Positions 1 to 64,000 of a stretch of 64,000 nucleotides of DNA are shown in pieces. Positions within the stretch are counted from its first letter, which is position 1, and every line of letters starts with the position of its first letter. The stretch comes from Yersinia mollaretii ATCC 43969 (GTDB taxonomy: Bacteria > Pseudomonadota > Gammaproteobacteria > Enterobacterales > Enterobacteriaceae). A program made the position numbers and the translations under genes. The notes beneath the pieces were generated by a model, which had not been told where the DNA came from, ran no database searches, and saw only the letters and a program-made list of their open reading frames with translations. The stretch lies in assembly GCF_013282725.1 (NCBI RefSeq), contig NZ_CP054043.1:248001-312000 (forward strand). The letters run 5' to 3'.

Positions 1-57
1 ATGTGTATAGATATCTTCTAGCAACTCAGGCATCATTTTATTAAAAAGGGACTTCAT
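1..57 (-). CDS. 5' end of an unidentified gene (partial)
   Basis: On the minus strand an ATG at 57-55 opens 19 codons that run off the window edge without a stop. It starts 3 bases after the stop of the upstream membrane-protein gene, so the two are probably co-transcribed. Too little is visible to name a family. Its place at the end of a PAAR-containing T6SS accessory cluster makes an effector, chaperone or immunity protein plausible; this is inference only. Confidence 0.45.
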   Translation of the reverse strand, partial: MKSLFNKMMPELLEDIYTH

Positions 58-60
58 CCT

Positions 61-549
61 TTATTCATACTGTTCTTTCTCATTAATGTTATGTACAAAT
101 GAAGAAAAGGCGAGATACCGTGACATATGCGTAAATTTAGGTGTATATCTAACTGGTAAGAAAGAGTTACTCATTGCATCAGTTACGCCCCCACTAATAT
201 CAGGAAACTTAACCTTTATATCAATAATTTTAAGATGAACTCTTCCTTTTTGCAGTAACGCTTGATAATAATCGGTGCGTATTGCATTCCAATATTCCCC
301 CTCTAAGTTACTGCCATTCCATAATAATAACCTGAAAGTAAAAATCCCGCCCCAAAGTAACAAAGGTATTAACAGCAGTTCCGACCAGAAAATATAAGAA
401 TTTTTAGACAGATATTGTGAAAAGAAACCCAGAAAAATGCATAGATAAACTATGACTATCAATAATAAGATACTGCCCCATAGCCACAGAGATAGTGTTT
501 TAGTAGTTGTTTTTATCTCAGCAGGTATATCGAGAATGTTTACTGGCAT
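61..549 (-). CDS. Two-helix membrane protein of the T6SS accessory cluster
   Basis: Product of about 162 residues, not recognised by family. Two hydrophobic segments (about residues 20-42 and 55-78, the second rich in Leu/Ile/Trp) predict an inner-membrane anchor with a soluble C-terminal part. I chose the ATG at 549 because it lies 4 bases after the stop of the PAAR gene; a longer reading frame starting at 606 would overlap that gene for no reason. The gene sits between a PAAR remnant and another gene leaving the window, so it probably belongs to an orphan T6SS effector cluster. It could be an immunity or accessory membrane protein; no catalytic motif is visible. Confidence 0.6.
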   Translation of the reverse strand: MPVNILDIPAEIKTTTKTLSLWLWGSILLLIVIVYLCIFLGFFSQYLSKNSYIFWSELLLIPLLLWGGIFTFRLLLWNGSNLEGEYWNAIRTDYYQALLQKGRVHLKIIDIKVKFPDISGGVTDAMSNSFLPVRYTPKFTHMSRYLAFSSFVHNINEKEQYE

Positions 550-553
550 GCCC

Positions 554-810
554 TTATTCCTTGAGTACAAGCGAACCAGAGGAGATAAGCGTAGCGCCAC
601 AAGCACAGTGATGCCCCTCTAACGCAACGGGGAGCCCATTATCGCAATGGTTTTCGTCACCTTCAATGATGCTATTTATGCCATGTTTTGGGCAAGAAAC
701 TCTATCTGATTTGCGAGTAACAAGCCTGCCATCAATAGAGACTTGAGCTGAGCCAGTTAACACCACACCACCATGAGATGTTTTATTCCAACACAAATGA
801 TTTTTCTCAT
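554..810 (-). pseudogene. PAAR-domain spike-tip protein, frameshifted near its N-terminus
   Basis: PAAR proteins cap the VgrG spike of T6SS and carry effectors. The ATG at 810, preceded by AGGTG, starts a typical PAAR N-terminus (MRKIICVG), but after eight codons the expected DKTSHGG continues only in another frame. One base appears missing at about 786/787. Past that point the PAAR sequence (KTSHGGVVLTGSAQ, then CPKHG and HHCACG) reads through to the stop at 554. Restoring the base gives about 85 residues, the usual PAAR size. A read-through frame from 829 exists, but its N-terminus is unlike PAAR. An intact PAAR gene is at 21322-21588, so this copy may be dispensable. Confidence 0.75.
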
Positions 811-840
811 AAAATAACACCTCTTCCAAAAACTAATATA

Positions 841-1701
841 CTAATTATTAATAACAACTTCCGGTAATCTTTTCAGCAGGTCAGGTTTAAACTGTTCAGG
901 ATCATCAACCATTACCCACTGACCACTAGAGTTTCTTTCTTGTATTTTTTCAGGTTTTTTGTAGGTTCCAGTTTTAGGGTTTACCTCAACAACCTGATCT
1001 TTTCCTATAAATTTAAATGCAACTTCAATATTAGAGTCCATATAGTAATCTTTTATCTTTCTAAAGCCCTTAGAATAGTAATCAACATCTCCACCACTAG
1101 CTGAATAAGGAAAGCCATTCAATCTAATTAATGTATCGTAAGTTTTACTATAGAATAAAATATCATAATAGCCTTCATGCTGTTGCGAATTTAGCTGTAA
1201 ACCTTCAAATGTACAAGCTGAATAAAAAAGCAAATAATCCGGCGAGTCTTTTAAAATAGAGTCCAATCTCCCTATGCAAAGCAGAGGATATTCGACTCCG
1301 TCTTGTGTTAAATTAGTTAGCAAAAATTGAGATATTCTATTATGTTGTTTAACCCGAATTACCTGCTGATACTGAGAGGTTTTCTCAAGGAGGCCATCAT
1401 AGATACCACCCGGCACTACCACCTGTTTACCATCAAAGATGCCAAGCCATAGATCCTGTTTTTTATTTACAAGCCAATACTGGTTTTTAGATAACCTCTT
1501 TTCTCTTTTATCATCGGGTAATTTATTTTGTTCATCTTTATATTGAGTATTTTCTTGCTCCTGCTCCTGCTCATTATCGAATATACTTTGCATAAGTTCA
1601 CTTGAATTATTTTCCCAAGTTTCCTTGCTGATTACAGGAAATTTATCATTTGACCAACAAACATGTGTTACTAATATAAAAAAAACCATTAAGTATTTCA
1701 T
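841..1701 (-). CDS. Exported protein, candidate immunity protein to the neighbouring M23 peptidase
   Basis: The 286-residue product starts with a clear signal peptide (Lys then a Phe/Ile/Val core, ending near VCWS), so it should act in the periplasm. A low-complexity Glu/Gln patch follows at about residues 44-52. The family is not recognised. It starts 9 bases after the stop of an M23 peptidase remnant and lies just before a PAAR gene. In T6SS clusters a periplasmic product directly behind a cell-wall hydrolase is usually its immunity protein; that role is inferred from position and signal peptide only. Confidence 0.6.
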   Translation of the reverse strand: MKYLMVFFILVTHVCWSNDKFPVISKETWENNSSELMQSIFDNEQEQEQENTQYKDEQNKLPDDKREKRLSKNQYWLVNKKQDLWLGIFDGKQVVVPGGIYDGLLEKTSQYQQVIRVKQHNRISQFLLTNLTQDGVEYPLLCIGRLDSILKDSPDYLLFYSACTFEGLQLNSQQHEGYYDILFYSKTYDTLIRLNGFPYSASGGDVDYYSKGFRKIKDYYMDSNIEVAFKFIGKDQVVEVNPKTGTYKKPEKIQERNSSGQWVMVDDPEQFKPDLLKRLPEVVINN

Positions 1702-1710
1702 TATTAACCC

Positions 1711-2340
1711 TCAGGGATAATTGAAACCATCAATAAAAGGAACGGGATCTATACGATCAAGCATACCAGCCCTTGAAGGATTACGTATTCTCACCTCAAA
1801 ATGCAAATGAGGTCCCCTAACAATGGTGGTCATGCTGCTAGCATTCCCAGTACTGCCAGTTTTACCAATGCAGTCACCGCTATTTATCGGACTGTGAAGC
1901 GATAGATTAAGGCTAACTTCAGAAAGATGTGCATAGAAGAAATAAACTTCCCTCAAGTTATGACAAAGAGATTTCTTTGATAGCGGCAAGTCATCAACCT
2001 GAACAACAATAAATAACTGTTGCCCATCCCCCCTATTAGTAATAAAAGCTACACGCCCATCCGCCACGGCATAAATAGGTGTTCCAGGTTCCGCAGCAAT
2101 ATCGACTCTTTGATGGGGTCTCGGTGCCCCATTAGCACCAATCCTGACAGAACTTCCAAAAATTGCGCTTCTTGCACTACGTAACCCATGGATTCTTATG
2201 CGACATATAGCCAGTAGGTTACGCCATTGTATTGTAGCACTAGAATTAGCTCTAACAGGGGTATTAGATGTTGTTACGGTACTACTACTTGTGCTTGTGT
2301 TTGCTGGAGTGCCAGTGTTTGCGGACTGGTTACGTGCTTT
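1711..2340 (-). pseudogene. M23 (LytM-type) peptidase, 5' end lost at an IS630 remnant
   Basis: The C-terminal two thirds of a zinc peptidase that cuts peptide cross-bridges in peptidoglycan. The frame is open from 2340 to the stop at 1711 but has no credible start: it enters a Ser/Thr/Asn-rich linker directly from IS630-derived DNA. Visible motifs are HQRVDIAAEPGTPIYAVADG (H and D are the first zinc-ligand pair; family members normally have Gly where this has Arg) and GPHLHFEVR (the HLH ligand). The gene lies upstream of an exported protein and a PAAR gene, so it was probably a T6SS cargo effector. A GTG at 2067 could start a short product, but that product would lack the first zinc-ligand region. 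Confidence 0.75.
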
Positions 2341-3079
2341 TTAGATGTTTTAGCCCGCTGATAAATAACCCCGAGTTTTTACTGCTGCTGCCGACGTAAC
2401 TGACTTTTCCTGTGCCGCTGTGCAACGCCCCAGCCAGATAATATTTTTCGTTTTTCCCTGGAGTGACAATACGTTTTTGTTGACCACGCAGTTGCCAGTC
2501 AGCACCTATTTTGGGGTTGAAATGGATATCGACCTCATCCTCGTAAAACACGGGACGTTCGACGCTACACTTACTTAGCGCTTCGGCGATAGCGGCCATT
2601 TTCTCTTCTTTATTTGGGTCGCAAATGCGCAGCGTGGGGGCCGCTCTTCGCCAGACAATTCCAGCTGAGGGAAGCCAGCGGCGAACGGTTGAAGCATGTA
2701 AACGGTACCCAGTGATCTCGTTGATTTTTATTGCTAACAGTTCAGTACTCCAGCGAGAACGCTGATAACCAAAATCTTCTGGAGAATGCTTAATCAGCTG
2801 ACGCAACAGCGCGCAAATATGCTCGAACGGCCAGTGTCGTCTGCGCCCTGAAGGCAATGATTTCAGACCTTCCAGACCCTAAAGTGTGTACCAATTAATC
2901 CAGCGTCCCAGAGATGAACGCGCGCAGCAAAGCGTCTTGGCAACGTCACTTATCTTGTCTCCGCGATGAAGCATCAGCATCGCGGTGAGTCTGCGGACAT
3001 GGTTTTTATCACATGTTTTATGGATGGTTTTTTGCATCAGACGCCTTTCGGCGTCGGGTACCGGTGATATGATCGGCAT
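2330..3079 (-). pseudogene. IS630-family transposase, interrupted by a stop and 3'-truncated
   Basis: Residues 1-66 form a helix-turn-helix N-terminus (SDVAKTLCCARSSLGRWIN). An in-frame TAG at 2879-2881 then breaks the gene. The same frame continues with the IS630 middle and the start of the DDE domain (FYEDEVDIHFNPKIGADWQL), and ends shortly after LKHLKST at 2330. The second conserved Asp and the catalytic Glu region are missing, so the protein cannot transpose. Family recognition is by motif; the exact IS name was not determined. Confidence 0.85.
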
Positions 3080-3181
3080 GGCACAGTCCGGTTAGTGATT
3101 TGGGATATTCAGCGATTGATCAGATCGCTTAAATCGGACTGAGTTCCCTTCTGGTGATCTACTATTTGGAACAGCTATTTA
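2335..3181 (-). mobile_element. IS630-family insertion sequence remnant
   Basis: About 0.85 kb separate the truncated M23 peptidase gene (ending near 2340) from a truncated plus-strand gene (starting near 3182). Both neighbours lose their proximal parts exactly at the element, so the insertion was followed by a deletion that also removed the transposase 3' end. Boundaries are approximate: I placed them where host-gene reading frames begin, not on terminal inverted repeats. Confidence 0.7.
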
Positions 3182-3535
3182 GCTAATGTGGCTGACATAA
3201 AAATATCTGAAACATTGAGGCCGGATATATATTCATCAGCAGAAACACTTGGCTGTTGGGATCCTGAAACTCAGTCTGTGGTAATAGCTAGAAAATGTCT
3301 TTCTTCTCTCGATATCTTTGCCGGTGTACTGATACATGAGCTTATTCATGCTAAAACAGGTTTCAGCGATGTAAGCAGGGATTTTGAAAATTCACTAACA
3401 GATTCAATCGGGGCGTTATGTGCAATAATACTTGAGAATGAAAAAAATCATTCTCAGCCCCTTATTCATCAGATGCCGAATGAAGCCGTGAAGAAAACTA
3501 AGCTAAGGTATAGGCCGTGGTATAAGTTCTGGTGA
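3182..3535 (+). pseudogene. C-terminal fragment of a protein with an HExxH metal-binding motif
   Basis: About 115 residues remain, with a zinc-metallopeptidase-like signature (LIHELIHAKTGFSDVSRDFE) followed by SLTDSIGAL. From memory it resembles the C-terminal module of large proteins with an HSP90-like ATPase N-terminus; the whole ATPase part is absent. The frame enters from the IS630 element, and the only start is a GTG at 3188 without a good ribosome site, so I treat it as a decayed remnant. Its function is unknown. Confidence 0.6.
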
Positions 3536-3592
3536 GGATATAATATCTGAGAGTAAAATCTTACATCTGTACTAACAAATCGTGGTAATCAT

Positions 3593-3626
3593 CCCATGCC
3601 CCGAGCAAACTAGCTCGGCACATGGG
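3593..3626. repeat. Imperfect hairpin (CCCATG-CCGAGC / GCTCGG-CATGGG)
   Basis: Two nested inverted repeats, CCGAGC/GCTCGG with a 6-base loop and CCCATG/CATGGG outside it. It lies between the stop of the HExxH fragment and the end of the split lipoprotein gene, converging on it from the other strand. There is no T-run, so it may be a degenerate bidirectional terminator. Confidence 0.4.
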
Positions 3627-3651
3627 AATAGCCGGATCTCAAAAAGAAAGA

Positions 3652-3772
3652 CTAATTCAATAAAACTACACCATAGAAAGCAGCCACGGCAGCGCCACCC
3701 AGCAGATAGACCGGCAGCATCACCACATCTGCAGCTACCGCTACCGGATAAAGCGCCCTCTTAGCAGAAGAG
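3652..3772 (-). pseudogene. 3' part of a lipoprotein gene split by the IS110-family element
   Basis: Minus-strand translation ends with ALYPVAVAADVVMLPVYLL followed by GGAAVAAFYGVVLLN and a stop at 3654-3652. The pattern (short linker, hydrophobic A-D-V-V-x-L-P segment, small-residue-rich end) matches C-termini of small enterobacterial lipoproteins. The N-terminal part is at 5144-5662, on the same strand and just the other side of the IS element. Joining the two would restore one gene; this is inferred from order, strand and composition. Confidence 0.5.
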
Positions 3773-3774
3773 GC

Positions 3775-4074
3775 ATTTTTGCTATAAAAATTCACCTGCA
3801 AAGGATGCTCAAAACGGAATCTATGGTCACTCCCGTTTTTGCAACACCGATTTCGACGATAAGTTGGCTTGCTTGAATCTATCCGGCGTCTGAATGGGAT
3901 TTTATTCCCGCGCCTCGATGAGTTCCGCGCCTGATGAACCTCAAGAAAATATACGGCTTCAATGAGCCTTTCCGTTTTACAGGTTCCTCAACAGGCCGGT
4001 GGGCCGTTAGTATCATCAATATCAGTATTCGCAAAACCAGATGAGTGATTGTTTAAACTAGTGTATTTATGCCG
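3775..4074 (-). ncRNA. Candidate bridge-RNA region of the IS110/IS1111 element
   Basis: A 300-base stretch with no credible ORF inside the element, downstream of the transposase. Established knowledge: IS1111-type elements encode a structured bridge RNA here, with loops pairing to target and donor DNA. I see short self-complementary segments (CCTCTT/AAGAGG near 3767-3783) but did not fold the RNA, so the call rests on position. Confidence 0.35.
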
Positions 4075-5079
4075 TTATGCTGCGTAAGTTTGCTGTCGCG
4101 CCGTCAGTGCCCAGGCTATTCTGGCCAGCTTGTTTGCCAGAGCACAGGTGACGACAAAGTTGCTTTTCCGGCACAACAACTCCCTGACCCAATCGGCCAA
4201 CTTGCCAGACTGATGTTCCAGTTTTTGTATGAATACCCTTGCACACTGAACCAACAGAGTTCGGATTTTTTTGTTACCTCTTTTGCTAATCCCCAACAAT
4301 GTCGTTCGACCTCCCGTGCTGTACTGTCGAGGTACCAACCCTGTTGCCGCCGCAAAGTCACGGCTGCTGGCGTATTGCTTCCCGTCGCCAATCTCAGTTG
4401 AAATAGTACTCGCTGTCAGCGTTCCGACACAGGGAATGCTCAGCAAACGCTGTCCAACCTCATCCTCGTCCAGCTTTCGCTTCAACTGGGATTCCAGATC
4501 TTTAATCTGCTCAACAAGATAGTGATAATGTTGTTGTAGTTTCAGCAATAACTGGCTGAGATAAAGAGGCAAACTATTGTCCTCAAGAATGGTACTCAGC
4601 CGACTAATAACGGCAGCACCTCGTGGTACGCTGATACCAAACTCCAGTAGAAAAGCATGCATCTGATTAGTTGTTTTTACCTTATCCTGAACCAGAGATT
4701 CACGAACACGATGCAGAGCCCGCATTGCCTGCTGAGATTCCGTTCTGGGCTGTACGAAACGCATGGACGGACGCGATGCAGCTTCACAGATAGCTTCGGC
4801 ATCAACGAAGTCGTTTTTGTTGCTTTTAACGAATGGGCGGACAAATTGTGGTGATATCAGCTTTGGAAAATGCCCCAACTCTGCCAGCTTACGGGCCATA
4901 AAGTGGGAACCGCCACAGGCTTCCATCGCAATGGTTGTTGCCGGGCATGATGCCAGAAACTCGATTAGCTTTGGTCGGGTAAACTTTTTACGGTAAACAG
5001 CCTTCCCACGATGATCCTGACAATGGATATGGAAAGAGTTCTTACCCAGATCGATACCAATAAGCGCAATATTTTCCAT
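4075..5079 (-). CDS. IS110-family transposase (IS1111-like)
   Basis: A full-length 334-residue DEDD recombinase. The N-terminal RuvC-like domain shows GIDLGKNSFHIH (first Asp), TIAMEACGGSHFMAR (Glu) and KNDFVDAEAICEAA (Asp pair); a helical spacer follows at about 130-210. The C-terminal Transposase_20 domain has LLSIPCVGTLTAS, FAAATGLVPRQYSTGG and LGISKRGNKKIRTLL, and should carry the catalytic Ser. It excises and inserts the element through a circular intermediate guided by a bridge RNA. No frameshift is visible, so the element may still be active, unlike the IS630 next door. Confidence 0.92.
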   Translation of the reverse strand: MENIALIGIDLGKNSFHIHCQDHRGKAVYRKKFTRPKLIEFLASCPATTIAMEACGGSHFMARKLAELGHFPKLISPQFVRPFVKSNKNDFVDAEAICEAASRPSMRFVQPRTESQQAMRALHRVRESLVQDKVKTTNQMHAFLLEFGISVPRGAAVISRLSTILEDNSLPLYLSQLLLKLQQHYHYLVEQIKDLESQLKRKLDEDEVGQRLLSIPCVGTLTASTISTEIGDGKQYASSRDFAAATGLVPRQYSTGGRTTLLGISKRGNKKIRTLLVQCARVFIQKLEHQSGKLADWVRELLCRKSNFVVTCALANKLARIAWALTARQQTYAA

Positions 5080-5143
5080 GATGGTTCTCCGAATGAAAGC
5101 CTGTCCTCAGCATAGTACCGGGAAGGAGGGAGTGACCATCTCA

Positions 5144-5662
5144 TTAAATATCGGACGGTGTAGCACCTTTTCTGTGAATAGTGCCAACCAGATTATCCAA
5201 GCTAATGTTGCAAACACCTGTTGTTTCAGTATTGCTTGAGCAATTCCAGTCAGTACTTTTTATCAGCGACTTTATTTTCTCTCTCTCTACCACAGTCTGA
5301 TAAATATACTTCAGCTCAATATTACCTATGAACCTATCTTTTTTATCATTAAGTCTAAAGCTACCATCCCTGACGACCTGAATTCTTTTTTTATCAATCT
5401 GTCCGGTAACTAACAGTGTTGAAAACTCATCGACTCCCGATGACAAGACATAATCGAAACGCGTACCAACAAACGCCCAGTTTTTATTATCACCTTGCTG
5501 AGCCAAAGACATTCCGATAATGACATCATTATTATAATGAGTATAGCCTGTTTCATGCCCCCTGATATCAGCCGAAAGCTGCTTAGTTACGCAGGCCGAA
5601 AGAAAAAATGGTAACATAAATATCACCACCAATTTACACGTTAATTTCAAAATATTAATCAC
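5144..5662 (-). pseudogene. Lipoprotein gene, 5' part, cut by the IS110-family element
   Basis: The 172-residue frame begins with a lipoprotein signal peptide and lipobox (FFLSAC, Cys about residue 24), so the mature protein would be lipid-anchored. A beta-rich soluble part follows, with two further Cys residues (NCSSN, GVCN). It ends KGATPSDI at a stop lying within or next to the IS boundary, and a matching C-terminal segment is found at 3652-3772. It may still be translated as a shortened lipoprotein. Family not named. Confidence 0.6.
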
Positions 5663-6013
5663 ACTGATTCCTTATTATATTCTTATTTTTCCAGACCAAA
5701 ATTTTTGTCCTATAAGACATATTTTATAGGTTTACTATTCTAGTATTAGAGACGTTCCTGATAAACATTAGAGAAAAGTCTCCAATAATGATTCGGGAAG
5801 TATTCATTGAATGTGTAGGATAGATAGGACGTCAGAAATATATTTCACAGTATTTCATAAACCCTCCCTTTCCAGGCCCGATAATAAATACTTACCCATT
5901 ACAATAAGCTATCTGGCTCTTCATTAGATTGAATCGGTACGAATCTATAACGGATTCGTCAGTTAGATAACGTAGTTATATCCAGGCCAAATCAACAGTA
6001 CATAAAGGAAATT
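5663..6013. other. AT-rich intergenic region
   Basis: About 350 bases between the lipoprotein gene and the SANT-repeat gene, with frequent stops in all frames. It probably holds the lipoprotein promoter (minus strand, from the right). No RNA gene or repeat was recognised. Confidence 0.4.
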
Positions 6014-6664
6014 TTAACTAGGAGTATTCTTGCTTTTACCTCGCATATTGTGCCCTTTTCTTAATCTTTCTTTCGCTTTTTCAATCGCTAACTTTGTACG
6101 ATTTGGAAATAACATCGTCATCTCCGAGGGGAACAAATGAAGATTCTTCTCCAACAAGTGCCACTCGTCATCACTCCAGCTCTGCACAGGTGTCTCACGC
6201 ACTTTGAGTTTCGTGTATTTCAGACCCAGTTGGCTTGCCTTGATTTTGATCGACTCAACACTTCTGCGGGGCAGTTTTAGGACCACTTTGGTGCCCATTT
6301 TGGGGTAAAACCGCATCAAAATATGGACTTCATTTTCCTGCCAGCTTCGGAGACTTTTGACCCCCATTTTTTTTGCCATGGCAAAAATGGTTTTCCGTGT
6401 TCTCCCCGGCAATAACTGACCGACAAAGGTTATCCCCTCGCCATCGGCATAATGTGTCCGGATGACCTCTTTTTCCTCTTCAGTCCAAGAATCCGCCTGC
6501 ACCTTACAAAGCCCTAACTCCTGGGCTGCCAATCTTATTGCGGTCACCGTACGACCCAAATAGACGGCTATCTCAGCGACAGGTAGCATGCCATAGTGGG
6601 TTTCTACAAACATCAATTCGCCCACGGTCCACGCGGTACGGTGGTTTCTGTATTCTTGACTCAT
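6014..6664 (-). CDS. Protein with four tandem SANT/Myb-like helix-turn-helix repeats
   Basis: The product of about 216 residues is almost entirely repeats of 45-50 residues, starting at AWTVGELMFVETHYG, SWTEEEKEVIRTHYADG, SWQENEVHILMRFYPKMG and SWSDDEWHLLEKNLHLFP. Each opens with a conserved Trp and acidic patch, as in SANT/Myb DNA-binding modules, and the first three end with A-x-x-x-G-(L/V). It is therefore a likely DNA-binding protein. I chose the ATG at 6664, spaced from an AAGGAAA ribosome site; a GTG directly precedes it. Genes of this kind occur in prophages and islands. The regulated target is unknown. Confidence 0.7.
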   Translation of the reverse strand: MSQEYRNHRTAWTVGELMFVETHYGMLPVAEIAVYLGRTVTAIRLAAQELGLCKVQADSWTEEEKEVIRTHYADGEGITFVGQLLPGRTRKTIFAMAKKMGVKSLRSWQENEVHILMRFYPKMGTKVVLKLPRRSVESIKIKASQLGLKYTKLKVRETPVQSWSDDEWHLLEKNLHLFPSEMTMLFPNRTKLAIEKAKERLRKGHNMRGKSKNTPS

Positions 6665-6931
6665 CACCGGTTTCCTTTCGTATTGCCCTGTTCAGCCTTT
6701 CCAGGCACAAGCGATAAGTTTTCTGGCCCAGTAAACCCTATGGCAATTGTGTAAAATGTCAGTTACGCGTCGCATGCAGTGAGATCGTATCAGGTAGCGT
6801 GACAGGCCGGTTATGTCGTCGACCTGCATTATGCCAAGAAACTGCTCAACGTGATTCAACAGATGAAAAAACACCGGTGAGCAGGTAGCGAAAACCTACA
6901 GCCTCTATCTATTCACCCCTCTTTTTCATGG

Positions 6932-9796
6932 CTATTGTTGCCCGCTCTGCACCTCATCCGTTAGGGGTTGCCCCTTGTTTTGCTCAATGACTTCCTTCAT
7001 AACCACAAACTTCTGGTAGAACCAACCAATCGCCACCAGACATAGCCCCAGACCGAGGAATGAGACCGAACGATATAGCCCTTCGAGACCAGACATATCC
7101 CACAGGAATAGTTTGACGATAGTCAGCGCCAGCAACCCCAACGAGGCGCGGCGTACCTTATAGTTAGGCCAGCGTATCGCGCTGTACATCATACCGATGG
7201 CGGTTAGCATCCACGCTAAGGAGTAGCAGTATTGCTCACCACTATACACGATACCGCTATCTAACCGGTCGCCATGCCAGAGCTGACGGACTGTCAAGGT
7301 AATGAATACCATTCCCAATAGCGCAATCGCACCGATAACGTAAGGCTTTAGCCGGATATCAATCCAGTGATCTGGCCAGTATCTTAGCGCTACCATCATG
7401 AACACTATCGGGATCGCATAGGCAACGCTCACCATATTAAGCAGCGGCAGGCCACCAACGTTTTGTGCTGACCAAAGTGGGTTAAAGGCAACCAGACAGA
7501 CTAACGTCATGATTAGCATCAGAATGGCACTGACTTTAGCCGCCAGACGGTATATATGCTGTAACGAATCGGCAAACTGCTCACGATAGCCATAGGCCAA
7601 TGCCATCAGTCCGAAGGTCACCCCATGCAACGCAAAATCGGTAAGCGAAGCGAAATCCAGAGATAAATGATAGCTACCATGCAGCAGGTGGCGTAACTCG
7701 ACGTTAATCCACAAGGCCAACAGATAAATAGCATTGGCCGCTAACCAATTGGCGGTGCGATCGCCGCGACCCGCAGGTAACCAGCGTGAACTCAGCCATA
7801 GGCAGAGCACCGGAATACCAAAACCATATAACGTCCAGGGAATGGTGACTGAGCCAATGTGTAACGGCGAGGAATACTCAAGGATATACGGGTTCATTGA
7901 CAGACGAACCAGCAGCATGACCGCATGCAGTTTCAAAATCCAAGACAGCAATGAAACCTGCCGCCAACGTTGCCAGAGTACCAGAGCTAAAAGCTGCCCC
8001 GCGAGCAGCAGGGTTAGCGCAACCTGGCTGAAGGCAATAAATAATGCAAAGGTCAACGTCAGTTGGGCGGAGATCTGATAGAGGGTACGCAAAAACGCTG
8101 AACTGCGGCGGGACACATCGCTAAATACGTTCCACGCAATATACAGAGCCAGACAAACTGCCAGCAGTGTGTATTCAACTGTAGCCAGATCAAATTTATC
8201 GCGACAGACATAATAGATATTTACCACGATATACATCGGCACAAGCACCGATAGCAACGCCCACCACAGTGTGCGATAAACTGGTCGGGTTACCTGGTAG
8301 ATACCATATATCCCGCAGAATAGAGCTAAGCTGCTAAACGCGAGCAGACTCGTCCAGACATTTTCTGGATCAAAAAGAGTTCCTGCATTAATAAAGGGAG
8401 AAATGGCTAATATCGCAGCCAGTGGGACAAACAAATCTAAAGAGGGTGAGCGTTTAGCAATCAGTAACAGGCTGATACAGGAGAACACCAACGTGCTCCA
8501 TGACAGTATCGAATGGTTTCCGCTCAACATTAAAGCCAATAGCGAAAGCCCGGCAATCAGACCGGTTAATAAAGGATCCTGCAAAGCTGGCGGCCAGCTT
8601 TTCCAGTTCTTATTGCGAAAGCGTATTTTGCTTTTTAGCGACCACCCCAGATGCGGCCAGGCTAGGAAACCGTAAGTGGTTGATAGCAGGAATAATGAAC
8701 GCGCTAATTGGTGATCGGATGTTGCTATAAATAATGAAACAAAAAGCCATAGATAGTTACCCACCATCGCCCCGATCCACAGCCAATGCCGATAGACACG
8801 GCTCATTAGGCCGATAGAAGCCAAACTGACCAAGAATAGGTAGGCCAACAACCCGGTAACATTACCACTGCCTGTCGAGACAAATAACGGGACGGTATAG
8901 CCGCCAAGTATCCCCAAAGCGGCCATAAATGGCCCCTGCCACAATGCAAGCACCATCGCAAGCAGAGAAATCAGGCTGAGCAACAGCATGAGAATTGGCA
9001 TCGGGAACATATCGTAGAAATATTTAGCTGCCAGCATCGAGGCAAACAGGCCGATAATCCCCGCTCCACTCAGCGCTGCGGGGATATAATCGGCATTGGC
9101 CAAGGGCAACTGAAAACGTGAGCGCCTAAGCCACTCCCCCCCACCAACCATCAACATACTCAGAATAATGGCGGTACTAATCCGCAAGGTTGGGCCGAAC
9201 AGACCCTGCTCACTGCCTGCTTTCAACAGGAAAATCACACCCAGTGCCATGATCACACCGCCGATCCAAACCATCCAGCGGGCGGCAAACTCTTGCTCGA
9301 TACGCTTCCAGAAACTCTCCGGTGATTTTAAGGAAAGCAGCACGTTCTCCAGTTTTGTCCACACATCAGGTACCGGTAGATGAGCACGCGCAGGGCTTAC
9401 ATCCATTTCTTGCAACGCTTGAAGTGCTTCATCCTGTGGCTCAAACACCTCACTGTCAGCAACCCTGGATTCTATTTGTGGGGCTGATTCTGTTTCTTCC
9501 GCATAGGCTGGAGTAATCTCTTTAATCTGGCTTTGTTTTTTGGTGAGTAGATAATTCTGATAGGTTGCGTAATCAGGCTTCCAGGCCTTGGATACGGTCA
9601 CATCATCTGCCAGATTCGTTGATGTGATCTCTTCCTGAACAGGGGCCACAGTAGATTCGGGCAAGTGTGGAGCAAGCTCATTGCGAAGCCTGCCAATATC
9701 TTCTCGTATCTGATTTACCGAGTTAGATAGCGTACTTATTTGTATGTAGATGACAAACAATAAAATAAGTAAAAAAATCAAAAGCCAATATTCCAT
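6932..9796 (-). CDS. DUF2339 large polytopic membrane protein
   Basis: About 954 residues: one N-terminal transmembrane helix, a coiled-coil-like segment (STLSNSVNQIREDIGRL), a charged linker to about residue 170, then some 25 hydrophobic segments starting at WMVWIGGVIMALGVIFLLK. That architecture and length are typical of DUF2339. I chose the ATG at 9796, which has GGGA upstream, over a GTG four codons earlier. It lies downstream of the T6SS genes in the same orientation, separated by 137 bases. A T6SS role is not established; DUF2339 proteins also occur alone. Function unknown. Confidence 0.85.
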   Translation of the reverse strand: MEYWLLIFLLILLFVIYIQISTLSNSVNQIREDIGRLRNELAPHLPESTVAPVQEEITSTNLADDVTVSKAWKPDYATYQNYLLTKKQSQIKEITPAYAEETESAPQIESRVADSEVFEPQDEALQALQEMDVSPARAHLPVPDVWTKLENVLLSLKSPESFWKRIEQEFAARWMVWIGGVIMALGVIFLLKAGSEQGLFGPTLRISTAIILSMLMVGGGEWLRRSRFQLPLANADYIPAALSGAGIIGLFASMLAAKYFYDMFPMPILMLLLSLISLLAMVLALWQGPFMAALGILGGYTVPLFVSTGSGNVTGLLAYLFLVSLASIGLMSRVYRHWLWIGAMVGNYLWLFVSLFIATSDHQLARSLFLLSTTYGFLAWPHLGWSLKSKIRFRNKNWKSWPPALQDPLLTGLIAGLSLLALMLSGNHSILSWSTLVFSCISLLLIAKRSPSLDLFVPLAAILAISPFINAGTLFDPENVWTSLLAFSSLALFCGIYGIYQVTRPVYRTLWWALLSVLVPMYIVVNIYYVCRDKFDLATVEYTLLAVCLALYIAWNVFSDVSRRSSAFLRTLYQISAQLTLTFALFIAFSQVALTLLLAGQLLALVLWQRWRQVSLLSWILKLHAVMLLVRLSMNPYILEYSSPLHIGSVTIPWTLYGFGIPVLCLWLSSRWLPAGRGDRTANWLAANAIYLLALWINVELRHLLHGSYHLSLDFASLTDFALHGVTFGLMALAYGYREQFADSLQHIYRLAAKVSAILMLIMTLVCLVAFNPLWSAQNVGGLPLLNMVSVAYAIPIVFMMVALRYWPDHWIDIRLKPYVIGAIALLGMVFITLTVRQLWHGDRLDSGIVYSGEQYCYSLAWMLTAIGMMYSAIRWPNYKVRRASLGLLALTIVKLFLWDMSGLEGLYRSVSFLGLGLCLVAIGWFYQKFVVMKEVIEQNKGQPLTDEVQSGQQ

Positions 9797-9933
9797 GATG
9801 TATCCCACATCTTACGTAATTGTACAGAGGACTCACCTTGACGAGTGACGTCGGTTCTGAATGGCACAGAACTGGTTAGTGAGTAAAGGTATTTACCGGA
9901 AAGGGGGAGCTGTCCGTGCTGGCGGTCTATTGG

Positions 9934-11328
9934 TTATTCAGGTAACGCCAGCAACGCATAGCGGTTCAGCAGTTGACTAAACCGGCTGTCAATCTGTTGG
10001 CGCAGTGCCGATGACGGAGTCTGCCCTGACTCGGACTGTACCTGATACTGACGCAACAACTCTTCCAGCGGTAAGGTTTTTGCCAGCGGCTGTTGTATCG
10101 CAAACACCACCGTTTTCAGCTCCGAAACCGTCATATAGCGTCCCTTCTTTTCATCCAATCCATTCAGTCGCTCTGCCAGTTGCCGCAAACGCTCTTGTGC
10201 CAATGCATAGTGTTTCAACTCCACCAATGGCGCAGCACCGGCTTCTCGTTGTTGTTGCCATAATGCACTCAGTCGGTTGACTTCTTGACTGGCGGGCCAC
10301 AGTTGCTGCGCTTGTGATAACACCCCATCCCCCCGCATTTGTGCCCATAACGGCGGTAACTGTGTCAGTTGTTCCAACTGCGTGCCACTGCCTTGCAATA
10401 CCGGGCCAGCCAATCGTACCAACTCAGCATCTGAGGTTTGTTTTCTCAGTTCATCGATTGATTTGGCTGCCAGTGGCGCAGGTAATGGCGCGACGCTGGT
10501 CAGCAATGCCTCGCGCAATGGATTAGATGACAGCGACTGCCAGATAAAGAAACTGCCCACCATCAAAACGGCCATCAGCGATAGCCCGGCGACAAACCCC
10601 TGCCCCGCTTTCCAACGTGGTGGGGGCGGCAAAGGCGGCGACAACTCCACCTCAACACGCGCCGGGGCCGGTTCGTTGACAAGATAAACCAGTGGTTCGC
10701 TGACCGCAGCCGACGAGAATGTCGGTTGTGGCTGTCGTTGTGGTTCAGAGACACCGGCATGCCGTACCGGAATACTTAATCGGTCTGGCGTATCAGCGGC
10801 GGCCTCAGCGCTCTCCAGACGTAGTGCTGCGTTATGCAACATCAGGCGCACCCCATCCAATTTACTCAGATGTTTGAGCTCTAGCGTTTGCAACTGCGTG
10901 CACAACTGTTCCAACGCACGCTCTGCCCGGTACACCTGAGCCAGGTCACCGTAGCATAACGTCATGGTGCGCCAAACTTGCTGCAACCGGTCACTCAACC
11001 AGGCCAATAACGCCACCCGGGCATGTGTTTGCGGCGGCCATAATGCACTCCACTGATGAGACAGCAAGCCCGCCAACAGCTCCAACCCTTCACACAACCC
11101 GGCAAGACCGGCAATGTGCGTACGTGCCAAGGTAAAATCTACCGTGGTCTGCAACTCAACCCCGTTCTGGCGAAACAGCGCCAAACAAAGCTGCTCGACC
11201 CGCCCCCAGTCAACATCCGGGCGAGCTGGATGATGTAATTTGCCGATTTCGTCACGTAAGGCACTAAATTCAGCAAAATGGCGGGGGTCACCACCGGTTT
11301 TAACCGTGCGCTCGGTATTCGATATCAT
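9934..11328 (-). CDS. vasL: T6SS ImpA_N/VasL-type membrane protein
   Basis: 464 residues. The N-terminal ImpA-related domain (about 1-180; FAEFSALRDEIGKLHHPARP, LLSHQWSALWPP) matches VasL and TssA proteins. A Pro-rich linker (PPLPPPP) and one transmembrane helix (about 245-265) follow, then a soluble helical C-terminal domain (about 300-460). VasL/TagA-like proteins interact with the TssA cap or anchor the distal end of the sheath. A separate full TssA lies at 15172-16758, which supports the VasL assignment. It is the last gene of the core T6SS run. Confidence 0.8.
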   Translation of the reverse strand: MISNTERTVKTGGDPRHFAEFSALRDEIGKLHHPARPDVDWGRVEQLCLALFRQNGVELQTTVDFTLARTHIAGLAGLCEGLELLAGLLSHQWSALWPPQTHARVALLAWLSDRLQQVWRTMTLCYGDLAQVYRAERALEQLCTQLQTLELKHLSKLDGVRLMLHNAALRLESAEAAADTPDRLSIPVRHAGVSEPQRQPQPTFSSAAVSEPLVYLVNEPAPARVEVELSPPLPPPPRWKAGQGFVAGLSLMAVLMVGSFFIWQSLSSNPLREALLTSVAPLPAPLAAKSIDELRKQTSDAELVRLAGPVLQGSGTQLEQLTQLPPLWAQMRGDGVLSQAQQLWPASQEVNRLSALWQQQREAGAAPLVELKHYALAQERLRQLAERLNGLDEKKGRYMTVSELKTVVFAIQQPLAKTLPLEELLRQYQVQSESGQTPSSALRQQIDSRFSQLLNRYALLALPE

Positions 11329-11352
11329 GTGTTTGTCTTCCCTGAATAGGCG

Positions 11353-11796
11353 TTAAGATGACTCACCCGGATTGAGATAATGTTGTTGTTTAAGATGACG
11401 TATCAGCACCCGGCCTTCCGGCATAAATGCCGTGCCGTAGCGCACCAGTCCTAGCCCTTTCAGTTCCGCCTCAATGGCATACTCCAGATGGCCGGGAGCG
11501 GATTGTGGCAGTAGCAGCACGTTGATACTTTTCAACCGTGGCTCATATTTTAGCAACGTGGCTGAGAGCGTAGTCAGCAGCGCGTGCGCACTGCCCGGCA
11601 ATCCCTGTAGGATCTCGCTCATATCCGGCAGACCATAATCGGGCAGATGACTGAGTGTTCCCGCCCGGCAATTGAGAATGCGCTGCATATTGTCGAGCAC
11701 CGACAGGACGACCTGATTAGCTTCACTGACCTGATGTAGTTCAAGCTCACCCGCTACGTTGCCGAACAGCATTTCATAGAGAGAAGGCTGGGGCAT
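11353..11796 (-). CDS. tssE: T6SS baseplate wedge protein TssE (gp25-like)
   Basis: 147 residues of the gp25/TssE family. Conserved pieces are SVLDNMQRILNCRAGTL, LPDYGLPDMSEI and a central IKxINVLLLP-type strand. TssE links the wedge complex to the first sheath ring and starts sheath polymerisation. It begins one base after the tssJ stop, so translation is probably coupled. Length is normal, with no visible defects. Confidence 0.92.
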   Translation of the reverse strand: MPQPSLYEMLFGNVAGELELHQVSEANQVVLSVLDNMQRILNCRAGTLSHLPDYGLPDMSEILQGLPGSAHALLTTLSATLLKYEPRLKSINVLLLPQSAPGHLEYAIEAELKGLGLVRYGTAFMPEGRVLIRHLKQQHYLNPGESS

Positions 11797-11797
11797 A

Positions 11798-12340
11798 TTA
11801 CTTATCCTTCAAGGGTAAAAGAATCATCCCATGATTATTCAGTTCAATCTGACGAGCCTTATCGGGGTCGAGGTCATCACGGCTCAACACCACCCGCCAG
11901 GTGTTGTTAGCGATATCAGGTGCCAGAAACATACCCGCGACTGCCACATACTGCGCTTTTTCGTCCATCGGCATATCGATGGACACGGCAGCACCCGGAC
12001 GAATACGGATATCTTTTTCAGCAAGTAGATCGGCTTTTATGGCCTGGCTGTCCTCGGCAAATAATGAGGGATAATCGGTACCGTCAAACGTTTTGCGGTC
12101 TTGTAGCTGATAGATGCGCACCACCGTGGCCAGTGGGGCACCGGTCGCGTTGTTGTTTACCGCATCCCGCGCCTGTATATCCAGATGCAGGGTTTTCACC
12201 TGCTTATAAAAAATGGATTTTGTCACCGCGACGGTGCCATCACTCACTTTCTGAGTCAGTCCACATCCGCTCAGAGTGGATATCATGACCAGCATCAGTA
12301 ATGCAAAACGTGTTTTACCAGCGGTAATCGCCATATTCAT
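11798..12340 (-). CDS. tssJ: T6SS outer-membrane lipoprotein TssJ
   Basis: About 180 residues. The signal peptide ends in lipobox LSGC, then comes the TssJ beta-sandwich with TLHLDIQARDAVNN, ATVVRIYQLQD and PGAAVSIDMPMDEKAQYVAV. TssJ anchors the TssJLM trans-envelope complex to the outer membrane. I chose the ATG at 12340, 5 bases after GAAGGG; an upstream start at 12373 would add a charged extension before the signal peptide. The gene overlaps the end of tssG by about 26 bases. Confidence 0.9.
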   Translation of the reverse strand: MNMAITAGKTRFALLMLVMISTLSGCGLTQKVSDGTVAVTKSIFYKQVKTLHLDIQARDAVNNNATGAPLATVVRIYQLQDRKTFDGTDYPSLFAEDSQAIKADLLAEKDIRIRPGAAVSIDMPMDEKAQYVAVAGMFLAPDIANNTWRVVLSRDDLDPDKARQIELNNHGMILLPLKDK

Positions 12341-13412
12341 CGGTGTCCCTTCGGTGAAGATTTTCCTGAACACGCTGATAGCGGCCCAGATTAATTGTGA
12401 TCATTTCAGTGTCGGTGGGTGTGGTTGACGCGCTGCGCTGTGTCCGCATTACGGCGGTTCTGCCTAACAGAATACCGGTGCTTTTCGGCTGGCAGGAGAG
12501 CTGTGCGTCAGGCAGTAGCGCGCGTAACACCGTCAGTTGTAAACGCACATGCAGCCGCGACCCCAGATACACATGCAACAACGCTATCAAATCCGTGTGT
12601 AACTGCCCGCCGGGCAACCACTCTCGGGCTTCATCGGGGTTATCCGTTTTCAATTGCAGTAATACCTGACTGTTAACATCCACCGCGTGACTGCCCATTA
12701 CCGGGCTGTTACTCATGCTGACGGGGTGACGTGCGCTCAGGGCCAGTGGATTGCGCAAGGGGATACGGCAGCGGTCATGGGCTATCACGTGGACATCGGT
12801 TTCCGGTGCCAGCAACTGAACCAGCGCAATAATGCCTTCACTGGTGCGCGTGGGCAGGCGCATCATGCCAGTCAGTGCCAGAAAACGAGACACCGGCGTG
12901 GCGATATTCTGTGCACATCCCTCAATACCCAGACCACAGAGGCTCAGCAGATACCGAGAGGTTTTATCGGTGCCGCCGGGCGAAAAGCTGGCAGGATAAG
13001 AGTACTTCCGCCAGACGCGGTAGTACTGCGTGATCAGTCGGTGATTGAAAATGTCCAGAAAGTCGCTGACCGCCTCATGCCCTTCCCGGCGCTGGGTAAT
13101 ATCGTCGATATACGCAGTAGGCAGTGGCGACTCCACGCCATACAGTCCCATAAAGGTGGTGCGGATGGTCGGTGGGAGGTGTGCATGCGCGGGTATTTCC
13201 ACCCGTTTAAATTCACTGGCCGGAAACCCCATGCCCGGATGGGGGCGAAAACGCACCGGATCATGCCTGACCTGCCAGTGACTACCCAATGGGGGTGCAT
13301 CCGGCTGGCTTTGCTCCAGTAACTGACAGAAGCGATAAAACTGGGTATACGGCAGTTTATCCCACAGTTGTTCGATTAGCCGGGCAGACGCTGATTGTGA
13401 TTCTCTTTCCAT
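12315..13412 (-). CDS. tssG: T6SS baseplate protein TssG
   Basis: About 365 residues of the TssG/VasB family: LPYTQFYRFCQLLE near the N-terminus, VRFRPHPGMGFPASE, TTFMGLYGVESPLPTAY and FLDIFNHRLITQYYRVWRKY. TssG joins TssE, TssF and TssK in the wedge. I chose the ATG at 13412, about 9 bases after GGGAA; another ATG lies three codons upstream at 13421. It overlaps the tssF 3' end, so tssF defects may affect its translational coupling. Confidence 0.9.
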   Translation of the reverse strand: MERESQSASARLIEQLWDKLPYTQFYRFCQLLEQSQPDAPPLGSHWQVRHDPVRFRPHPGMGFPASEFKRVEIPAHAHLPPTIRTTFMGLYGVESPLPTAYIDDITQRREGHEAVSDFLDIFNHRLITQYYRVWRKYSYPASFSPGGTDKTSRYLLSLCGLGIEGCAQNIATPVSRFLALTGMMRLPTRTSEGIIALVQLLAPETDVHVIAHDRCRIPLRNPLALSARHPVSMSNSPVMGSHAVDVNSQVLLQLKTDNPDEAREWLPGGQLHTDLIALLHVYLGSRLHVRLQLTVLRALLPDAQLSCQPKSTGILLGRTAVMRTQRSASTTPTDTEMITINLGRYQRVQENLHRRDTDEYGDYRW

Positions 13413-15140
13413 CGGATACATTTCCCAGCAGGTTGAACGATAAGAGTGAGCTGATTGAACAAATGGATGTCAGCGTAAAGGGCAAAGAAACGGTTGAGCA
13501 TCTCGCCAAACAGATGAATGTCGCCTTCGCCGGTAAAGCCGTTGCCATCCAGTGTCACTTCAATGTCGATACCCCGTAACAGAAAGCCCTTTTCAAAACG
13601 CTGCGTCTGGTGGTGCTGCACCTGTTGAATGGCATCAAGACGGCGATTATTCAGTTCATCCCCTTGCCAGTTGTACAGCTCCAGCGTCCCGCGTAGCACC
13701 TGTGCACTGCTCATCAGGTTGAGGTAACTTGAGCCCAGATGGCTCAGTACCCGCCACTGGAAGTGGTCTTCCGCCGGGGGATAAGAGGGTAACGTAGGCT
13801 TGCAGAGATTGCGTACTTTCAGCGGCGTCTGTAACACTGCTTCGCAGCGGTCCAACAACGTGCTCTGTAACGCTTTGCGCGGGAGCTGACCATTGGTACC
13901 GGTAATTTTCAGTGACACCGCCTCGCGGGTAAACAATCGGTCCGCTTCCCATTGCTGGCCGCCGAGGATCAACCAGGTATCATGCAGCCCGGTCACCCCT
14001 CGTTTTACGCGGGTATGGTAATAGCGTTCCGGCGCATGACGTCGCTGCATTCCGCCACGATGGCGAAAACTGGTAAAAGGAACATAGGTGGCATCGGATG
14101 TCCGTTGCGAACCGGTCACAGCGTCCACGGAGTAAATTTCGGTATGCCCATCCTGCAAGCGGCGCGGGCGCAGCATATACTCACTTTCCAGTCCATTGAT
14201 GGTTAACGGGTCAGCTTCCAGCGAGAACAGGTTAATCACCGGTACACAATGCAGGTTAAGCGCGTCATCCCTGACCGGCAGATCACTTTGCCACTGACAA
14301 TCAAACACCACTTCGATATCAAACCAGGCAATACCCGCCGGCAGCGTCACGGTTTCCAGCCCGTTCAGATGCACGAACATAAACTTCTCGCGGAAAGTGA
14401 AATATTCCAGTAATAGCTGATAACCGCTGAATGCGCTGTCACCTTTGGGCCACAGCAAATCTTGGTCTGCAAAGCCACCGGGCGAAAACCAACCATCCAG
14501 TTTTATCCGATCAGCCTGATTGGGTAGACGCAAATAAAGCGCTGCCTGACGCCGGGTCAGGGCCAGATGTAACGCACTGCTGACCGCCGCCTCTCCCGCC
14601 AGATAAAAACACAAGCGACGTAAGTCCACCTGCAACCAGTCGGCTTGTGGGCTGCATGCCAGTCGCAGGCGCAGCACCGAACGGCCGTCTGGTTCGGTCG
14701 CCATCACCACGGTTGAGACGGCGAGCGGGTTGAGTACCATATCGCGGGTAGTTCGGTACTGGCAGTACGGTATTCTTCGGCCCAATGGGGCGGGAATAGA
14801 TTTCCATGCCTTCGGGCACGATTTCAGCCATTTTCATCGCCGGAACATCCGGGGTCAGCGCCACCACCGACAGCGAGGGAATGGTGCGTAGATAGTGCGG
14901 CCACAACATGCTCACCAGCCCTTCGGTGAACTCCGGCAGGTCGTCATCAATTTTTTCGCGCAATCGCCCCATGGAGAAGGCAAAGCCTTCAAACAGGCGT
15001 TCGACGTAAGGGTCAGGCGTACCGGGTTTATCCAGATCTAACATCGCTGCCCGGTCAGGGTGAGTTTGGGCAAACTCTTTCGCCGCATCACGCAAATAGC
15101 GCATTTCAGCGTCGTAATAACGCAGGGTAAGGTCTTTCAT
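13376..15140 (-). pseudogene. tssF: T6SS baseplate protein TssF, frameshifted
   Basis: The N-terminus (DLTLRYYDAEMRYLRDAA, SMLWPHYLRTIPSLSVV, GMEIYSRPIGPKNT) runs from 15140 to about 14770. The sequence then continues in another frame from CQYRTTRDMVLNPLAVST to the stop at 13376. Joined, the parts give roughly 587 residues, the usual TssF length. One extra base (or two missing) near 14761-14772 explains this. The N-terminal frame runs on to 14511 as an out-of-frame tail with no TssF similarity. TssF is essential for wedge assembly, so as written the apparatus should not assemble. A sequencing error or programmed shift is possible; no slippery run is evident. Confidence 0.85.
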
Positions 15141-15171
15141 CGTTTTCTTTTTATCAGGATAGGGTTATCGA

Positions 15172-16758
15172 TTAACCACACAGCACCGCAGCCCGTGCCG
15201 GGTCGAGGGCAACTAATCCGGCAAGCAGGTTTTCCATCTCGCTATGCAGCCGTGATTTGTCCGACTCTGTCCGGCTGGCTTTCATGCGCAGCAATTTCAG
15301 GCGACGGGCTTTCACTTCAAACAGCAGTTCCGGCTCCCATTGGGTCAGCGTCATTAGGGTCGCGTTCCCCTCCAGCTCACCCAGCAAATGCAATGCCATG
15401 TCGTTTTTTCCGTACTGCTCGGCGACCCGGGCCATCAGCAGGCGGATCAGCCACTGATGGCGAGAGGTGCGGGTACCCGGACGGTTCTGCAACCAAGTCA
15501 GCGCCGCTTCCACACCTTCGCTGTCGGCTTGCGCCAGCGCTTCCGGCTCCAGTTGCAAAATATCGTCATCACCCGCCGTACTGGCGGAGGCTGCGGATTC
15601 ACTGCCCCAACTTTCTGCTGCCATGACGTGCTGGTTTATCCAGTGTAAGGTCACCTCATCAGCAAAAGGTGTACCATCACTGAATGCCAGACCGTCGAGC
15701 CCGGGCAAGCGGGTCAGCAGACCATTCAAATCCTGCTTAATGATGTCAGCCCAACGCTCATGCTGCCCACCTGTTTTCATCAGTGCCTGATGGGTATACC
15801 ACTGGAGATCCAGCCACAGGTGATTAACGCCCTGTGCAAATAGGATGTCGGTTTGCTCCAGCAGTTCCAGCCAGCTTTGTTGCAGATAAAGACGTTTCAG
15901 CAGTGCGCGGTTCTCCAGCTTCGGCGGAGCCAGACGGGTACATCCGTCAGCTGCCAGCGGCGGCAGTTCATGCAGGGTGTCCAGACGAATGCTTTTCATC
16001 AGATGATGCCCCGACAGCCAGCCGTTCGGCTGGTCGCGCAAAAAAACCGCCAGCAGTTTTGCCTGATCGAGCAAATCACGCCCGGAGGTGACTGCTTTCA
16101 ACGCAGGAGCATCAGGCGCAGAGTGACGAGGGAGACTGCTGTTTTGTGGGATAACGGCATCAGGGCCGCCGGACTGCATTAGCCGGTTTTCTAATGCCGT
16201 ATACAGGCTAGCGAACTGAGGGCGGATGGACGCATCCCAGCCGCCAACACTTTCCTCGGTTAACACCAACGCGCCCACAATGCGTTCAAAGTCAGTTTTT
16301 GTGACTTCCGGGTACAGTGACAGGCTATCCAGCACCCGGCTACCTGCCAACCATTCCAGTGCCAGTTTGCGGCTGTTGCCTCGTTGTGGATGCAGTGCAT
16401 CACCAAAACGTTGGACCAACCCGGCCAGCAGAGCCAGGCCATCCGCCAGCCCACTTTCGCCATCGATGTGCAGTCGCGCCCAGATATAATAGGTCGCGAC
16501 GCGCACATCTTTGCACGCACCGGTCAGCAGCTTCTCCGCCAGTGCACAGACCAAACCAGTATCTGCGCCGGACAGTTTGTTGACCTCTTCACGCATCTGC
16601 TGGAAATCATCGTCATAACCGGGGTCATCACCCACCGGTGAATCCGGGGCAATGGGGACCAGCCATTTTTCCCAGAGCGAAATCTGCTGCTGGGCCTGCT
16701 GCGAAAGCGCCTGCTGTTCGGCATGGCAGGCGCTGAGTAAGGTGTGCAACGTAGCCAT
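15172..16758 (-). CDS. tssA: T6SS protein TssA
   Basis: 528 residues. The ImpA_N domain (about 25-210) contains PIAPDSPVGDDPGYDDDFQQ, and the C-terminal half is Leu-rich and helical (LLMARVAEQYGKNDMALHLL near 455). TssA forms a ring that recruits baseplate and then caps the growing sheath. Its ATG overlaps the tssM stop by one base, and it is followed 31 bases later by tssF, consistent with an operon. Confidence 0.9.
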   Translation of the reverse strand: MATLHTLLSACHAEQQALSQQAQQQISLWEKWLVPIAPDSPVGDDPGYDDDFQQMREEVNKLSGADTGLVCALAEKLLTGACKDVRVATYYIWARLHIDGESGLADGLALLAGLVQRFGDALHPQRGNSRKLALEWLAGSRVLDSLSLYPEVTKTDFERIVGALVLTEESVGGWDASIRPQFASLYTALENRLMQSGGPDAVIPQNSSLPRHSAPDAPALKAVTSGRDLLDQAKLLAVFLRDQPNGWLSGHHLMKSIRLDTLHELPPLAADGCTRLAPPKLENRALLKRLYLQQSWLELLEQTDILFAQGVNHLWLDLQWYTHQALMKTGGQHERWADIIKQDLNGLLTRLPGLDGLAFSDGTPFADEVTLHWINQHVMAAESWGSESAASASTAGDDDILQLEPEALAQADSEGVEAALTWLQNRPGTRTSRHQWLIRLLMARVAEQYGKNDMALHLLGELEGNATLMTLTQWEPELLFEVKARRLKLLRMKASRTESDKSRLHSEMENLLAGLVALDPARAAVLCG

Positions 16759-19700
16759 CAGTATCCCTCTTCTGTTGCGGTATCCGTTTTCTGAGCGCCA
16801 CCGGTGGCATCCACACTGAATATTTGCGTCGGTAAGACGAAGTTACGCAGTTTCAGTAACGCCAGCGGGCCTTCTCCAGCTTCAGTCCGTAAGGTGTAGT
16901 TCAGCGGCCTGCCATCAGGCGCTTTCCAGGTAAGATTAAAACTGCTGTTGACACCCTGATACGGTGTGACCTGAGCCTTATCCAGTAAACGGATCCACCC
17001 CCAAGCCCCGGGGAGATCGGCAAACTGTCGGGTACCGGCCTGCGTACTTATCCAGCTCAGGCTAGCGCCCGGTGCTTCGGTATCATGGGGCCAGGTGAAA
17101 CGTTTCCACACTGGCAACTGGTTGTAATAGCTGAGTTTCTGGCTGTCGATCACCAGATCAGTCTGCATCACGTCTTTCGCGGTACCGGGGCGCAGTTCAA
17201 AGCGTATGCCTGCTTCTCCGTCGGCAAACACCACGTCAGACAAATAACTCAATTGGTCCACGGCTTTCAGGAATGCTGGGTTAAATGTCAGCCCCTGAGC
17301 ATTAATGCTGTCCGGCACCCAATGGCTGCCCTCTTTGTGCAGCACGCCATTCAACCGAGTTTGCAGAAAACGGGCGATACGGCCACTGTCGCTGTTGAGA
17401 TAACGAGCCAGCAGCGGGAGTGACACTTCACTGCTGGTATCTTTTAAGGGATAACGCCCGCCGAAGGTACTGTTCCAGTCATCGACGATAGATGCCTGCC
17501 ACTGGGCATTCAGGCTCTGAGCGGCAGGGGTTAATACCTGCTGCCACGCCTGTTCCATTGGCTGGACAAATACCGTCTGGCCAAATCCACTCCACTCCTG
17601 ACCGAGGCTGGCGGCAACCAGACTGCCATAATCACGGGTTTCGGTCAGATCGACCGCTTTGCCCTGAAATACCGTCTGCGCCAGAGTCTGGGTCATGGCC
17701 TGAGGATCGGCAGCATTCACCACCTGCTGAAGTTTAAGGCGTACTTGGGTAACGCGGGTCAGGAAGGTTTGCAGACTGAGGTTGGTATTGCCCTGTCCGC
17801 CGGCCTTGCCGTCCATCAGCGCCAGTACCGGACCAAAAGTGGCATCCAGCGGCCCCTGTACACCCGCTTGCTGATCAATAGCGGGCTGCTCATCGCGGTT
17901 TAACAGATTTTTGGCCGATTTGACCAGCGAATCAGACAACGCCTCACCGGTTTGACCGGTTTTCCCCTGTACGCTCAGGGTGTTCATTAGCGCCACTAGG
18001 GGGGACTGACGCACGTCTGCCATCAGGGTGAGTTGGTCGATGGAGTCCGATAACGTCTGTGCTTGCTGCCAGTGCAGGCTATTGAGAAAGTCCAACCAAC
18101 TGGTAGAGAAATCAGCGAAATAGCGCTCTTTCAACCGCGCCTGCAGGGCTTCGGGAGAATCCTGCTGCAATGCGGTATTTTTACTGTCACTCAGTACCCA
18201 GTCCATCTCTTCCCGACGCTCACTGGCCACTTTTTCAATCGCCGGTTTTACTGCGTCATCCCAGGCTTTACGGGTGAACATGCCCGGCACAACGGCATCG
18301 GTGGTAAAAATCCGTTCAGCATCGGTATCACCGGTCATATCAGACAGGCGCAGATCAGCATACTGATTCGCCACCTGAGCCAGCATCTTCTGATAGAGCG
18401 AAGATTCACTGTTACGAGCACCCATCTGACTGATCAACCGGGTACGTACCTGACTGACCAGGTTTTCATCCAGTTTCAGACGCCAGGCCGGGTGCAGGGA
18501 AAGATTACGGGCATAAAAATCCAGTAGAGCGGGACCGCTGCCCTGCCAGAGGCTGTCCGGCACACCACTGCGCTGTGGCCAGTCATGAAGCAGCGTGGTG
18601 CTAAACCATGGCGCATCCATTTTCTCCGGACGCGCCAGCATCAGATAGAGTTTTAACTGCTCATAAGCGGGTTTTACCAGCGTGTCGCGCAACGGAGAGT
18701 CAGGGGGGAGCTGCGCCATGGTGCTGAGTTGTTCTTCAAGGTGACGGGCGGCGGCATCACGCAGCAGAGGGGTGGCGCTGGCCCAATAATGTGGCCAGAG
18801 TGCGGCCAGCAAAGAATCGTTCTGGCTCAGACCAAACCGGCTGTACCAGGGTGCGCCCTGTTGCTGGCGATACTGCAATCTGCCTAACGTGTGTTGCAGA
18901 TCCAGTTGCGCTTGCAGACGGGCCGGCAGCGGTTGCTGCACGTTAGCCGCCCGTTTGGCCTGAGATTCACTGGCATTAATCGTGTCTCGGTTGACCAGGA
19001 ATGACATCACCATGCCCGCCCCCCACAACACCATGATGCCCGCCAGCGCCATCGCCAGCGTTTTACGCCAGGCAAACCCCAGCTTTTTCGCGGCTAAGCC
19101 TGCGGGCAATAATGGCAGTGAATCAATCAGCACATCCCAGCGGTTATCCTTGCCCCAGTGGTGTTTCACGCTGCGCTTTGCATTGATCGACGCCGGGCTG
19201 AATATCACCCCCGCCAACGGTGAAGGGCGATAGGGATTCAGCAGCGTAGCAAGGGGGCCCGCGACAGAGTCCGGCTGACGCGCTAACTGATCCGCCAGTT
19301 GCAATAAAAATGGGTGCTGGGTGTTGCTGCTAATCTGTTGCGTACCCTGCTCAATCAGCGACGGCACCAACCCGGCAAGCAGTGTACTCAGTTCGCCAGC
19401 GTTACACCCTACTGGCAACAAACAGCCGACGGATTGCGTGATGCGGTCAGCCCCGTCATCGGCATGCAGTGACCAGACATACAGCGGCAGCCGCCAGCCG
19501 AGCAGCTCAAAACGTGCCGCGAACGCCTGCGCCACGCTGTCCATCATATCAGCGGTGAGGGTTGTTTTAGATTCTTTCTGACCTAGCGCAGTGCGTTGAG
19601 CTAAAGCTGAGGTCACCCAGACCACGCCATCCAGCGGACGTCCGCGTAATTTACGCAAGGCACTCAGCCAGGCGCTATCGGCCTGCGCCCCCAGATCGCC

Positions 19701-20159
19701 GCCCCACAACAGCACGGTGCCACGGTCTTCCTGCCAGTATTGCGACGTCAGGCCGGGGGTGAGCTGTTCAACATCCGCGGCACTGCCGGTGAGTAGCAGG
19801 ATACGCACTTTGCGGGGCCAGAAGCGGCCGTAGGTATGGTGCAGGGCTTGTTGTAATTCAGCGACCGTGACATGACGGGGCGGTGTTTGGAGCAGGCGTT
19901 CTTCACTGCCCGGCAGAATATTTTGCTGCTTCTCTTCTTTTCTGTGCATTAATTGGCGTACTAAACGGAGAAAGGCGGGGCCAAAACGTAGCGCCATACC
20001 CAGCAAACAGACCAACAGGAATACCACGACTTTTTTGTTGGTCGTATCGAGCCCTATCATTTCACCATGGTGCCAGATAGCCCAGCCAATGAGACTCAGT
20101 GCCGCCAGCAGTAGCACTGTCAGTCCTCCAACACGCCAGATCCTACTTAACACGCTCAT
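16758..20159 (-). CDS. tssM: T6SS inner-membrane protein TssM (IcmF)
   Basis: About 1133 residues. Two N-terminal transmembrane helices (about 7-27 and 35-50) and a third near 370 (TLAMALAGIMVLWGAGMVMS) frame a cytoplasmic domain. A very long periplasmic part follows with the IcmF-related and C-terminal TssJ-binding regions. The nucleotide-binding segment reads LLLTGSAADVEQLTPG and lacks a canonical Walker A Gly-Lys-Thr, as in several TssM proteins. I chose the ATG at 20159 (upstream GGAG); a start at 20189 lies inside the upstream gene. It overlaps that gene by 17 bases. Confidence 0.92.
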   Translation of the reverse strand: MSVLSRIWRVGGLTVLLLAALSLIGWAIWHHGEMIGLDTTNKKVVVFLLVCLLGMALRFGPAFLRLVRQLMHRKEEKQQNILPGSEERLLQTPPRHVTVAELQQALHHTYGRFWPRKVRILLLTGSAADVEQLTPGLTSQYWQEDRGTVLLWGGDLGAQADSAWLSALRKLRGRPLDGVVWVTSALAQRTALGQKESKTTLTADMMDSVAQAFAARFELLGWRLPLYVWSLHADDGADRITQSVGCLLPVGCNAGELSTLLAGLVPSLIEQGTQQISSNTQHPFLLQLADQLARQPDSVAGPLATLLNPYRPSPLAGVIFSPASINAKRSVKHHWGKDNRWDVLIDSLPLLPAGLAAKKLGFAWRKTLAMALAGIMVLWGAGMVMSFLVNRDTINASESQAKRAANVQQPLPARLQAQLDLQHTLGRLQYRQQQGAPWYSRFGLSQNDSLLAALWPHYWASATPLLRDAAARHLEEQLSTMAQLPPDSPLRDTLVKPAYEQLKLYLMLARPEKMDAPWFSTTLLHDWPQRSGVPDSLWQGSGPALLDFYARNLSLHPAWRLKLDENLVSQVRTRLISQMGARNSESSLYQKMLAQVANQYADLRLSDMTGDTDAERIFTTDAVVPGMFTRKAWDDAVKPAIEKVASERREEMDWVLSDSKNTALQQDSPEALQARLKERYFADFSTSWLDFLNSLHWQQAQTLSDSIDQLTLMADVRQSPLVALMNTLSVQGKTGQTGEALSDSLVKSAKNLLNRDEQPAIDQQAGVQGPLDATFGPVLALMDGKAGGQGNTNLSLQTFLTRVTQVRLKLQQVVNAADPQAMTQTLAQTVFQGKAVDLTETRDYGSLVAASLGQEWSGFGQTVFVQPMEQAWQQVLTPAAQSLNAQWQASIVDDWNSTFGGRYPLKDTSSEVSLPLLARYLNSDSGRIARFLQTRLNGVLHKEGSHWVPDSINAQGLTFNPAFLKAVDQLSYLSDVVFADGEAGIRFELRPGTAKDVMQTDLVIDSQKLSYYNQLPVWKRFTWPHDTEAPGASLSWISTQAGTRQFADLPGAWGWIRLLDKAQVTPYQGVNSSFNLTWKAPDGRPLNYTLRTEAGEGPLALLKLRNFVLPTQIFSVDATGGAQKTDTATEEGY

Positions 20160-21318
20160 CCCCACTCCCTGATGTGATGGTATAGACAAAATTTTCTGCT
20201 CCTGTTGTGGATAACCCTAACCATGATTGCTTCCCGATACCGACCAAGTCAGCCCCCAGAGCAAGGGTAAACCACGGGGAAAAAGGCCCCTGGATACCGC
20301 AATATGTTTCGATAGTCTGAATATCTTCGGCCTGCCAGACCGTACCCAGCGCGTTGCCGATTTGGATAAGCGTGGCGGATGATGCCGTCCATTTTTGGTG
20401 GTCACCAACAATACTGGCGGTCAGGCGCGCCTGCGTCTGAGTGGTCAGAAACAATGTCAGCTCTTCTGCAAGATTGCACACATCCAGCGTCATAGGGCGC
20501 AGCAACCGAACGCAATGAGGTATTGCATATTTTTGTGCCACATCGTCACTGGTGAATAGCAATGCTGCCAGACCGTCGGAATAGCGTTCTCCTCCCTGTA
20601 ATTGCATAACCAGAACCAGCTGGAGGGTGGATTCAGGCTGTTTAAGTCGCTCATCAAGGGTATGGAAGGATAAATGGTCCGTGATATTCAACGATGAAGG
20701 AGCAGAAAGTTCAGGGGATCTTTCCTGCCAGTAGTCAGCAAACAGAGCGTATAAATCCTGCCGGACTGCTTCCGATTCATCGGTTAATAGCGTGACCTGG
20801 AGAGATAATTCCCGAGGAAGAGCCAGAAGTGTATTTTCGATTCCATTCAGTAACCCGTTGATTGCCGTCAGAGATAGCTGTGTATCTTCTGCCAAATAAT
20901 CAATACGGCGCACCAGACCCTGTTGTTGCGTCAGCCCCTGGGCATTTTGTTGTAACAAAGCCGCTGAGATATGGTCAGGCAGCAGCAAACAGCTTGCCGA
21001 CACAGCCAGATAACGCTCCGCCCAGTCTGTCCACTGCTGCTGCGCGTGCCTGGCCTCATGTTGTAAAAACTGAAAGCGTTCCAGCTCACGTCCATAGAGG
21101 TAGCCACGTAGGCTGAAAACCAGTATCCAGAACACCAGTGGTGTCAAAGCAAGCAGCCAGATATTGATTGAATTCAATACCCTCAGTGAGCCGGATGCAT
21201 GTAAAATAAACAGCAACACACTCGCGATAACTGCCAGCACCGCACCGAGCAACCAGCTCGCAGACGAAGGAGGTGTAGGTTGCTCAGTCGTAAAGGGTTT
21301 TTGACGTTCCCAGCCCAT
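20143..21318 (-). CDS. T6SS-associated membrane protein
   Basis: 391 residues with two transmembrane helices near the N-terminus (ASWLLGAVLAVIASVLLFI, then WLLALTPLVFWILVFSLRG) and a long soluble domain without a recognised catalytic motif. It lies between PAAR and tssM and overlaps tssM. From memory, similar uncharacterised proteins hold the same place in Yersinia-type T6SS clusters. It may be a membrane-complex accessory; no function is assigned. Confidence 0.7.
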   Translation of the reverse strand: MGWERQKPFTTEQPTPPSSASWLLGAVLAVIASVLLFILHASGSLRVLNSINIWLLALTPLVFWILVFSLRGYLYGRELERFQFLQHEARHAQQQWTDWAERYLAVSASCLLLPDHISAALLQQNAQGLTQQQGLVRRIDYLAEDTQLSLTAINGLLNGIENTLLALPRELSLQVTLLTDESEAVRQDLYALFADYWQERSPELSAPSSLNITDHLSFHTLDERLKQPESTLQLVLVMQLQGGERYSDGLAALLFTSDDVAQKYAIPHCVRLLRPMTLDVCNLAEELTLFLTTQTQARLTASIVGDHQKWTASSATLIQIGNALGTVWQAEDIQTIETYCGIQGPFSPWFTLALGADLVGIGKQSWLGLSTTGAENFVYTITSGSGDERVK

Positions 21319-21321
21319 GAT

Positions 21322-21588
21322 TTATCCTATTGCACAATCCGATGCGCTGGAGATGACCTGACAACCGCACTGACAATGGCAGCCATCCACCACGACTGCT
21401 TTACCGTCTGAAGACCATTCAGACGAACCTTCAACGATGGGGTTAGGGCCATGCCCGGTGACCGGGCAACTGACTTTATCGCCAATCAGTGCGACCTTTT
21501 TGCCATTAACAACCATGGTCGAGGAGGCAGAAATAACAGAACCACCGTGGGTGGTTTTATCGCCAAGTAATACGAATCCTTTGGACAT
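21322..21588 (-). CDS. PAAR-domain T6SS spike-tip protein
   Basis: An 88-residue single-domain PAAR protein: SKGFVLLGDKTTHGGSV at the start, KVSCPVTGHGPNPIVEG in the middle and CHCQCGCQVISSAS near the end. His and Cys residues bind the tip metal. It sharpens the VgrG spike and may attach effectors. I chose the ATG at 21588, close behind GAGGAA; the frame extends 12 codons further but without a ribosome site. This is the only intact PAAR gene in the window. Confidence 0.9.
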   Translation of the reverse strand: MSKGFVLLGDKTTHGGSVISASSTMVVNGKKVALIGDKVSCPVTGHGPNPIVEGSSEWSSDGKAVVVDGCHCQCGCQVISSASDCAIG

Positions 21589-21840
21589 ACATTTCCTCGT
21601 AAAACTTATCCCAGTAACCATCATAAAACACCGATTACAATAGGAATAATTTCAGCCTAAAAAACAGTTGGCATTAACCATATATAAAGATGAGTGAATT
21701 CATACTTTTCACTTTAAACACCCATCAAATAAATCCATCATTAGATACTTAGTGTATGATTACCTATTAACATCATTAATTTAAAACTAATAAAAAGTTA
21801 GATTTAGTCATTAATAAACAATCACAATCACTTTATATAA

Positions 21841-21872
21841 GTGATAGACATATAAAGTGATAGACATATAAA
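21841..21872. repeat. Two tandem 16-bp repeats (gtgatagacatataaa)
   Basis: Two perfect head-to-tail copies in the 387-base AT-rich gap between the PAAR gene and the exported candidate immunity gene. No other feature was recognised in that gap. The copies could be an operator or a slippage product. Confidence 0.6.
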
Positions 21873-21975
21873 GCATCATTTAAGTCAATCTCAAAAAAGC
21901 AATAAACCCAAAAAAAATTAAAATACAAAAAGAGGATCTAATTAAATTCAAAAAAAAATAAATTAAACATGGAAA

Positions 21976-22641
21976 TCAATCTAACTTTTTAAATAAAACC
22001 CATCCTTTTTTAACTTGTACCGGAGCGTTCTTTTGAAATAAGGCATTACATATACCATCACCATTTATAAAAACAATACCTTCGTGACGCTTCCAAATAT
22101 TACCCCCTGAGTATATTCCCTCATTTTTTTTTGCATTAGCGGCCAAATATGATGAACAATCCATTTTGTACTCTGAGTTTTTCAATTCAATCAAAGGAAC
22201 AAACTCTCGTTCTTTTAACGGCCTAGAAAATCCTTCGAACTTATCTCCCACAAAATATTTAGTTTTTTGCCCCGCCCCCCCCTCAACATAGAAACTTCGT
22301 ATTGTACTTACATCGAGCAATAAACCTCCATTAACTTGTTGAGCATCACTCCAGCCAATGGTAGGCCCACCCTCAACCTCTTCATGTTTATAGAAAAATG
22401 AAATATCCCCAGACTTTACTTGCATATAAACTTCATCATTAGATTGAGCATTTAGTTCATTTTTCATATAAAAATGGCCATTCAGGCTACTAGGGTTATT
22501 AGTTAGGATTGGGTACTTATCATATAAATATTCATCGCCATAAACCCAATAAGCATAATAAATCCCATCGCTTATTTTATTCTGTAAAGAGTAGACATTT
22601 AATGATATGAGTGACAGTAATAAAAACAATATTTTATTCAT
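21976..22641 (-). CDS. Exported protein, likely immunity to the peptidoglycan-hydrolase effector
   Basis: 221 residues with a strong signal peptide (FLLLSLISLNVYS). Two Cys in the mature part (DCSSY, GICNAL) could form a disulphide. Family not recognised. Its ATG overlaps the effector stop by four bases (ATGA), so the two are translationally coupled. Periplasmic location and coupling to a cell-wall hydrolase strongly suggest an immunity protein protecting the producer from sister-cell attack; this is inference. Base composition is much more AT-rich than the tss genes, suggesting transfer as a cassette. Confidence 0.65.
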   Translation of the reverse strand: MNKILFLLLSLISLNVYSLQNKISDGIYYAYWVYGDEYLYDKYPILTNNPSSLNGHFYMKNELNAQSNDEVYMQVKSGDISFFYKHEEVEGGPTIGWSDAQQVNGGLLLDVSTIRSFYVEGGAGQKTKYFVGDKFEGFSRPLKEREFVPLIELKNSEYKMDCSSYLAANAKKNEGIYSGGNIWKRHEGIVFINGDGICNALFQKNAPVQVKKGWVLFKKLD

Positions 22642-24572
22642 TGTTCTATCTCTAGGTGAAAGGCTGGCTCTCCAGAATTAGCATATGGACTAATATATTT
22701 TACCGCTTGACTTTTTTTCATGTAATTAATTATAGCTTTATCAAAATTTCTACCATGTGAATTTAATTTTGTTTTACTAATATCCATTACATTTGTTACC
22801 GCGTACATAGACTCACTAACACAGTGCCGTGATACTATTTTATTATCACCTTGAAGTTCCTTTATTTTATTTATCATTGCAGTTAATGCGGCATGCCTAT
22901 TACCAACCCCTGCATTAACGCCGGCATTAATGACTGCACGTCCATTACGTCCATAGTACTCCAACTGGGAAGCTACACCTTTATTACACATATTAGTATA
23001 CATTGCTTGAGCTTGTTCTTCTGCAGTTCTTAAAGTACTTGTGACATGAACAATATGAACCCCAGCTTCTTTAGCGATAGATTTTATGATTTTCTTAGAT
23101 TTTTCACTTACTCTATTCTCATCTAACTGACCTTTGATAAATATTATTTTAGGTTCAAAATCAATTGATGCTATTGTTGACTTAGCTGTGCCTTTATCAT
23201 CTGTCTGATGTTTTTCAGGCGGCTTTTGTCTTGTTTTAACAGTTTCAGATTTTGTGGTAGTTTTTAGATGCACAACATTTTTATTTTTATCTGTGTTCGT
23301 GGAAATGCTTCCTACAGGAAGCACTATATGACTTCTACTATAAGACATTGCGGCCTTAGCATTACCCTGTTCAAAGCCAAGGTATTTCAAGATGGCCTGC
23401 TTAATATCAGTAGGAACGTAGCGACTAATATAGTTTCTATTTGTGCTATTTTCTGTATCACTAGGAGAATCTTCAGTAAGTTTAAGTATTTGCCCAATAT
23501 GAAGCACATTGACATTAGTTAAATTATTTAATTTTGCAATTTTATCAACTGTGGTCCCATTAACTTTCGCAATATTTGATAGGGTATCACCTGATTTAAC
23601 GGCATATGTACTCTTGCTATTTAAAGGCATTACTTTTTTTTTGCTTTTCTCTTTTTTTTTCTCGGATGAAATAGCGCTATCTGATATTGCCAACTTTTGG
23701 TAGTTATCTTTCAAAATAGTGAAAATAATTTCCGCCCCAGCAAGAGCATTAATTTCTGCTGTTTTCCCTTCGGAATCTATTACACCTTTAATGAAGATTA
23801 ATGGATCATTTTTTCCTGAAACCAGGTTAGGACATGTAGAGTCAACTCTTCTAGATATTGCAGCTATATAGTTTTTCCCTACAACTGGAGTTCCATCATC
23901 CGTTGATAATTTGAATGTTGTCTTAACAGTGGTTGACTTGAGTAATGTTTCAACAGTTGGCAAACGTTCCAGGATATAATCAGCCCATTTATCACCGTCT
24001 TTCGATATTTTACGTGTCCCAGCTGAATAACCAGCCAAACTATTAATACCGTCATGATGAAGTAAATACAACCATTTCCAATAATCCCGTTGATTGACCG
24101 AATAATATTGCAATACTTTAGCTTTATTTATTAAAAATGAATAAATAACTGCATAACACCCTTTTTCTGCATTAAATATTTTTTCATTCTCTATATCTAA
24201 TGTAAAACCAAGGGCATTTAGAGATTTACTTTTTGCATCACTGACAAATGCTGCGGTGGCCTGTGCTAATCCAGCAGCACTGGTTGTGCCTGCTGCAGCA
24301 TCAGGATTGAAACCAGACTCAACTTTAGTCGTCAATAGTATATATGCTATCTCTTTGTAATTTAGTAAGTATCGTGCTGAAATAGTGATCAACATATCTA
24401 TAATTTTATCTTGAACACTTTTATCAGCATCTCCGATGATACGACTATTCCCTCGTAATTCACGAGTTGTATCAACCTCAGGGTAAACTTTTATAAGTGA
24501 ATAGTTTTTTATCTGTTCAGATTTGTATGCTAGCCCCTTAGCCGCATTTAAATAAGAATATACGTCACTCAC
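22638..24572 (-). CDS. Bifunctional peptidoglycan hydrolase, candidate T6SS effector
   Basis: 644 residues with three recognisable modules. Residues about 60-205 are lysozyme/lytic-transglycosylase-like (TTKVESGFNPDAAAG with likely catalytic Glu85, then AAGLAQAT). Residues 323-366 are a LysM domain (YAVKSGDTLSNIAKVNGTTV), which binds glycan. Residues about 470-644 look like an M15 D,D-peptidase: STLRTAEEQAQAM, SRHCVS (His583), NVMDIS (Asp597) and FHLEIEQ (His639) as zinc ligands. It could therefore cut both glycan strands and stem peptides. No signal peptide is present, as expected for T6SS cargo. It sits behind vgrG and one lipoprotein gene and is coupled to a candidate immunity gene. Confidence 0.75.
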   Translation of the reverse strand: MSDVYSYLNAAKGLAYKSEQIKNYSLIKVYPEVDTTRELRGNSRIIGDADKSVQDKIIDMLITISARYLLNYKEIAYILLTTKVESGFNPDAAAGTTSAAGLAQATAAFVSDAKSKSLNALGFTLDIENEKIFNAEKGCYAVIYSFLINKAKVLQYYSVNQRDYWKWLYLLHHDGINSLAGYSAGTRKISKDGDKWADYILERLPTVETLLKSTTVKTTFKLSTDDGTPVVGKNYIAAISRRVDSTCPNLVSGKNDPLIFIKGVIDSEGKTAEINALAGAEIIFTILKDNYQKLAISDSAISSEKKKEKSKKKVMPLNSKSTYAVKSGDTLSNIAKVNGTTVDKIAKLNNLTNVNVLHIGQILKLTEDSPSDTENSTNRNYISRYVPTDIKQAILKYLGFEQGNAKAAMSYSRSHIVLPVGSISTNTDKNKNVVHLKTTTKSETVKTRQKPPEKHQTDDKGTAKSTIASIDFEPKIIFIKGQLDENRVSEKSKKIIKSIAKEAGVHIVHVTSTLRTAEEQAQAMYTNMCNKGVASQLEYYGRNGRAVINAGVNAGVGNRHAALTAMINKIKELQGDNKIVSRHCVSESMYAVTNVMDISKTKLNSHGRNFDKAIINYMKKSQAVKYISPYANSGEPAFHLEIEQ

Positions 24573-24584
24573 TTGACCACCTCT

Positions 24585-25127
24585 TTATTTATTTGAAAAA
24601 TTTAGATATGTATAATTCCCACCACGTCTAATTTCCCGCTCCCTTAATTCAGATTCTTTTTCACCTAAAATAAACTCACCATTTAAATTAAAAAATGGCG
24701 AACTTGAATTAGATGTTAAAGAGTCATCAACACTCTCTTCATCATTCATACCTGTAGTGTAGCTAATAACTATATACTGACTATCATAGCAACTCATTGT
24801 TTGAGGCGTCCAATCTCCAACCTTAACAATTTCATTAAACAAATAACCTTGTTTTTCCAAGGTCTTCCTCTGAGAATTAGGCATGTATGGAATAGGGAAT
24901 GTACTGATCTTGTTATTTTTTTTTATATTAAGTTGATACTTTTGGCAGATATTAACTGTTGTATCTCTAGGATCTGCTTTACATTCAGCATTCACCTGAA
25001 CAACTGCTGAACCACATGCCATGTGTGCTTCTCTTTTTATCCAATCATCATCCGCAGAACAACTTGATGATACAAATACCAATAATAACCAAGAACACAT
25101 ACTACTGCGTTTAAAATTACATATCAT
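24585..25127 (-). CDS. Lipoprotein/periplasmic protein between vgrG and the effector
   Basis: About 180 residues. The N-terminus is a lipoprotein-like signal (WLLLVFVSSSCSADDD) followed by several Cys residues (MACGS, AECKAD, NICQKY, MSCYDS). I chose the ATG at 25127, about 8 bases after GAGGAG; an ATG two codons upstream (25133) lies too close to that site. The gene overlaps the vgrG stop, so it is co-translated with VgrG. It has no known adaptor domain such as DUF4123 or DUF1795. A second immunity protein or an outer-membrane factor are alternatives. Composition is AT-rich like the effector. Confidence 0.6.
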   Translation of the reverse strand: MICNFKRSSMCSWLLLVFVSSSCSADDDWIKREAHMACGSAVVQVNAECKADPRDTTVNICQKYQLNIKKNNKISTFPIPYMPNSQRKTLEKQGYLFNEIVKVGDWTPQTMSCYDSQYIVISYTTGMNDEESVDDSLTSNSSSPFFNLNGEFILGEKESELREREIRRGGNYTYLNFSNK

Positions 25128-27753
25128 CTTCATACTCCTCACAATGACCACATAAGCACTCATTACCATGAGCAGTTGCATCAGCTAAGTTTATATAATG
25201 AGCCCTTTCTACCACTATTTCACTATCGTACCAAAAATCATCGTCCAACATTTCAATTGTAAATCCGTCCCCAGCCTGAGAAGAATGTATCGGAATAGTT
25301 TCTCCGCTAGCATCCGTACTACCAAAGAATTGCTGACCATTAGCACGTGTAAGCAAATAATTTCGGGATACCATAGGAGAACCTGAATCAGATAAAGCAA
25401 CAAACTTCCCACTGTATGCTGCTGGTAATTCAGGCATAGGAACATTCAGACTTGCCGCGCCCATCTTCTGTACATTGGCCGACTTCAACAAGATATTACC
25501 CGGACAACCCAGTTCAATATTCCCACCGCTGAGTTTGATATATGCTCCACCACAAGTCAGCACTAACTCACTGTTCGCCGATATTTCTACTTTCCCTTCA
25601 CCACTACGGATTTCGATATCTTTCTGCGCCGTCGCTAAGATGGCATCACTCTGCGCCTGTACTTCTATCTTGCCCTTGCCCGTAAACAGTTTCATGCCCT
25701 GTCCTTGCGCAAATAGACTCACCGCGTCACTCGCCGCCACAGTGAACGACTTGCCCGCGCTGATATCTGTGTTGTGCCCTGACATCACACCGACACTTTC
25801 ACCACCCGAGGCTATCCGTACTGCTTTTGGACTCACTATCCCCATACCTTCCGGGGCATGTAGTAACATCCCTGCCGCGCTCAGTTCGTTCAGCGATTTA
25901 TTCAACTGCTGTTGGCTGGCAATATCTCCTTCATGTGCTTGCGCGGTTTGCACTGCTTGCGACAGGCTTCTCGCCAGCGACAACGCCGCCTCCAGTTGGC
26001 TTATCGCCTCACTCATATCCAGCATCTCCCCCCCAGCAGACGGCTGTTTATCCGCACTGATAAACACCCCTTTGCCCCCACGTACCGCTACCCAATCATC
26101 GGTACGCAGCTCGGCACCTTCGCCCCGTAGATTGCGCTGAGCATCTACATTGTGCCCGAGGTTCAATTGGGTCTTGCCGCCGTACTCGGTGCTGAGCTTG
26201 ATGTGCTCTTCGCCGCGTTTGTCTTCCATGCGTAGCTTGTTGAAAGCAGGGGTACGGATCACGTTGCGGGTGTTATTTTTTTCGGTCACATGGTCGGTAT
26301 GACGAGAGTCATGAAGGGCATGGGCGATGTACGGGCGGTCTGGGTCACCGTCGTGAAACGCGATGGCCACTTCGGTGCCCTGTATCAGCGGGAAGTGAAT
26401 GCCATACACATCACCACCGTAAGGTTTGGCGAGTCGCACCGGCATACTCTCCTGCCCTTGTGCTTTATCGTCCTGGTCTGCATCAAATTTCACCCGATAC
26501 AAGCCGGAGGTATCCTGCCAGGCATAGATATCGTTGGCCTTCGCGCTGGTCACCCGCGCCATCATGGTGCCGCTGACTTTTGGACGGGGCAGCAATGCCG
26601 GGCGCCAGCACAGAGTTTCACTGTAGGGTACCGCCATCCAGTTCACCACTAATGCATCCTTGCGGCTGGCACTAAAAAAGGTGCCGGTGATGACTACGCC
26701 GTTGTCCATAACGGTGGGAAGCGTCGGAACAATGACAGTTTCGGTTATCGTCAGTACCTGCCCTGGGCTGAGGGTAGCATCATTACCCAAGCCAACAATC
26801 GTTGTCTGTGCTGATAAAAAACGCTCATGGTCGAGGCGTGCCAGGAAATTGGCGGTTTCAGCAGTGGGGTCGATTTTATCGCCGGTATCCAGATGGCGAG
26901 GTTTGTAGTGATACACGTCACCGTAGGTCACCCCTTCACTCTCGCCGCGTGTCATATCGGTTCTGCCAGACTGAAGTATTTTCTGTGCTTCACGGTGGTT
27001 ATAATCTTTGGTGGTCACGTTAGCCTGCACCACATTGTGCTGTACACTCACGCCCCAAACCGACTCTGCACCACTGTCACTCATGCCTGACGGGCTGTTC
27101 AACGGCAGGTCTTTACCAAACTTATAGGCACTCTGCTTATCAGCGAAGTGCACCACTTCAGTCTGGGTGTCCGACTGCAAGCTGAAGAAGTAAAATATCC
27201 CCATCTCTGAGAGCAATCGTTCAATGAATTCCAGGTCGCTTTCCTGGTACTGGTTTATTTGTTCACGTTTCGGATAGGTCTGTTTCAGGACAAACTCATA
27301 TTCCCAGTCCTTAAAGCCATGCTCCTGAAGTATCTGCTCCACCACTTCCGGTACCGATTTGTTGACAAAGAAACGGTGGGTGCGGAATTGATTGCGCAGC
27401 AGTGCCAGAAATGGTGATAGCGTTATCTGGTACACGGCCTGGTCTTTTGAGCCACTGACCCGCTCAAAACTCGTCACTACCCCATGCACCACCTTTTGCT
27501 CCGAGAGGCTCTGCAACAAACCCGCCCCCATTGTCAAACTGGCTGGTTTACGCAGCAACTGACTGGCATCAATGTCTTTGTCAGTACTGGTGAAATGAAC
27601 TGTGTAGCAATACAATTCACTCATCGCTTCCGTCCCCACAAAATCCTCCACATCCAGAGGAGAGGAGCAGGAAGGAATATCAAGGCGGTAACGATTCAGG
27701 GTGGTTTTGGTGATAGCTGACAGCGTATTTTGAAGCGTATCAATAATACTCAT
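25117..27753 (-). CDS. vgrG: T6SS spike protein VgrG (TssI) with C-terminal extension
   Basis: About 878 residues. The gp27-like part includes YQESDLEFIERLLSEMGIFY. The gp5 OB-fold shows RVKFDADQDD and VRLAKPYGGDVYGIHFPLIQ, with EVAIAFHDGDPDRPYI after it. The beta-helix and DUF2345 region follow to about 765. The last 110 residues are extra: a small beta domain (YLLTRANGQQFFGSTDASGE) and a Cys-rich tail (CLCGHCEE). I chose the ATG at 27753; the upstream frame to 27804 encodes no VgrG sequence. It probably loads the hydrolase encoded two genes downstream. Confidence 0.93.
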   Translation of the reverse strand: MSIIDTLQNTLSAITKTTLNRYRLDIPSCSSPLDVEDFVGTEAMSELYCYTVHFTSTDKDIDASQLLRKPASLTMGAGLLQSLSEQKVVHGVVTSFERVSGSKDQAVYQITLSPFLALLRNQFRTHRFFVNKSVPEVVEQILQEHGFKDWEYEFVLKQTYPKREQINQYQESDLEFIERLLSEMGIFYFFSLQSDTQTEVVHFADKQSAYKFGKDLPLNSPSGMSDSGAESVWGVSVQHNVVQANVTTKDYNHREAQKILQSGRTDMTRGESEGVTYGDVYHYKPRHLDTGDKIDPTAETANFLARLDHERFLSAQTTIVGLGNDATLSPGQVLTITETVIVPTLPTVMDNGVVITGTFFSASRKDALVVNWMAVPYSETLCWRPALLPRPKVSGTMMARVTSAKANDIYAWQDTSGLYRVKFDADQDDKAQGQESMPVRLAKPYGGDVYGIHFPLIQGTEVAIAFHDGDPDRPYIAHALHDSRHTDHVTEKNNTRNVIRTPAFNKLRMEDKRGEEHIKLSTEYGGKTQLNLGHNVDAQRNLRGEGAELRTDDWVAVRGGKGVFISADKQPSAGGEMLDMSEAISQLEAALSLARSLSQAVQTAQAHEGDIASQQQLNKSLNELSAAGMLLHAPEGMGIVSPKAVRIASGGESVGVMSGHNTDISAGKSFTVAASDAVSLFAQGQGMKLFTGKGKIEVQAQSDAILATAQKDIEIRSGEGKVEISANSELVLTCGGAYIKLSGGNIELGCPGNILLKSANVQKMGAASLNVPMPELPAAYSGKFVALSDSGSPMVSRNYLLTRANGQQFFGSTDASGETIPIHSSQAGDGFTIEMLDDDFWYDSEIVVERAHYINLADATAHGNECLCGHCEEYEDDM

Positions 27754-27854
27754 GGGTTTTACTCCGTGGTAACAACCTGTATTCCATGGGTTTGCACACC
27801 GCATAGCCAGTTAACAGCCGACAGGTTTATTTGAAGGGGGAGGTTATTTCCGGT

Positions 27855-28175
27855 TCAGTTATAGAGCCAATGTCCAGCTTTGGCTGATTCAATAAACATC
27901 CCAACCGTTAATGGTATTTTGTTTTGATTAAGGGCTTTTCGTGAAAATACGGATTTAACCTTCCAGGGGTAATAGTTACTGAGAGAAAATCCGGCGGGCT
28001 GAACATTAAAATGTGAGAAAAATTTTTCTGTCATCTCAGCGACATCATCTGCTTCATGCAAATTCTGTAAGGGGGTGTCATCGTCAATATCAATTTTTTT
28101 CATGAACAGGCTGGTCACCAGCGGTAGCTCGCTTTTGACAAATTTTCTGACGCTGTCTTCGATTGTCATGTTCAC
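27855..28175 (-). CDS. DUF1493 family protein
   Basis: 106 residues, acidic N-terminal half (KKIDIDDDTPLQNLHEADDV) and FSLSNYYPWKVKS in the middle, matching DUF1493 by memory. No signal peptide, so cytoplasmic. Its ATG overlaps the stop of the upstream small membrane-protein gene by 4 bases, so the two form a pair between clpV and vgrG. DUF1493 proteins often accompany such a partner; the role is unknown. Confidence 0.7.
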   Translation of the reverse strand: MNMTIEDSVRKFVKSELPLVTSLFMKKIDIDDDTPLQNLHEADDVAEMTEKFFSHFNVQPAGFSLSNYYPWKVKSVFSRKALNQNKIPLTVGMFIESAKAGHWLYN

Positions 28176-28627
28176 CAGATTTTATCCTCCGCTCGCGCGA
28201 TGGTGTTATACCTGCTTACGGTTTTGAAACTGATCGTGGCCACATCAGTCGCCAGTATAATCCATCCTAAAACGGGAACGGTTCTTCCTGCAAATGCCCC
28301 CAGATTATTAACCCAAAACACCTTGACGCCGCTTAACGAAAAGGATTTTTTTGTCAATGTTGGTAAGATGCGTTTTTTGAATTTGTAGCTGAGATGCTTG
28401 CGGAAAAAAAGTGATGCATGCGACGTACCTTTCGTTGCTGTATTGGGTTTTCCAGGTACGTCGACACTATTATTACCGAGGATCACAAAAGCCACGCCAA
28501 TGATATCTTTGATGCCCAGTTGATTTTCAGTTTCATCCACCAATATCCAAAACAGCAACTCATAAGCCGTCAGATTATTTAATCCATTAAAAAAATAAGT
28601 ACCGTTAAGTTCTTCAACCGTATCCAT
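28172..28627 (-). CDS. Small membrane-associated protein paired with DUF1493
   Basis: About 151 residues. A hydrophobic segment near the C-terminus (VPVLGWIILATDVATISF) suggests membrane association. I chose the ATG at 28627, 9 bases behind a strong AGGAGG; the frame extends to a TTG at 28648. From memory, similar genes accompany DUF1493 genes in enterobacteria. Function unknown; possibly toxin or immunity rather than structural T6SS. Confidence 0.6.
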   Translation of the reverse strand: MDTVEELNGTYFFNGLNNLTAYELLFWILVDETENQLGIKDIIGVAFVILGNNSVDVPGKPNTATKGTSHASLFFRKHLSYKFKKRILPTLTKKSFSLSGVKVFWVNNLGAFAGRTVPVLGWIILATDVATISFKTVSRYNTIARAEDKIW

Positions 28628-28721
28628 AGGTATAATCCTCCTGGGCAATAAATGAGCAGCATTGGCTACGTCCCCTATCTTTTAGGGGTTACTATTCTCT
28701 TGGTTAGACAACGTTGAACCC

Positions 28722-31361
28722 TTAGTCACCAAACCCCAAAGTGATCCCTTCGGCTTCATCCCAGCCCAACGTCAGCGAAGTGGTGCGCTGTTGCTCGCTC
28801 ATACGGCTTAACAGTTGCTGGCTCAACACCGGCAAGATTTGCTGGTTCAGTAGGCTATCGATATTGCGCGCGCCAGTGTCCGGCAGCAGGCAGGCGGCAA
28901 CCAGCGTGTCGTACAGGCTTTCCTCAATGGTGCAGTGCAGGCCGTAATGTTTGTTCAGGCGTTTAGCGACCTGTGCCAGTTTCATCTCGACGATGGTACG
29001 CAACGCGGTGGCATCCAGTGGGCGGTAGATCAGGGTCTGGAAGCGGGCCAGCAAGGCGGGCTGGAAGTGGTCGCGCAGGATCGGGCGCAGCAGTTCATGC
29101 AGATCGCTATGGGTCGCTTCCGGTTGTTCATCCAGTAACTGCATCAGATGATCACTGCCCAGATTGGCGGTCATCAGGATCACGGTGTTACGAAAATCAA
29201 TTTCGCGCCCTTCACCGTCGCGCATAAAGCCACGGTCAAATACCTGATAGAACAGGTTAATGACATCAGCGTGCGCTTTCTCAACTTCGTCAAGCAGCAC
29301 CACGCTGTACGGGCGCTTGCGCACCGCCTCGGTCAGAATGCCGCCCTGACCGTAACCGACATAGCCCGGTGGCGAACCTTTCAACTGAGAAACGGTGTGC
29401 GCCTCCTGATATTCAGACATGTTGATGGTGATCAGCGATTTCTCGCCACCGAACAGTGTGTCGGCCAGTGCCAGCGCAGTCTCGGTTTTGCCCACCCCAC
29501 TGGGGCCAACCAGCAGGAACACCCCCAGCGGGCCATTTTCGGACGTCAGGCCGGTTTTGGCGGCGCGCAGGCGTTGCGCCATCTCAACCAGCGCCGCATC
29601 CTGACCGACCACCCGGGTCGCGAGGTGGTTTTCCAGTTGCAATAAATCGGTCTGTTCGTCTTTCAGCAGGCTGCTCAACGGCACGCCTGTCCAGTCGGCG
29701 ATAACCGTCGCCACCGTGCGCACATCAACATCCAGCGACAGCAGCGGCGCATTACCCTGAATCTGACTTAACTCTTCCTGCAACCTGGCCAGATGTGCCG
29801 CGTTGGCGATATCCTGACGCGCGTCGATAATCAGGGCGGTGAGGCGTTGCTCTGCTGCATATTGCTGTTCAAGCGTTTGCTGCCCAACCAGCAGTTCTGC
29901 GCGGCGTTGGTCAATCTCAGATAAGCGGGTTGAACCGATACTCGGCAGCAGGAGCAAATCCTGTTCGATGGCCTGTTGCTCCATCGCCAATGCAGCCAGT
30001 TCGGCGTTAATTTCCATCAGCGCGACCGGTAGCGTGTCGATGCTCATGCGCACGCGGGCACCGGCAGTATCGAGCAGGTCCACCGCTTTATCCGGCAGTT
30101 GGCGACCGGTCAGGAAGCGCCGCGACAGGGTAACCGCAGCGGTAATAGCAGAATCCAGAATATGCACGCCGTGGTGCTGGGCGTAGCGGCCCTTTAAGCC
30201 GCGCAGCATCAGGCTGGCTTTGGCGTCGTCCGGCTCGTCAACTTTCACCATCTGGAAGCGGCGTTCTAATGCGGCATCACGCTCAAAATACTGTTTGTAC
30301 TCCGACCAGGTGGTGGCAGCGATGGTGCGCAACTCGCCACGCGCCAGTGCCGGTTTCAGCAGGTTGGCGGCATCTGCGCCACCGGCCTGATTACCGGCAC
30401 CGATGATGGTGTGGGCTTCGTCGATAAACAGCAGCACTGGCGTCGGTGATTGTTGCACTGCTTCAATAACATTTTTCAGCCGCTGTTCGAACTCGCCTTT
30501 GACCCCAGCCCCGGCTTGCAACAGGCCCAAGTCCAGGGTGCGCAGGCTGACGGTTTTCAGGCTATCCGGCACGTTACCTTCGGCAATGCGCAGCGCCAGC
30601 CCTTCAACCAAGGCGGTTTTACCCACACCCGGTTCACCGACCAGAATCGGGTTGTTTTTACGGCGGCGCGACAGGATGTCGACCATCTGGCGGATCTCGG
30701 TATCGCGACCAAAAATCGGGTCAATCTGCCCGGTTTTCGCTTTAGCAGTCACATCGAGGGTAAATTTATCCAGCGCCGCTTGCAGGGCGTCATTGAGTTG
30801 CGGCTGGCCACTGGTAGAGGTAGTAGTCGCTGCCTCATTGGTCAGATTGACCGGGCTGTCTGCCAGTGCCGCAGCCTGCTGAACTTCAGGGCGCTCGTCG
30901 GATTGGCTGTCCAACAACGGTAGCAAGCGGTGTAACTGGGTGGTGCTCAGGCTGAGCAACGGCCAGGCGGCATCGGCGGCCAATAATGATGGCGAATTTA
31001 TCAGAGCAGATAACAGATGAACCGAGCGCACCGCATCGGCATCTTCCTGCAACGAGGCATCCAGCCAGGCACTTTTGATCAGTTGCTGTAACGCAGCTGA
31101 CAACTGGGGTTTGCCCTGCACCGTGCGCGGCAAAGTATCCAGATGGGCCAGCAACCCCTGCCACAGGCTGTCCATGTCCCACTCATAACGACGGGCAATC
31201 ACCGTGATATCGCCTTCACCCTGTTCCAGCAGTTTCAACAACCAATGTTCAACGGTTATCTCGGCATGGGCACGGGTCTGACACAGGGTTGCAGCACCGG
31301 CCAGTGCCTGCGCGCAATAGGGATTTAACCGACGTAATAAGTGTGCTGAATGCGTTGTCAT
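28722..31361 (-). CDS. clpV: T6SS sheath-disassembly ATPase ClpV (TssH)
   Basis: An 879-residue AAA+ protein. The N-terminal Clp-N domain binds contracted TssC. The first ATPase has Walker A GEPGVGKT and Walker B LLFIDEAHTIIGAG; a ClpB-like middle coiled coil spans about 420-530; the second ATPase has GPSGVGKT and VVLLDEVEKAH. It hydrolyses ATP to recycle contracted sheath. Start ATG at 31361 with AAGGAAG upstream. No defect seen. Confidence 0.95.
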   Translation of the reverse strand: MTTHSAHLLRRLNPYCAQALAGAATLCQTRAHAEITVEHWLLKLLEQGEGDITVIARRYEWDMDSLWQGLLAHLDTLPRTVQGKPQLSAALQQLIKSAWLDASLQEDADAVRSVHLLSALINSPSLLAADAAWPLLSLSTTQLHRLLPLLDSQSDERPEVQQAAALADSPVNLTNEAATTTSTSGQPQLNDALQAALDKFTLDVTAKAKTGQIDPIFGRDTEIRQMVDILSRRRKNNPILVGEPGVGKTALVEGLALRIAEGNVPDSLKTVSLRTLDLGLLQAGAGVKGEFEQRLKNVIEAVQQSPTPVLLFIDEAHTIIGAGNQAGGADAANLLKPALARGELRTIAATTWSEYKQYFERDAALERRFQMVKVDEPDDAKASLMLRGLKGRYAQHHGVHILDSAITAAVTLSRRFLTGRQLPDKAVDLLDTAGARVRMSIDTLPVALMEINAELAALAMEQQAIEQDLLLLPSIGSTRLSEIDQRRAELLVGQQTLEQQYAAEQRLTALIIDARQDIANAAHLARLQEELSQIQGNAPLLSLDVDVRTVATVIADWTGVPLSSLLKDEQTDLLQLENHLATRVVGQDAALVEMAQRLRAAKTGLTSENGPLGVFLLVGPSGVGKTETALALADTLFGGEKSLITINMSEYQEAHTVSQLKGSPPGYVGYGQGGILTEAVRKRPYSVVLLDEVEKAHADVINLFYQVFDRGFMRDGEGREIDFRNTVILMTANLGSDHLMQLLDEQPEATHSDLHELLRPILRDHFQPALLARFQTLIYRPLDATALRTIVEMKLAQVAKRLNKHYGLHCTIEESLYDTLVAACLLPDTGARNIDSLLNQQILPVLSQQLLSRMSEQQRTTSLTLGWDEAEGITLGFGD

Positions 31362-31643
31362 AAATTTTCTTCCTTGTATGCGAAACCTGATACGTTAGCC
31401 GGTTTCACTGGCGTTATTGTCGCCGTCAGTTTGAACACGGACAGCGCGCAAGGCCCGGAGCGTACACGCAGTACGTGATGGCCCGAGCACTGCCCAGGTG
31501 CAAAATGGCAAGTAAAATAGCCAGATGAAGCTGGCGGCGGGCACGCTACCGCCCATAGCCATAAACCAAGGCCCATAAGGTCATCTGATAAAATGTGTGT
31601 GCGTTTGGCTGAATACCGATACCCCGATACTGAGCTAAAAACA
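31362..31643. other. hcp-clpV intergenic region, part 1
   Basis: A non-coding stretch with GC-rich self-complementary segments (for example CCCGGAGCGTACACGCAGTA near 31454) and no supported ORF. It may hold processing sites or a clpV promoter. Together with the adjacent terminator and repeat it separates hcp from clpV by about 440 bases, so clpV probably has its own promoter or depends on read-through. Confidence 0.4.
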
Positions 31644-31670
31644 CAAAAAGCAGACGGCGAACCGCCTGCT
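31644..31670 (-). terminator. Intrinsic terminator after hcp
   Basis: On the minus strand AGCAGGCGG and CCGTCTGCT flank a TTCG loop and are followed by a T-run. It lies about 130 bases after the hcp stop. It would give a short, abundant hcp message with partial read-through to clpV, which suits the high demand for Hcp. Confidence 0.75.
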
Positions 31671-31679
31671 GCTGCGGGT

Positions 31680-31803
31680 TACCCTAAATAATTCGTGTTG
31701 CAGGCAGGCGGCAAATGAACGAATCCCTGGGAGCATAGATAACTATGTGACCCGAGTGAGCGAACGTAGCCAACGCACCTGCGGCGCGAAGAATGACGGG
31801 TAA
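31680..31803. repeat. Dispersed enterobacterial repeat, copy 1
   Basis: Contains GTTGCAG, GGCGGCAA-TGAAC, AATCCC, GGAG and AGCCAAC blocks in the same order as the copy at 36055-36165. Similar repeats are scattered in Yersinia and Serratia genomes (from memory). The ends are mutually complementary (GCAGG..., ...CCTGC), so the transcript could fold. Confidence 0.6.
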
Positions 31804-32295
31804 TTACGCGGTAGTACGCTCGTTCCAGGAATCGGAATGAATGATGTTGCCGTCTTTGTAAGTCCAGGTGATTTTTTCGTAACGCAGCTCAATGGCTTCG
31901 AGGTGATTGTGTTTCTCTTTGGCCGGATCCTTGATGTCGTGCATCTTCGGTGCCACTTTCACCAGCTTCACGTTCTCAAGCTTGGTATTGAAATACTCCA
32001 CTTCCTGGCCCGCATCGTTAATGCGATACCATTTGAACTCAGCGGATTTCAGGGTCTGGCCGGTGGTTACCGCTTTGTACAGGTACGGGCTGGAAGAATC
32101 GATTTCCTTGGTGAACAGGAAAGGGGTATGGATACGGGTGCCGGTCAGCTTGCCCGTATTGTTGTCTGTCGGGATATACAGGTTATGTTCCTGCGCCACG
32201 ATCTCAATGCTGCCTTCGCGATCTTTAACATCTACGGAACCTTTAATGTCCGCACCGCCATCATCTTTCAGCCACAGATATACTGGAATTGCCAT
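31804..32295 (-). CDS. hcp: T6SS tube protein Hcp (TssD)
   Basis: 163 residues of the Hcp family: MAIPVYLWLKDDGGADIKGS at the start, TGTRIHTPFLFTKEIDSSSP, EFKWYRINDAGQEVEYFNT and YEKITWTYKDGNIIHSDSWN near the end. Hcp hexamers stack into the inner tube. It starts 3 bases before the OmpA-domain gene ends and is followed by a strong terminator. Confidence 0.95.
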   Translation of the reverse strand: MAIPVYLWLKDDGGADIKGSVDVKDREGSIEIVAQEHNLYIPTDNNTGKLTGTRIHTPFLFTKEIDSSSPYLYKAVTTGQTLKSAEFKWYRINDAGQEVEYFNTKLENVKLVKVAPKMHDIKDPAKEKHNHLEAIELRYEKITWTYKDGNIIHSDSWNERTTA

Positions 32296-32298
32296 GGG

Positions 32299-34026
32299 TT
32301 ACTTCTCCATTTCTTGGGTTGATACGTCACTTTCATCCTGTGACGCTGTTTTTACGCCTGGCAGGCGACAGGCATCGGCCTGCGGTACCAGACTGATTTC
32401 GACACGGCGGTTGAGCGCACGGCCCGCTTCCGTATCGTTAGATTTCAGAGGACGACTCTGGCCATAACCCTGTACGGCAAAGCAGCTTTCCGGAATATCC
32501 CCGGTATCGCGCATCCAGTTGCGTACCGATTCCGCCCGCTTAAGCGATAGAGTCTGGTTGGACTTATCATCACCCGTGATATCGGTGTGACCCGCCACCA
32601 CGATCAGCCAACCCGGTTTGGCTTTAATCCCGACCAGCGCATTGATAAGCACTTTGGTGGAGCCAGGCTTGAGCATTGATTGCCCCACGTCAAACAGTGA
32701 CAGGCTATCCAGACGGAGGGTTTTGGGCCCCTGAATAATTTGATTAATCACCGGTGGTGGCGGTGGAGGAGACGCCCAGCTATTGATAGCAATGTAAAGC
32801 GGAGCCCGCAGTCGCAGCCCCTGATACAATCCCAGAGACAAACGCATGGGTGCACCGCGACGTAACCAGTCATCCAGCAGATATGCATCTGCCCGTAGTT
32901 GCTGTTGGGCCAGAGTTTTAGGGGTTGGAGGCGTGCCAGTGAGCCGGTTATACTGCGACAGATGATCACCAACGCTCTGGACCAGGCGCTGGTTATTGAT
33001 GAAAGAGGCCAGCAGGGCAAACAGTAAAAATACCCCACACAGCACGCCAGCCATCTGCCAAACCTGCATCAGGCGGGAGACGCCGCGGCGGCGAGGCAGA
33101 TAAGGTAGCAGCACTTCTGGCAACGGCAGGCACTCTTGCTCAGGGGTCGCCACCGGCATCAGCGTAGTGACTCCATTGATGTGTGTCTGCCACAAATTGT
33201 TCTGACGCCCCGCGACCGGTGTAAAACAGCAGCCCCATGCGCACAGGGTAAGTGCAGGGACATCTCCTTGCCGCTGTGTCAGGATGCTCAGGACATGTTC
33301 ATCAAGCCAGGACAGAAGACTTTCCATCCAGAATACAGCGCTCAACCTTCCCTCACCGTTGCAGGACTCTTTAGGCTGGCTCCATTCAACCAGCGGTATG
33401 ACGCCTGCCCCCGCCTCCTGAACCTGAATGCCTTTTAGCCCCGGAGTGACCGTGTACCAGCGTTCTGCCTGCGCTGATGAGGATACCGGCGGTGAAAGCC
33501 AGGTACTCAGCCAGACCGGCGGGATCCCCGCAAGCCATCCTTTGCACTGCACGATGGCCCGTTGCCAAGCACGCAGGGATTGTGAAAAATCATCCCGACT
33601 CTGATGTTGCTCCGGCACGATAGCCAGTAACACCGAGATCTGGGCAATCAGCGCCGGACGTTCCGCCGCCAGATGTTGTGCGAGTATCGGCAGTTGTTCT
33701 GGCAGTTGCACGACCAGATACCAACCTTGACGCGTTTCACAAAAAGATGCCGATGGGGAAAACAGGGCATCGCTGTCACCACAAACCAGTACCACCGCAC
33801 CCTGAAAATCTTCAGGCGGCAGCGTTGAATCGGCAATGGATTGGTTAGCCACTTTATTACGGTTGTGCTTGCGCCACTGAAAATAGCCTACCGCACCACA
33901 GAGGATGACAACCAGCATGCTCAGTACCACACGGCTGCCTGTGCCCAGCGGCCAGAAACCCAGGATAAGCCACAGTGCCAGGCAGGCCCCCAGCAGCAGC
34001 AGGAGTAACTGTGTTAATCCGCGCAT
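32299..34026 (-). CDS. T6SS OmpA-domain protein with TssM-like N-terminal part
   Basis: 575 residues. Two N-terminal helices (LLLLLLGACLALWLILGFW, VVLSMLVVILCGAVGYF) and another near 330 surround a cytoplasmic region. The C-terminal OmpA domain (about 440-555) shows VVAGHTDITGDDKSNQTLS, LKRAESVRNWM and NRRVEIS, and binds peptidoglycan. It lies directly after tssL. In some systems this domain is fused to TssL; here it is separate and should anchor the membrane complex to the wall. Confidence 0.85.
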   Translation of the reverse strand: MRGLTQLLLLLLGACLALWLILGFWPLGTGSRVVLSMLVVILCGAVGYFQWRKHNRNKVANQSIADSTLPPEDFQGAVVLVCGDSDALFSPSASFCETRQGWYLVVQLPEQLPILAQHLAAERPALIAQISVLLAIVPEQHQSRDDFSQSLRAWQRAIVQCKGWLAGIPPVWLSTWLSPPVSSSAQAERWYTVTPGLKGIQVQEAGAGVIPLVEWSQPKESCNGEGRLSAVFWMESLLSWLDEHVLSILTQRQGDVPALTLCAWGCCFTPVAGRQNNLWQTHINGVTTLMPVATPEQECLPLPEVLLPYLPRRRGVSRLMQVWQMAGVLCGVFLLFALLASFINNQRLVQSVGDHLSQYNRLTGTPPTPKTLAQQQLRADAYLLDDWLRRGAPMRLSLGLYQGLRLRAPLYIAINSWASPPPPPPVINQIIQGPKTLRLDSLSLFDVGQSMLKPGSTKVLINALVGIKAKPGWLIVVAGHTDITGDDKSNQTLSLKRAESVRNWMRDTGDIPESCFAVQGYGQSRPLKSNDTEAGRALNRRVEISLVPQADACRLPGVKTASQDESDVSTQEMEK

Positions 34027-34029
34027 CCG

Positions 34030-34683
34030 CTAGTGCATCCCTGTCAATTGAGACACCATGTGCGTCAGTCGGGTGGACAATGTGAACCACAGAGCAACCA
34101 GTATGACGACGCCCGCTCCCCACGAAAACCAATAGGTTTTGCGTCCAGAGCGCAGACGCAATGAGCGCGAGACCACCGGCGTTTCCTGTGAAGAGGCAAA
34201 CGGTGGCACCAGCAAACTCAGCTTACGCACCACATCTTCTCTGCGCTCGTCACCCTGTTCGCGGTAACGACCGGCAAATCCCAAGGTTAGCGCACGGTAA
34301 AAGCAGGTCAGCACCGCCGTATCCGGTGCCGGCTCCTGCAACACCGCGCGGATCCGCTCCCACAGCTCTTCACCCGCATTCAAAGTATTAAAGTAGCGGG
34401 CCTGCAGCGGATCTTTCAGCCATTTGGTATAGCCACTGTCCTGTTTCTGACGGTTCAGGACGCTTTCATCCAGTAACGCACACTGGGTGTACAGCATATG
34501 GTCGCAGCTGATTTCGCTGAAACCGGCACGCGACAATGTCGCGCGCGCGTTGTCAATCCACTCACAGGCACGGCGATACAAAGCTTCTCCGTCCTCAACT
34601 TCCTGACCGTTACGCAACTGGCTGACCATCAGCCAGCAGGGATAAAAGACCGCATCAACCACCGACGTATTAATTTTGCTCAT
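34030..34683 (-). CDS. tssL: T6SS inner-membrane protein TssL (DotU)
   Basis: 217 residues, short form without a peptidoglycan-binding domain. Conserved DotU blocks are LYTQCALLDESVLN, ARYFNTLNAGEELWERI and LTLGFAGRYRE. One C-terminal helix (FSWGAGVVILVALWFTL) anchors it. It partners with TssM and TssK. Its ATG overlaps the tssK stop by 4 bases, and the OmpA-domain gene follows 3 bases downstream. Confidence 0.93.
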   Translation of the reverse strand: MSKINTSVVDAVFYPCWLMVSQLRNGQEVEDGEALYRRACEWIDNARATLSRAGFSEISCDHMLYTQCALLDESVLNRQKQDSGYTKWLKDPLQARYFNTLNAGEELWERIRAVLQEPAPDTAVLTCFYRALTLGFAGRYREQGDERREDVVRKLSLLVPPFASSQETPVVSRSLRLRSGRKTYWFSWGAGVVILVALWFTLSTRLTHMVSQLTGMH

Positions 34684-36017
34684 GAGCGTAGCACCGCAAA
34701 CAGTTCGAGTTTGACATCACCCAGCGAACCCGGGGTGTAGAAAGCACAGTTCCCCGCATCCAGCATCGCCTGCGCTGCTGCCCCCTTGAGGTCAAGGGCA
34801 AAGTACTGATTTTCCAGACGCAGCGGGATAGCAGCCGGAACATGAGACAGCGGTTTCATCGCCACACCGTTCAACGCCACGTTGACCACATCTGACACAT
34901 CCTCAACACTGCCAGCCTTACACAACAGCGGGAACTGGGTTTGCAACAGATGGTTGGGGATCGAAGAACGAACAGAGAGATAGAAATCAGCCCCTTCGCG
35001 CAGGCGGGCATCATGCAATGAACCGGTCCAGAATTGGCCCTCGTGAGCCAGTTCAATCGCCACCATACGGGACGGCAGGCTGGCTTCGAGCAGGGCATCA
35101 AGCAAGGTGAACAGCGGCGGGAAAACCTGCTCTGGCGCGTCATGCTGATACAGCGGAATGTCTTCGGCTTTATGCTCAAGGGAAAATGTCAGCAGGCTAC
35201 CGGCGAGGCGGACCAGTTCGCGATAGAACAGTTCGGGATGGCGGGAAGGCGTCTGATACAACTCCATCAGTACCGGCTCGGCACTGTTTAACGCATTCAG
35301 CAACCAGAACAACGACACATCGGCCACCGCAAAATCGGCCATCCGTTCGTTACTTTCACGGCGCATGGCCATCAGGCGACGCCGACGCGCCTGTAGACGG
35401 TGGACTAAATCCCCCAGTTCAGTCAGCACCACCTGACTGGCCGCCAGCGACAACATCGGGGGGATAAAACTCTCATCCTGCATCCACTGCCCCTGGGCAT
35501 TGCGCATCAAACGCACCACCGGACAGGTCAGATAAGCACTGTTTTCCTGATGAGCAAAACGCAGCGTGACCCCGTGGCGCATTATCGCCAGTTCAGTGCG
35601 CTCATGACCGGCAAGCTCCTGTACCGTGACCCATTCCTGCTGCCAGCGGCGAGGGCGCGCGCTGTCCTGACCATCATCCAGATTGCCACCATTGGCCGAC
35701 AGCAACGGTAATGCCAGTACCACATCGACCACATCACGGTCTGATACCGCAGACAAATCACAGGCGGGAGGCAGGTTATCCGCCCGTTCAGAATCAATCA
35801 GCGTGCCATCAGGGAAGCGAACCACCAGTCGCAGCGCATTCAGGCGGGAAAGCGCCAACGACCCACGGTCAAATGCCGCATCAATGACACCCCATGGGGA
35901 TGCCAATGTCATATGTGCCACGCTGTCTGCTACATAGGCGTCCCAGCGGGCCTGTTGCTGGAATTGTTGTGGGGCCAAAAAGGCCCCGTCGTTCCATAAC
36001 GGACGATAAATCTTCAT
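34680..36017 (-). CDS. tssK: T6SS baseplate protein TssK
   Basis: 445 residues beginning MKIYRPLWNDGAFLAPQQFQ, a typical TssK start, with LMRNAQGQWMQDESFIPP and a C-terminal beta domain that contacts TssL/TssM. TssK trimers link the baseplate to the membrane complex. I chose the ATG at 36017, which follows AGGAAG; the frame runs on to 36137 through a repeat element and is not coding there. Confidence 0.93.
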   Translation of the reverse strand: MKIYRPLWNDGAFLAPQQFQQQARWDAYVADSVAHMTLASPWGVIDAAFDRGSLALSRLNALRLVVRFPDGTLIDSERADNLPPACDLSAVSDRDVVDVVLALPLLSANGGNLDDGQDSARPRRWQQEWVTVQELAGHERTELAIMRHGVTLRFAHQENSAYLTCPVVRLMRNAQGQWMQDESFIPPMLSLAASQVVLTELGDLVHRLQARRRRLMAMRRESNERMADFAVADVSLFWLLNALNSAEPVLMELYQTPSRHPELFYRELVRLAGSLLTFSLEHKAEDIPLYQHDAPEQVFPPLFTLLDALLEASLPSRMVAIELAHEGQFWTGSLHDARLREGADFYLSVRSSIPNHLLQTQFPLLCKAGSVEDVSDVVNVALNGVAMKPLSHVPAAIPLRLENQYFALDLKGAAAQAMLDAGNCAFYTPGSLGDVKLELFAVLRS

Positions 36018-36054
36018 GGGTACTTCCTTGCGTACAATCATGCCCAAAGTCATT

Positions 36055-36165
36055 GGTGTTGCAGCTAGACGGCAACTGAACCAATCCCCCAGGAGTTGAC
36101 TAACGTCAATGACTGGGGGAGAGAAAGCAGCCAACACGCTGCAACTTCAAGGACAAAGGACAATC
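36055..36165. repeat. Dispersed enterobacterial repeat, copy 2
   Basis: Lies between tssC and tssK. It shares the blocks GTTGCAG, CGGCAA-TGAAC, AATCCC, GGAG and AGCCAAC with copy 1 at 31680-31803 and has complementary CCCCCAG/CTGGGGG arms. It may fold in the mRNA and adjust relative tssC and tssK expression. Confidence 0.6.
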
Positions 36166-37711
36166 AGGCTTTCGCCTTCGGCATCTGGGAAACCAATGAC
36201 AGATTCACGTCCATACCTTCAACCTGGAAGTGCGGCACGGCATACAGCTTCACGCGGAAGAAACCGGGGTTGTCTTCGATATCTTCCACCGTGACTTTTG
36301 CATCACGCAGCGGATGGGAAGCCTGCAAGTCATCACCCGGATCAGTCATTTCCGTCACCAACCCACGGATCCAGTTATTCAGCTCCAGCTCCAACAGACG
36401 GCGGTCTTTGGTGGTGCCGATGTTCTCGCGCTGAATAAGCTTCAGGTAATGGGCAATGCGTGACAGCAAGAAGATGTATGGCAAGCGGGCATTAATACGG
36501 CTGTTGGCAGTGGCATCAGCGGTGTCATACAGCGCAGGCTTCTGGGCAGAGTTGGCCGAGAAGAAGCACGAGTAATCACGGTTTTTGTAGTACGACAGCG
36601 GAATAAAGCCCAGATTGGCAAACTCAAATTCGCGCGTTTCCGGGATCATCACTTCTGACGGGATTTTGACCTGATTACCGGTACCCAAATCGTACAGGTG
36701 AATAGGCAGGTTGGTCACCGCGCCACCGGCCTGCGGGCCACGGATCTGCACACACCAGCCGTTTTTGATGAAGCTTTTCACCATATTGGCGGCAAAGGCA
36801 AACGAGGCGTTGGTCCACAGATAACGGTCATGGTCCGGCCCTTTCACCTGCTCTACGTAGTTAAAGCTGCGTACCGGCACCGTGTCCGGGCCGTAAGGTA
36901 AGCGCCCCAGCACGCGCGGCATGGTCAGGCCGATATAGCGGGAATCATCTGAGTCGCGGAAGGCTTTCCACTTGATGTATTCGGCACGGTCAAAGTAGTT
37001 ACCGATATCTTTGATGGCGGCCACTTCTTCCATGTTCTCTTTACCAAAGAACTCTGGACCCACTGAGCCAATAAACGGCATATGGGCTGCCGCGGCGACC
37101 TTGGAGATATTGCGCAATAGCGCGATATCTTGCGGGCTACGGTCGAACTCGTAGTTGGAGATAGCGGCGGCAATCGGTTCGCCACCGGGGGTGTCGTATT
37201 CCTGAATGTAAGTCTGGGTGTAGAGACCGCTTTGCACGATTTCAGGGGCGTCTTCAAAATCCTGCACCAGATGATCTTTACTGATATCCAGCAGTTCGAT
37301 ACGCACGTTTTGACGGAAATCGGTTTGATCGATAAGGGATTTCACGCCACGCCAGGTCGACTCCACCCGTTGGAAATCAGGGTGATGCATCACCGCATCC
37401 AACTGGCGACTGATTTGATCATCCAGCGCCGCAATGTGGCCATCCAGCAGGGTTTTATCCAGCTTTTCCACTTTTTTCGACGACTGCTTCAGCAGGTCTA
37501 AAAAGACACTGACGGCGGCAGTGACACGCTCATCAGTAGTGGCATCCGCCATGGTATCGTTGTTCTGGAAAGCATCCAGACCCGTCAATGAGGAGACTGG
37601 GCTCAGGTTGATTTTTTCAAATAAAGAGGCATAAACCCCCTGGGCTACGGGACGGTTTTTCTCTAATACGGTCGTCGCAGTACCCTGCGCACTGTTTTCC
37701 TGTACAGACAT
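36164..37711 (-). CDS. tssC: T6SS sheath large subunit TssC
   Basis: 515 residues, with family blocks FQRVESTWRGVKSLI, GVYASLFEKINLSP, FGKENMEEVAAIKDIGNYF, LGRLPYGPDTVPV and FRVKLYAVPHFQVEGMDVNL. With TssB it forms the contractile sheath; its N-terminal part is the ClpV target region in other systems. I chose the ATG at 37711, 8 bases after AAGGA; an ATG two codons earlier is too close to that site. Confidence 0.95.
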   Translation of the reverse strand: MSVQENSAQGTATTVLEKNRPVAQGVYASLFEKINLSPVSSLTGLDAFQNNDTMADATTDERVTAAVSVFLDLLKQSSKKVEKLDKTLLDGHIAALDDQISRQLDAVMHHPDFQRVESTWRGVKSLIDQTDFRQNVRIELLDISKDHLVQDFEDAPEIVQSGLYTQTYIQEYDTPGGEPIAAAISNYEFDRSPQDIALLRNISKVAAAAHMPFIGSVGPEFFGKENMEEVAAIKDIGNYFDRAEYIKWKAFRDSDDSRYIGLTMPRVLGRLPYGPDTVPVRSFNYVEQVKGPDHDRYLWTNASFAFAANMVKSFIKNGWCVQIRGPQAGGAVTNLPIHLYDLGTGNQVKIPSEVMIPETREFEFANLGFIPLSYYKNRDYSCFFSANSAQKPALYDTADATANSRINARLPYIFLLSRIAHYLKLIQRENIGTTKDRRLLELELNNWIRGLVTEMTDPGDDLQASHPLRDAKVTVEDIEDNPGFFRVKLYAVPHFQVEGMDVNLSLVSQMPKAKA

Positions 37712-37755
37712 CAGCATGTTCCTTTTCTTCTTTCTACAAGCAGCCAATCCGGCGA

Positions 37756-38256
37756 TTAACAGTCTTTGGGGGCCAATGCCGCCAGTTCAGCACGCAGCTC
37801 ATCGCTCAATGCTTCGTCTTTGAGGATGTTTTCCAGCTCACGGCGGAAGGTGGCGTTGTCCAGCAAATTGGACTTGAGATCACGCAGCAGATTGCGCATT
37901 GCCAGCAAGGCACGCAGTTGTGGGATTTGACGGGCGACACTTTCCGGCTCGAAATCTTTCATGTCGTTGAAGGTCAGAGATACGGCGGTATCGGTATTAT
38001 CCCCTGCCAAAGTATCAGGCACCGTTAATTTCAGGCTCGGTTGGAACTCGGCCAACACGCTGTTGAAATTATTTTTATTGATATTAAGCTTTTCACGTTC
38101 GGACAGCGGACGCTGTTCCTGACCGTTGCTGTAATCGCCCATCACCAGAAGTTTTAAAGGTAGTTCGACTTTCTTCTGGGCACCGCCGGTGTGGAGGTCT
38201 AATTTAATATTAATGCGTGCTTTAGGTATCTCATTTTGGAAGCTTGAAGAGGACAT
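37756..38256 (-). CDS. tssB: T6SS sheath small subunit TssB
   Basis: 166 residues with LPLKLLVMGDYSNGQEQRPL, VPDTLAGDNTDTAVSLTFND and LRALLAMRNLLRDLKSNLLD, all typical of TssB. It is the first gene of the locus, so the main promoter should lie within about 300 bases upstream. The ATG follows GGAAAG. Confidence 0.95.
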   Translation of the reverse strand: MSSSSFQNEIPKARINIKLDLHTGGAQKKVELPLKLLVMGDYSNGQEQRPLSEREKLNINKNNFNSVLAEFQPSLKLTVPDTLAGDNTDTAVSLTFNDMKDFEPESVARQIPQLRALLAMRNLLRDLKSNLLDNATFRRELENILKDEALSDELRAELAALAPKDC

Positions 38257-39024
38257 CGACTTTCCTTATTAAGGGAAGGAAACTTAAAAAGCCACCACTG
38301 AGAAAATGAATAGAAATAATCTACATTATCCGGCACAGCATTCACTGCCCACCGATTAACTCGGTGTGCATTAAAGTAAAAAAACACTTTAGTAGATATC
38401 CCTATCCATTCATCGGATGGCATGAAACAGTATCAGGCAGGTATTTTTCACACGCATTAGCATATCAATTAAATACCAGTGCGCGCAGTGTAGAAACGTT
38501 AGCCATCTAACACCAATGAGTTAAATGTAACAAAAAGTAACTATTTGCGTTTTAAAAAAAATGCAACATCACACTGATGTATAAGACATTTCTTGCACCA
38601 GAAAGATAACCCCCTACAAACAAAGGTATTAATAAACATCATAAAAACTAAACTGAGAGTTTATGGAGCTTATTGTAGGAATATGCCTACAAATATTTTT
38701 TCCAGAAATGTGATGTGTATTCGGGGTATTTTAGAACCAGGTAGGATAACAAGAGACTTATCTATTATTGCCGTAAATCAATTAACCTCTAATAACGTAA
38801 AAATGACTTATCGATGGGCAACGTCATTGTGTATTACAGTGAATCCACAAAGAGAGATGAGTAGCAAATTGATACGGATGAGCCCCCATTAACGTTGAGA
38901 AATACATTCGCCAACATGTAATGAGTACAAACAGAATATCCTGTTTGAGTATAGCCCTGTCTGCGCAGGGCTCACCTTTCCCCGTGTTAGCCCCCGTAAG
39001 AATACGGTCATAAAATGAGTCTGT
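38257..39024. other. AT-rich region upstream of the T6SS locus
   Basis: Some 770 bases without a supported gene. It should contain the tssB promoter (minus strand). A 99-codon plus-strand frame at 38593-38892 has no family likeness or clear ribosome site. I saw no convincing sigma-54 (-24/-12) motif. The AT-richness fits silencing by H-NS-type proteins, which is inference. Confidence 0.4.
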
Positions 39025-39077
39025 GAAATCGATTATGCAGATCAATCAGTCGATATTGATCAGTTAATCTGATCAAC
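39025..39077 (-). repeat. GATC-rich element, copy 1 of 3
   Basis: Read on the minus strand it contains TGATCAGATTAACTGATCAA, an inverted ATTGATCTG arm and AATCGATT. It aligns with 47590-47644 (minus) and 52774-52825 (plus). Several GATC sites make it a possible Dam-sensitive regulatory site. The next minus-strand gene is tssB, about 770 bases away. Confidence 0.5.
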
Positions 39078-39127
39078 TCAGTATAGTTATCATTCGCCAC
39101 AGACAAGGTAAGTGATGTGTTTTTATG

Positions 39128-39150
39128 TGCAAGAGCTTCGTTCTCTTGCA
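39128..39150. repeat. Hairpin TGCAAGAG-7-CTCTTGCA
   Basis: A perfect 8-bp inverted repeat with a 7-base spacer, in non-coding DNA upstream of the perC pseudogene. It has no immediate T-run, so an operator is as likely as an RNA structure. Confidence 0.45.
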
Positions 39151-39233
39151 GAAAAAGCCAATATCGGGTTTTTTACTGTCAAGTTTTAGGACTTAGGGGA
39201 AGTGATACACAATCCAGCGTGGAGTGATGCCAG

Positions 39234-39491
39234 TTGGCTGAATTAAAGAGTGCAGTGAGTATTGAAACGTTAATACAAAATGCGACCGATTTAGAACTGG
39301 CCGGATTCTAGCGCAGGGCTGCGACACAGTGGCTTGCTGTCATGGACCACTGCCCTGATGATACTGAATGGGAACAGATTGTTCGGCGACGTGAACAGTG
39401 TTTACTGAAATCACAGGGAACACCAGAAGAGCGGCGGCGAGCAGTCCGTAATCGTTACCGCAGTCAGGAGCGATATAAAAACCGGTATTAA
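39234..39491 (+). pseudogene. PerC-family transcriptional regulator with an internal stop
   Basis: Reading from a TTG at 39234 (GGAG about 9 bases upstream) gives 85 codons. The sequence LELAGF, a TAG at 39309-39311, then RRAATQWLAVMDHC and EWEQIVRRREQCL is the PerC pattern, in which the stop replaces an expected Trp (AGFWRRAA). PerC proteins activate virulence or island genes in enterobacteria. The basic C-terminus (RRRAVRNRYRSQERYKNRY) is preserved, so the mutation may be recent. Confidence 0.7.
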
Positions 39492-39797
39492 CCCTGATTA
39501 TCCTGAACACACAATGACCTGATGTGCCGACCCGCACGCCATGCTGGAAGCAGGGCCGTAGGAGGGGTACCCTCCTGACGGAGGTTCTGATGCGATTGCC
39601 CGGCAATCAACAAGTACTGATCATCGGCATAAACTGCATTGCGCAGGAAAACATGACCTCGGCTTTACAGTAGTTTGCAGCACTGGCTGACAAGCCGCTG
39701 CTGGTGTATCGATCCCTGTTTTTTACCTCCCCATACACATCTTGACATTCGTTGCTTTATGCTCGAAGTAATTATTCCACTCTATCTGATGGCGATT
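39492..39797. other. Intergenic region before the YebE-like gene
   Basis: About 300 bases. They hold a GC-rich palindrome (AGGAGGGGTACCCTCCT, 39560-39576) and a 27-codon frame (39590-39673) starting 5 bases after GGAGG, which may be a short peptide or chance. A TTGACA at 39742-39747 could be the -35 box of the next gene, but no good -10 follows. Confidence 0.35.
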
Positions 39798-40454
39798 ATG
39801 AATAACTTGATACAACAATTACAATCCATGCTTGGACAGGTAACGAAAAAGAGTAACGAAGGCGGTTCTAGCCTGAGTAATATGTTAGTGCCCGGCGCCT
39901 TAGGCGGCCTTGCTGGCTTACTGGTTGGAAGTAAATCATCACGCAAATTGTTGAGCAAATACGGTACCAGTGCGTTACTTGCCGGTGGCGGCGCAGTACT
40001 CAGTACCGTGTTATGGAATAAATATAAAGATAGGATCCGTCAGAATCATCCAGATGGTTCACAGTATGGTCAGCAAACAGCACCTGTAGACCAGCGTGTG
40101 CAGCGATTGGTTATGGCACTGGTATTTGCTGCCAAAAGTGATGGGCACATTGATGCCAAAGAGCGACGCATTATTGAACAAAATATGCAGGAAGCGGGTA
40201 TCGGTGAACAGGGCGAACGTCTGGTGCAACAAGCGATTGATAGACCGTTAGATCCTCAATTACTGGCCCGTGAAATACAAAATGAAGAAGAAGCGCTGGA
40301 GCTCTATTTTCTCAGTTGTGCCGTTATTGATGTGGACCATTTTATGGAGCGCAGCTACCTTGCCGCATTAGGTGACGCACTGAAAATCCCACAAGATGTA
40401 CGAGATGGTATTGAACAAGATATTCAACAACAAAAGCAGGGCATTGCTGATTAA
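39798..40454 (+). CDS. YebE-like DUF533 inner-membrane protein with TerB-like domain
   Basis: About 218 residues. The Gly-rich hydrophobic N-terminal half ([31 protein letters not shown]) precedes a helical TerB-like domain (about 95-210) with [19 protein letters not shown], where Asp and Glu recall the metal site of TerB. This matches DUF533 proteins such as YebE, an envelope-stress-associated protein of unknown function. I chose the ATG at 39798; an upstream extension is not conserved in style. It is a single gene on the plus strand, opposite to T6SS. Confidence 0.75.
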
Positions 40455-40886
40455 TGTGTCATCAGATGGCCTTTTAGTTCTTTACCTGTAGGCCATTAGT
40501 TTTCACTCCTCCTTTCAGGCCGTACTGCTGCAAAAAACTTCCAGTGCTCAGTATGTCCATGAGATAGCCAGGCGACAGCACCGGCACATAACAAGTGTGC
40601 TCCGTCCCTGTAGCAACAGTATCAGTGTCTCTGTTCGCAGAACATGCAACCCGTCCCATTCAGTCAGGTCAATGCCATTGCCAGGTTATACCAACACAAC
40701 AGCGTCAATGACCCCCTGAACCTTGGCGTTTGTTGCAGGTATGGCTGATGTGTACTGTTCCGTCGATGATAGTCGGTGACCAACTTAAAACGCAGCCAGG
40801 CACAGAACAACTTGCACAAAGCGCTTGCTCTACTGTCACCCAGAACATGTAGCGGGAAGGTATTGATGAATACCGACAATAAGGAA
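40455..40886. other. Intergenic DNA with decayed fragments
   Basis: No gene is supported. Two minus-strand frames (40474-40659, 40664-40897) have no start context and read like remnants. The stretch may contain old IS debris, which I could not classify. Confidence 0.3.
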
Positions 40887-40909
40887 CCTCTGACCATTGA
40901 AGTCAGAGG
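40887..40909. repeat. Hairpin CCTCTGAC-7-GTCAGAGG before a ribosome site
   Basis: A perfect 8-bp inverted repeat ending directly before the AGGG ribosome site of the exported-protein pseudogene at 40921. It might control translation or terminate an earlier transcript. Confidence 0.5.
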
Positions 40910-40920
40910 CAGGGATATTT

Positions 40921-41443
40921 ATGTCATGTTATCGGAAGTGGGTGTGTAAAAATGATAAAAGTATTAAAAAGTATCGTCGGTTTTGGCTGCTAAGCGCGGG
41001 GCTTTTACTCTCATCAGTAACGCTTGCCCATGCAGAAGCACCGAAGCCACTCCGCAAGACCCGTACAAAACCTGTTTTTTATGCGCAGACACTTAACCAT
41101 AAAAAGGAAGTGGAAATCTGCATTATCACCCCTGTCCGTATCTTACTCTTTTGGTAAGACCAGCACAAAAAGTAAAGAGATGAATATCACCGTTCCGATG
41201 GGTAATACCTCTTATGCGTATCAGAGTAATCAGATATTCACAGTCAGAAATGGTGATACCAGTTATCAGGTTTCAGTCGGAACAAACGATGACGGTAAGC
41301 CAGTCGCGTCACTTTACGTTTATAAAGGCCCCCCAAAAACCGGAAAAGTGCTGGCAGAGATAAAACTCGCCCCCCATACGGTGGTGAATAGCATCAGCCA
41401 CGCATTGGCGGATGACGGTATTGCTGAATCAGACAGTCTTTAA
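40921..41443 (+). pseudogene. Exported protein gene with a frameshift
   Basis: The ATG at 40921 (AGGG about 7 bases upstream) starts a signal peptide (RRFWLLSAGLLLSSVTLAHA) and the frame stops at 41157. A second frame, open to 41443, continues with plausible soluble sequence (MNITVPMGNTSYAYQSNQIF, VRNGDTSYQVSVGTNDDGKP). A one-base change in the A-run near 41100-41105 would join them into about 173 residues. The family is not recognised, so the join is inferred. Confidence 0.45.
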
Positions 41444-41669
41444 CTATACAGGCTGAGGTTAATCTGGGAACACACTTCCGGCAGGTTATCTACCATATCT
41501 ATGGGCAATGATTCTGGTTCCTAGACGAGAGAAAGTACTTGGTGATGTCGATGCAACAAATTACGACCGTCACGCAGGCTACACGCTAACATATCTGGCT
41601 GATCGCCTGTAAATCAGATACCTCAACGTCCTTCTATATATCAAGATATTAAGTTGATTGTCCCTCTCA
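41444..41669. other. Intergenic, possible gene debris
   Basis: A short frame ends VLGDVDATNYDRHAGYTLTY LADRL near 41612, but an upstream TAG (41521-41523 region) closes it. No family recognised; possibly the remnant of a gene truncated by island rearrangement. Confidence 0.25.
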
Positions 41670-41701
41670 CCGTTGCCTCTCTAGAGGCAACGGTTTTTTT
41701 A
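41670..41701 (+). terminator. Strong intrinsic terminator
   Basis: CCGTTGCCTC and GAGGCAACGG form a perfect stem around TCTA, followed by seven or more T on the plus strand. It ends rightward transcripts before they reach the convergent recombinase-ParB operon. No intact plus-strand gene lies just upstream, so it may serve a small RNA or a vanished gene. Confidence 0.85.
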
Positions 41702-41784
41702 TATTTCAAGGAGAGAGAACCGACATTATTAGACTTACCTGTTCTGTGGATCCGAACAAAGACAGGTCATCGTTCACAATGGCG

Positions 41785-42669
41785 TTAATCCACCATTGTA
41801 ATATTATTTAAATTATCCACTCCGGACACTTTCTTTAAAATAGTAAGATATTCATTTTTGTTATCATACAACCAGTGCAGTATTTCATTATTACTGAGTA
41901 GTTTGATAATATGTGACCTTATAATGACCATTTTTAGATTATTCTCAGCATACTCATCTTGGATGTTTTCGGTTTCAATTTGTATTGCTGCCATTTCCTT
42001 TTCTAATCTGGCAAGGGTTTTTCCAATATCTTTATTATCTGACTCCTTGTTACTTTTATTGATTAAATGCTCAGGAGCAATAGCATGAAGCATTGACAAG
42101 GCGAATTTTTGGGTGAAGTTATTGATATTTATCATCGTTGTCACCATTTCTATTTGTTTGTAAGGTTTAAGTTTTCGCAATATTCTAAAGATCGATTGTG
42201 AAACACTTTTCTCCGCCAAAAGTGCCATAACCTCCTTGGCTATACCATCAGATATCCTCAACTTTGAATTGAGCGTCACTGATGATGTCCCCAGAACAGC
42301 ACTCAACTTTTCTATTGATACGCCTGAATCGATGGCTTTTTGAAGCATTTTTTGTTCTTGGATGATGGTTAATCGGTTAACTCTTTTGTTATAAGAATAG
42401 GTATCTTCAACGGGTGATATTAGGCAGTGAACAAACTCAATATCGAGATCTTTCAATGCTTCAATACGAAGATGTCCATCTAAAATCTTCTTAGAGTCAT
42501 CATCTGTGATAAAAATAATCACTGGTTCTATTAAACCAACTTCTGATATTGACGTAAGTATTTGCTTATACTTTATACTGGATTTCACATTGATTGGCAG
42601 TGACTTAGAATGCACAAGGCTTGCTATCGTGAATGTTTGAAACTGCTGATTAAAACATTGCTTAATCAT
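41785..42669 (-). CDS. ParB/RepB-like partition protein (third gene of recombinase module)
   Basis: About 294 residues. The N-terminal ParB-type region shows IKYKQILTSISEVGLIEPVI and ILDGHLRIEALKDL. A helix-turn-helix follows (VSIEKLSAVLGTSSVTLNSK), and the C-terminal half resembles the plasmid RepB C-terminal domain. There is a long charged coiled-coil segment (about 200-240). It starts inside the last codons of the upstream ParB gene (8-base overlap), so the two are co-translated. It probably binds specific DNA sites with its partner. No ParA ATPase is nearby, unlike true plasmid partition loci. Confidence 0.75.
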   Translation of the reverse strand: MIKQCFNQQFQTFTIASLVHSKSLPINVKSSIKYKQILTSISEVGLIEPVIIFITDDDSKKILDGHLRIEALKDLDIEFVHCLISPVEDTYSYNKRVNRLTIIQEQKMLQKAIDSGVSIEKLSAVLGTSSVTLNSKLRISDGIAKEVMALLAEKSVSQSIFRILRKLKPYKQIEMVTTMININNFTQKFALSMLHAIAPEHLINKSNKESDNKDIGKTLARLEKEMAAIQIETENIQDEYAENNLKMVIIRSHIIKLLSNNEILHWLYDNKNEYLTILKKVSGVDNLNNITMVD

Positions 42670-43552
42670 AATTTTTATCCCTATTAAAATTTTTATCAAG
42701 CAGAGCCTCAGGCATATTGGTGATATTGTTATTCCGCAATACTGAACAGAAGTCATCATCTTCTATTAATTGCTTGAATATCTCCTTGACGGCCAGTATG
42801 GTCTCATTGACGTAGTTAGATTTAACAAGGATATCTTTATGTTCATTGACATTTTTCTGATATATTTTTGATAATTCTTCTGGACTCAACTTTTTCTGAG
42901 GACGACCATTTGTATATGTATTATTAATAGCACCTTTGCTTCCTTCTTTTCGTCTGTCAAGAATACGTTTGATGCGGTTTATTTGATTTCCTTTTATCTG
43001 TCCGTTGAGAAGAGCTTCAGTAAGTGACTTTTGGGTTTCATTATCGTCAGCTCTTGATATTTCTACGGCCAGATATAATGGGATATAACCTGATTCAAAT
43101 GCAATGAGCAGTTTTTTTTCCCCTCTTTCAATGAGATTCATGACACCATGAACCCAACTGGTTGTATAACCTAGCCGATACCCGATTTCTTTGTCTGTCA
43201 GACCCTGCATTTTTAATTGTCTTACACAGCCAAGAAGCTCTCCTGCTCTCGGTTTTCTACGAGCTATATTTTCAGCCAGACTCATTAAATGTCCTGTTTC
43301 TTCATCGACATTTTTAACTATTGCTGGGATCATGGTTTCTTTATACTCTTGATACGCTTCCAGTCGACCTTGCCCGCAAATCAGTGCATATTCAAAGTGA
43401 TCATGAACCATCCTTCTCACCGTGATGGGCCGTTTAAGGCCAATCTGGTTAATGTTTTCTTTTATTTCATTATGAGTAAACACATCCCGGTCTCTTGGAT
43501 TACTAACCATGATTTTGCATATGTCTATCATTTCTACTTTTTCAGTGGTCAT
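42662..43552 (-). CDS. ParB/Spo0J-family protein (second gene of recombinase module)
   Basis: 296 residues. The ParB N-terminal domain has ISNP-like VSNPRDRDVF, IGLKRPITVRR, YALICGQGRLEAYQEY (GxGR box) and LMSLAENIARR. The central helix-turn-helix is LTDKEIGYRLGYTTSWVHGV. The C-terminal part is basic. ParB proteins bind parS and use CTP through the GxxR box. Its ATG overlaps the recombinase stop by 4 bases. The mix of recombinase and two ParB-like proteins suggests that the ParB proteins organise recombination sites rather than segregate a plasmid. Confidence 0.85.
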   Translation of the reverse strand: MTTEKVEMIDICKIMVSNPRDRDVFTHNEIKENINQIGLKRPITVRRMVHDHFEYALICGQGRLEAYQEYKETMIPAIVKNVDEETGHLMSLAENIARRKPRAGELLGCVRQLKMQGLTDKEIGYRLGYTTSWVHGVMNLIERGEKKLLIAFESGYIPLYLAVEISRADDNETQKSLTEALLNGQIKGNQINRIKRILDRRKEGSKGAINNTYTNGRPQKKLSPEELSKIYQKNVNEHKDILVKSNYVNETILAVKEIFKQLIEDDDFCSVLRNNNITNMPEALLDKNFNRDKNYD

Positions 43553-45108
43553 CGTTTTATTTTCTCTATAAATGTTGTTCTTCTCACTAAATGGTAAAAT
43601 GGATTAAGTGTATTAAAATTATACAATTCGAGACCGAATGTATTTTTCTCTTTTAAACTTAAATGGTTATAAACCGCATCAATTGAAGGGAAAATATAAT
43701 AGTCAATAGGGGACTTATTTAAGCTATCCATACGAATAGCAATACTGATATCTGGAACTGACAAATGATTAAACCTGATTTTCCATCTTAAGCTATTCCC
43801 TGATAACCGCTGGCACCGAGCAAGATTGACAGATAAAGTGAATTCATCATTGATATTTAAAATCCCTTCTGTGGGCGAATCACTAACCCACCCATTAGAT
43901 TTATAAATATTTTCAATAATAGTCTCGATTACAGAAGAATGAACTCCCTTCAGAACTTTATTGGTTTCCAGGTAGGTATAGTCCTGCCTTGGGTTGTATC
44001 CGATAAGGCTATATACTCGTAGCAAGCTACCAAATCGGGAACGATAAGTACTACTTGATGGCAACAACTCCTCCTCGTCTATTATAATCCCTGACAAACG
44101 CCCTCTTTTAATCAAAAGAATACTCAGTTTCTCCAATAATTCATCATCAGTAAAAATTACCATTCTTGATGCTATAATTTCTTGCGCAAGATTAAATTTA
44201 TCAATACTGATGATAGGTTCATATGCTCCATTGAACCTTACCCATTCATCTTCGGGGTTATTGACATGCCGTTGTTTCAGTTTAAACGAGGTTTTGTTAT
44301 AGATACTGTTACCGATATATTTTTCATTCGTGAGTATTTGGTGTATTTTCCCTCGGGTCCATTTATTTCCATTTTCAGCAAAAACGTTAGTTCGGTTTAA
44401 TTCTGTAGCAATAACAATTTCAGGTTTCCCTTCAAGGTTAAACATATCGAATATTTTATTGACAATGTTAATCTCCTCCAAAGGTCCTGGAGAGAGAATA
44501 ATACGATCAGTCTGGATACTTTTTCTCTGGCCGAATTCAAGTATTCCTTTTGGTACATGGTGCTCATCAATCAATAAGCGCCGTAACCCATAACCTGCCA
44601 CTCCTCCTTGATGGTAGCCTCTTTTAATTAAATTAACCTGCCCCAGGAATACTTTTTCAGAAAGGTTTCGACTATAACTTGCTGCCCCATGTCGCGAAAA
44701 TGACAACCCGAGCATAAACATTTCAGGATGCTCCTCTGAAAATGGCTCTGCACAATAGATAATTTTCACGCCATTTTTACGAAGTAAGTGTGAGTAATGC
44801 CCAGCTTCATCCGCATCCTGGAAACGTCCAAATCGACTCACATCGTAAACAAGAATAGCTGAAATGGTTATTTTCTTATTAATAACATCATCGAGTAATG
44901 CCTTTAATCCTGGTCTTCCTGAGATGTTCAGCCCACTTTTACCAGCATCATTATAAGTATGAATGATCGTGATATTATTTCTCAGTGAATATTCTCTTAT
45001 ATATTCAGATTGATTATCAAGAGAGTACTTCTGATGCTCCGTAGACATTCTTACATATTCTGCGGCCAAAACTCTTTTAATACTTTCCTGTGGGGATGAT
45101 GGAACCAT
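43549..45108 (-). CDS. Large serine recombinase (resolvase/integrase family)
   Basis: About 519 residues. The catalytic domain shows YVRMSTEHQKYSLDNQ (nucleophile Ser22), TYNDAGKSGLNISGRPGLKA, ILVYDVSRFGRFQDADEAGH and GLSFSRHGAASYSRNLSEK. The recombinase domain follows at about 170-290 (GYGLRRLLID, WTRGKIHQILTNEKYIGN), then a long C-terminal part without an obvious Cys zinc-ribbon. I chose the ATG at 45108, behind GAGG; one at 45129 lacks a site. It should cut and rejoin DNA at paired sites, probably moving this module. It is the first gene of a three-gene operon; the promoter should lie in 45109-45458. Confidence 0.9.
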   Translation of the reverse strand: MVPSSPQESIKRVLAAEYVRMSTEHQKYSLDNQSEYIREYSLRNNITIIHTYNDAGKSGLNISGRPGLKALLDDVINKKITISAILVYDVSRFGRFQDADEAGHYSHLLRKNGVKIIYCAEPFSEEHPEMFMLGLSFSRHGAASYSRNLSEKVFLGQVNLIKRGYHQGGVAGYGLRRLLIDEHHVPKGILEFGQRKSIQTDRIILSPGPLEEINIVNKIFDMFNLEGKPEIVIATELNRTNVFAENGNKWTRGKIHQILTNEKYIGNSIYNKTSFKLKQRHVNNPEDEWVRFNGAYEPIISIDKFNLAQEIIASRMVIFTDDELLEKLSILLIKRGRLSGIIIDEEELLPSSSTYRSRFGSLLRVYSLIGYNPRQDYTYLETNKVLKGVHSSVIETIIENIYKSNGWVSDSPTEGILNINDEFTLSVNLARCQRLSGNSLRWKIRFNHLSVPDISIAIRMDSLNKSPIDYYIFPSIDAVYNHLSLKEKNTFGLELYNFNTLNPFYHLVRRTTFIEKIKR

Positions 45109-45458
45109 TTTTAACCTCAACTTGTTCATGAATTAAAATGGTTGATCGATTTGAATTTTCTTTAAAGCTTTATTTGTTAGAAACAAAATCAACATTGAGA
45201 GTTATCAATAAACAGTAAATTAAGACACTACAAATACGATAATTTTCAAACTATACATTCAATTAGATGTCTATATTACTGCTGTTTCAACATTTAAATC
45301 CTCATGGAAAATTGAATTATCATTGTAATATCTAATCATTATTAATTAAACTTCAAAAACCAGTGAAATACATTAAGTAATGAGAGTCACAGACTCAACC
45401 GAAACAATAAACTCTCTAAGTATTAGTTAAGACAAAAGAATGTATATATTTACTCTAT
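45109..45458. other. AT-rich leader of the recombinase operon
   Basis: 350 bases without a gene, very AT-rich, upstream of the recombinase start. It likely holds its promoter and, given the adjacent repeats, regulatory or attachment sequences. No clear -35/-10 pair was chosen. Confidence 0.4.
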
Positions 45459-45546
45459 AAATGATTAAATGATTAAATGATTAAATGATTAAATGATTAA
45501 ATGATTAAATGATTAAATGATTAAATGATTAAATGATTAAATGATT
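45459..45546. repeat. Eleven tandem copies of an 8-bp repeat (aaatgatt)
   Basis: Eleven perfect head-to-tail copies, followed by a partial copy leading directly into a 25-bp palindrome. Iterons of this sort next to ParB-type genes can be partition or replication sites; the count may also vary by slippage. It lies 350 bases upstream of the recombinase gene. Confidence 0.9.
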
Positions 45547-45571
45547 AAATAAAGTTAATTTAACTTTATTT
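45547..45571. repeat. Perfect 25-bp palindrome beside the 8-bp repeat array
   Basis: AAATAAAGTTAA and TTAACTTTATTT flank a single T. A palindrome of this size is a natural binding site for a dimeric helix-turn-helix protein such as the two ParB-like proteins encoded nearby; parS sites are palindromes of similar length. The binding is inferred. Confidence 0.85.
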
Positions 45572-45672
45572 AAAGAGCTATATTACTTTAGTGAAATAAC
45601 AATGGTGCTATTTAATATACCTCATCAATCTTTGTGTCATAAACCACCGAGATTATTTATCAAAAGATCTCT

Positions 45673-45768
45673 ATGACTCGTTTAGCCTCCCGCTTTGGCC
45701 AGGTGAACTCGGTTCGCCGTGACCGCCCCCTGACCCAAGATGAGTTAGCCTACTATGTCCCTAGCGTA
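45673..45768 (+). pseudogene. 5' fragment of a second DUF932 (YfjQ/YafZ) gene
   Basis: The first 32 codons (MTRLASRFGQVNSVRRDRPL, then DELAYYVPSV) closely match the start of the intact DUF932 gene at 51929, with roughly 88 percent identical bases by eye over 96 bases. The match stops abruptly at about 45768, where IS21-type DNA begins. It is either a partial duplication or the remains of a second island copy. Confidence 0.8.
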
Positions 45769-45990
45769 GCATCGGCAGAAGTGGGAGTACCCCATTGCCA
45801 GCTCCCCGGCCTGAGCCTTGTACTCCATCCACAGCAGTTGCCGCGTCACGCCAGACTTTCTCATCTCGGTGTCGAAGTGAAGCAGATCCGGCATCACCCG
45901 CCCTGACAGCAGCGTGCTTTTTGCCGGGAATATCAACTTTTCAAGGGCGTCATGTGATATCGCTTCAGGTAAGGGCCATGGCAGTGACGT
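45769..45990 (-). pseudogene. Internal fragment of an IS21-family IstA transposase
   Basis: Minus-strand translation gives WPLPEAISHDALEKLIFP, then HFDTEMRKSGVTRQLLWMEY and YSHFCRCY, the pattern of the IstA N-terminal region. Both ends are truncated, and there is no IstB helper. It abuts the DUF932 fragment directly. Confidence 0.7.
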
Positions 45991-46207
45991 TGCATTAAAG
46001 CGTGATAGAAGTTAATGAACTGATTTTCAGCGTCAGCCCGATGCAACGGTTGGTCAGCTTCTTGTCGAACTTGAACTGAAGGATCTTAAAACAGGTTTCC
46101 ATGGGACTCCTGGCTTTTCTCTTTTTGGGCATCGATTCCTCCATTGGCGTAAAAATCAGCAATGGAGACCGTGCAAGAAAGAGTTAATTCCCGGAGTGAT
46201 CGGAAAG
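45991..46207. other. Decayed mobile-element DNA
   Basis: About 200 bases. The minus strand includes a short IS-like stretch (PMETCFKILQFKFDKKLTNR), possibly from a different transposase family, with no intact frame. It bridges the IS21 fragment and an interrupted plus-strand frame. Confidence 0.35.
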
Positions 46208-46456
46208 ATGCCAAACCGTGATCGATTTAGACGCCATTTTGCAATCGATATCAACCGCTTCCTTCCTATTTATCTGGGCACCAATAAATTAGCCGTGTGT
46301 TAGCAGGAATATGGCGAGTTCCCAGATGATGACGATGTGTTTCATCCACTGCGTAGTGCACTGGAGGCCTCATTTCAATCAGAGACCATATCCAGTAACA
46401 TTTTCGATCAAGTACTCACTACAGATATTCCCCCTCAAATCTTAATATCAAGGTAA
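46208..46456 (+). pseudogene. Unidentified 83-codon gene with an internal TAG
   Basis: The frame starts MPNRDRFRRHFAIDINRFLP, has a TAG at 46301-46303, and resumes with EYGEFPDDDDVFHPLRSALE to the stop at 46456. Sense-codon quality is good on both sides of the TAG, suggesting a recently broken island gene. Family not recognised. Confidence 0.4.
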
Positions 46457-46506
46457 TATTTATCGATTCGGCCAACAGATAATTGGCCTATAAGTCATTA
46501 CATTGA

Positions 46507-46848
46507 TTATTTTCCCTGTCCCATTTTGATTATCTCTTGTCCTGATAAAAAACAATCATACGGTGTTACTGCATAGAGCAGCCGAATGCGATAGTTATCA
46601 CTACTCTGTGCTGACAACTGGCTAGCAGTAAACTCAGCCACGCTTAATTTTTTTCCCTTCTCGGCCGGGTTTGCAATATCTGCTGCTTTTTTCATCGGAC
46701 TCATATGGTCAGGGGCTGAACCGTTAAAATCGGTAAATATTTGCACAGCCTGCTGTTGTGCTACTGTGCCCTCTGGACAGAGGGCCGCATAAGTATTACC
46801 TACACCCATAAAAACCATCGCTATACACCCTGCTATTTTTTTCTTCAT
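46507..46848 (-). CDS. Small exported protein
   Basis: About 113 residues with a signal peptide (KIAGCIAMVFMGVGNTYA) and two Cys in the mature part (ALCPEG, YDCFLSG). It is the third gene of a short leftward operon, 13 bases after the preceding stop. Function unknown. All three products are envelope proteins, suggesting a small secreted or membrane system. Confidence 0.6.
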   Translation of the reverse strand: MKKKIAGCIAMVFMGVGNTYAALCPEGTVAQQQAVQIFTDFNGSAPDHMSPMKKAADIANPAEKGKKLSVAEFTASQLSAQSSDNYRIRLLYAVTPYDCFLSGQEIIKMGQGK

Positions 46849-46861
46849 TTTTATTTCCTTA

Positions 46862-47110
46862 TCACGATGTGGTGACATTCCCTGTATTCATGTTGTAAAA
46901 CACAATATGGGGACAGGTTACTGTGTTTCTGAGCAATACCGAAAACTGGTATTTATTACGTGTTTCATAGAAACACACTTTTGATATCGGTTCTGGCCCG
47001 TTTTGCATTCCGATATTTTTTGCATACACCTTATTAGAGTAATTATTGGCATAGGCTGATGTAAGGGGCAGGCACAACAAGGCACTAATAAGCAGAGTAT
47101 TTATTCTCAT
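46862..47110 (-). CDS. Small exported protein
   Basis: 82 residues: signal peptide (RINTLLISALLCLPLTSAYA), then a short mature part with two Cys (SKVCFYE, VTCPHIV). I chose the ATG at 47110, which overlaps the preceding gene stop by 4 bases. Not recognised. Confidence 0.6.
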   Translation of the reverse strand: MRINTLLISALLCLPLTSAYANNYSNKVYAKNIGMQNGPEPISKVCFYETRNKYQFSVLLRNTVTCPHIVFYNMNTGNVTTS

Positions 47111-47421
47111 ACGGGTAATCCTGCAAGATTGGAGGCGGCAATAAATCCGACCATCCAGCCAATAAACTGTGGACCTATCGCCCAAAAAATACGGGCACCG
47201 ATAACCTGTTGCGTGGTACCCAAAACCACATCAGGCCTTAACCATAGCCGCAATAAATTGCCAATGAAAATACCTAACGCGGGTACCAGGACAAAGGCCA
47301 GGACCGCTCCTGATGTATGTAAAAATCCCTGAATACGTGGGTCAAAATATGCTGCCAATATCCCTACCAGGCTTGACAGCGTTATACACATTGCAAGTGG
47401 CACAGCCTCTTCTCCTTTCAT
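47107..47421 (-). CDS. Small inner-membrane protein
   Basis: 104 residues with about three transmembrane helices (LAMCITLSSLVGILAAYF, LAFVLVPALGIFIGNLL, IGPQFIGWMVGFIAA). First gene of the three-gene operon. An alternative start ten codons in is possible. Not recognised; possibly a pilus- or conjugation-like accessory, without firm evidence. Confidence 0.6.
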   Translation of the reverse strand: MKGEEAVPLAMCITLSSLVGILAAYFDPRIQGFLHTSGAVLAFVLVPALGIFIGNLLRLWLRPDVVLGTTQQVIGARIFWAIGPQFIGWMVGFIAASNLAGLPV

Positions 47422-47723
47422 CCTCGAGTTCTAAGCGCCAGGTACAGATATCACCCCAGGCACGAAACATTACCGATGCATTGCAATGCATCTATCGTAT
47501 TGATTTAAAATAACTATTAATAAATTAAAACAGCTTATTTTTTTTCAAAATAAGGTTTCGAACGAGTGTATCGACAGTGAGGAATGAAAGATAATTGGTA
47601 ATACAGATCAATTTTCGTTTATTGATCTGTTTAACCGATCGATACACCGCAACAAAGGCATATGCGGCTCTACGGGTCACATAAGAAGGCACTGTCATTC
47701 AGTGTTAAGCAAGGTCTGGCCTG
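47422..47723. other. Promoter region of the small-envelope-protein operon
   Basis: About 300 bases containing GATC-rich element copy 2. No ORF supported. It should carry the leftward promoter of 47421 and the end of the gene at 47724. Confidence 0.4.
47590..47644 (-). repeat. GATC-rich element, copy 2 of 3
   Basis: On the minus strand: GATCGGTTAAACAGATCAAT, then ATTGATCTGT and ATTAT. It matches copy 3 at 52774-52825 and continues to match for about 25 bases beyond (CGATACACT-GTT). It lies about 170 bases upstream of the small-envelope-protein operon and in the same orientation. Confidence 0.6.
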
Positions 47724-48362
47724 TCACGGACAGTCTGTCCAAGTGTTATAGAAAGCAAAGAAGAGATATTCATCAGTCAACCTTGAGACGGCTGGATGGG
47801 TTAAAAACCAGTCATTGATCGTGCCCTGGAGTTCTGAGTATCTGTTTGAGGAAAGGTGTAACCAGGTGGGTATCGTTCCGTATTGCGCCAACGAGTAGAA
47901 AATCATCAATGCGAGTTGTTCACGTAATTGATGACAGGTTACCGCTCTGGCAATACGCTCAAGGTACCGATGACACGGAGTAAAACGTAAACGATCACAT
48001 TCATTCATCAACAAGCTGAAATACGGACATGCTCTGTTAAGTAAGGGATAGTCATCAATATTCGTTGATGTACGGCCACGACGGTTATGCCTGTCTGAAG
48101 ACCGGGATTTGAGAGTCGTCAGGGTTGGCAAGAGAATACGGGGGAAAAGCATCAGGTCAGCCATTGCAACACCATCAGACAACACGGAAACCATGCTTAT
48201 CTGAAGGTAGCGTCGATGCGCACTCAGCCGTTGACCGGTATGCATGTCCCAGCCTGTACAGGCATTAAATTCAGCCTGACAGGCCTTTTTAAGCGCTTTT
48301 GTCGATGTGGTGGTATACACAGTAATATCCTTTTGGACAGGGCTTCCTCTCAACAACGCCAT
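47724..48362 (-). CDS. Island protein of unknown function
   Basis: About 212 residues, basic and Arg/Leu-rich, no signal peptide or membrane segment (NRRGRTSTNIDDYPLLNRAC, YSLAQYGTIPTWLHLSSNRY). I chose the ATG at 48362, behind AAGGTG. The frame could start seven codons earlier. It is the last gene of the leftward group YagK-like, AlpA, this gene. It may be a replication or regulatory protein of the island; unrecognised. Confidence 0.55.
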   Translation of the reverse strand: MALLRGSPVQKDITVYTTTSTKALKKACQAEFNACTGWDMHTGQRLSAHRRYLQISMVSVLSDGVAMADLMLFPRILLPTLTTLKSRSSDRHNRRGRTSTNIDDYPLLNRACPYFSLLMNECDRLRFTPCHRYLERIARAVTCHQLREQLALMIFYSLAQYGTIPTWLHLSSNRYSELQGTINDWFLTHPAVSRLTDEYLFFAFYNTWTDCP

Positions 48363-48499
48363 CACCTTGAGCCATACACACAACTGAGGATATTAACGCA
48401 GTAGATAAGTCAGGCGAGTATGAGTAAAGGGGAGAAAATGATGAGGGCTGAACAGATAACGAATAGGTAATAACAAAAGAAAAGAGTAGGTCCGTTTAT

Positions 48500-48712
48500 T
48501 TAGCTATTCCGGGAGTCCTTTATTTTATTCAAAAGCCAGACTTCCACCTCACTTTTCAACCATCGTGAGCTCCGGCCAAGTTTAATCGGCTTTGGAAATA
48601 ACCCGTCCTTTATCAGTTTATAAAACCATTTATCGGTAAGGCCTGTGAATTCAGTGATAAAGACCATATCGATCATTTGGTCATTCAGTAATGTAGATGA
48701 GTATGTATCCAT
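48500..48712 (-). CDS. alpA: AlpA-family helix-turn-helix regulator
   Basis: 70 residues with the AlpA pattern: DMVFITEFTGLTDKWFYKLI (first helix-turn-helix), then GLFPKPIKLGRSSRWLKSEV and a Trp-Leu end. AlpA/Vis proteins activate integrase or late genes in P4-type satellites. It is placed just downstream of a YagK/YfjJ-type gene, as usual in P4-like islands. The GATC-rich elements are candidate sites. Confidence 0.9.
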   Translation of the reverse strand: MDTYSSTLLNDQMIDMVFITEFTGLTDKWFYKLIKDGLFPKPIKLGRSSRWLKSEVEVWLLNKIKDSRNS

Positions 48713-48852
48713 TATAAAATACCTTATGTAAAGGAACCCATCGGAAGTGACGTGGTTCCGGTCATAAGGTTTGGGGATGTCGTAAAATAAAATACTGCAA
48801 TGAACATCATTGTAATCTAAAAACGAAAATCAAGGTGTAGAGTACACTGATA

Positions 48853-49431
48853 TTAATAATGGCGCCGCCTTCCTCTCACACTTCTCTCTGGTAGAGAGCT
48901 TACCCCATAGACTCTCCCATTTTCCTTTTGGTTCTGTTTCGCCAGATAACTCAAAATATATTTCATACCAGCAATACCTTTGTGATTTCTGTAATCAATT
49001 ATCTGCTCCCCTCTAATAAAATAATGTTCTTTAGGTTCACATCGATGAGCATACCCCTCCCCCCTAGTTATTACTTCCCAGCGATTGCTGATATCCGCGA
49101 ACGTTGGCCACACTTTACTTCTGATTTGTCCGTTAAGGTAAAATGCAGCGTGAATATGAAGTCCATGTGTCTGGGTTTGTTCCAGAACCCAGATGTAACC
49201 GGATAAACCCTTTATGTTTTTAATCTCAATGAGTAACTGAACCATATCCGCGGTGATGCCATGTATATCTTGACAACTAAATTCATGTGAATCTTTTCGG
49301 TAGGCAAAATCCACTCTAAGCATGAGAATCTTAGAATAATTTTTAAAAATCTGATCAAGATGATTGTTAATATTACGCTGCAAGGTCACATCCATGTCGT
49401 AATAAGGATTAACTACAGAGCTACGTTTCAT
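48853..49431 (-). CDS. Inovirus Gp2/YagK-YfjJ family protein
   Basis: 192 residues with a HUH-like motif (QTHGLHIHAAFYLNGQIRS), a preceding acidic/aromatic region (MLRVDFAYRKDSHEF) and KGIAGMKYILSYLAKQNQ. These match the YagK/YfjJ C-terminal domain, related to inovirus Gp2 replication proteins. It probably nicks or binds DNA for island replication. Basic C-terminus (SVRGRRRHY). Confidence 0.85.
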   Translation of the reverse strand: MKRSSVVNPYYDMDVTLQRNINNHLDQIFKNYSKILMLRVDFAYRKDSHEFSCQDIHGITADMVQLLIEIKNIKGLSGYIWVLEQTQTHGLHIHAAFYLNGQIRSKVWPTFADISNRWEVITRGEGYAHRCEPKEHYFIRGEQIIDYRNHKGIAGMKYILSYLAKQNQKENGRVYGVSSLPERSVRGRRRHY

Positions 49432-49898
49432 TTTTATCCCAGTGTAAGATTGAAATTCATAATAAGAGGATTGAGTGTATTTATTAAAAGGGAGGCATTT
49501 AATTGTTGTAATATGGATATGACATGGGAGTTGAGTGAATAAGTCTGCGAGAGTAAATCCCCCTCTGACTATGAGGCAGGTGAGTGGGTACTGTATGTTC
49601 TGACGAGGAATGGTTTAATCTGATGACTTCTATATAAAATATCAGTAATAACCTTATTTCTGTTACACATTGTTATCCAGTTCTACTTCATATCATTCAT
49701 TTTTTGCATAAGTTACATGTATTGTTCCGTAGGTGTGTCGCTTATGCGGGCTGTTACATACACGCTATGTCGGTCATCATTACGTCTAAATGACGAGAAT
49801 TTTATGCTTAAAACATGACAATATGCACAGAAAAAACCTACAATTTTACGGTAAAATTACGGCGTAATTACTGCCAATATGAATGAAGGATATAATAA
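49432..49898. other. Divergent promoter region
   Basis: 467 AT-rich bases between the leftward YagK-like gene and the rightward gene at 49899. Both promoters should lie here. The strongest cue is the AT-rich run 49790-49870; no exact box is claimed. No ORF supported. Confidence 0.4.
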
Positions 49899-50777
49899 AT
49901 GGGCAATGAAAGTGATCAATTTAAGGGAGTCAACTCATCTGAATTACGAGAGTGTTTTTTCTATATTGCATACCTAATTGAAAATGGAATCATTTCACGT
50001 TGTCATATGAAAGAAAATGATAATCCAGAAAATATATGTACTTATATAAATGAAAAAATCAGGAGGCATTATAATCATGATGTTTTTGAAATGAATAACT
50101 TCGTTATCGAAATGGTTTGTGAATCTAAAAAGTCCATTCTCCCATTAAGTGAGTTCGATTGGATAAAAAATGACAGCCGTATTTGTTTATGGATGTGGTA
50201 TAAATGTCTCAGTCCGTATAGAGAAAATAAAGTCCTATATACATACCCGGATGAAAACTCAAGATTTAATAAAATAATTGATTACTTCGATAGATTAAAT
50301 CTTTCTGAACATGGAAAAAAGAATTACATGGATAGCTATAAAAATGATTGGGGCCATATATTTAAACAGAAAAAACCGCTATCTTTACTAGATGAAAAGA
50401 GTGAGGAGGAATGCACTCACATTTGGAATTATCTCAGTAAAGAAAAATATGGCATCAATGAAATATTCATTCCGATTAATCAGGGGGAACGTTATTTAGC
50501 CATTATTGGATATTTTGACTGTATTTGTAACACTCCAGATAAAAAAGAGAATCTGGAAAGAAAGATCAATGCATTACTTTCGCAACGTCGTCACCGCCAA
50601 AAGAAAGGACAGAATAATGTAAATAAACATTTTTACCTTAAAAAAGAAACCGATTTGCGACTAAAAACCATGTTAAAAGACAGTGGTAAAACACTAGATG
50701 TATTCATTAATGACTTACTGGAGCAAGAATATAATATAAAATATAACACTAGAAAAATTGAGAAACATAAAACCTGA
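49899..50777 (+). CDS. Unidentified island protein with a ribbon-helix-helix-like C-terminus
   Basis: 292 residues. The N-terminal two thirds are acidic/aromatic and not recognised (MWYKCLSPYRENKVLYTYPD). The last 60 residues (HFYLKKETDLRLKTMLKDSG, KTLDVFINDLLEQEY) look like a ribbon-helix-helix with a basic approach, a small DNA-binding fold. AAGGA lies about 10 bases before the ATG. It stands at the position where P4-like islands often carry variable cargo, including defence genes; no defence motif is visible. AT-rich compared with the flanking island genes. Confidence 0.6.
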   Translation: MGNESDQFKGVNSSELRECFFYIAYLIENGIISRCHMKENDNPENICTYINEKIRRHYNHDVFEMNNFVIEMVCESKKSILPLSEFDWIKNDSRICLWMWYKCLSPYRENKVLYTYPDENSRFNKIIDYFDRLNLSEHGKKNYMDSYKNDWGHIFKQKKPLSLLDEKSEEECTHIWNYLSKEKYGINEIFIPINQGERYLAIIGYFDCICNTPDKKENLERKINALLSQRRHRQKKGQNNVNKHFYLKKETDLRLKTMLKDSGKTLDVFINDLLEQEYNIKYNTRKIEKHKT

Positions 50778-50839
50778 CAATACACATCTAAATCCCTGTT
50801 CAAATAAATCTCACGTCTATATTACCTACATGAACAAAC

Positions 50840-50866
50840 AAAGGCGTATTGTAGAACTACGCCTTT
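50840..50866 (+). repeat. Hairpin AAAGGCGTA/TACGCCTTT before the GTPase gene
   Basis: A perfect 9-bp stem with a 9-base loop, ending 29 bases before the GTPase start. The T-run is short (TTT), so it is either a weak terminator of the preceding gene or a leader structure. See the related hairpins before 54629 and 56733. Confidence 0.65.
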
Positions 50867-50895
50867 ACACATAAAAATGTTTATGAAGGTAAATA

Positions 50896-51780
50896 ATGAC
50901 AAAGAAAAACGTATTAAATAAACTCTACTTGCCCCTGAGTATTCTGCCATCAGATATCGCACAGACAATTATTCAGCATCTTGAGGGTATTATCAATTAT
51001 GAGCCCGTCATCGGTATCATGGGTAAAACCGGTGCAGGGAAGTCGAGTCTCTGTAATGCAATATTCTCTCAACCACTCTCGCCCACCAGCAATGTTCATG
51101 CCTGCACGCGGAAGGCGAAATCCTTCCGGCTCAGTATCGGCTCCCGGCAGATGACCATTATTGACTTACCTGGGGTCGGTGAGAGCAGTGACAGAGATAA
51201 AGAATATCAAGACCTCTATGAGCAGTGGTTACCCAAACTAGATCTGATTATATGGGTAATAAAAGCGGATGACCGTGCGCTTTCTGTCGATCAACATTTT
51301 TACCAGAATGTCATATGCGCAGTCCCGGAATATCAAGACAAAGTTGTTTTTGTCTTGAATCAGGTTGATAAAATTGAACCCTGCAGAGAATGGGACAGTA
51401 TTCAAAATTGCCCGTCCTCAGAACAGAAAAACACTATTGCGCTAAAAATACGCGCGGTTGAAGGCGCTATGGGATATCCACGCCATGCTATTAAGGCAGT
51501 ATCAGCCGTTTATGGTTATAACCTTCCAGCAATGATAGAAAATATTATCTATGCTTTACCCCGCACCGCCACCAGCTGTTTTACCACACAAATCAGACCT
51601 GCATTTAAATCTGAATCGATTGAAAAAAAGGCCCGACAGGATTTTAGTGAAACGATGGAGCACGCCTTTGACCGGGCAGTGGAACAGATAACCTTGCCAA
51701 AATTGGTGATAAAAGCGGTTAAGGCAGCAAGGGATGCGATTGTTTCAATGGCATCGTCACTCTGGTCTTTCTTCTTTTGA
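50896..51780 (+). CDS. YfjP/YeeP-type GTPase (HSR1-related)
   Basis: 294 residues. G1 loop GKTGAGKSS (about 43-51), G3 DLPGVGESSD, G4 NQVDKIEPC. The C-terminal 80 residues are amphipathic and end with a short hydrophobic stretch (SMASSLWSFFF), suggesting membrane contact. It is the usual first gene of the YfjP-YfjQ-KlcA-RadC-CbtA module of P4-like islands. The role is unknown; related GTPases bind ribosomes or act in abortive infection. Confidence 0.88.
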   Translation: MTKKNVLNKLYLPLSILPSDIAQTIIQHLEGIINYEPVIGIMGKTGAGKSSLCNAIFSQPLSPTSNVHACTRKAKSFRLSIGSRQMTIIDLPGVGESSDRDKEYQDLYEQWLPKLDLIIWVIKADDRALSVDQHFYQNVICAVPEYQDKVVFVLNQVDKIEPCREWDSIQNCPSSEQKNTIALKIRAVEGAMGYPRHAIKAVSAVYGYNLPAMIENIIYALPRTATSCFTTQIRPAFKSESIEKKARQDFSETMEHAFDRAVEQITLPKLVIKAVKAARDAIVSMASSLWSFFF

Positions 51781-51873
51781 TTTTATATCTCCAAGCATGC
51801 TCTTTGGCCCAGCACGACCTACACACACCCCCATTTTAAAGCCTGCATACCTGAATCCACTTCATCACATTTT

Positions 51874-51901
51874 AGCCACTTCGCTATAGAAGTGGCTTTT
51901 T
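51874..51901 (+). terminator. Intrinsic terminator between GTPase and DUF932 genes
   Basis: AGCCACTTC and GAAGTGGCT flank a 6-base loop and are followed by five T. It ends the GTPase transcript. The DUF932 start is 28 bases further, so it may also work as an attenuator of read-through. Confidence 0.85.
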
Positions 51902-51928
51902 ATACCCATATTTATTAAGGAAATTATC

Positions 51929-52750
51929 ATGACACGATTAGCGTCCCGCTTTGGTCGGGTGAACTCGGTTCGCCGCGACCGCCCCCTGACCCACGATGAA
52001 CTGGCCTACTATGTCCCAAGTGTATTTGGCGAAGACAAGCATGCCTCCCGCAGTTCGCGATATTCCTACATTCCCACGATTACCTTGTTGGATAAATTGC
52101 GTGAAGAAGGCTTTGTGCCGTTCTTTGCCTGCCAGACCCGAGTGCGGGACCTGGATAAACGTGAGCACACCAAGCATATGGTGCGGCTACGCCGAACGGG
52201 GCAAATCACGCAGAGAGAAGTGCAAGAGATTGTTCTGCTCAACAGTCACGATGGTTCGAGTAGCTACCAGATGTTGCCGGGTATGTTCCGCGAAATTTGC
52301 AGCAACGGCCTGGTCTGTGGTCTGAGTTTTGGTGAAATTCGTGTACCGCACAAAGGGGCCACGGTGGTGGAAAAGGTGATTGAAGGGGCCTACGAAGTAC
52401 TGGGGATATTTGACCAGATAGAAGAAAGTCGTGAAAGCATGCAGGCATTAACGCTGTCAGCAGAGCACCAGTATGCACTGGCCCATGCTGCACTGACCTA
52501 CCGTTACGGCGAGGAGCACCATCCGGTCACGGAGTCCCAAATCCTGATGCCCCGTCGCTGGGAAGATAAAAAAGATGACCTCTGGACCACATTCCAGCGT
52601 GTGCAGGAGAATCTGACCAAAGGCGGCTTACAGGGCAAGAGCACCAGAGGACAACGTGCCCGAACCCGCGCCATCAGTGGTATCGATGGTGATATCAAAC
52701 TTAACCGCGCACTGTGGGTCATGGCGGAGCAGATGAAACAGTCTCTGTAA
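51929..52750 (+). CDS. DUF932 family protein (YfjQ/YafZ)
   Basis: 273 residues, full length for the family, with SRFGRVNSVRRDRPLTHDEL, KHMVRLRRTG, LNSHDGSSSYQMLPGMFREI and ICSNGLVCGLSFGEIRVPHK. DUF932 is very common in phages, plasmids and P4-type islands; the function is undefined. AAGGAAATTATC directly precedes the ATG. A fragment of a second copy is at 45673-45768. Confidence 0.9.
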   Translation: MTRLASRFGRVNSVRRDRPLTHDELAYYVPSVFGEDKHASRSSRYSYIPTITLLDKLREEGFVPFFACQTRVRDLDKREHTKHMVRLRRTGQITQREVQEIVLLNSHDGSSSYQMLPGMFREICSNGLVCGLSFGEIRVPHKGATVVEKVIEGAYEVLGIFDQIEESRESMQALTLSAEHQYALAHAALTYRYGEEHHPVTESQILMPRRWEDKKDDLWTTFQRVQENLTKGGLQGKSTRGQRARTRAISGIDGDIKLNRALWVMAEQMKQSL

Positions 52751-53474
52751 CAGGGATGACACCTTGGCGATTATGATCGTTTTAACCGATCAATATTGCT
52801 GATATTGATCTGTAGAATCGATTATCTTTTATGCAACCCTGCCGATACACTTTGTTTATATCCATCGTCAGGCTGAATACTTCAGCAAAAAATAATGTAT
52901 TACAGACTTTCTGGTTGAAGGCTAGAATAAATGGAAAATGGTTTTTTGGCTATTTTATTATTTCCTGTCGCTCATCAGAGCCTGATTTTTGGCGATGAAC
53001 AACCGGAGAGCAATGACGGGGGAATACGGCATATTGGGGAGCGATCAGTCACAATTCTCGCCAGGTGATGTTATTCATAAGATGCACTCCGGGATGCGGG
53101 GTCTCAAATCCTATGGGTACCAAACTGTTTTGGCTGGTTGAGCCGTAGTGAATGAGATTAATGACCGGCGCGTTATTGGTATTGAAATAACACGCCTGTT
53201 CTTAGGCGCGTTTATATTAAATATGCCGTCTGTATTATGTAGGGATCGATTAATTGAACTCAAGATAAATAATGTATTACGTAACCAAAATAGTGCCGTT
53301 GAAGGGCGACGTTTTCAGTAATACGGCCGATAGAGTCCCCTCGAACATGGCTGATATCTAGATATCAACATTAGGCAATAAATGACGCAATAAAAAATCT
53401 TACTTTGATACGGTAACGCTATTCAGCCTTGCCGGGCAGAGTGTTGTTGTTACCTCACTGATTAAGGATAAAAA
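52751..53474. other. 724-bp intergenic region with GATC-rich copy 3
   Basis: No supported gene. It holds GATC-rich element copy 3, a weak hairpin CACGCC/GGCGCG (53191-53210) and many stops. The length suggests a decayed island gene or a small RNA. Confidence 0.4.
52774..52825 (+). repeat. GATC-rich element, copy 3 of 3
   Basis: TGATCGTTTTAACCGATCAA, ATATTGATCTGT and AATCGATTAT; the GATCAATAT/ATATTGATC arms are an inverted repeat. It is the best-preserved copy and lies 24 bases after the DUF932 stop. Confidence 0.6.
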
Positions 53475-54026
53475 ATGAAAGAATGGTTCTATGAAAAGAA
53501 TGGGCAGCGCCATGGTCCGATAATGGAAACGGATATGGCCGTACTGATCACCCATGGCACGCTGGTTGCGACAACATTAGTCTGGCAGCAAGGGTGGGAT
53601 GAATGGATCCCCCTAAGTACCACCGTATTATCCGCCTCACTGAGCCAGCGCAGAACGCCCCCCGCGCTGCCGAGCCACAACGTCAGTAATACCGTCATCT
53701 GGATATTGGCCTTTGCTCCCCTGATAGGCTTTATGTTGGAGGCTTTCATCGCAGGAGCGACGACGGGGGATGAAGATGCGGCTATGGAGACCTTGTTCAG
53801 TGGTCAATTCTGGTATATCACTCTTCTTTTAAATATTGCGCTCAGTTACTGGGATGAACGTAATCTGAAAAAAGGAGGGATCGATACCTCAGGCTACGGG
53901 AAGCTCGCCTGGTTTGTTCCCGTCTATCTCTGGAAACGCGCCCAAGCCCTGACACAAAAGCCTGTCTATTTCTGGGTCTGGGTGGTCACCTATATTCTGA
54001 CACTCCTTACTTTGATAGAAAGTTGA
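53475..54026 (+). CDS. GYF_2 (DUF4339) membrane protein
   Basis: 183 residues. The N-terminal GYF_2 domain is EWFYEKNGQRHGPIMETDMA with WQQGWDEWIPLS. Three transmembrane helices follow (VIWILAFAPLIGFMLEAF, FWYITLLLNIALSYW, FWVWVVTYILTLLTLI). It is preceded by AAGGATAAAAA. GYF_2 domains bind proline-rich peptides. The role in the island is unknown. Confidence 0.75.
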   Translation: MKEWFYEKNGQRHGPIMETDMAVLITHGTLVATTLVWQQGWDEWIPLSTTVLSASLSQRRTPPALPSHNVSNTVIWILAFAPLIGFMLEAFIAGATTGDEDAAMETLFSGQFWYITLLLNIALSYWDERNLKKGGIDTSGYGKLAWFVPVYLWKRAQALTQKPVYFWVWVVTYILTLLTLIES

Positions 54027-54323
54027 GCCTCTTCGGCCTCAACCATATAACTAACAGCAAGTCTTAGCGGACTAACGCTTATCGTCAGTCTGTACTGTTA
54101 ATATATCCATCAATACAGGGTGATTAATACATTAATATTAATCACCATCATAAATCCGCCCTTCCTAAATATTTCCCTCCTTACGGATTGTCTTCCCTAT
54201 AATACATCGCACTCCAATTTATAAATACACCGTAATAAGAAAGCAGATACCTAATACAAGGGGTTCTGCTTTTATACCGTTATTGGAAATTAACCAACAT
54301 CACCCATTCTCACTACAGAGTCA
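54027..54323. other. AT-rich leader of the KlcA gene cluster
   Basis: About 300 bases with an internal inverted repeat (GGTGATTAAT...ATTAATCACC near 54118-54149) that could be an operator or a small RNA end. No supported ORF. Confidence 0.45.
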
Positions 54324-54347
54324 CTCTCCCACTGGAGAGCGTTTTTT
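54324..54347 (+). terminator. Leader hairpin 1 with T-run before the klcA region
   Basis: CTCTCC and GGAGAG with a CACT loop, followed by CG and six T, then TTTTATGG. It looks like a terminator or attenuator. The ATG at the end opens a 13-codon frame (stop at 54394) that could be a leader peptide. The downstream part of the longer frame 54283-54501 is not convincing. Confidence 0.6.
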
Positions 54348-54563
54348 GTTTTATGGGTGTTACCGCCCCGGTGAAGTCAGTCGGTGCCGGTTAATGTGCG
54401 CAGGCGGTGACTGGCCTGTCTGTTTTTACGCTGATGGTTACGCACAGTCCTGCACCCAACTGCAACTGATTTTCACCGCTCCCCAGCCAGCACACGGCTG
54501 ATAATTAATCGTACCTAAACGCCCCTAGTAAGTACTTACTCACTTTTATCACCCCACATCAGC

Positions 54564-54597
54564 AGGTTCCACGGTTTTCCGATGGAGCCTGTTTTGT
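54564..54597 (+). terminator. Leader hairpin 2 with T-run before klcA
   Basis: AGGTTCCACGG pairs with CCG-A-TGGAGCCT through one bulge and one G-T pair around TTTT, then TTTTG. It lies about 32 bases before the klcA start, so it may attenuate transcription into the klcA-radC-cbtA operon. Confidence 0.55.
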
Positions 54598-54628
54598 TAT
54601 TAACCGATGATGACACAAGGATTTTCTC

Positions 54629-55060
54629 ATGAATACGCAAATCAATACAGGTACAAACACACTCACAGCCACCCGGGTTTCTGATGCGCAACGCATCTAT
54701 TTTTGGCCAAAGTGTTTTGGCCAGGTTCCCAAATGGGCGTTGATTGAACCACAGGTTTTTCGTTGGCTGGACCGGTTGTGTGACGACTACCGCCGCGACT
54801 TTTGGGACTTCTACACCTTGCCCAACGGCGGGGCATTTATGGTGCCGGGCACCAAGCAAGACTACGTATTGTTTAACGCGCTCAATGGTAATGGTGCCAC
54901 CGTCAGTCGTGAAGCAGCCGGTATCATCGCCTGCCTGATGACCTACAGCCACCATGCCTGCCACACCGAGAGTGAGGCCATTACCGACCACTTTTACCGA
55001 TTGCGCGAATATGCCTTACAACACCCTGAAAGCCAGGCCATTTTTGACTTGATTGACTGA
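54629..55060 (+). CDS. klcA: Antirestriction protein of the ArdB/KlcA family
   Basis: 143 residues: DAQRIYFWPKCFGQVPKWAL, CDDYRRDFWDFYTLPNGGAF, GNGATVSREAAGIIACLMTY. These match KlcA/ArdB (YfjX, YafX), which protect incoming DNA from type I restriction by an indirect mechanism. It has AAGGA upstream. It starts the tight run klcA-radC-DUF5983-cbtA-cbeA. Confidence 0.93.
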   Translation: MNTQINTGTNTLTATRVSDAQRIYFWPKCFGQVPKWALIEPQVFRWLDRLCDDYRRDFWDFYTLPNGGAFMVPGTKQDYVLFNALNGNGATVSREAAGIIACLMTYSHHACHTESEAITDHFYRLREYALQHPESQAIFDLID

Positions 55061-55077
55061 CGAGCAGGAGTTCCCCC

Positions 55078-55566
55078 ATGCCACATCAGCCTATGCGGGC
55101 TTCACTCCCCACCTTGCCTTTTGCCCAGCAACAGATTATCAGCCAGGCACTGGCGATACTGGAAACCCAACTCCGACACCGTCCCTACACCTTGACCTCA
55201 CCCGAGGCAGTGAAAGCCTGGCTGCAACTTCATCTTCGTCCTCAGGGGCAGGAGTGTTTTATGGTGCTCTTTTTGGACAACCGCCACCGCTTGATGGCCA
55301 GTGAAACCGTTTCTGTCGGCACCTTTAATGCCACCACAGTGTACCCCCGCGAAGTTGTTATTCGGGCACTGCACCACCGCTGTGCTGCCGTAGTCATCGC
55401 CCACAATCATCCGGCCGGAGACCCCACTCCGAGCCAGGCTGACCGCACACTGACTGCCCGGCTGGTTAATGCGCTGAACATGGTCGACATCCGCGTACTG
55501 GACCACCTGATTATCGGTGAAAGCGAGCCGGTTTCGTTAGCCGAGTTGGGGTGGCTGCCATGTTAA
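55078..55566 (+). CDS. RadC-family JAB-domain protein (YfjY/YeeS)
   Basis: 162 residues with a complete JAMM motif (AHNHPAGDPTPSQAD, with the upstream Glu in the SPEAVKAWL/ASETVSVG region). The fold is that of metal-dependent isopeptidases; RadC proteins have no proven repair role, and the island members are of unknown function. Length is full for the short island form. Confidence 0.9.
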   Translation: MPHQPMRASLPTLPFAQQQIISQALAILETQLRHRPYTLTSPEAVKAWLQLHLRPQGQECFMVLFLDNRHRLMASETVSVGTFNATTVYPREVVIRALHHRCAAVVIAHNHPAGDPTPSQADRTLTARLVNALNMVDIRVLDHLIIGESEPVSLAELGWLPC

Positions 55567-55892
55567 CGACTATCCAACAAACCCACATCCTGACCCTTCG
55601 CGGTCTGCAATGCAGTACCGCACATATCACCGAGGACGACAATGCGCTGCTGTACCGAATTTCCCATTGTCAGGTGGCATTCGGCGATGGCGAATGGATC
55701 CATTTTACCGGCACAGGCTACCTGATTCGACTTAATGCCTGGAACCACCCGGTATTGCGACTCAGGCAGTTGGACCTCTCCAAAGCCTGCCGCCGTCTGG
55801 TCAGCACATTAATGAAACGCCATGGGCTAACCTACCTGCATATTGATGCTCTGGGCGATGTGTTGCCCGGTTTCGCCACATTCGACTGGTGA
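55560..55892 (+). CDS. DUF5983-like small island protein
   Basis: About 110 residues with QCSTAHITEDDNALL, GTGYLIRLNAWNHPVLRLR, DLSKACRRLVSTLMKRHGL and the ending LPGFATFDW, which I recognise as DUF5983. These accompany CbtA/CbeA loci. The ATG at 55560 overlaps the radC stop, so translation is coupled. Function unknown. Confidence 0.7.
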   Translation: MLTTIQQTHILTLRGLQCSTAHITEDDNALLYRISHCQVAFGDGEWIHFTGTGYLIRLNAWNHPVLRLRQLDLSKACRRLVSTLMKRHGLTYLHIDALGDVLPGFATFDW

Positions 55893-55947
55893 TGCCACCG
55901 CTCGTCGCCTGACGTAATCCCGCATTATCCACATTGAGAACATCTCC

Positions 55948-56304
55948 ATGAAACCACGCCCCACAGCGCAGGGTGCATTACCCGTGCCCGTGATTTATCA
56001 ACAACTGCTCGCTTTCCTGCTGGAGCACTACTACGGCCTGAGCCTCAACGATACGCCCTATCACGATGAACAGGTGATTACGCAACAGATTGAACAAGAG
56101 ATTTCAGTGGGCGACACTATTAATGCACTGGTTGAGAAATATGCCTTAGTGCGTATTGGTCGTGCCGGGTTCAGTGCATTGGCGCAAGACCCGATGCTGA
56201 GTAAGGGCGATATCGCCCGCGCACGCCAGGCGGCCGGTCTGTGGCGTGCGCATTTTCCGCCAACGTTGCTGTACCCAACCGAGTCCCTCAATCCTATTCC
56301 ATAG
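55948..56304 (+). CDS. cbtA: CbtA/YeeV-family toxin of a type IV toxin-antitoxin pair
   Basis: 118 residues with LLAFLLEHYYGLSLNDTPYH, INALVEKYALVRIGRAGFSA and GDIARARQAAGL, matching CbtA, YkfI and YpjF. CbtA blocks FtsZ and MreB polymerisation. The gene has 55 bases of leader and is followed 11 bases later by the antitoxin. In E. coli the antitoxin normally comes first; here the order is reversed. Confidence 0.9.
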   Translation: MKPRPTAQGALPVPVIYQQLLAFLLEHYYGLSLNDTPYHDEQVITQQIEQEISVGDTINALVEKYALVRIGRAGFSALAQDPMLSKGDIARARQAAGLWRAHFPPTLLYPTESLNPIP

Positions 56305-56315
56305 AGACCGTTAAC

Positions 56316-56648
56316 ATGAATAACCACATGACTACTTCCCCAACATGGGGCCTGAAACGTGATATTACGCCACGTTTGGGAGCCAGGCTGGTACAGGAGG
56401 GAACACACCTGCACTTTCTGAGTGACAGAGCCAACATTGTCGGCACCTTTTCCCTTGAAGCCACTCAGTCGCTTGATACGGTATTCCCCGCGCTGATAAC
56501 CAAACTGGAGTCGCAGTTGCTGTCCGGTCAGCTTGACCCTCGCCGTCAGCAGTGCCTTACGGTCCGGCTCGGGGGATTTGTCTGTGACGCCGATACGCTG
56601 GGCAGTCACGGTTATGTCTATATCGCGGTGTATCAAGAACTGTCTTGA
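56316..56648 (+). CDS. cbeA: CbeA/YeeU-family antitoxin of a type IV toxin-antitoxin pair
   Basis: 110 residues: SPTWGLKRDITPRLGARLVQ, then EGTHLHFLSDRANIVGTFS, RQQCLTVRLGGF and the ending CDADTLGSHGYVYIAVY. This matches CbeA, which stabilises FtsZ/MreB filaments rather than binding the toxin. I chose the ATG at 56316; another ATG is four codons later. It lies behind the toxin gene. Confidence 0.9.
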   Translation: MNNHMTTSPTWGLKRDITPRLGARLVQEGTHLHFLSDRANIVGTFSLEATQSLDTVFPALITKLESQLLSGQLDPRRQQCLTVRLGGFVCDADTLGSHGYVYIAVYQELS

Positions 56649-56686
56649 ACGGCAGGTACTGGCACCTGAAACATTCCTCTTCCTCG

Positions 56687-56718
56687 ACGCCAACAACAAT
56701 AGTTGGCGTTTTGCTTTT
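56687..56718 (+). terminator. Leader hairpin with T-run before the DUF4942 gene
   Basis: ACGCCAAC and GTTGGCGT with a 7-base loop, followed by TTTGCTTTT and then ATGG. It resembles leader hairpin 1 (CG, T-run, ATGG). It lies just after the cbeA stop and before the DUF4942 start at 56733, so it can end the operon or attenuate DUF4942 transcription. Confidence 0.7.
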
Positions 56719-56732
56719 ATGGAGTTCCTACG

Positions 56733-57593
56733 ATGTCTACTTCACTCAGCACAGTTATCGATGAGCCACAGGTTCTAACCGGCCACACCGATGTGATTTG
56801 CTCCACCAGTATTGAACGTATCATCACCGTGCGTAACACCGCGCTGGTGCAGATTGACGCGCTTATCCACCAGCTTGAGGATATTTCAGCCATCACCAAC
56901 AGCATTGGCGGTGGAATAGCAAAAGACTGGGCCATGCGACAAGACTTCCGTACTGGCTGTTGGTTCATGGAGAAAGCAGAAACTGCCATGAAAGTGATTA
57001 CCTGCAATCTCGATCGCGGTATATGGCGAGATCTGATGTTGAAATCGGGGATGCTCAGTTTGATGGACGCTCAGGCGCGTGACCAGTGGTACAGGAACCT
57101 TGAGGGGGATAATATTCCTGCCATCAGCGAAGCCAACATACTCAGTACCTTTGAGCAACTCCACCAGCAGAAGGACGAGGTATTTGAACGCGGGGTCATC
57201 AATTTATTCAAAGGATTATCCTGGCACTATAAAACCAACAGTCCATGCCAATTTGGCAAAAAAATAATCATTAGCAATTTGGTCAGTTGCAACCAATGGG
57301 GCTTTACCCTGAACCACGGTTACCGGCGAGACCAGTTGGCAGACCTGGAGCGCATGTTACACTTGCTGGACGGTAAAGCGATCCCGGATAACCGGGGCGA
57401 TGTGACAAGCCGGTTGTATGAGCATATTCGTGCCAATCCGCATATAGCGAAAGTTTATGAAGACGATTACTTTTCGATAAAATACTTCATGAAGGGATCA
57501 GCGCACTTGGTCTTTAAACGATCAGACTTAGTGAATAATATGAATGATATTGTGGCGAAGCACTATCCAGAGATGCTGGCAACTCGCGTGTAA
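56733..57593 (+). CDS. DUF4942 family protein
   Basis: About 286 residues: SNLVSCNQWGFTLNHGYRRD, DQLADLERMLHLLDGKAIPD and YFSIKYFMKGSAHLVFKRSD, typical of DUF4942, the usual last gene of CbtA-type islands. I chose the ATG at 56733, behind GGAGTT. Function unknown; weak likeness to methyltransferase-like island proteins has been suggested for the family, which I cannot confirm. Confidence 0.88.
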   Translation: MSTSLSTVIDEPQVLTGHTDVICSTSIERIITVRNTALVQIDALIHQLEDISAITNSIGGGIAKDWAMRQDFRTGCWFMEKAETAMKVITCNLDRGIWRDLMLKSGMLSLMDAQARDQWYRNLEGDNIPAISEANILSTFEQLHQQKDEVFERGVINLFKGLSWHYKTNSPCQFGKKIIISNLVSCNQWGFTLNHGYRRDQLADLERMLHLLDGKAIPDNRGDVTSRLYEHIRANPHIAKVYEDDYFSIKYFMKGSAHLVFKRSDLVNNMNDIVAKHYPEMLATRV

Positions 57594-57767
57594 GTATTGC
57601 ACCTAACATGCTACTGTCATCAAGTCATATCGCTGTTTGGTTACTACAACTTTTCTCCCATACTAGCCTGTGCAAAAGCCACAAAAGTTAGAGAGGGTAC
57701 AAATGTGGGCACAAAAATAATCGAATTATATAAAATAGTTATATTACATGAAGATAATATCAAAGGG
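57594..57767. other. Island end, arm region
   Basis: AT-rich DNA between DUF4942 and the tRNA-Phe fragment. It includes repeated GGGTACAAA/GTGGGCACAAAA-type segments, which look like integrase arm-binding sites at P4-type island ends; that is inference. Confidence 0.35.
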
Positions 57768-57787
57768 CGATTCCGAGTCCGGCACCA
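57768..57787 (+). other. Attachment site: 3' end of tRNA-Phe (attR)
   Basis: The 20 bases include GATTCCGAGTCC and GGCACCA, matching the last 20 bases of enterobacterial tRNA-Phe (T-arm to CCA) except for one missing G. A native-looking terminator follows. There is no complete tRNA here, so it marks the right end of an island integrated at pheV/pheU; the intact tRNA and integrase should lie outside the window to the left. Confidence 0.75.
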
Positions 57788-57800
57788 TCTTATTATCAAT

Positions 57801-57824
57801 GGACGTCAATCGACGTCCGTTTTT
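57801..57824 (+). terminator. Terminator downstream of the tRNA-Phe fragment
   Basis: GGACGTC and GACGTCC with an AATC loop, followed by G and a T-run. It is probably the tRNA-Phe terminator, and it also ends rightward transcripts from the island. Confidence 0.8.
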
Positions 57825-57871
57825 GCATTTAAAATCCTGCTGTTACTGCTATCAGGTGGCACATTTACCGT

Positions 57872-59095
57872 TCAGACTGTGCTAGTAGTTACTCGCCATT
57901 TGTGTAGTCGATGCAATGCCTCATCAAGTATCTCGTCGGATTGCACCAATGCAATACGTACCCGACCCGCACCACCAGACCCGAAACCGCTACCGGGAGT
58001 CAGCAGTACACCTGTCGCCTCAAATAATGTTTCAACAAAGTGTAAATCATCGCCTGCAAAGCCAGGTGGCAGCGGTGCCCAGAGAAAGAAAGTGCCTTGC
58101 GAGGGGGGAATGTTCCAGCCCAAAGATGCCGCACCATCAACAAATCGACGCATACGCGCAGCATAAATTATACTATTGCGTGCTGCTATGGTTTCCAGCT
58201 CATCGAGCATCTCTGCCGCCACGCACTGTAGCGGCAGAAAAGTACCGAAGTCAGTGTTGAATTTTGCGGCGCGGATCTTTTCTACCAGTTGCGGTGCCCC
58301 TGCAGCGAAGCCGATGCGCCAGCCCGCAATACCACATGATTTGCTCAGGCTATGCAGCTCCAGCACACGTGACAATGCCCCCGGTTCCGGTAAAGCGGCA
58401 CCGCCCAACGTGCCGTTACTCTGTAATTCAAAACTAATCTCGGCGTAGGCCCGGTCAATCACCACCCAAAGATCGTGGCGCTGGGCAAAATCCAGCACTT
58501 CTCGCAGCTTACCTGGCGACAGTTCCACACCAGTAGGATTATTTGGCGAGCAGATCACCAGCACTCGCGCGCCTGCTAATTGTTCAGCACGCAGAGATCC
58601 CAGTTGGGGTTGTCCCCGTTCATCACAAGTGAATAATTCTACGCGCGCACCTATCAACCGGGCACAGCTTTGGTAGACGGCGTAGGATGGATCAGCCATA
58701 AGCACCGTCTCGCCGGGGGTCAGGCAAGCTAACAGGCTGTAAAATATGCCTTCTTTGGAGCCGAGCAGATCAACAACATGGCGCTCTGGATCGAGTAAAA
58801 CAGGTGCATCAGACGGTAAAAATCGACGCTGATAATAGGCAGCGAAGCGTTGCCGCAAATGACGGTTGATATCGGGACGGAACTCGCCATAACCGTGTAG
58901 ATCGTCGCGGCTAACAAAGTGTTGCAGGCGCTGACGCCATCGCAGGTCCGGGGCTAAATCGGGATTACCGATGGATAAATCCAGCAGGGCTGAGCCAGCG
59001 AAATCAGGCATATCTGGCCGGGGGTGGTGGCGCTCAACCATTGTTTTAAGTCGGATAAAAACATCATTCGGCGTGGGATCGGTCATCGATTTCAT
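57872..59095 (-). CDS. Class I/II PLP-dependent aminotransferase
   Basis: About 407 residues, fold type I: SKEGIFYSLLACLTPGETVL, MADPSYAVYQSCARLIGARV, CSPNNPTGVELSP, then the PLP lysine in HSLSKSCGIAGWRIGF (about Lys252). The substrate is not readable from sequence. It lies 16 bases after the PLP decarboxylase and is transcribed with it. I chose the ATG at 59095 because the longer frame begins with a TTG overlapping the decarboxylase. The pair may process an amino-acid precursor of a secondary metabolite. Confidence 0.85.
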   Translation of the reverse strand: MKSMTDPTPNDVFIRLKTMVERHHPRPDMPDFAGSALLDLSIGNPDLAPDLRWRQRLQHFVSRDDLHGYGEFRPDINRHLRQRFAAYYQRRFLPSDAPVLLDPERHVVDLLGSKEGIFYSLLACLTPGETVLMADPSYAVYQSCARLIGARVELFTCDERGQPQLGSLRAEQLAGARVLVICSPNNPTGVELSPGKLREVLDFAQRHDLWVVIDRAYAEISFELQSNGTLGGAALPEPGALSRVLELHSLSKSCGIAGWRIGFAAGAPQLVEKIRAAKFNTDFGTFLPLQCVAAEMLDELETIAARNSIIYAARMRRFVDGAASLGWNIPPSQGTFFLWAPLPPGFAGDDLHFVETLFEATGVLLTPGSGFGSGGAGRVRIALVQSDEILDEALHRLHKWRVTTSTV

Positions 59096-59111
59096 AGCTG
59101 CAGCTCTCAGT

Positions 59112-60797
59112 TCAACGAATGGGTTTTTCAAACGTTACGACGGCGAGTTCAGCCGGTTCTTCGCGTAAGCGGGCCTGAAAATGGTGAAATTGTGCGGCGA
59201 TGAGCGCCACAGTTTCGTCCCACTGGTGATCGGCTCGTTGCTGCATTGGATAAAGCAGGAAGCCGGTGGTGACCGCATCCGGGTTATTGTTAATGCGATA
59301 GTCTGGCACGACGCTGAAAAGCGGCAGGTCATAACCGGCGTTGACACGCGTCCAACACTCTTGCATAAAGCTCATGGCGAGGTCTTGGTAGGAAAGCGCC
59401 AAAGCGATCAAGTCTGACCCAAAGGGTGCCTCAAAGACCAGCTCCCAACCCAGACTGGATGTGTTCAGTACCCGGAACAGACCGTGGCGTTCGAACGCGT
59501 CAGCAAGCGAATTGCGGGCATCGTGTAAACTAGTGAGGTAGTCAGCATAGCCGTTGCGCCCTAATCGGCGAAGATTGACCCAGGCGGACAGAATCCCCTG
59601 ACTCTGTCTGGAGTTTTCGAAGGTGTAGCGATAGGTGCGGAACTGGCCAAACTGAAAATCCTGGTCACTGTAACGGTAGTTGCCGTCACCCAGCTCATCC
59701 ATAAAACGGTGGTCGCGGGCGACAAAAAAGCTGCTCGCATAGGGGCACAAACCGTTTTTATGGAAATCTACGCCGAGTGAATCGAAACCGTCGATACCGC
59801 GCAGTCGCCGCAGCACTTCGGCGATCCGCTCTCTACTGCGCGGATCAGGAACACGTTGGTGCAATTGCGCGCTATCGGCATTGAGCAGGGTTAGGTATAA
59901 CCAGCCGATGACACTGTCCAAATGCAGGTAAGGGCGTTCCTGCAATGCGTGTTCGTGAGCGAACGCTTCAACGATGGCGCGTACTTCATGCGTATCTTCA
60001 CAATTGAAGTTAATGGTGGTTCCGCCGCAACACACAATTGCCGCGACGCGCCGTCCGCGAGCATGTTGCTCATTAAGTATGCGCCGTAGCGCGTCAGCCT
60101 GCATACGCCCATCGCTGTTACCGGGTACCCGCAGGCAGTTGTCGGAACCGAGTCCGAGTAGGCTGGCGGCATGTTCGACGCAGTAATGCGATCCCTCACT
60201 GCACAGAATGACCAAATCAGATGGCAAACCTGTCCGCAACGATCCGGGAGCGATTCGGCTCAGTGCTGACTTAAGGGCATACATGATAGTGAATTTGCCG
60301 CCGCTGCAGGCTATGCCCATCGCTTGCGGCCAGCCAGCCCAGGCTCCGATGCACCGCGCCACTTTTTGTTCAATCAGCAATGCCTCCCCACCGAATGCAT
60401 CCATCAAGCTGTTGGTGTTGTAGGCGGTGGCCAACCATGCGGCTGCGGTAGCCTCCATACTCGGCTCGGGTACCATATTAAACAGAGAATGTCGTGACTG
60501 TGGACGGATTGCCCCCTGGAAATAGGCCGCGACGTCGTCAAACAGCTCAGTATCATCGGCAGGCGCGTCACTCTGGTCACGCTCAAGTTCATTAAGGTAG
60601 GAGAAAGTGCGCGCGGGGTACTTTGGACCAAGGCTGGCGAGGGCTGCTGGGGCAAAAGCCAGCTCCGGCAGTTTGAGTTGGTTGGCACGTGCTCGCTTTT
60701 GTACGTGGGCATCCAACTCCTGCGTATAATCGATAAGTGCCTGCAGACGCTCTGGTTCGGTGGATAAAATGGGCTGCGGTACAAGATATTGTCGCAT
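59112..60797 (-). CDS. Group II PLP-dependent decarboxylase-like protein
   Basis: About 561 residues. Markers are ACSGGKFTIMYALKSAL, CSEGSHYCVEHAASLLG (stacking His about 204), YLHLDSVIGWLYL (Asp about 294) and the PLP lysine in GVDFHKNGLCPY (about Lys347). These belong to glutamate/aromatic amino-acid decarboxylase-like enzymes. The substrate is unknown; tyrosine and glutamate decarboxylases are alternatives. I chose the ATG at 60797; upstream frame to 60860 is not conserved. Long AT-rich leader upstream. Confidence 0.82.
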   Translation of the reverse strand: MRQYLVPQPILSTEPERLQALIDYTQELDAHVQKRARANQLKLPELAFAPAALASLGPKYPARTFSYLNELERDQSDAPADDTELFDDVAAYFQGAIRPQSRHSLFNMVPEPSMEATAAAWLATAYNTNSLMDAFGGEALLIEQKVARCIGAWAGWPQAMGIACSGGKFTIMYALKSALSRIAPGSLRTGLPSDLVILCSEGSHYCVEHAASLLGLGSDNCLRVPGNSDGRMQADALRRILNEQHARGRRVAAIVCCGGTTINFNCEDTHEVRAIVEAFAHEHALQERPYLHLDSVIGWLYLTLLNADSAQLHQRVPDPRSRERIAEVLRRLRGIDGFDSLGVDFHKNGLCPYASSFFVARDHRFMDELGDGNYRYSDQDFQFGQFRTYRYTFENSRQSQGILSAWVNLRRLGRNGYADYLTSLHDARNSLADAFERHGLFRVLNTSSLGWELVFEAPFGSDLIALALSYQDLAMSFMQECWTRVNAGYDLPLFSVVPDYRINNNPDAVTTGFLLYPMQQRADHQWDETVALIAAQFHHFQARLREEPAELAVVTFEKPIR

Positions 60798-61198
60798 TCT
60801 AATGGATTTCCGGTTGGTTGAAGGTGCCAGGGAGGGGCCAAATTGGCATTGTGTTACCATCGGACTGACGCGATGTTAATTCGGCCAAATAAAATCCAAT
60901 GAGATTGTTCGTTACGCCATATTGAAAATAAGGGACATCCGCAGGAAATATTCGCAATTATTCTTGTGATTTTTAATCTTAATTATCTAATTCTTGTTTT
61001 CCTTACGCTCGTCGAGTTCATCACGGGTGATCCTTAAATGAAAATTTTTTCAGAAAAAATATCATCCAGAGTTTGGGGGCCTTTTTTCTAATTTATACTG
61101 CTCTTGGCGTGAATGAACTTTATAATGTTGCTGAAGTCGGTTAAAGGTCTTAACATCTCAATAAATTCCTGTCATTGAAATAGTACGGTTGTCAGCAG

Positions 61199-61217
61199 TG
61201 ATCTGACCTTCAGATCA
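61199..61217. promoter_or_regulatory. Palindromic operator-like site TGATCTGA-3-TCAGATCA
   Basis: A perfect 8-bp inverted repeat with 3-base spacing, about 400 bases upstream of the decarboxylase start. Such symmetry fits a dimeric repressor or activator. No T-run, so not a terminator. Confidence 0.5.
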
Positions 61218-61427
61218 GTTTTCCATTTACTTATCAACACAATTATACGTATGTGAAGCAGGGACGATAGTTGCACTAAGGTGCAATAATGGATTGTACT
61301 TTAAGGAAGTGAATGTAGAAGATTAGGTAGCGGGGTTTGTTGCAAGGAAGAGCTGCGCGACATAAAACTCAATACTATTCAATTACATATATGAACTTCA
61401 ATTTTTTATCGGATCTTTAGTTCACCT

Positions 61428-61468
61428 ACCACGATGAAGTTGTGTAATGCAACATACAGCATCGTGGT
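61428..61468. repeat. Hairpin ACCACGATG/CATCGTGGT
   Basis: A perfect 9-bp stem with a 23-base loop that itself contains a TGTTG/CAACA-like part. It lies between the hydroxymethylase-like gene and the decarboxylase leader. It could be a terminator relic or RNA regulatory structure. Confidence 0.4.
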
Positions 61469-61589
61469 TAATAAACCTCTCCGAATTAAAATGCAATAGT
61501 GTTGAACTCGACAAATGCAATAAATAATATATTTAGTAACTTGACATTAAAATATTATTCAAATTCATAGGCCACATACACTAATAAAG

Positions 61590-62663
61590 CTATTCAATTC
61601 GTTGATCATCCTGCATGATTAAATAATGGTTAAAAAATTCGGATGTGGCTTTATCTACAGAATAAAATAAACTCTCATCTTTCCATTTGCGGCTAAGATA
61701 TTCAATGGCTGCGACACGAAAATCACCTTGTTTTAAATCTTCAAGGTATTTTATGACTGTATTATGGCTTAGACCTTGTAACTCAGCATTGTAGATCCTC
61801 AACATAATAGCAATCGACTGAAAGAACGGGTCAATCAATTTTTTTTCTATAACCATAGCATCTTGAAACTTGCCCTCACGGCAGAGAGACTCCGCGTGAA
61901 ATAGAATATCAAGCGTAGCATCCAAATTATTTAAAGTTGTCTGAATTGAAGTTGGTTCTATACCGCATTCGTAGGGACTTTTAGGATTTTTAATCCGTAA
62001 AAGGTCACGAGAAGTATTATAATGTCTGCTATATATATGGAATGTCCCTACATACCAGGATAAGGTTCCCACCTGATAACCTAATGTTGTCGCGACAATT
62101 TCGTGAAGTACGCTCCACTCAAAGAAGTTAATACCACTAAACCCCCAAATAGCATCATTTGCTCGAACCGTAACATGCAAATATAATATATTATCTCTCT
62201 GTATAAATTGCAGCCAATTATTGCATGGTACATCTTTTGTATCTGAATAATCACTCATGGGATCAAATAAAGACATCACTGCGCGTTTAGTATTAGGATC
62301 TTCTTGCAATCGGCTGATGACACAAGAAACCTGATCAGTTTTCCCCATCCAATTTCTTAGACGCGGCCCATAAGCGGCACGCCATGTCTTGTTATCATCA
62401 GAAAACTCTATTGATCTCGGTAGGTAATGCTGTAGAAACTCAAGGTCTCCCCTACCGGCAAGTACCCAGATAGTTTCTGCAAGTTGGGCAAATACATTAT
62501 TTTTACGCTCAGGAATGACAAGAAAACGCTCCCTGGGATTTGCAATTTTCGTCAGTGTTGATAATACTTCTTTTTGTGTCTGGCCTCTTGCAACCATTTC
62601 TGTACCAACGCTGTCAATATTCCTAAGAACATCGAGCAATGCATGAGTAATATTCCGATTCAT
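61590..62663 (-). CDS. Thymidylate-synthase-like pyrimidine-nucleotide hydroxymethylase (MilA-like)
   Basis: 357 residues. Thymidylate synthase markers are present in altered form: AAYGPRLRNW (phosphate Arg), DVPCNNWLQF (nucleophile Cys147), VRANDAIWGFSGINF (instead of the usual RSND and FN region) and HIYSRH (instead of HIYENH). The changed nucleotide pocket recalls CMP/dCMP hydroxymethylases such as MilA of mildiomycin, not housekeeping ThyA. It should transfer a one-carbon unit to C5 of a pyrimidine nucleotide. The ATG overlaps the upstream N-glycosidase stop by 4 bases. A phage-type dUMP/dCMP hydroxymethylase is the alternative. Confidence 0.8.
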   Translation of the reverse strand: MNRNITHALLDVLRNIDSVGTEMVARGQTQKEVLSTLTKIANPRERFLVIPERKNNVFAQLAETIWVLAGRGDLEFLQHYLPRSIEFSDDNKTWRAAYGPRLRNWMGKTDQVSCVISRLQEDPNTKRAVMSLFDPMSDYSDTKDVPCNNWLQFIQRDNILYLHVTVRANDAIWGFSGINFFEWSVLHEIVATTLGYQVGTLSWYVGTFHIYSRHYNTSRDLLRIKNPKSPYECGIEPTSIQTTLNNLDATLDILFHAESLCREGKFQDAMVIEKKLIDPFFQSIAIMLRIYNAELQGLSHNTVIKYLEDLKQGDFRVAAIEYLSRKWKDESLFYSVDKATSEFFNHYLIMQDDQRIE

Positions 62664-63145
62664 TTTAATTTTTCCAGTCCATTTTTATTTAACGCTTTTT
62701 CAATAATATCTGTAAATTCAGTAATATTTTTATAGTGATATATTTCAACCCCAGGGCTTCCTGCAATCATTGCGGATACTAATTTATCGCTATCACGATG
62801 CAATACAATCACCGGAATCCGCCACAGAATAGCTGTAGCTATTTCATATCCGACACCTAAGCTTGGTATTGTCACCTCAGCTACAACCACATCGGAATGA
62901 CGTAACCATTTAAGATCTCGATCATGTATCAGCCGATCAGAAAGAGATGACTGTCCTTTAATTGAAAGTTAATAATCACCAACATGTTCTGTAATCACTT
63001 TCCCATACTTTTTAATCTCATTAATTAAGCTGGCATAAATAACAACATCCTCACGACCCGCTCTAATTGAACCAGCAAAATAAATGATGGGCTGTGATGC
63101 TACATCATTTAATGTATGGGTAACTGACGATTCTTCTTTGTTCAT
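62660..63145 (-). pseudogene. Rcl/MilB-like nucleotide N-glycosidase with an internal stop
   Basis: Translation from the ATG at 63145 (AAGGATAGG upstream) gives PIIYFAGSIRAGREDVVIYA, KYGKVITEHVGDY, a TAA at 62971-62969, then LSIKGQSSLSDRLIHDRD, WLRHSDVVVAEVTIPSLGV and a normal end at 62660. The FAGSIRAGR loop and DVVVAEVT...SLGVGYE match Rcl/DNPH1 and MilB, which cleave the N-glycosidic bond of nucleoside monophosphates. Total about 161 residues, as expected. In mildiomycin biosynthesis the MilA product is the MilB substrate, and here the genes are coupled. The TAA may inactivate the pathway. Confidence 0.75.
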
Positions 63146-63643
63146 TTCCTATCCTTATATTTAGTTGTAACAGTTATCTTTAACTCTAATAGTTTGTAAG
63201 CTCCCCTACTTTGAAAAAATAAGGACCACAAAAATGACCATATTGAAATTCCATTCAGAAATAAAGTGACACCTACCCCGTAAACCGTAAGTTAGCGCTT
63301 AATAATATAATTTAAAGATTCTGTTAATGGCAACTGGCCAGCATAAGTAGATTGAACACACCAATAACTAATATAACTGTACAGATTTACGTGTTCACCT
63401 TAGACATACTGATGCATTAAAATAATACGATAAAAATTCTCATTAAAAAAAAGAAATATACTACATTACATTTTTAAATTACTTTTAAAACAAATAAAAT
63501 CATCAGGGTTTAAAATAAAAAAACCTATGAAATAGAAAAAAATCCATGCAATAAAGAAATGTAACTCATCTATCTTCCCGCCAGAAGCTCCCACAAGGGG
63601 AGCTATAAAGAGTTATGTGGCTGAGATGACCTTGACTCGCTGC
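63146..63643. other. AT-rich intergenic region
   Basis: About 500 bases. There is a hairpin AGCTCCC/GGGAGCT around 63585-63605 near the end of the convergent-side hydrolase gene, likely its terminator region. The promoter of the N-glycosidase gene should lie nearest 63146. No ORF supported. Confidence 0.4.
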
Positions 63644-64000
63644 TTATTTTCTATCCCCATCAAACACCATCTTCCATTGCGGCACTGCACTAGCAAAGGT
63701 ACCGCGGTGGCTGGTTTGGCCGGTAGAAATCGCCTGCACCTGCGGATTGCCATTACCCATCGCCTGTTGATAGGTCATCGGCAATTTCCCCAGTCCGACG
63801 CTGATGGCTTCATCCGCTTCGCCATAATAGTTTTTCACTGAGGTTTTAATCACCCAGCGGTAAGCCTGAGTATCGGCTATCAATCGGCCATAGGCTGACG
63901 CCGCAAAAAATTGCGGATCAAAATATTCCGCCCGCACCAGCTTATGTAAATCGGTGGGAATATCGGCTGCATTGAACGGTTTTTTCTCATAGGCATTGCG
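63644..64000 (-). CDS. C-terminal part of an alpha/beta-hydrolase-like protein (partial)
   Basis: 119 codons enter from the right edge. Two conserved late hydrolase elements are visible: NYYGEADEAISVGLG (acid Asp) and GQTSHRGTFASAVPQWK (catalytic His). The serine nucleophile lies outside the window. Exported hydrolases of this type occur in enterobacteria; the substrate is unknown. It ends 498 bases before the N-glycosidase gene in the same direction. Confidence 0.55.
   Translation of the reverse strand, partial: RNAYEKKPFNAADIPTDLHKLVRAEYFDPQFFAASAYGRLIADTQAYRWVIKTSVKNYYGEADEAISVGLGKLPMTYQQAMGNGNPQVQAISTGQTSHRGTFASAVPQWKMVFDGDRK

What the first reader, a model, noticed from the sequence alone, without database searches (positions are those of the whole stretch)
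57872..63145. A MilA/MilB-like pyrimidine pair beside two PLP enzymes: a possible nucleoside-metabolite cluster in an enterobacterium
Four leftward genes: an Rcl/MilB-like N-glycosidase (broken), a thymidylate-synthase homologue with altered pocket motifs (DVPCNNW, RANDAIWGFSGINF, HIYSRH), a PLP decarboxylase and a PLP aminotransferase. The first two overlap by four bases. In mildiomycin and bacimethrin pathways a hydroxymethylase (MilA type) feeds an N-glycosidase (MilB type) to release hydroxymethylcytosine. A second pair that could make an amino-acid-derived moiety is next to it. I know of no such set described in Yersiniaceae. The 790-bp gap means the four may be two operons.
Basis: partly seen in the sequence, partly recalled or inferred. 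Interest (0 to 1): 0.72.

Follow-up and report, generated by a model that had tools for sequence, protein, structure and literature searches.

The report
Uracil-hydroxymethylating enzyme pair, one gene broken
A Yersinia chromosome carries a gene pair that, by its key residues, should make 5-hydroxymethyluracil instead of the hydroxymethylcytosine first suggested; one of the two genes is interrupted here, but intact copies sit in probable natural-product gene clusters of very different bacteria.

Summary
The TS homologue is nearest MilA in sequence and predicted fold, and looks like a 5-hydroxymethylase: D144 matches the water-activating Asp of T4 dCMP hydroxymethylase. It has MilA's ribose signature (K126, A168) but Asn179, the uracil residue, where MilA has Asp. 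Its overlapping partner is DNPH1/Rcl-type, not MilB-type; human DNPH1 cleaves 5-hydroxymethyl-dUMP. Predicted chemistry: UMP to hmUMP to free 5-hydroxymethyluracil. The K/A/N combination forms one clade; in 7 of its 8 other loci DNPH1 lies directly upstream, beside ATP-grasp ligases and an exporter, or NRPS and glycosyltransferase genes, in three phyla. The decarboxylase/aminotransferase pair is probably a separate cassette: it occurs on plasmids without the TS/DNPH1 pair and is 15-20 GC points richer. In the window DNPH1 is split by an in-frame stop, so the module is probably incomplete. The cytosine route and a single four-gene pathway are not supported. No enzyme or product was tested.

The parts
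62972..63145 (-). DNPH1/Rcl-type N-hydrolase gene, N-terminal piece (58 codons; carries YFAGSIRAGR and TEHV)
   Evidence: translation; 63-68% identity to six intact homologues, E 4e-16 to 2e-22
62969..62971 (-). in-frame TAA that splits the DNPH1-type gene
   Evidence: sequence; search reports 1 TAA inside
62660..62968 (-). DNPH1-type gene, C-terminal piece (102 codons plus stop; carries IHDRD, GVGYE and SAM)
   Evidence: 51-63% identity, E 1e-28 to 8e-40
61590..62663 (-). thymidylate-synthase-family protein, 357 aa, predicted UMP 5-hydroxymethylase (E63, K126, D144, C147, A168, N179)
60798..61589 (-). intergenic gap of 792 bp between TS homologue and decarboxylase, partly conserved in Y. massiliensis
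61271..61286 (-). palindrome TTGCACCTTAGTGCAA inside the gap, identical in Y. massiliensis; candidate operator of the PLP pair (inference)
59112..60797 (-). group II PLP decarboxylase, 561 aa from the likely start (ORF reaches 60860)
57872..59131 (-). class I/II PLP aminotransferase, 419 aa from a TTG start

Best explanation
The TS homologue is a UMP 5-hydroxymethylase: it adds the methylene of CH2-tetrahydrofolate to C5 of UMP and hydrates it, giving 5-hydroxymethyl-UMP. Its overlapping partner, a DNPH1/Rcl-type N-hydrolase, cuts that nucleotide to free 5-hydroxymethyluracil and ribose 5-phosphate. Elsewhere the pair feeds a small natural product: the base is joined to amino-acid units by ATP-grasp ligases and exported by an MFS pump, or worked on by a condensation protein, an adenylation-thiolation protein and glycosyltransferases. 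In this Yersinia the DNPH1 gene is interrupted and no such ligase or exporter is near, so the module is probably incomplete; the TS homologue is intact. The decarboxylase and aminotransferase next door are most likely a separate two-gene cassette with an unknown product. Shown by comparison: families, residue signature, co-occurrence, interruption, composition contrast. Inferred: substrate, product and every later step.
Against: Substrate is read from residues only. Human DNPH1 acts on the 2'-deoxy nucleotide (abstracts; passages), which sits badly with a ribose-type hydroxymethylase unless the bacterial enzyme has changed; I found no passage naming the residue that decides this. The K/A rule was proved in MilA, with BcmA as its one aligned companion. 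Phage M6-type enzymes, R/S/N with Asp, fit a dUMP reading but are no clean control: relatives are annotated deoxyuridylate hydroxymethyltransferase in some records, dCMP hydroxymethylase in others. The fold match to MilA speaks for CMP as much as for UMP. TS, decarboxylase and aminotransferase are all under purifying selection between the two Yersinia (omega 0.10, 0.09, 0.13) and stay together while the flanks differ, which speaks for some joint use. Why the TS homologue persists in Y. massiliensis without DNPH1 is not explained.
Confidence: 0.57

Rival explanations
1. One reading: a MilA/MilB pair making free 5-hydroxymethylcytosine from CMP, as in mildiomycin and bacimethrin.
For: MilA is the nearest solved relative by sequence and fold; ribose residues K and A match MilA; a glycosidase gene overlaps it.
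Against: Asn instead of Asp at the base-selecting site in all nine K/A/N rows; glycosidase is DNPH1-type and lacks the MilB motif; MilA falls outside the K/A/N clade, though on a long branch.
Confidence: 0.12
2. Deoxy version: a dUMP hydroxymethylase with a DNPH1 that removes hmdUMP from the nucleotide pool, i.e. DNA modification, pool sanitation or phage defence, not a metabolite.
For: Human DNPH1 substrate is hmdUMP; R/S/N relatives sit in phages and, in two Rhizobiaceae plasmids, beside pyrophosphohydrolase, nucleotide-kinase, dCTP-deaminase or uracil-DNA-glycosylase genes.
Against: The DNPH1-linked clade is the one that has K/A instead of R/S; its neighbours are ligases, exporters, NRPS and glycosyltransferases; no PADLOC model matches the four proteins tested.
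Confidence: 0.16
3. In Yersinia all four genes are one pathway in which hmUMP or its base is joined to a product of the PLP pair.
For: Same gene order and gap in two species with different flanks; purifying selection on the three intact genes.
Against: The PLP pair stands without TS or DNPH1 on plasmids of Enterobacter and Brevibacillus; six distinct TS/DNPH1 clusters lack it in the held flanks; GC differs by 15-20 points; only two genomes, perhaps one acquisition.
Confidence: 0.15
4. Decaying remnant: the hydroxymethyluracil module was lost stepwise in Yersinia and the TS homologue has no role left. This can be true together with the best explanation.
For: DNPH1 interrupted in the window and absent from the Y. 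massiliensis locus and genome; no ligase or exporter relative nearby.
Against: TS homologue intact in both, 90% identical, omega 0.10, though this average includes the time before the losses.
Confidence: 0.3

Closest known systems
MilA (CMP 5-hydroxymethylase, mildiomycin)
   Same: fold over 309 residues including the C-terminal helices, catalytic Cys and Glu, Asp three before the Cys, ribose residues K and A, a glycosidase partner
   Different: Asn, not Asp, at the base-selecting site; 27% identity; outside the K/A/N clade
DNPH1/Rcl (5-hydroxymethyl-dUMP N-hydrolase)
   Same: profile match E 2e-39; G-S-I-R-x-G-R, T-E-H-V, G-V-G-Y-E and S-A-M kept in the six intact homologues
   Different: linked to a hydroxymethylase gene with a ribose signature; interrupted in the window
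MilB / BcmB / BlsM N-glycosidases
   Same: same reaction type and same gene-pair idea
   Different: no P-F-(R/K) motif; MilB entry 4JEM not among the PDB matches
Phage M6-type TS homologues
   Same: Asn at the base site and Asp before the Cys
   Different: R and S (deoxyribose signature) instead of K and A; about 30% identity
PolB UMP C5-methylase (polyoxin)
   Same: acts on UMP for a nucleoside antibiotic
   Different: flavin-dependent ThyX family; methylates (passages)
A. kunkeei pPKS plasmid module
   Same: DNPH1 plus K/A/N TS homologue, 48% identity over 97%
   Different: intact, with three ATP-grasp genes and an MFS-like gene; no PLP pair

Membership tests
MilA (CMP 5-hydroxymethylase) | ribose signature Lys133 and Ala176 | tested here: met
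   K126, A168
MilA (CMP 5-hydroxymethylase) | Asp186 for cytosine | tested here: not met
   N179 in all nine K/A/N rows by MAFFT; HMMER aligns the A1 profile the same way
MilA (CMP 5-hydroxymethylase) | MilA fold including C-terminal helices | tested here: met
MilA (CMP 5-hydroxymethylase) | activity on CMP | not testable with these tools
   no assay
pyrimidine 5-hydroxymethylase (TS superfamily) | Asp three residues before the catalytic Cys, no Trp83 equivalent | tested here: met
   D144, F87; own ThyA has L and W; roles of Asp145 and Trp83 from PMC6400193 passages
ThyA | Leu143/Trp83 and housekeeping role | tested here: not met
   separate ThyA at 126289-127077 of the contig
MilB | F-L-(G/A)-(G/A)-P-F-(R/K) motif | tested here: not met
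   YFAGSIRxGR instead; motif definition
DNPH1/Rcl | profile match and catalytic set (Glu55, His56, Asp80, Glu104 of human enzyme) | tested here: met
   in six homologues; residue mapping by spacing on the rat Rcl row; in the window the residues are split between two pieces
DNPH1/Rcl | intact reading frame in the window | tested here: not met
   in-frame TAA
hydroxymethyluracil-type cluster (as described here) | ATP-grasp ligase or MFS relatives beside the pair | tested here: not met
   none in the window or L064 by tblastn with the relatives' genes
bacimethrin / mildiomycin cluster | remaining pathway genes of those clusters | not tested
   no such gene set was fetched

The most novel reading that the evidence does not exclude
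The K/A/N hydroxymethylase plus DNPH1-type hydrolase is the uracil counterpart of MilA/MilB: a dedicated UMP-to-5-hydroxymethyluracil module, spread across at least three phyla, that starts an undescribed group of small pyrimidine natural products finished by ATP-grasp ligases in some hosts and by NRPS and glycosyltransferases in others, including a honeybee symbiont plasmid.
Probability: 0.5. Interest if true: 0.76.

Novelty: new variant of a known kind. Interest (0 to 1): 0.6.

Why it matters
The papers I saw describe only cytosine versions (MilA/MilB, BcmA/BcmB) of a hydroxymethylase-glycosidase pair. A uracil version would give DNPH1, known from human nucleotide hygiene, a biosynthetic role in bacteria, give a sequence rule (K/A/N with Asp before the Cys) to find such clusters, and point to an unknown metabolite on a honeybee-symbiont plasmid whose paper, in the passages seen, mentions polyketide and ATP-grasp genes only.

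Tried and rejected
A class-level search of 369 genomes at E 1e-50 found only the window. No DNPH1 relative was confirmed in viral contigs, no DNA match in E. coli genomes, no PADLOC model. Island idea: the tRNA-like 20-mer at 57768-57787 occurs once in the genome within two mismatches, so no attachment-site pair was seen. Promoter-like and terminator-like sites were no more than in shuffles (8 against a mean of 11.6; 1 against 1.4). DNPH1 relatives on a Selenomonas and a Segatella plasmid have no annotated thymidylate synthase in the 6 kb (or up to the record end) around them. The predicted model supports the MilA fold but the tools give no residue-by-residue superposition, so N179 against D186 rests on sequence alignments.

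Paper searches. On a UMP hydroxymethylase or hydroxymethyluracil cluster: one search found 2 papers, one relevant (PolB); one search found 0; the listings (19 of 19; 10 of 1,063; 12 of 2,634; 12 of 71) showed none that describes this pair in title or abstract start; these lists are partly capped. on the PLP pair in M. plutonius found 0. Searches gave the A. kunkeei and MilA/MilB papers.

Full report
What is there. The finding's coordinates hold. On the minus strand of a Yersinia chromosome (G000, 4,603,534 bases, window at 248001-312000) lie an interrupted N-glycosidase gene, a thymidylate-synthase (TS) homologue overlapping it by four bases, a 792-bp gap, a PLP decarboxylase and a PLP aminotransferase. 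The genome has its own ThyA elsewhere. Six of 25 have some decarboxylase match, but only these two at high identity (87%).

The glycosidase. The window's gene starts at 63145 and is split by an in-frame TAA at 62969-62971; the two pieces, searched apart, match six intact homologues at 51-68% identity. At the Y. massiliensis locus the gene is missing: the upstream region runs on almost directly to the TS start. Of the 25 genomes only the window's has a full-length relative; G015 has a weak partial match (E 3.8e-5). The profile of the six intact homologues matches DNPH1/Rcl chains of the PDB with E 4e-36 to 2e-39; 13 distinct sequences pass 1e-3, the last being a nucleoside 2-deoxyribosyltransferase, and MilB 4JEM is not named among them. 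The MilB paper says that all MilB homologues linked with MilA homologues carry F-L-(G/A)-(G/A)-P-F-(R/K) (section 18 read); here it is Y-F-A-G-S-I-R. Human DNPH1 cuts 5-hydroxymethyl-dUMP to 5-hydroxymethyluracil (abstracts; passages). Its Glu55, His56, Asp80 and Glu104 have counterparts in invariant columns of the six homologues, mapped by spacing on the rat Rcl row.

The signature and the neighbours go together. In one search, 69 rows were scored: 9 K/A/N, MilA as K/A/D, 54 R/S/N, 3 R/S/D, 1 K/S/D, 1 R/S/V. L059 and L111 were left out of that count (both R/S), and L029 because it is the same genome as L076. Eight of the nine K/A/N rows (L078, nearly identical to L060, left out) were put in the tree and form one clade with support 100/97; MilA is outside, on a branch that the program flags as long. 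In seven of the eight K/A/N loci other than the window (L060, L075, L076, L077, L078, L079, L080) a DNPH1 relative lies directly upstream; the eighth is Y. massiliensis. L060 and L078 are nearly identical, so these are six distinct clusters. In 40 R/S loci and 16 viral R/S loci (one of them is on the same contig as L058) none was found; held lengths run from 4.5 to 21 kb and some flanks are short. Phage loci L112-L114 and plasmid locus L115 were not scanned for it.

What the pair does elsewhere. Tenebrionibacter intestinalis (L075), an Enterobacterales MAG (L065/L076) and Glycomyces (L077): DNPH1, TS homologue, MFS, two ATP-grasp enzymes (Pfam on the L065 proteins; the others by tblastn). A. 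kunkeei plasmid pPKS: three ATP-grasp enzymes, DNPH1, TS homologue and an MFS-like gene that was not put through Pfam. For the L065 ligase the best NCBIfam model is PRK02186, and dapdiamide synthase and alanine-anticapsin ligase follow, all far under their cut-offs. Rhizobium rhizogenes (L080) and a Lachnospiraceae MAG (L079): a condensation-domain protein, an adenylation-thiolation protein and EryCIII-like glycosyltransferases. LysR genes stand upstream in L075 and L080 by Pfam, and in L065 by eye. The phyla are Pseudomonadota, Actinomycetota and Bacillota. The paper on pPKS describes a polyketide set and three ATP-grasp genes (passages); 'nucleoside' has no occurrence in its text, nor has 'thymidylate synthase'.

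The PLP pair. Both proteins keep the PLP lysine motifs by eye. On Enterobacter cloacae pIMI-5 both lie side by side at 68.5 and 74.8% identity; on Brevibacillus laterosporus pBRLA33 at 46 and 41%, followed by a DMT transporter; on Melissococcus plutonius plasmids at 42 and 36%. On Serratia p14VA2 the aminotransferase (75%) follows decarboxylase pieces covering residues 345-582 only, across the record start. Kosakonia has the decarboxylase at 61% without an aminotransferase match in the fetched stretch. None of the four fetched loci (L116-L119) has the TS homologue or DNPH1. GC content: DNPH1 35.8, TS 38.4, decarboxylase 55.5, aminotransferase 53.4%; in Y. massiliensis TS 39.2 against 51.8 and 51.0. 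So the two pairs probably have different histories. Against a full separation: in both Yersinia they stand in the same order; window 57870-63499 matches the Y. massiliensis locus except for DNPH1 and parts of the gap, and nothing else in the compared flanks matches; the window's upstream lipase gene is about 65 kb away in Y. massiliensis. The three intact genes have omega 0.10, 0.09 and 0.13 (Nei-Gojobori, one pair of species).

Reading. Most likely the pair is a UMP 5-hydroxymethylase and an hmUMP N-hydrolase that supply 5-hydroxymethyluracil to a natural product, the module is incomplete in this Yersinia because the hydrolase gene is interrupted, and the PLP pair is a neighbour from another source. 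Substrate, product and fate are inference. A tension remains: DNPH1 as known is a deoxy enzyme, and I could not name the residue that would let it take a ribonucleotide.

Novelty. The parts are known families; the combination of a ribose-type uracil hydroxymethylase with DNPH1 did not turn up (open-access library, listings partly capped). I rate it a new variant of a known kind.

Noticed in passing
L060 14577-16044 (A. kunkeei plasmid OX335326): The honeybee-symbiont pPKS plasmid carries an intact DNPH1 plus K/A/N TS homologue with three ATP-grasp genes and an MFS-like gene, next to the polyketide set its authors described.
   Followed up: partly
L116 12031-14967, L119 11878-15722: The decarboxylase/aminotransferase pair is a plasmid-borne cassette; on Brevibacillus pBRLA33 a DMT transporter follows. 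E. cloacae pIMI-5 also has a carbapenemase gene about 10 kb away.
   Followed up: partly
L064 629-5534 (Y. massiliensis): Downstream of the PLP pair lie a PEP-synthase/PPDK-type gene, a 376-aa protein that looks like an amidinotransferase by eye (no Pfam match at 0.001) and a 286-aa ORF without family; relatives of the first two were not found in the window.
   Followed up: partly
L061 5345-12715, L062 10079-15348: R/S/N relatives of the TS homologue on two Rhizobiaceae plasmids sit near pyrophosphohydrolase and either nucleotide-kinase and dCTP-deaminase genes or a uracil-DNA glycosylase gene, suggesting DNA modification or defence.
   Followed up: no
L099, L100, L102: R/S/N TS homologues identical or nearly so in Agrococcus, Micropruina and Microbacterium: possibly a recent transfer.
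   Followed up: no
window 56703-57593: DUF4942 gene ends about 280 bp from the aminotransferase; with neighbours it looks like the edge of a genomic island.
   Followed up: partly
window 9934-38256: Long leftward block that looks like a type VI secretion cluster by eye; no search made.
   Followed up: no
window 61271-61286: Palindrome TTGCACCTTAGTGCAA conserved in the gap of both Yersinia, once in the window (8 of 100 shuffles also had a match within two mismatches); possible operator for the PLP pair.
   Followed up: partly
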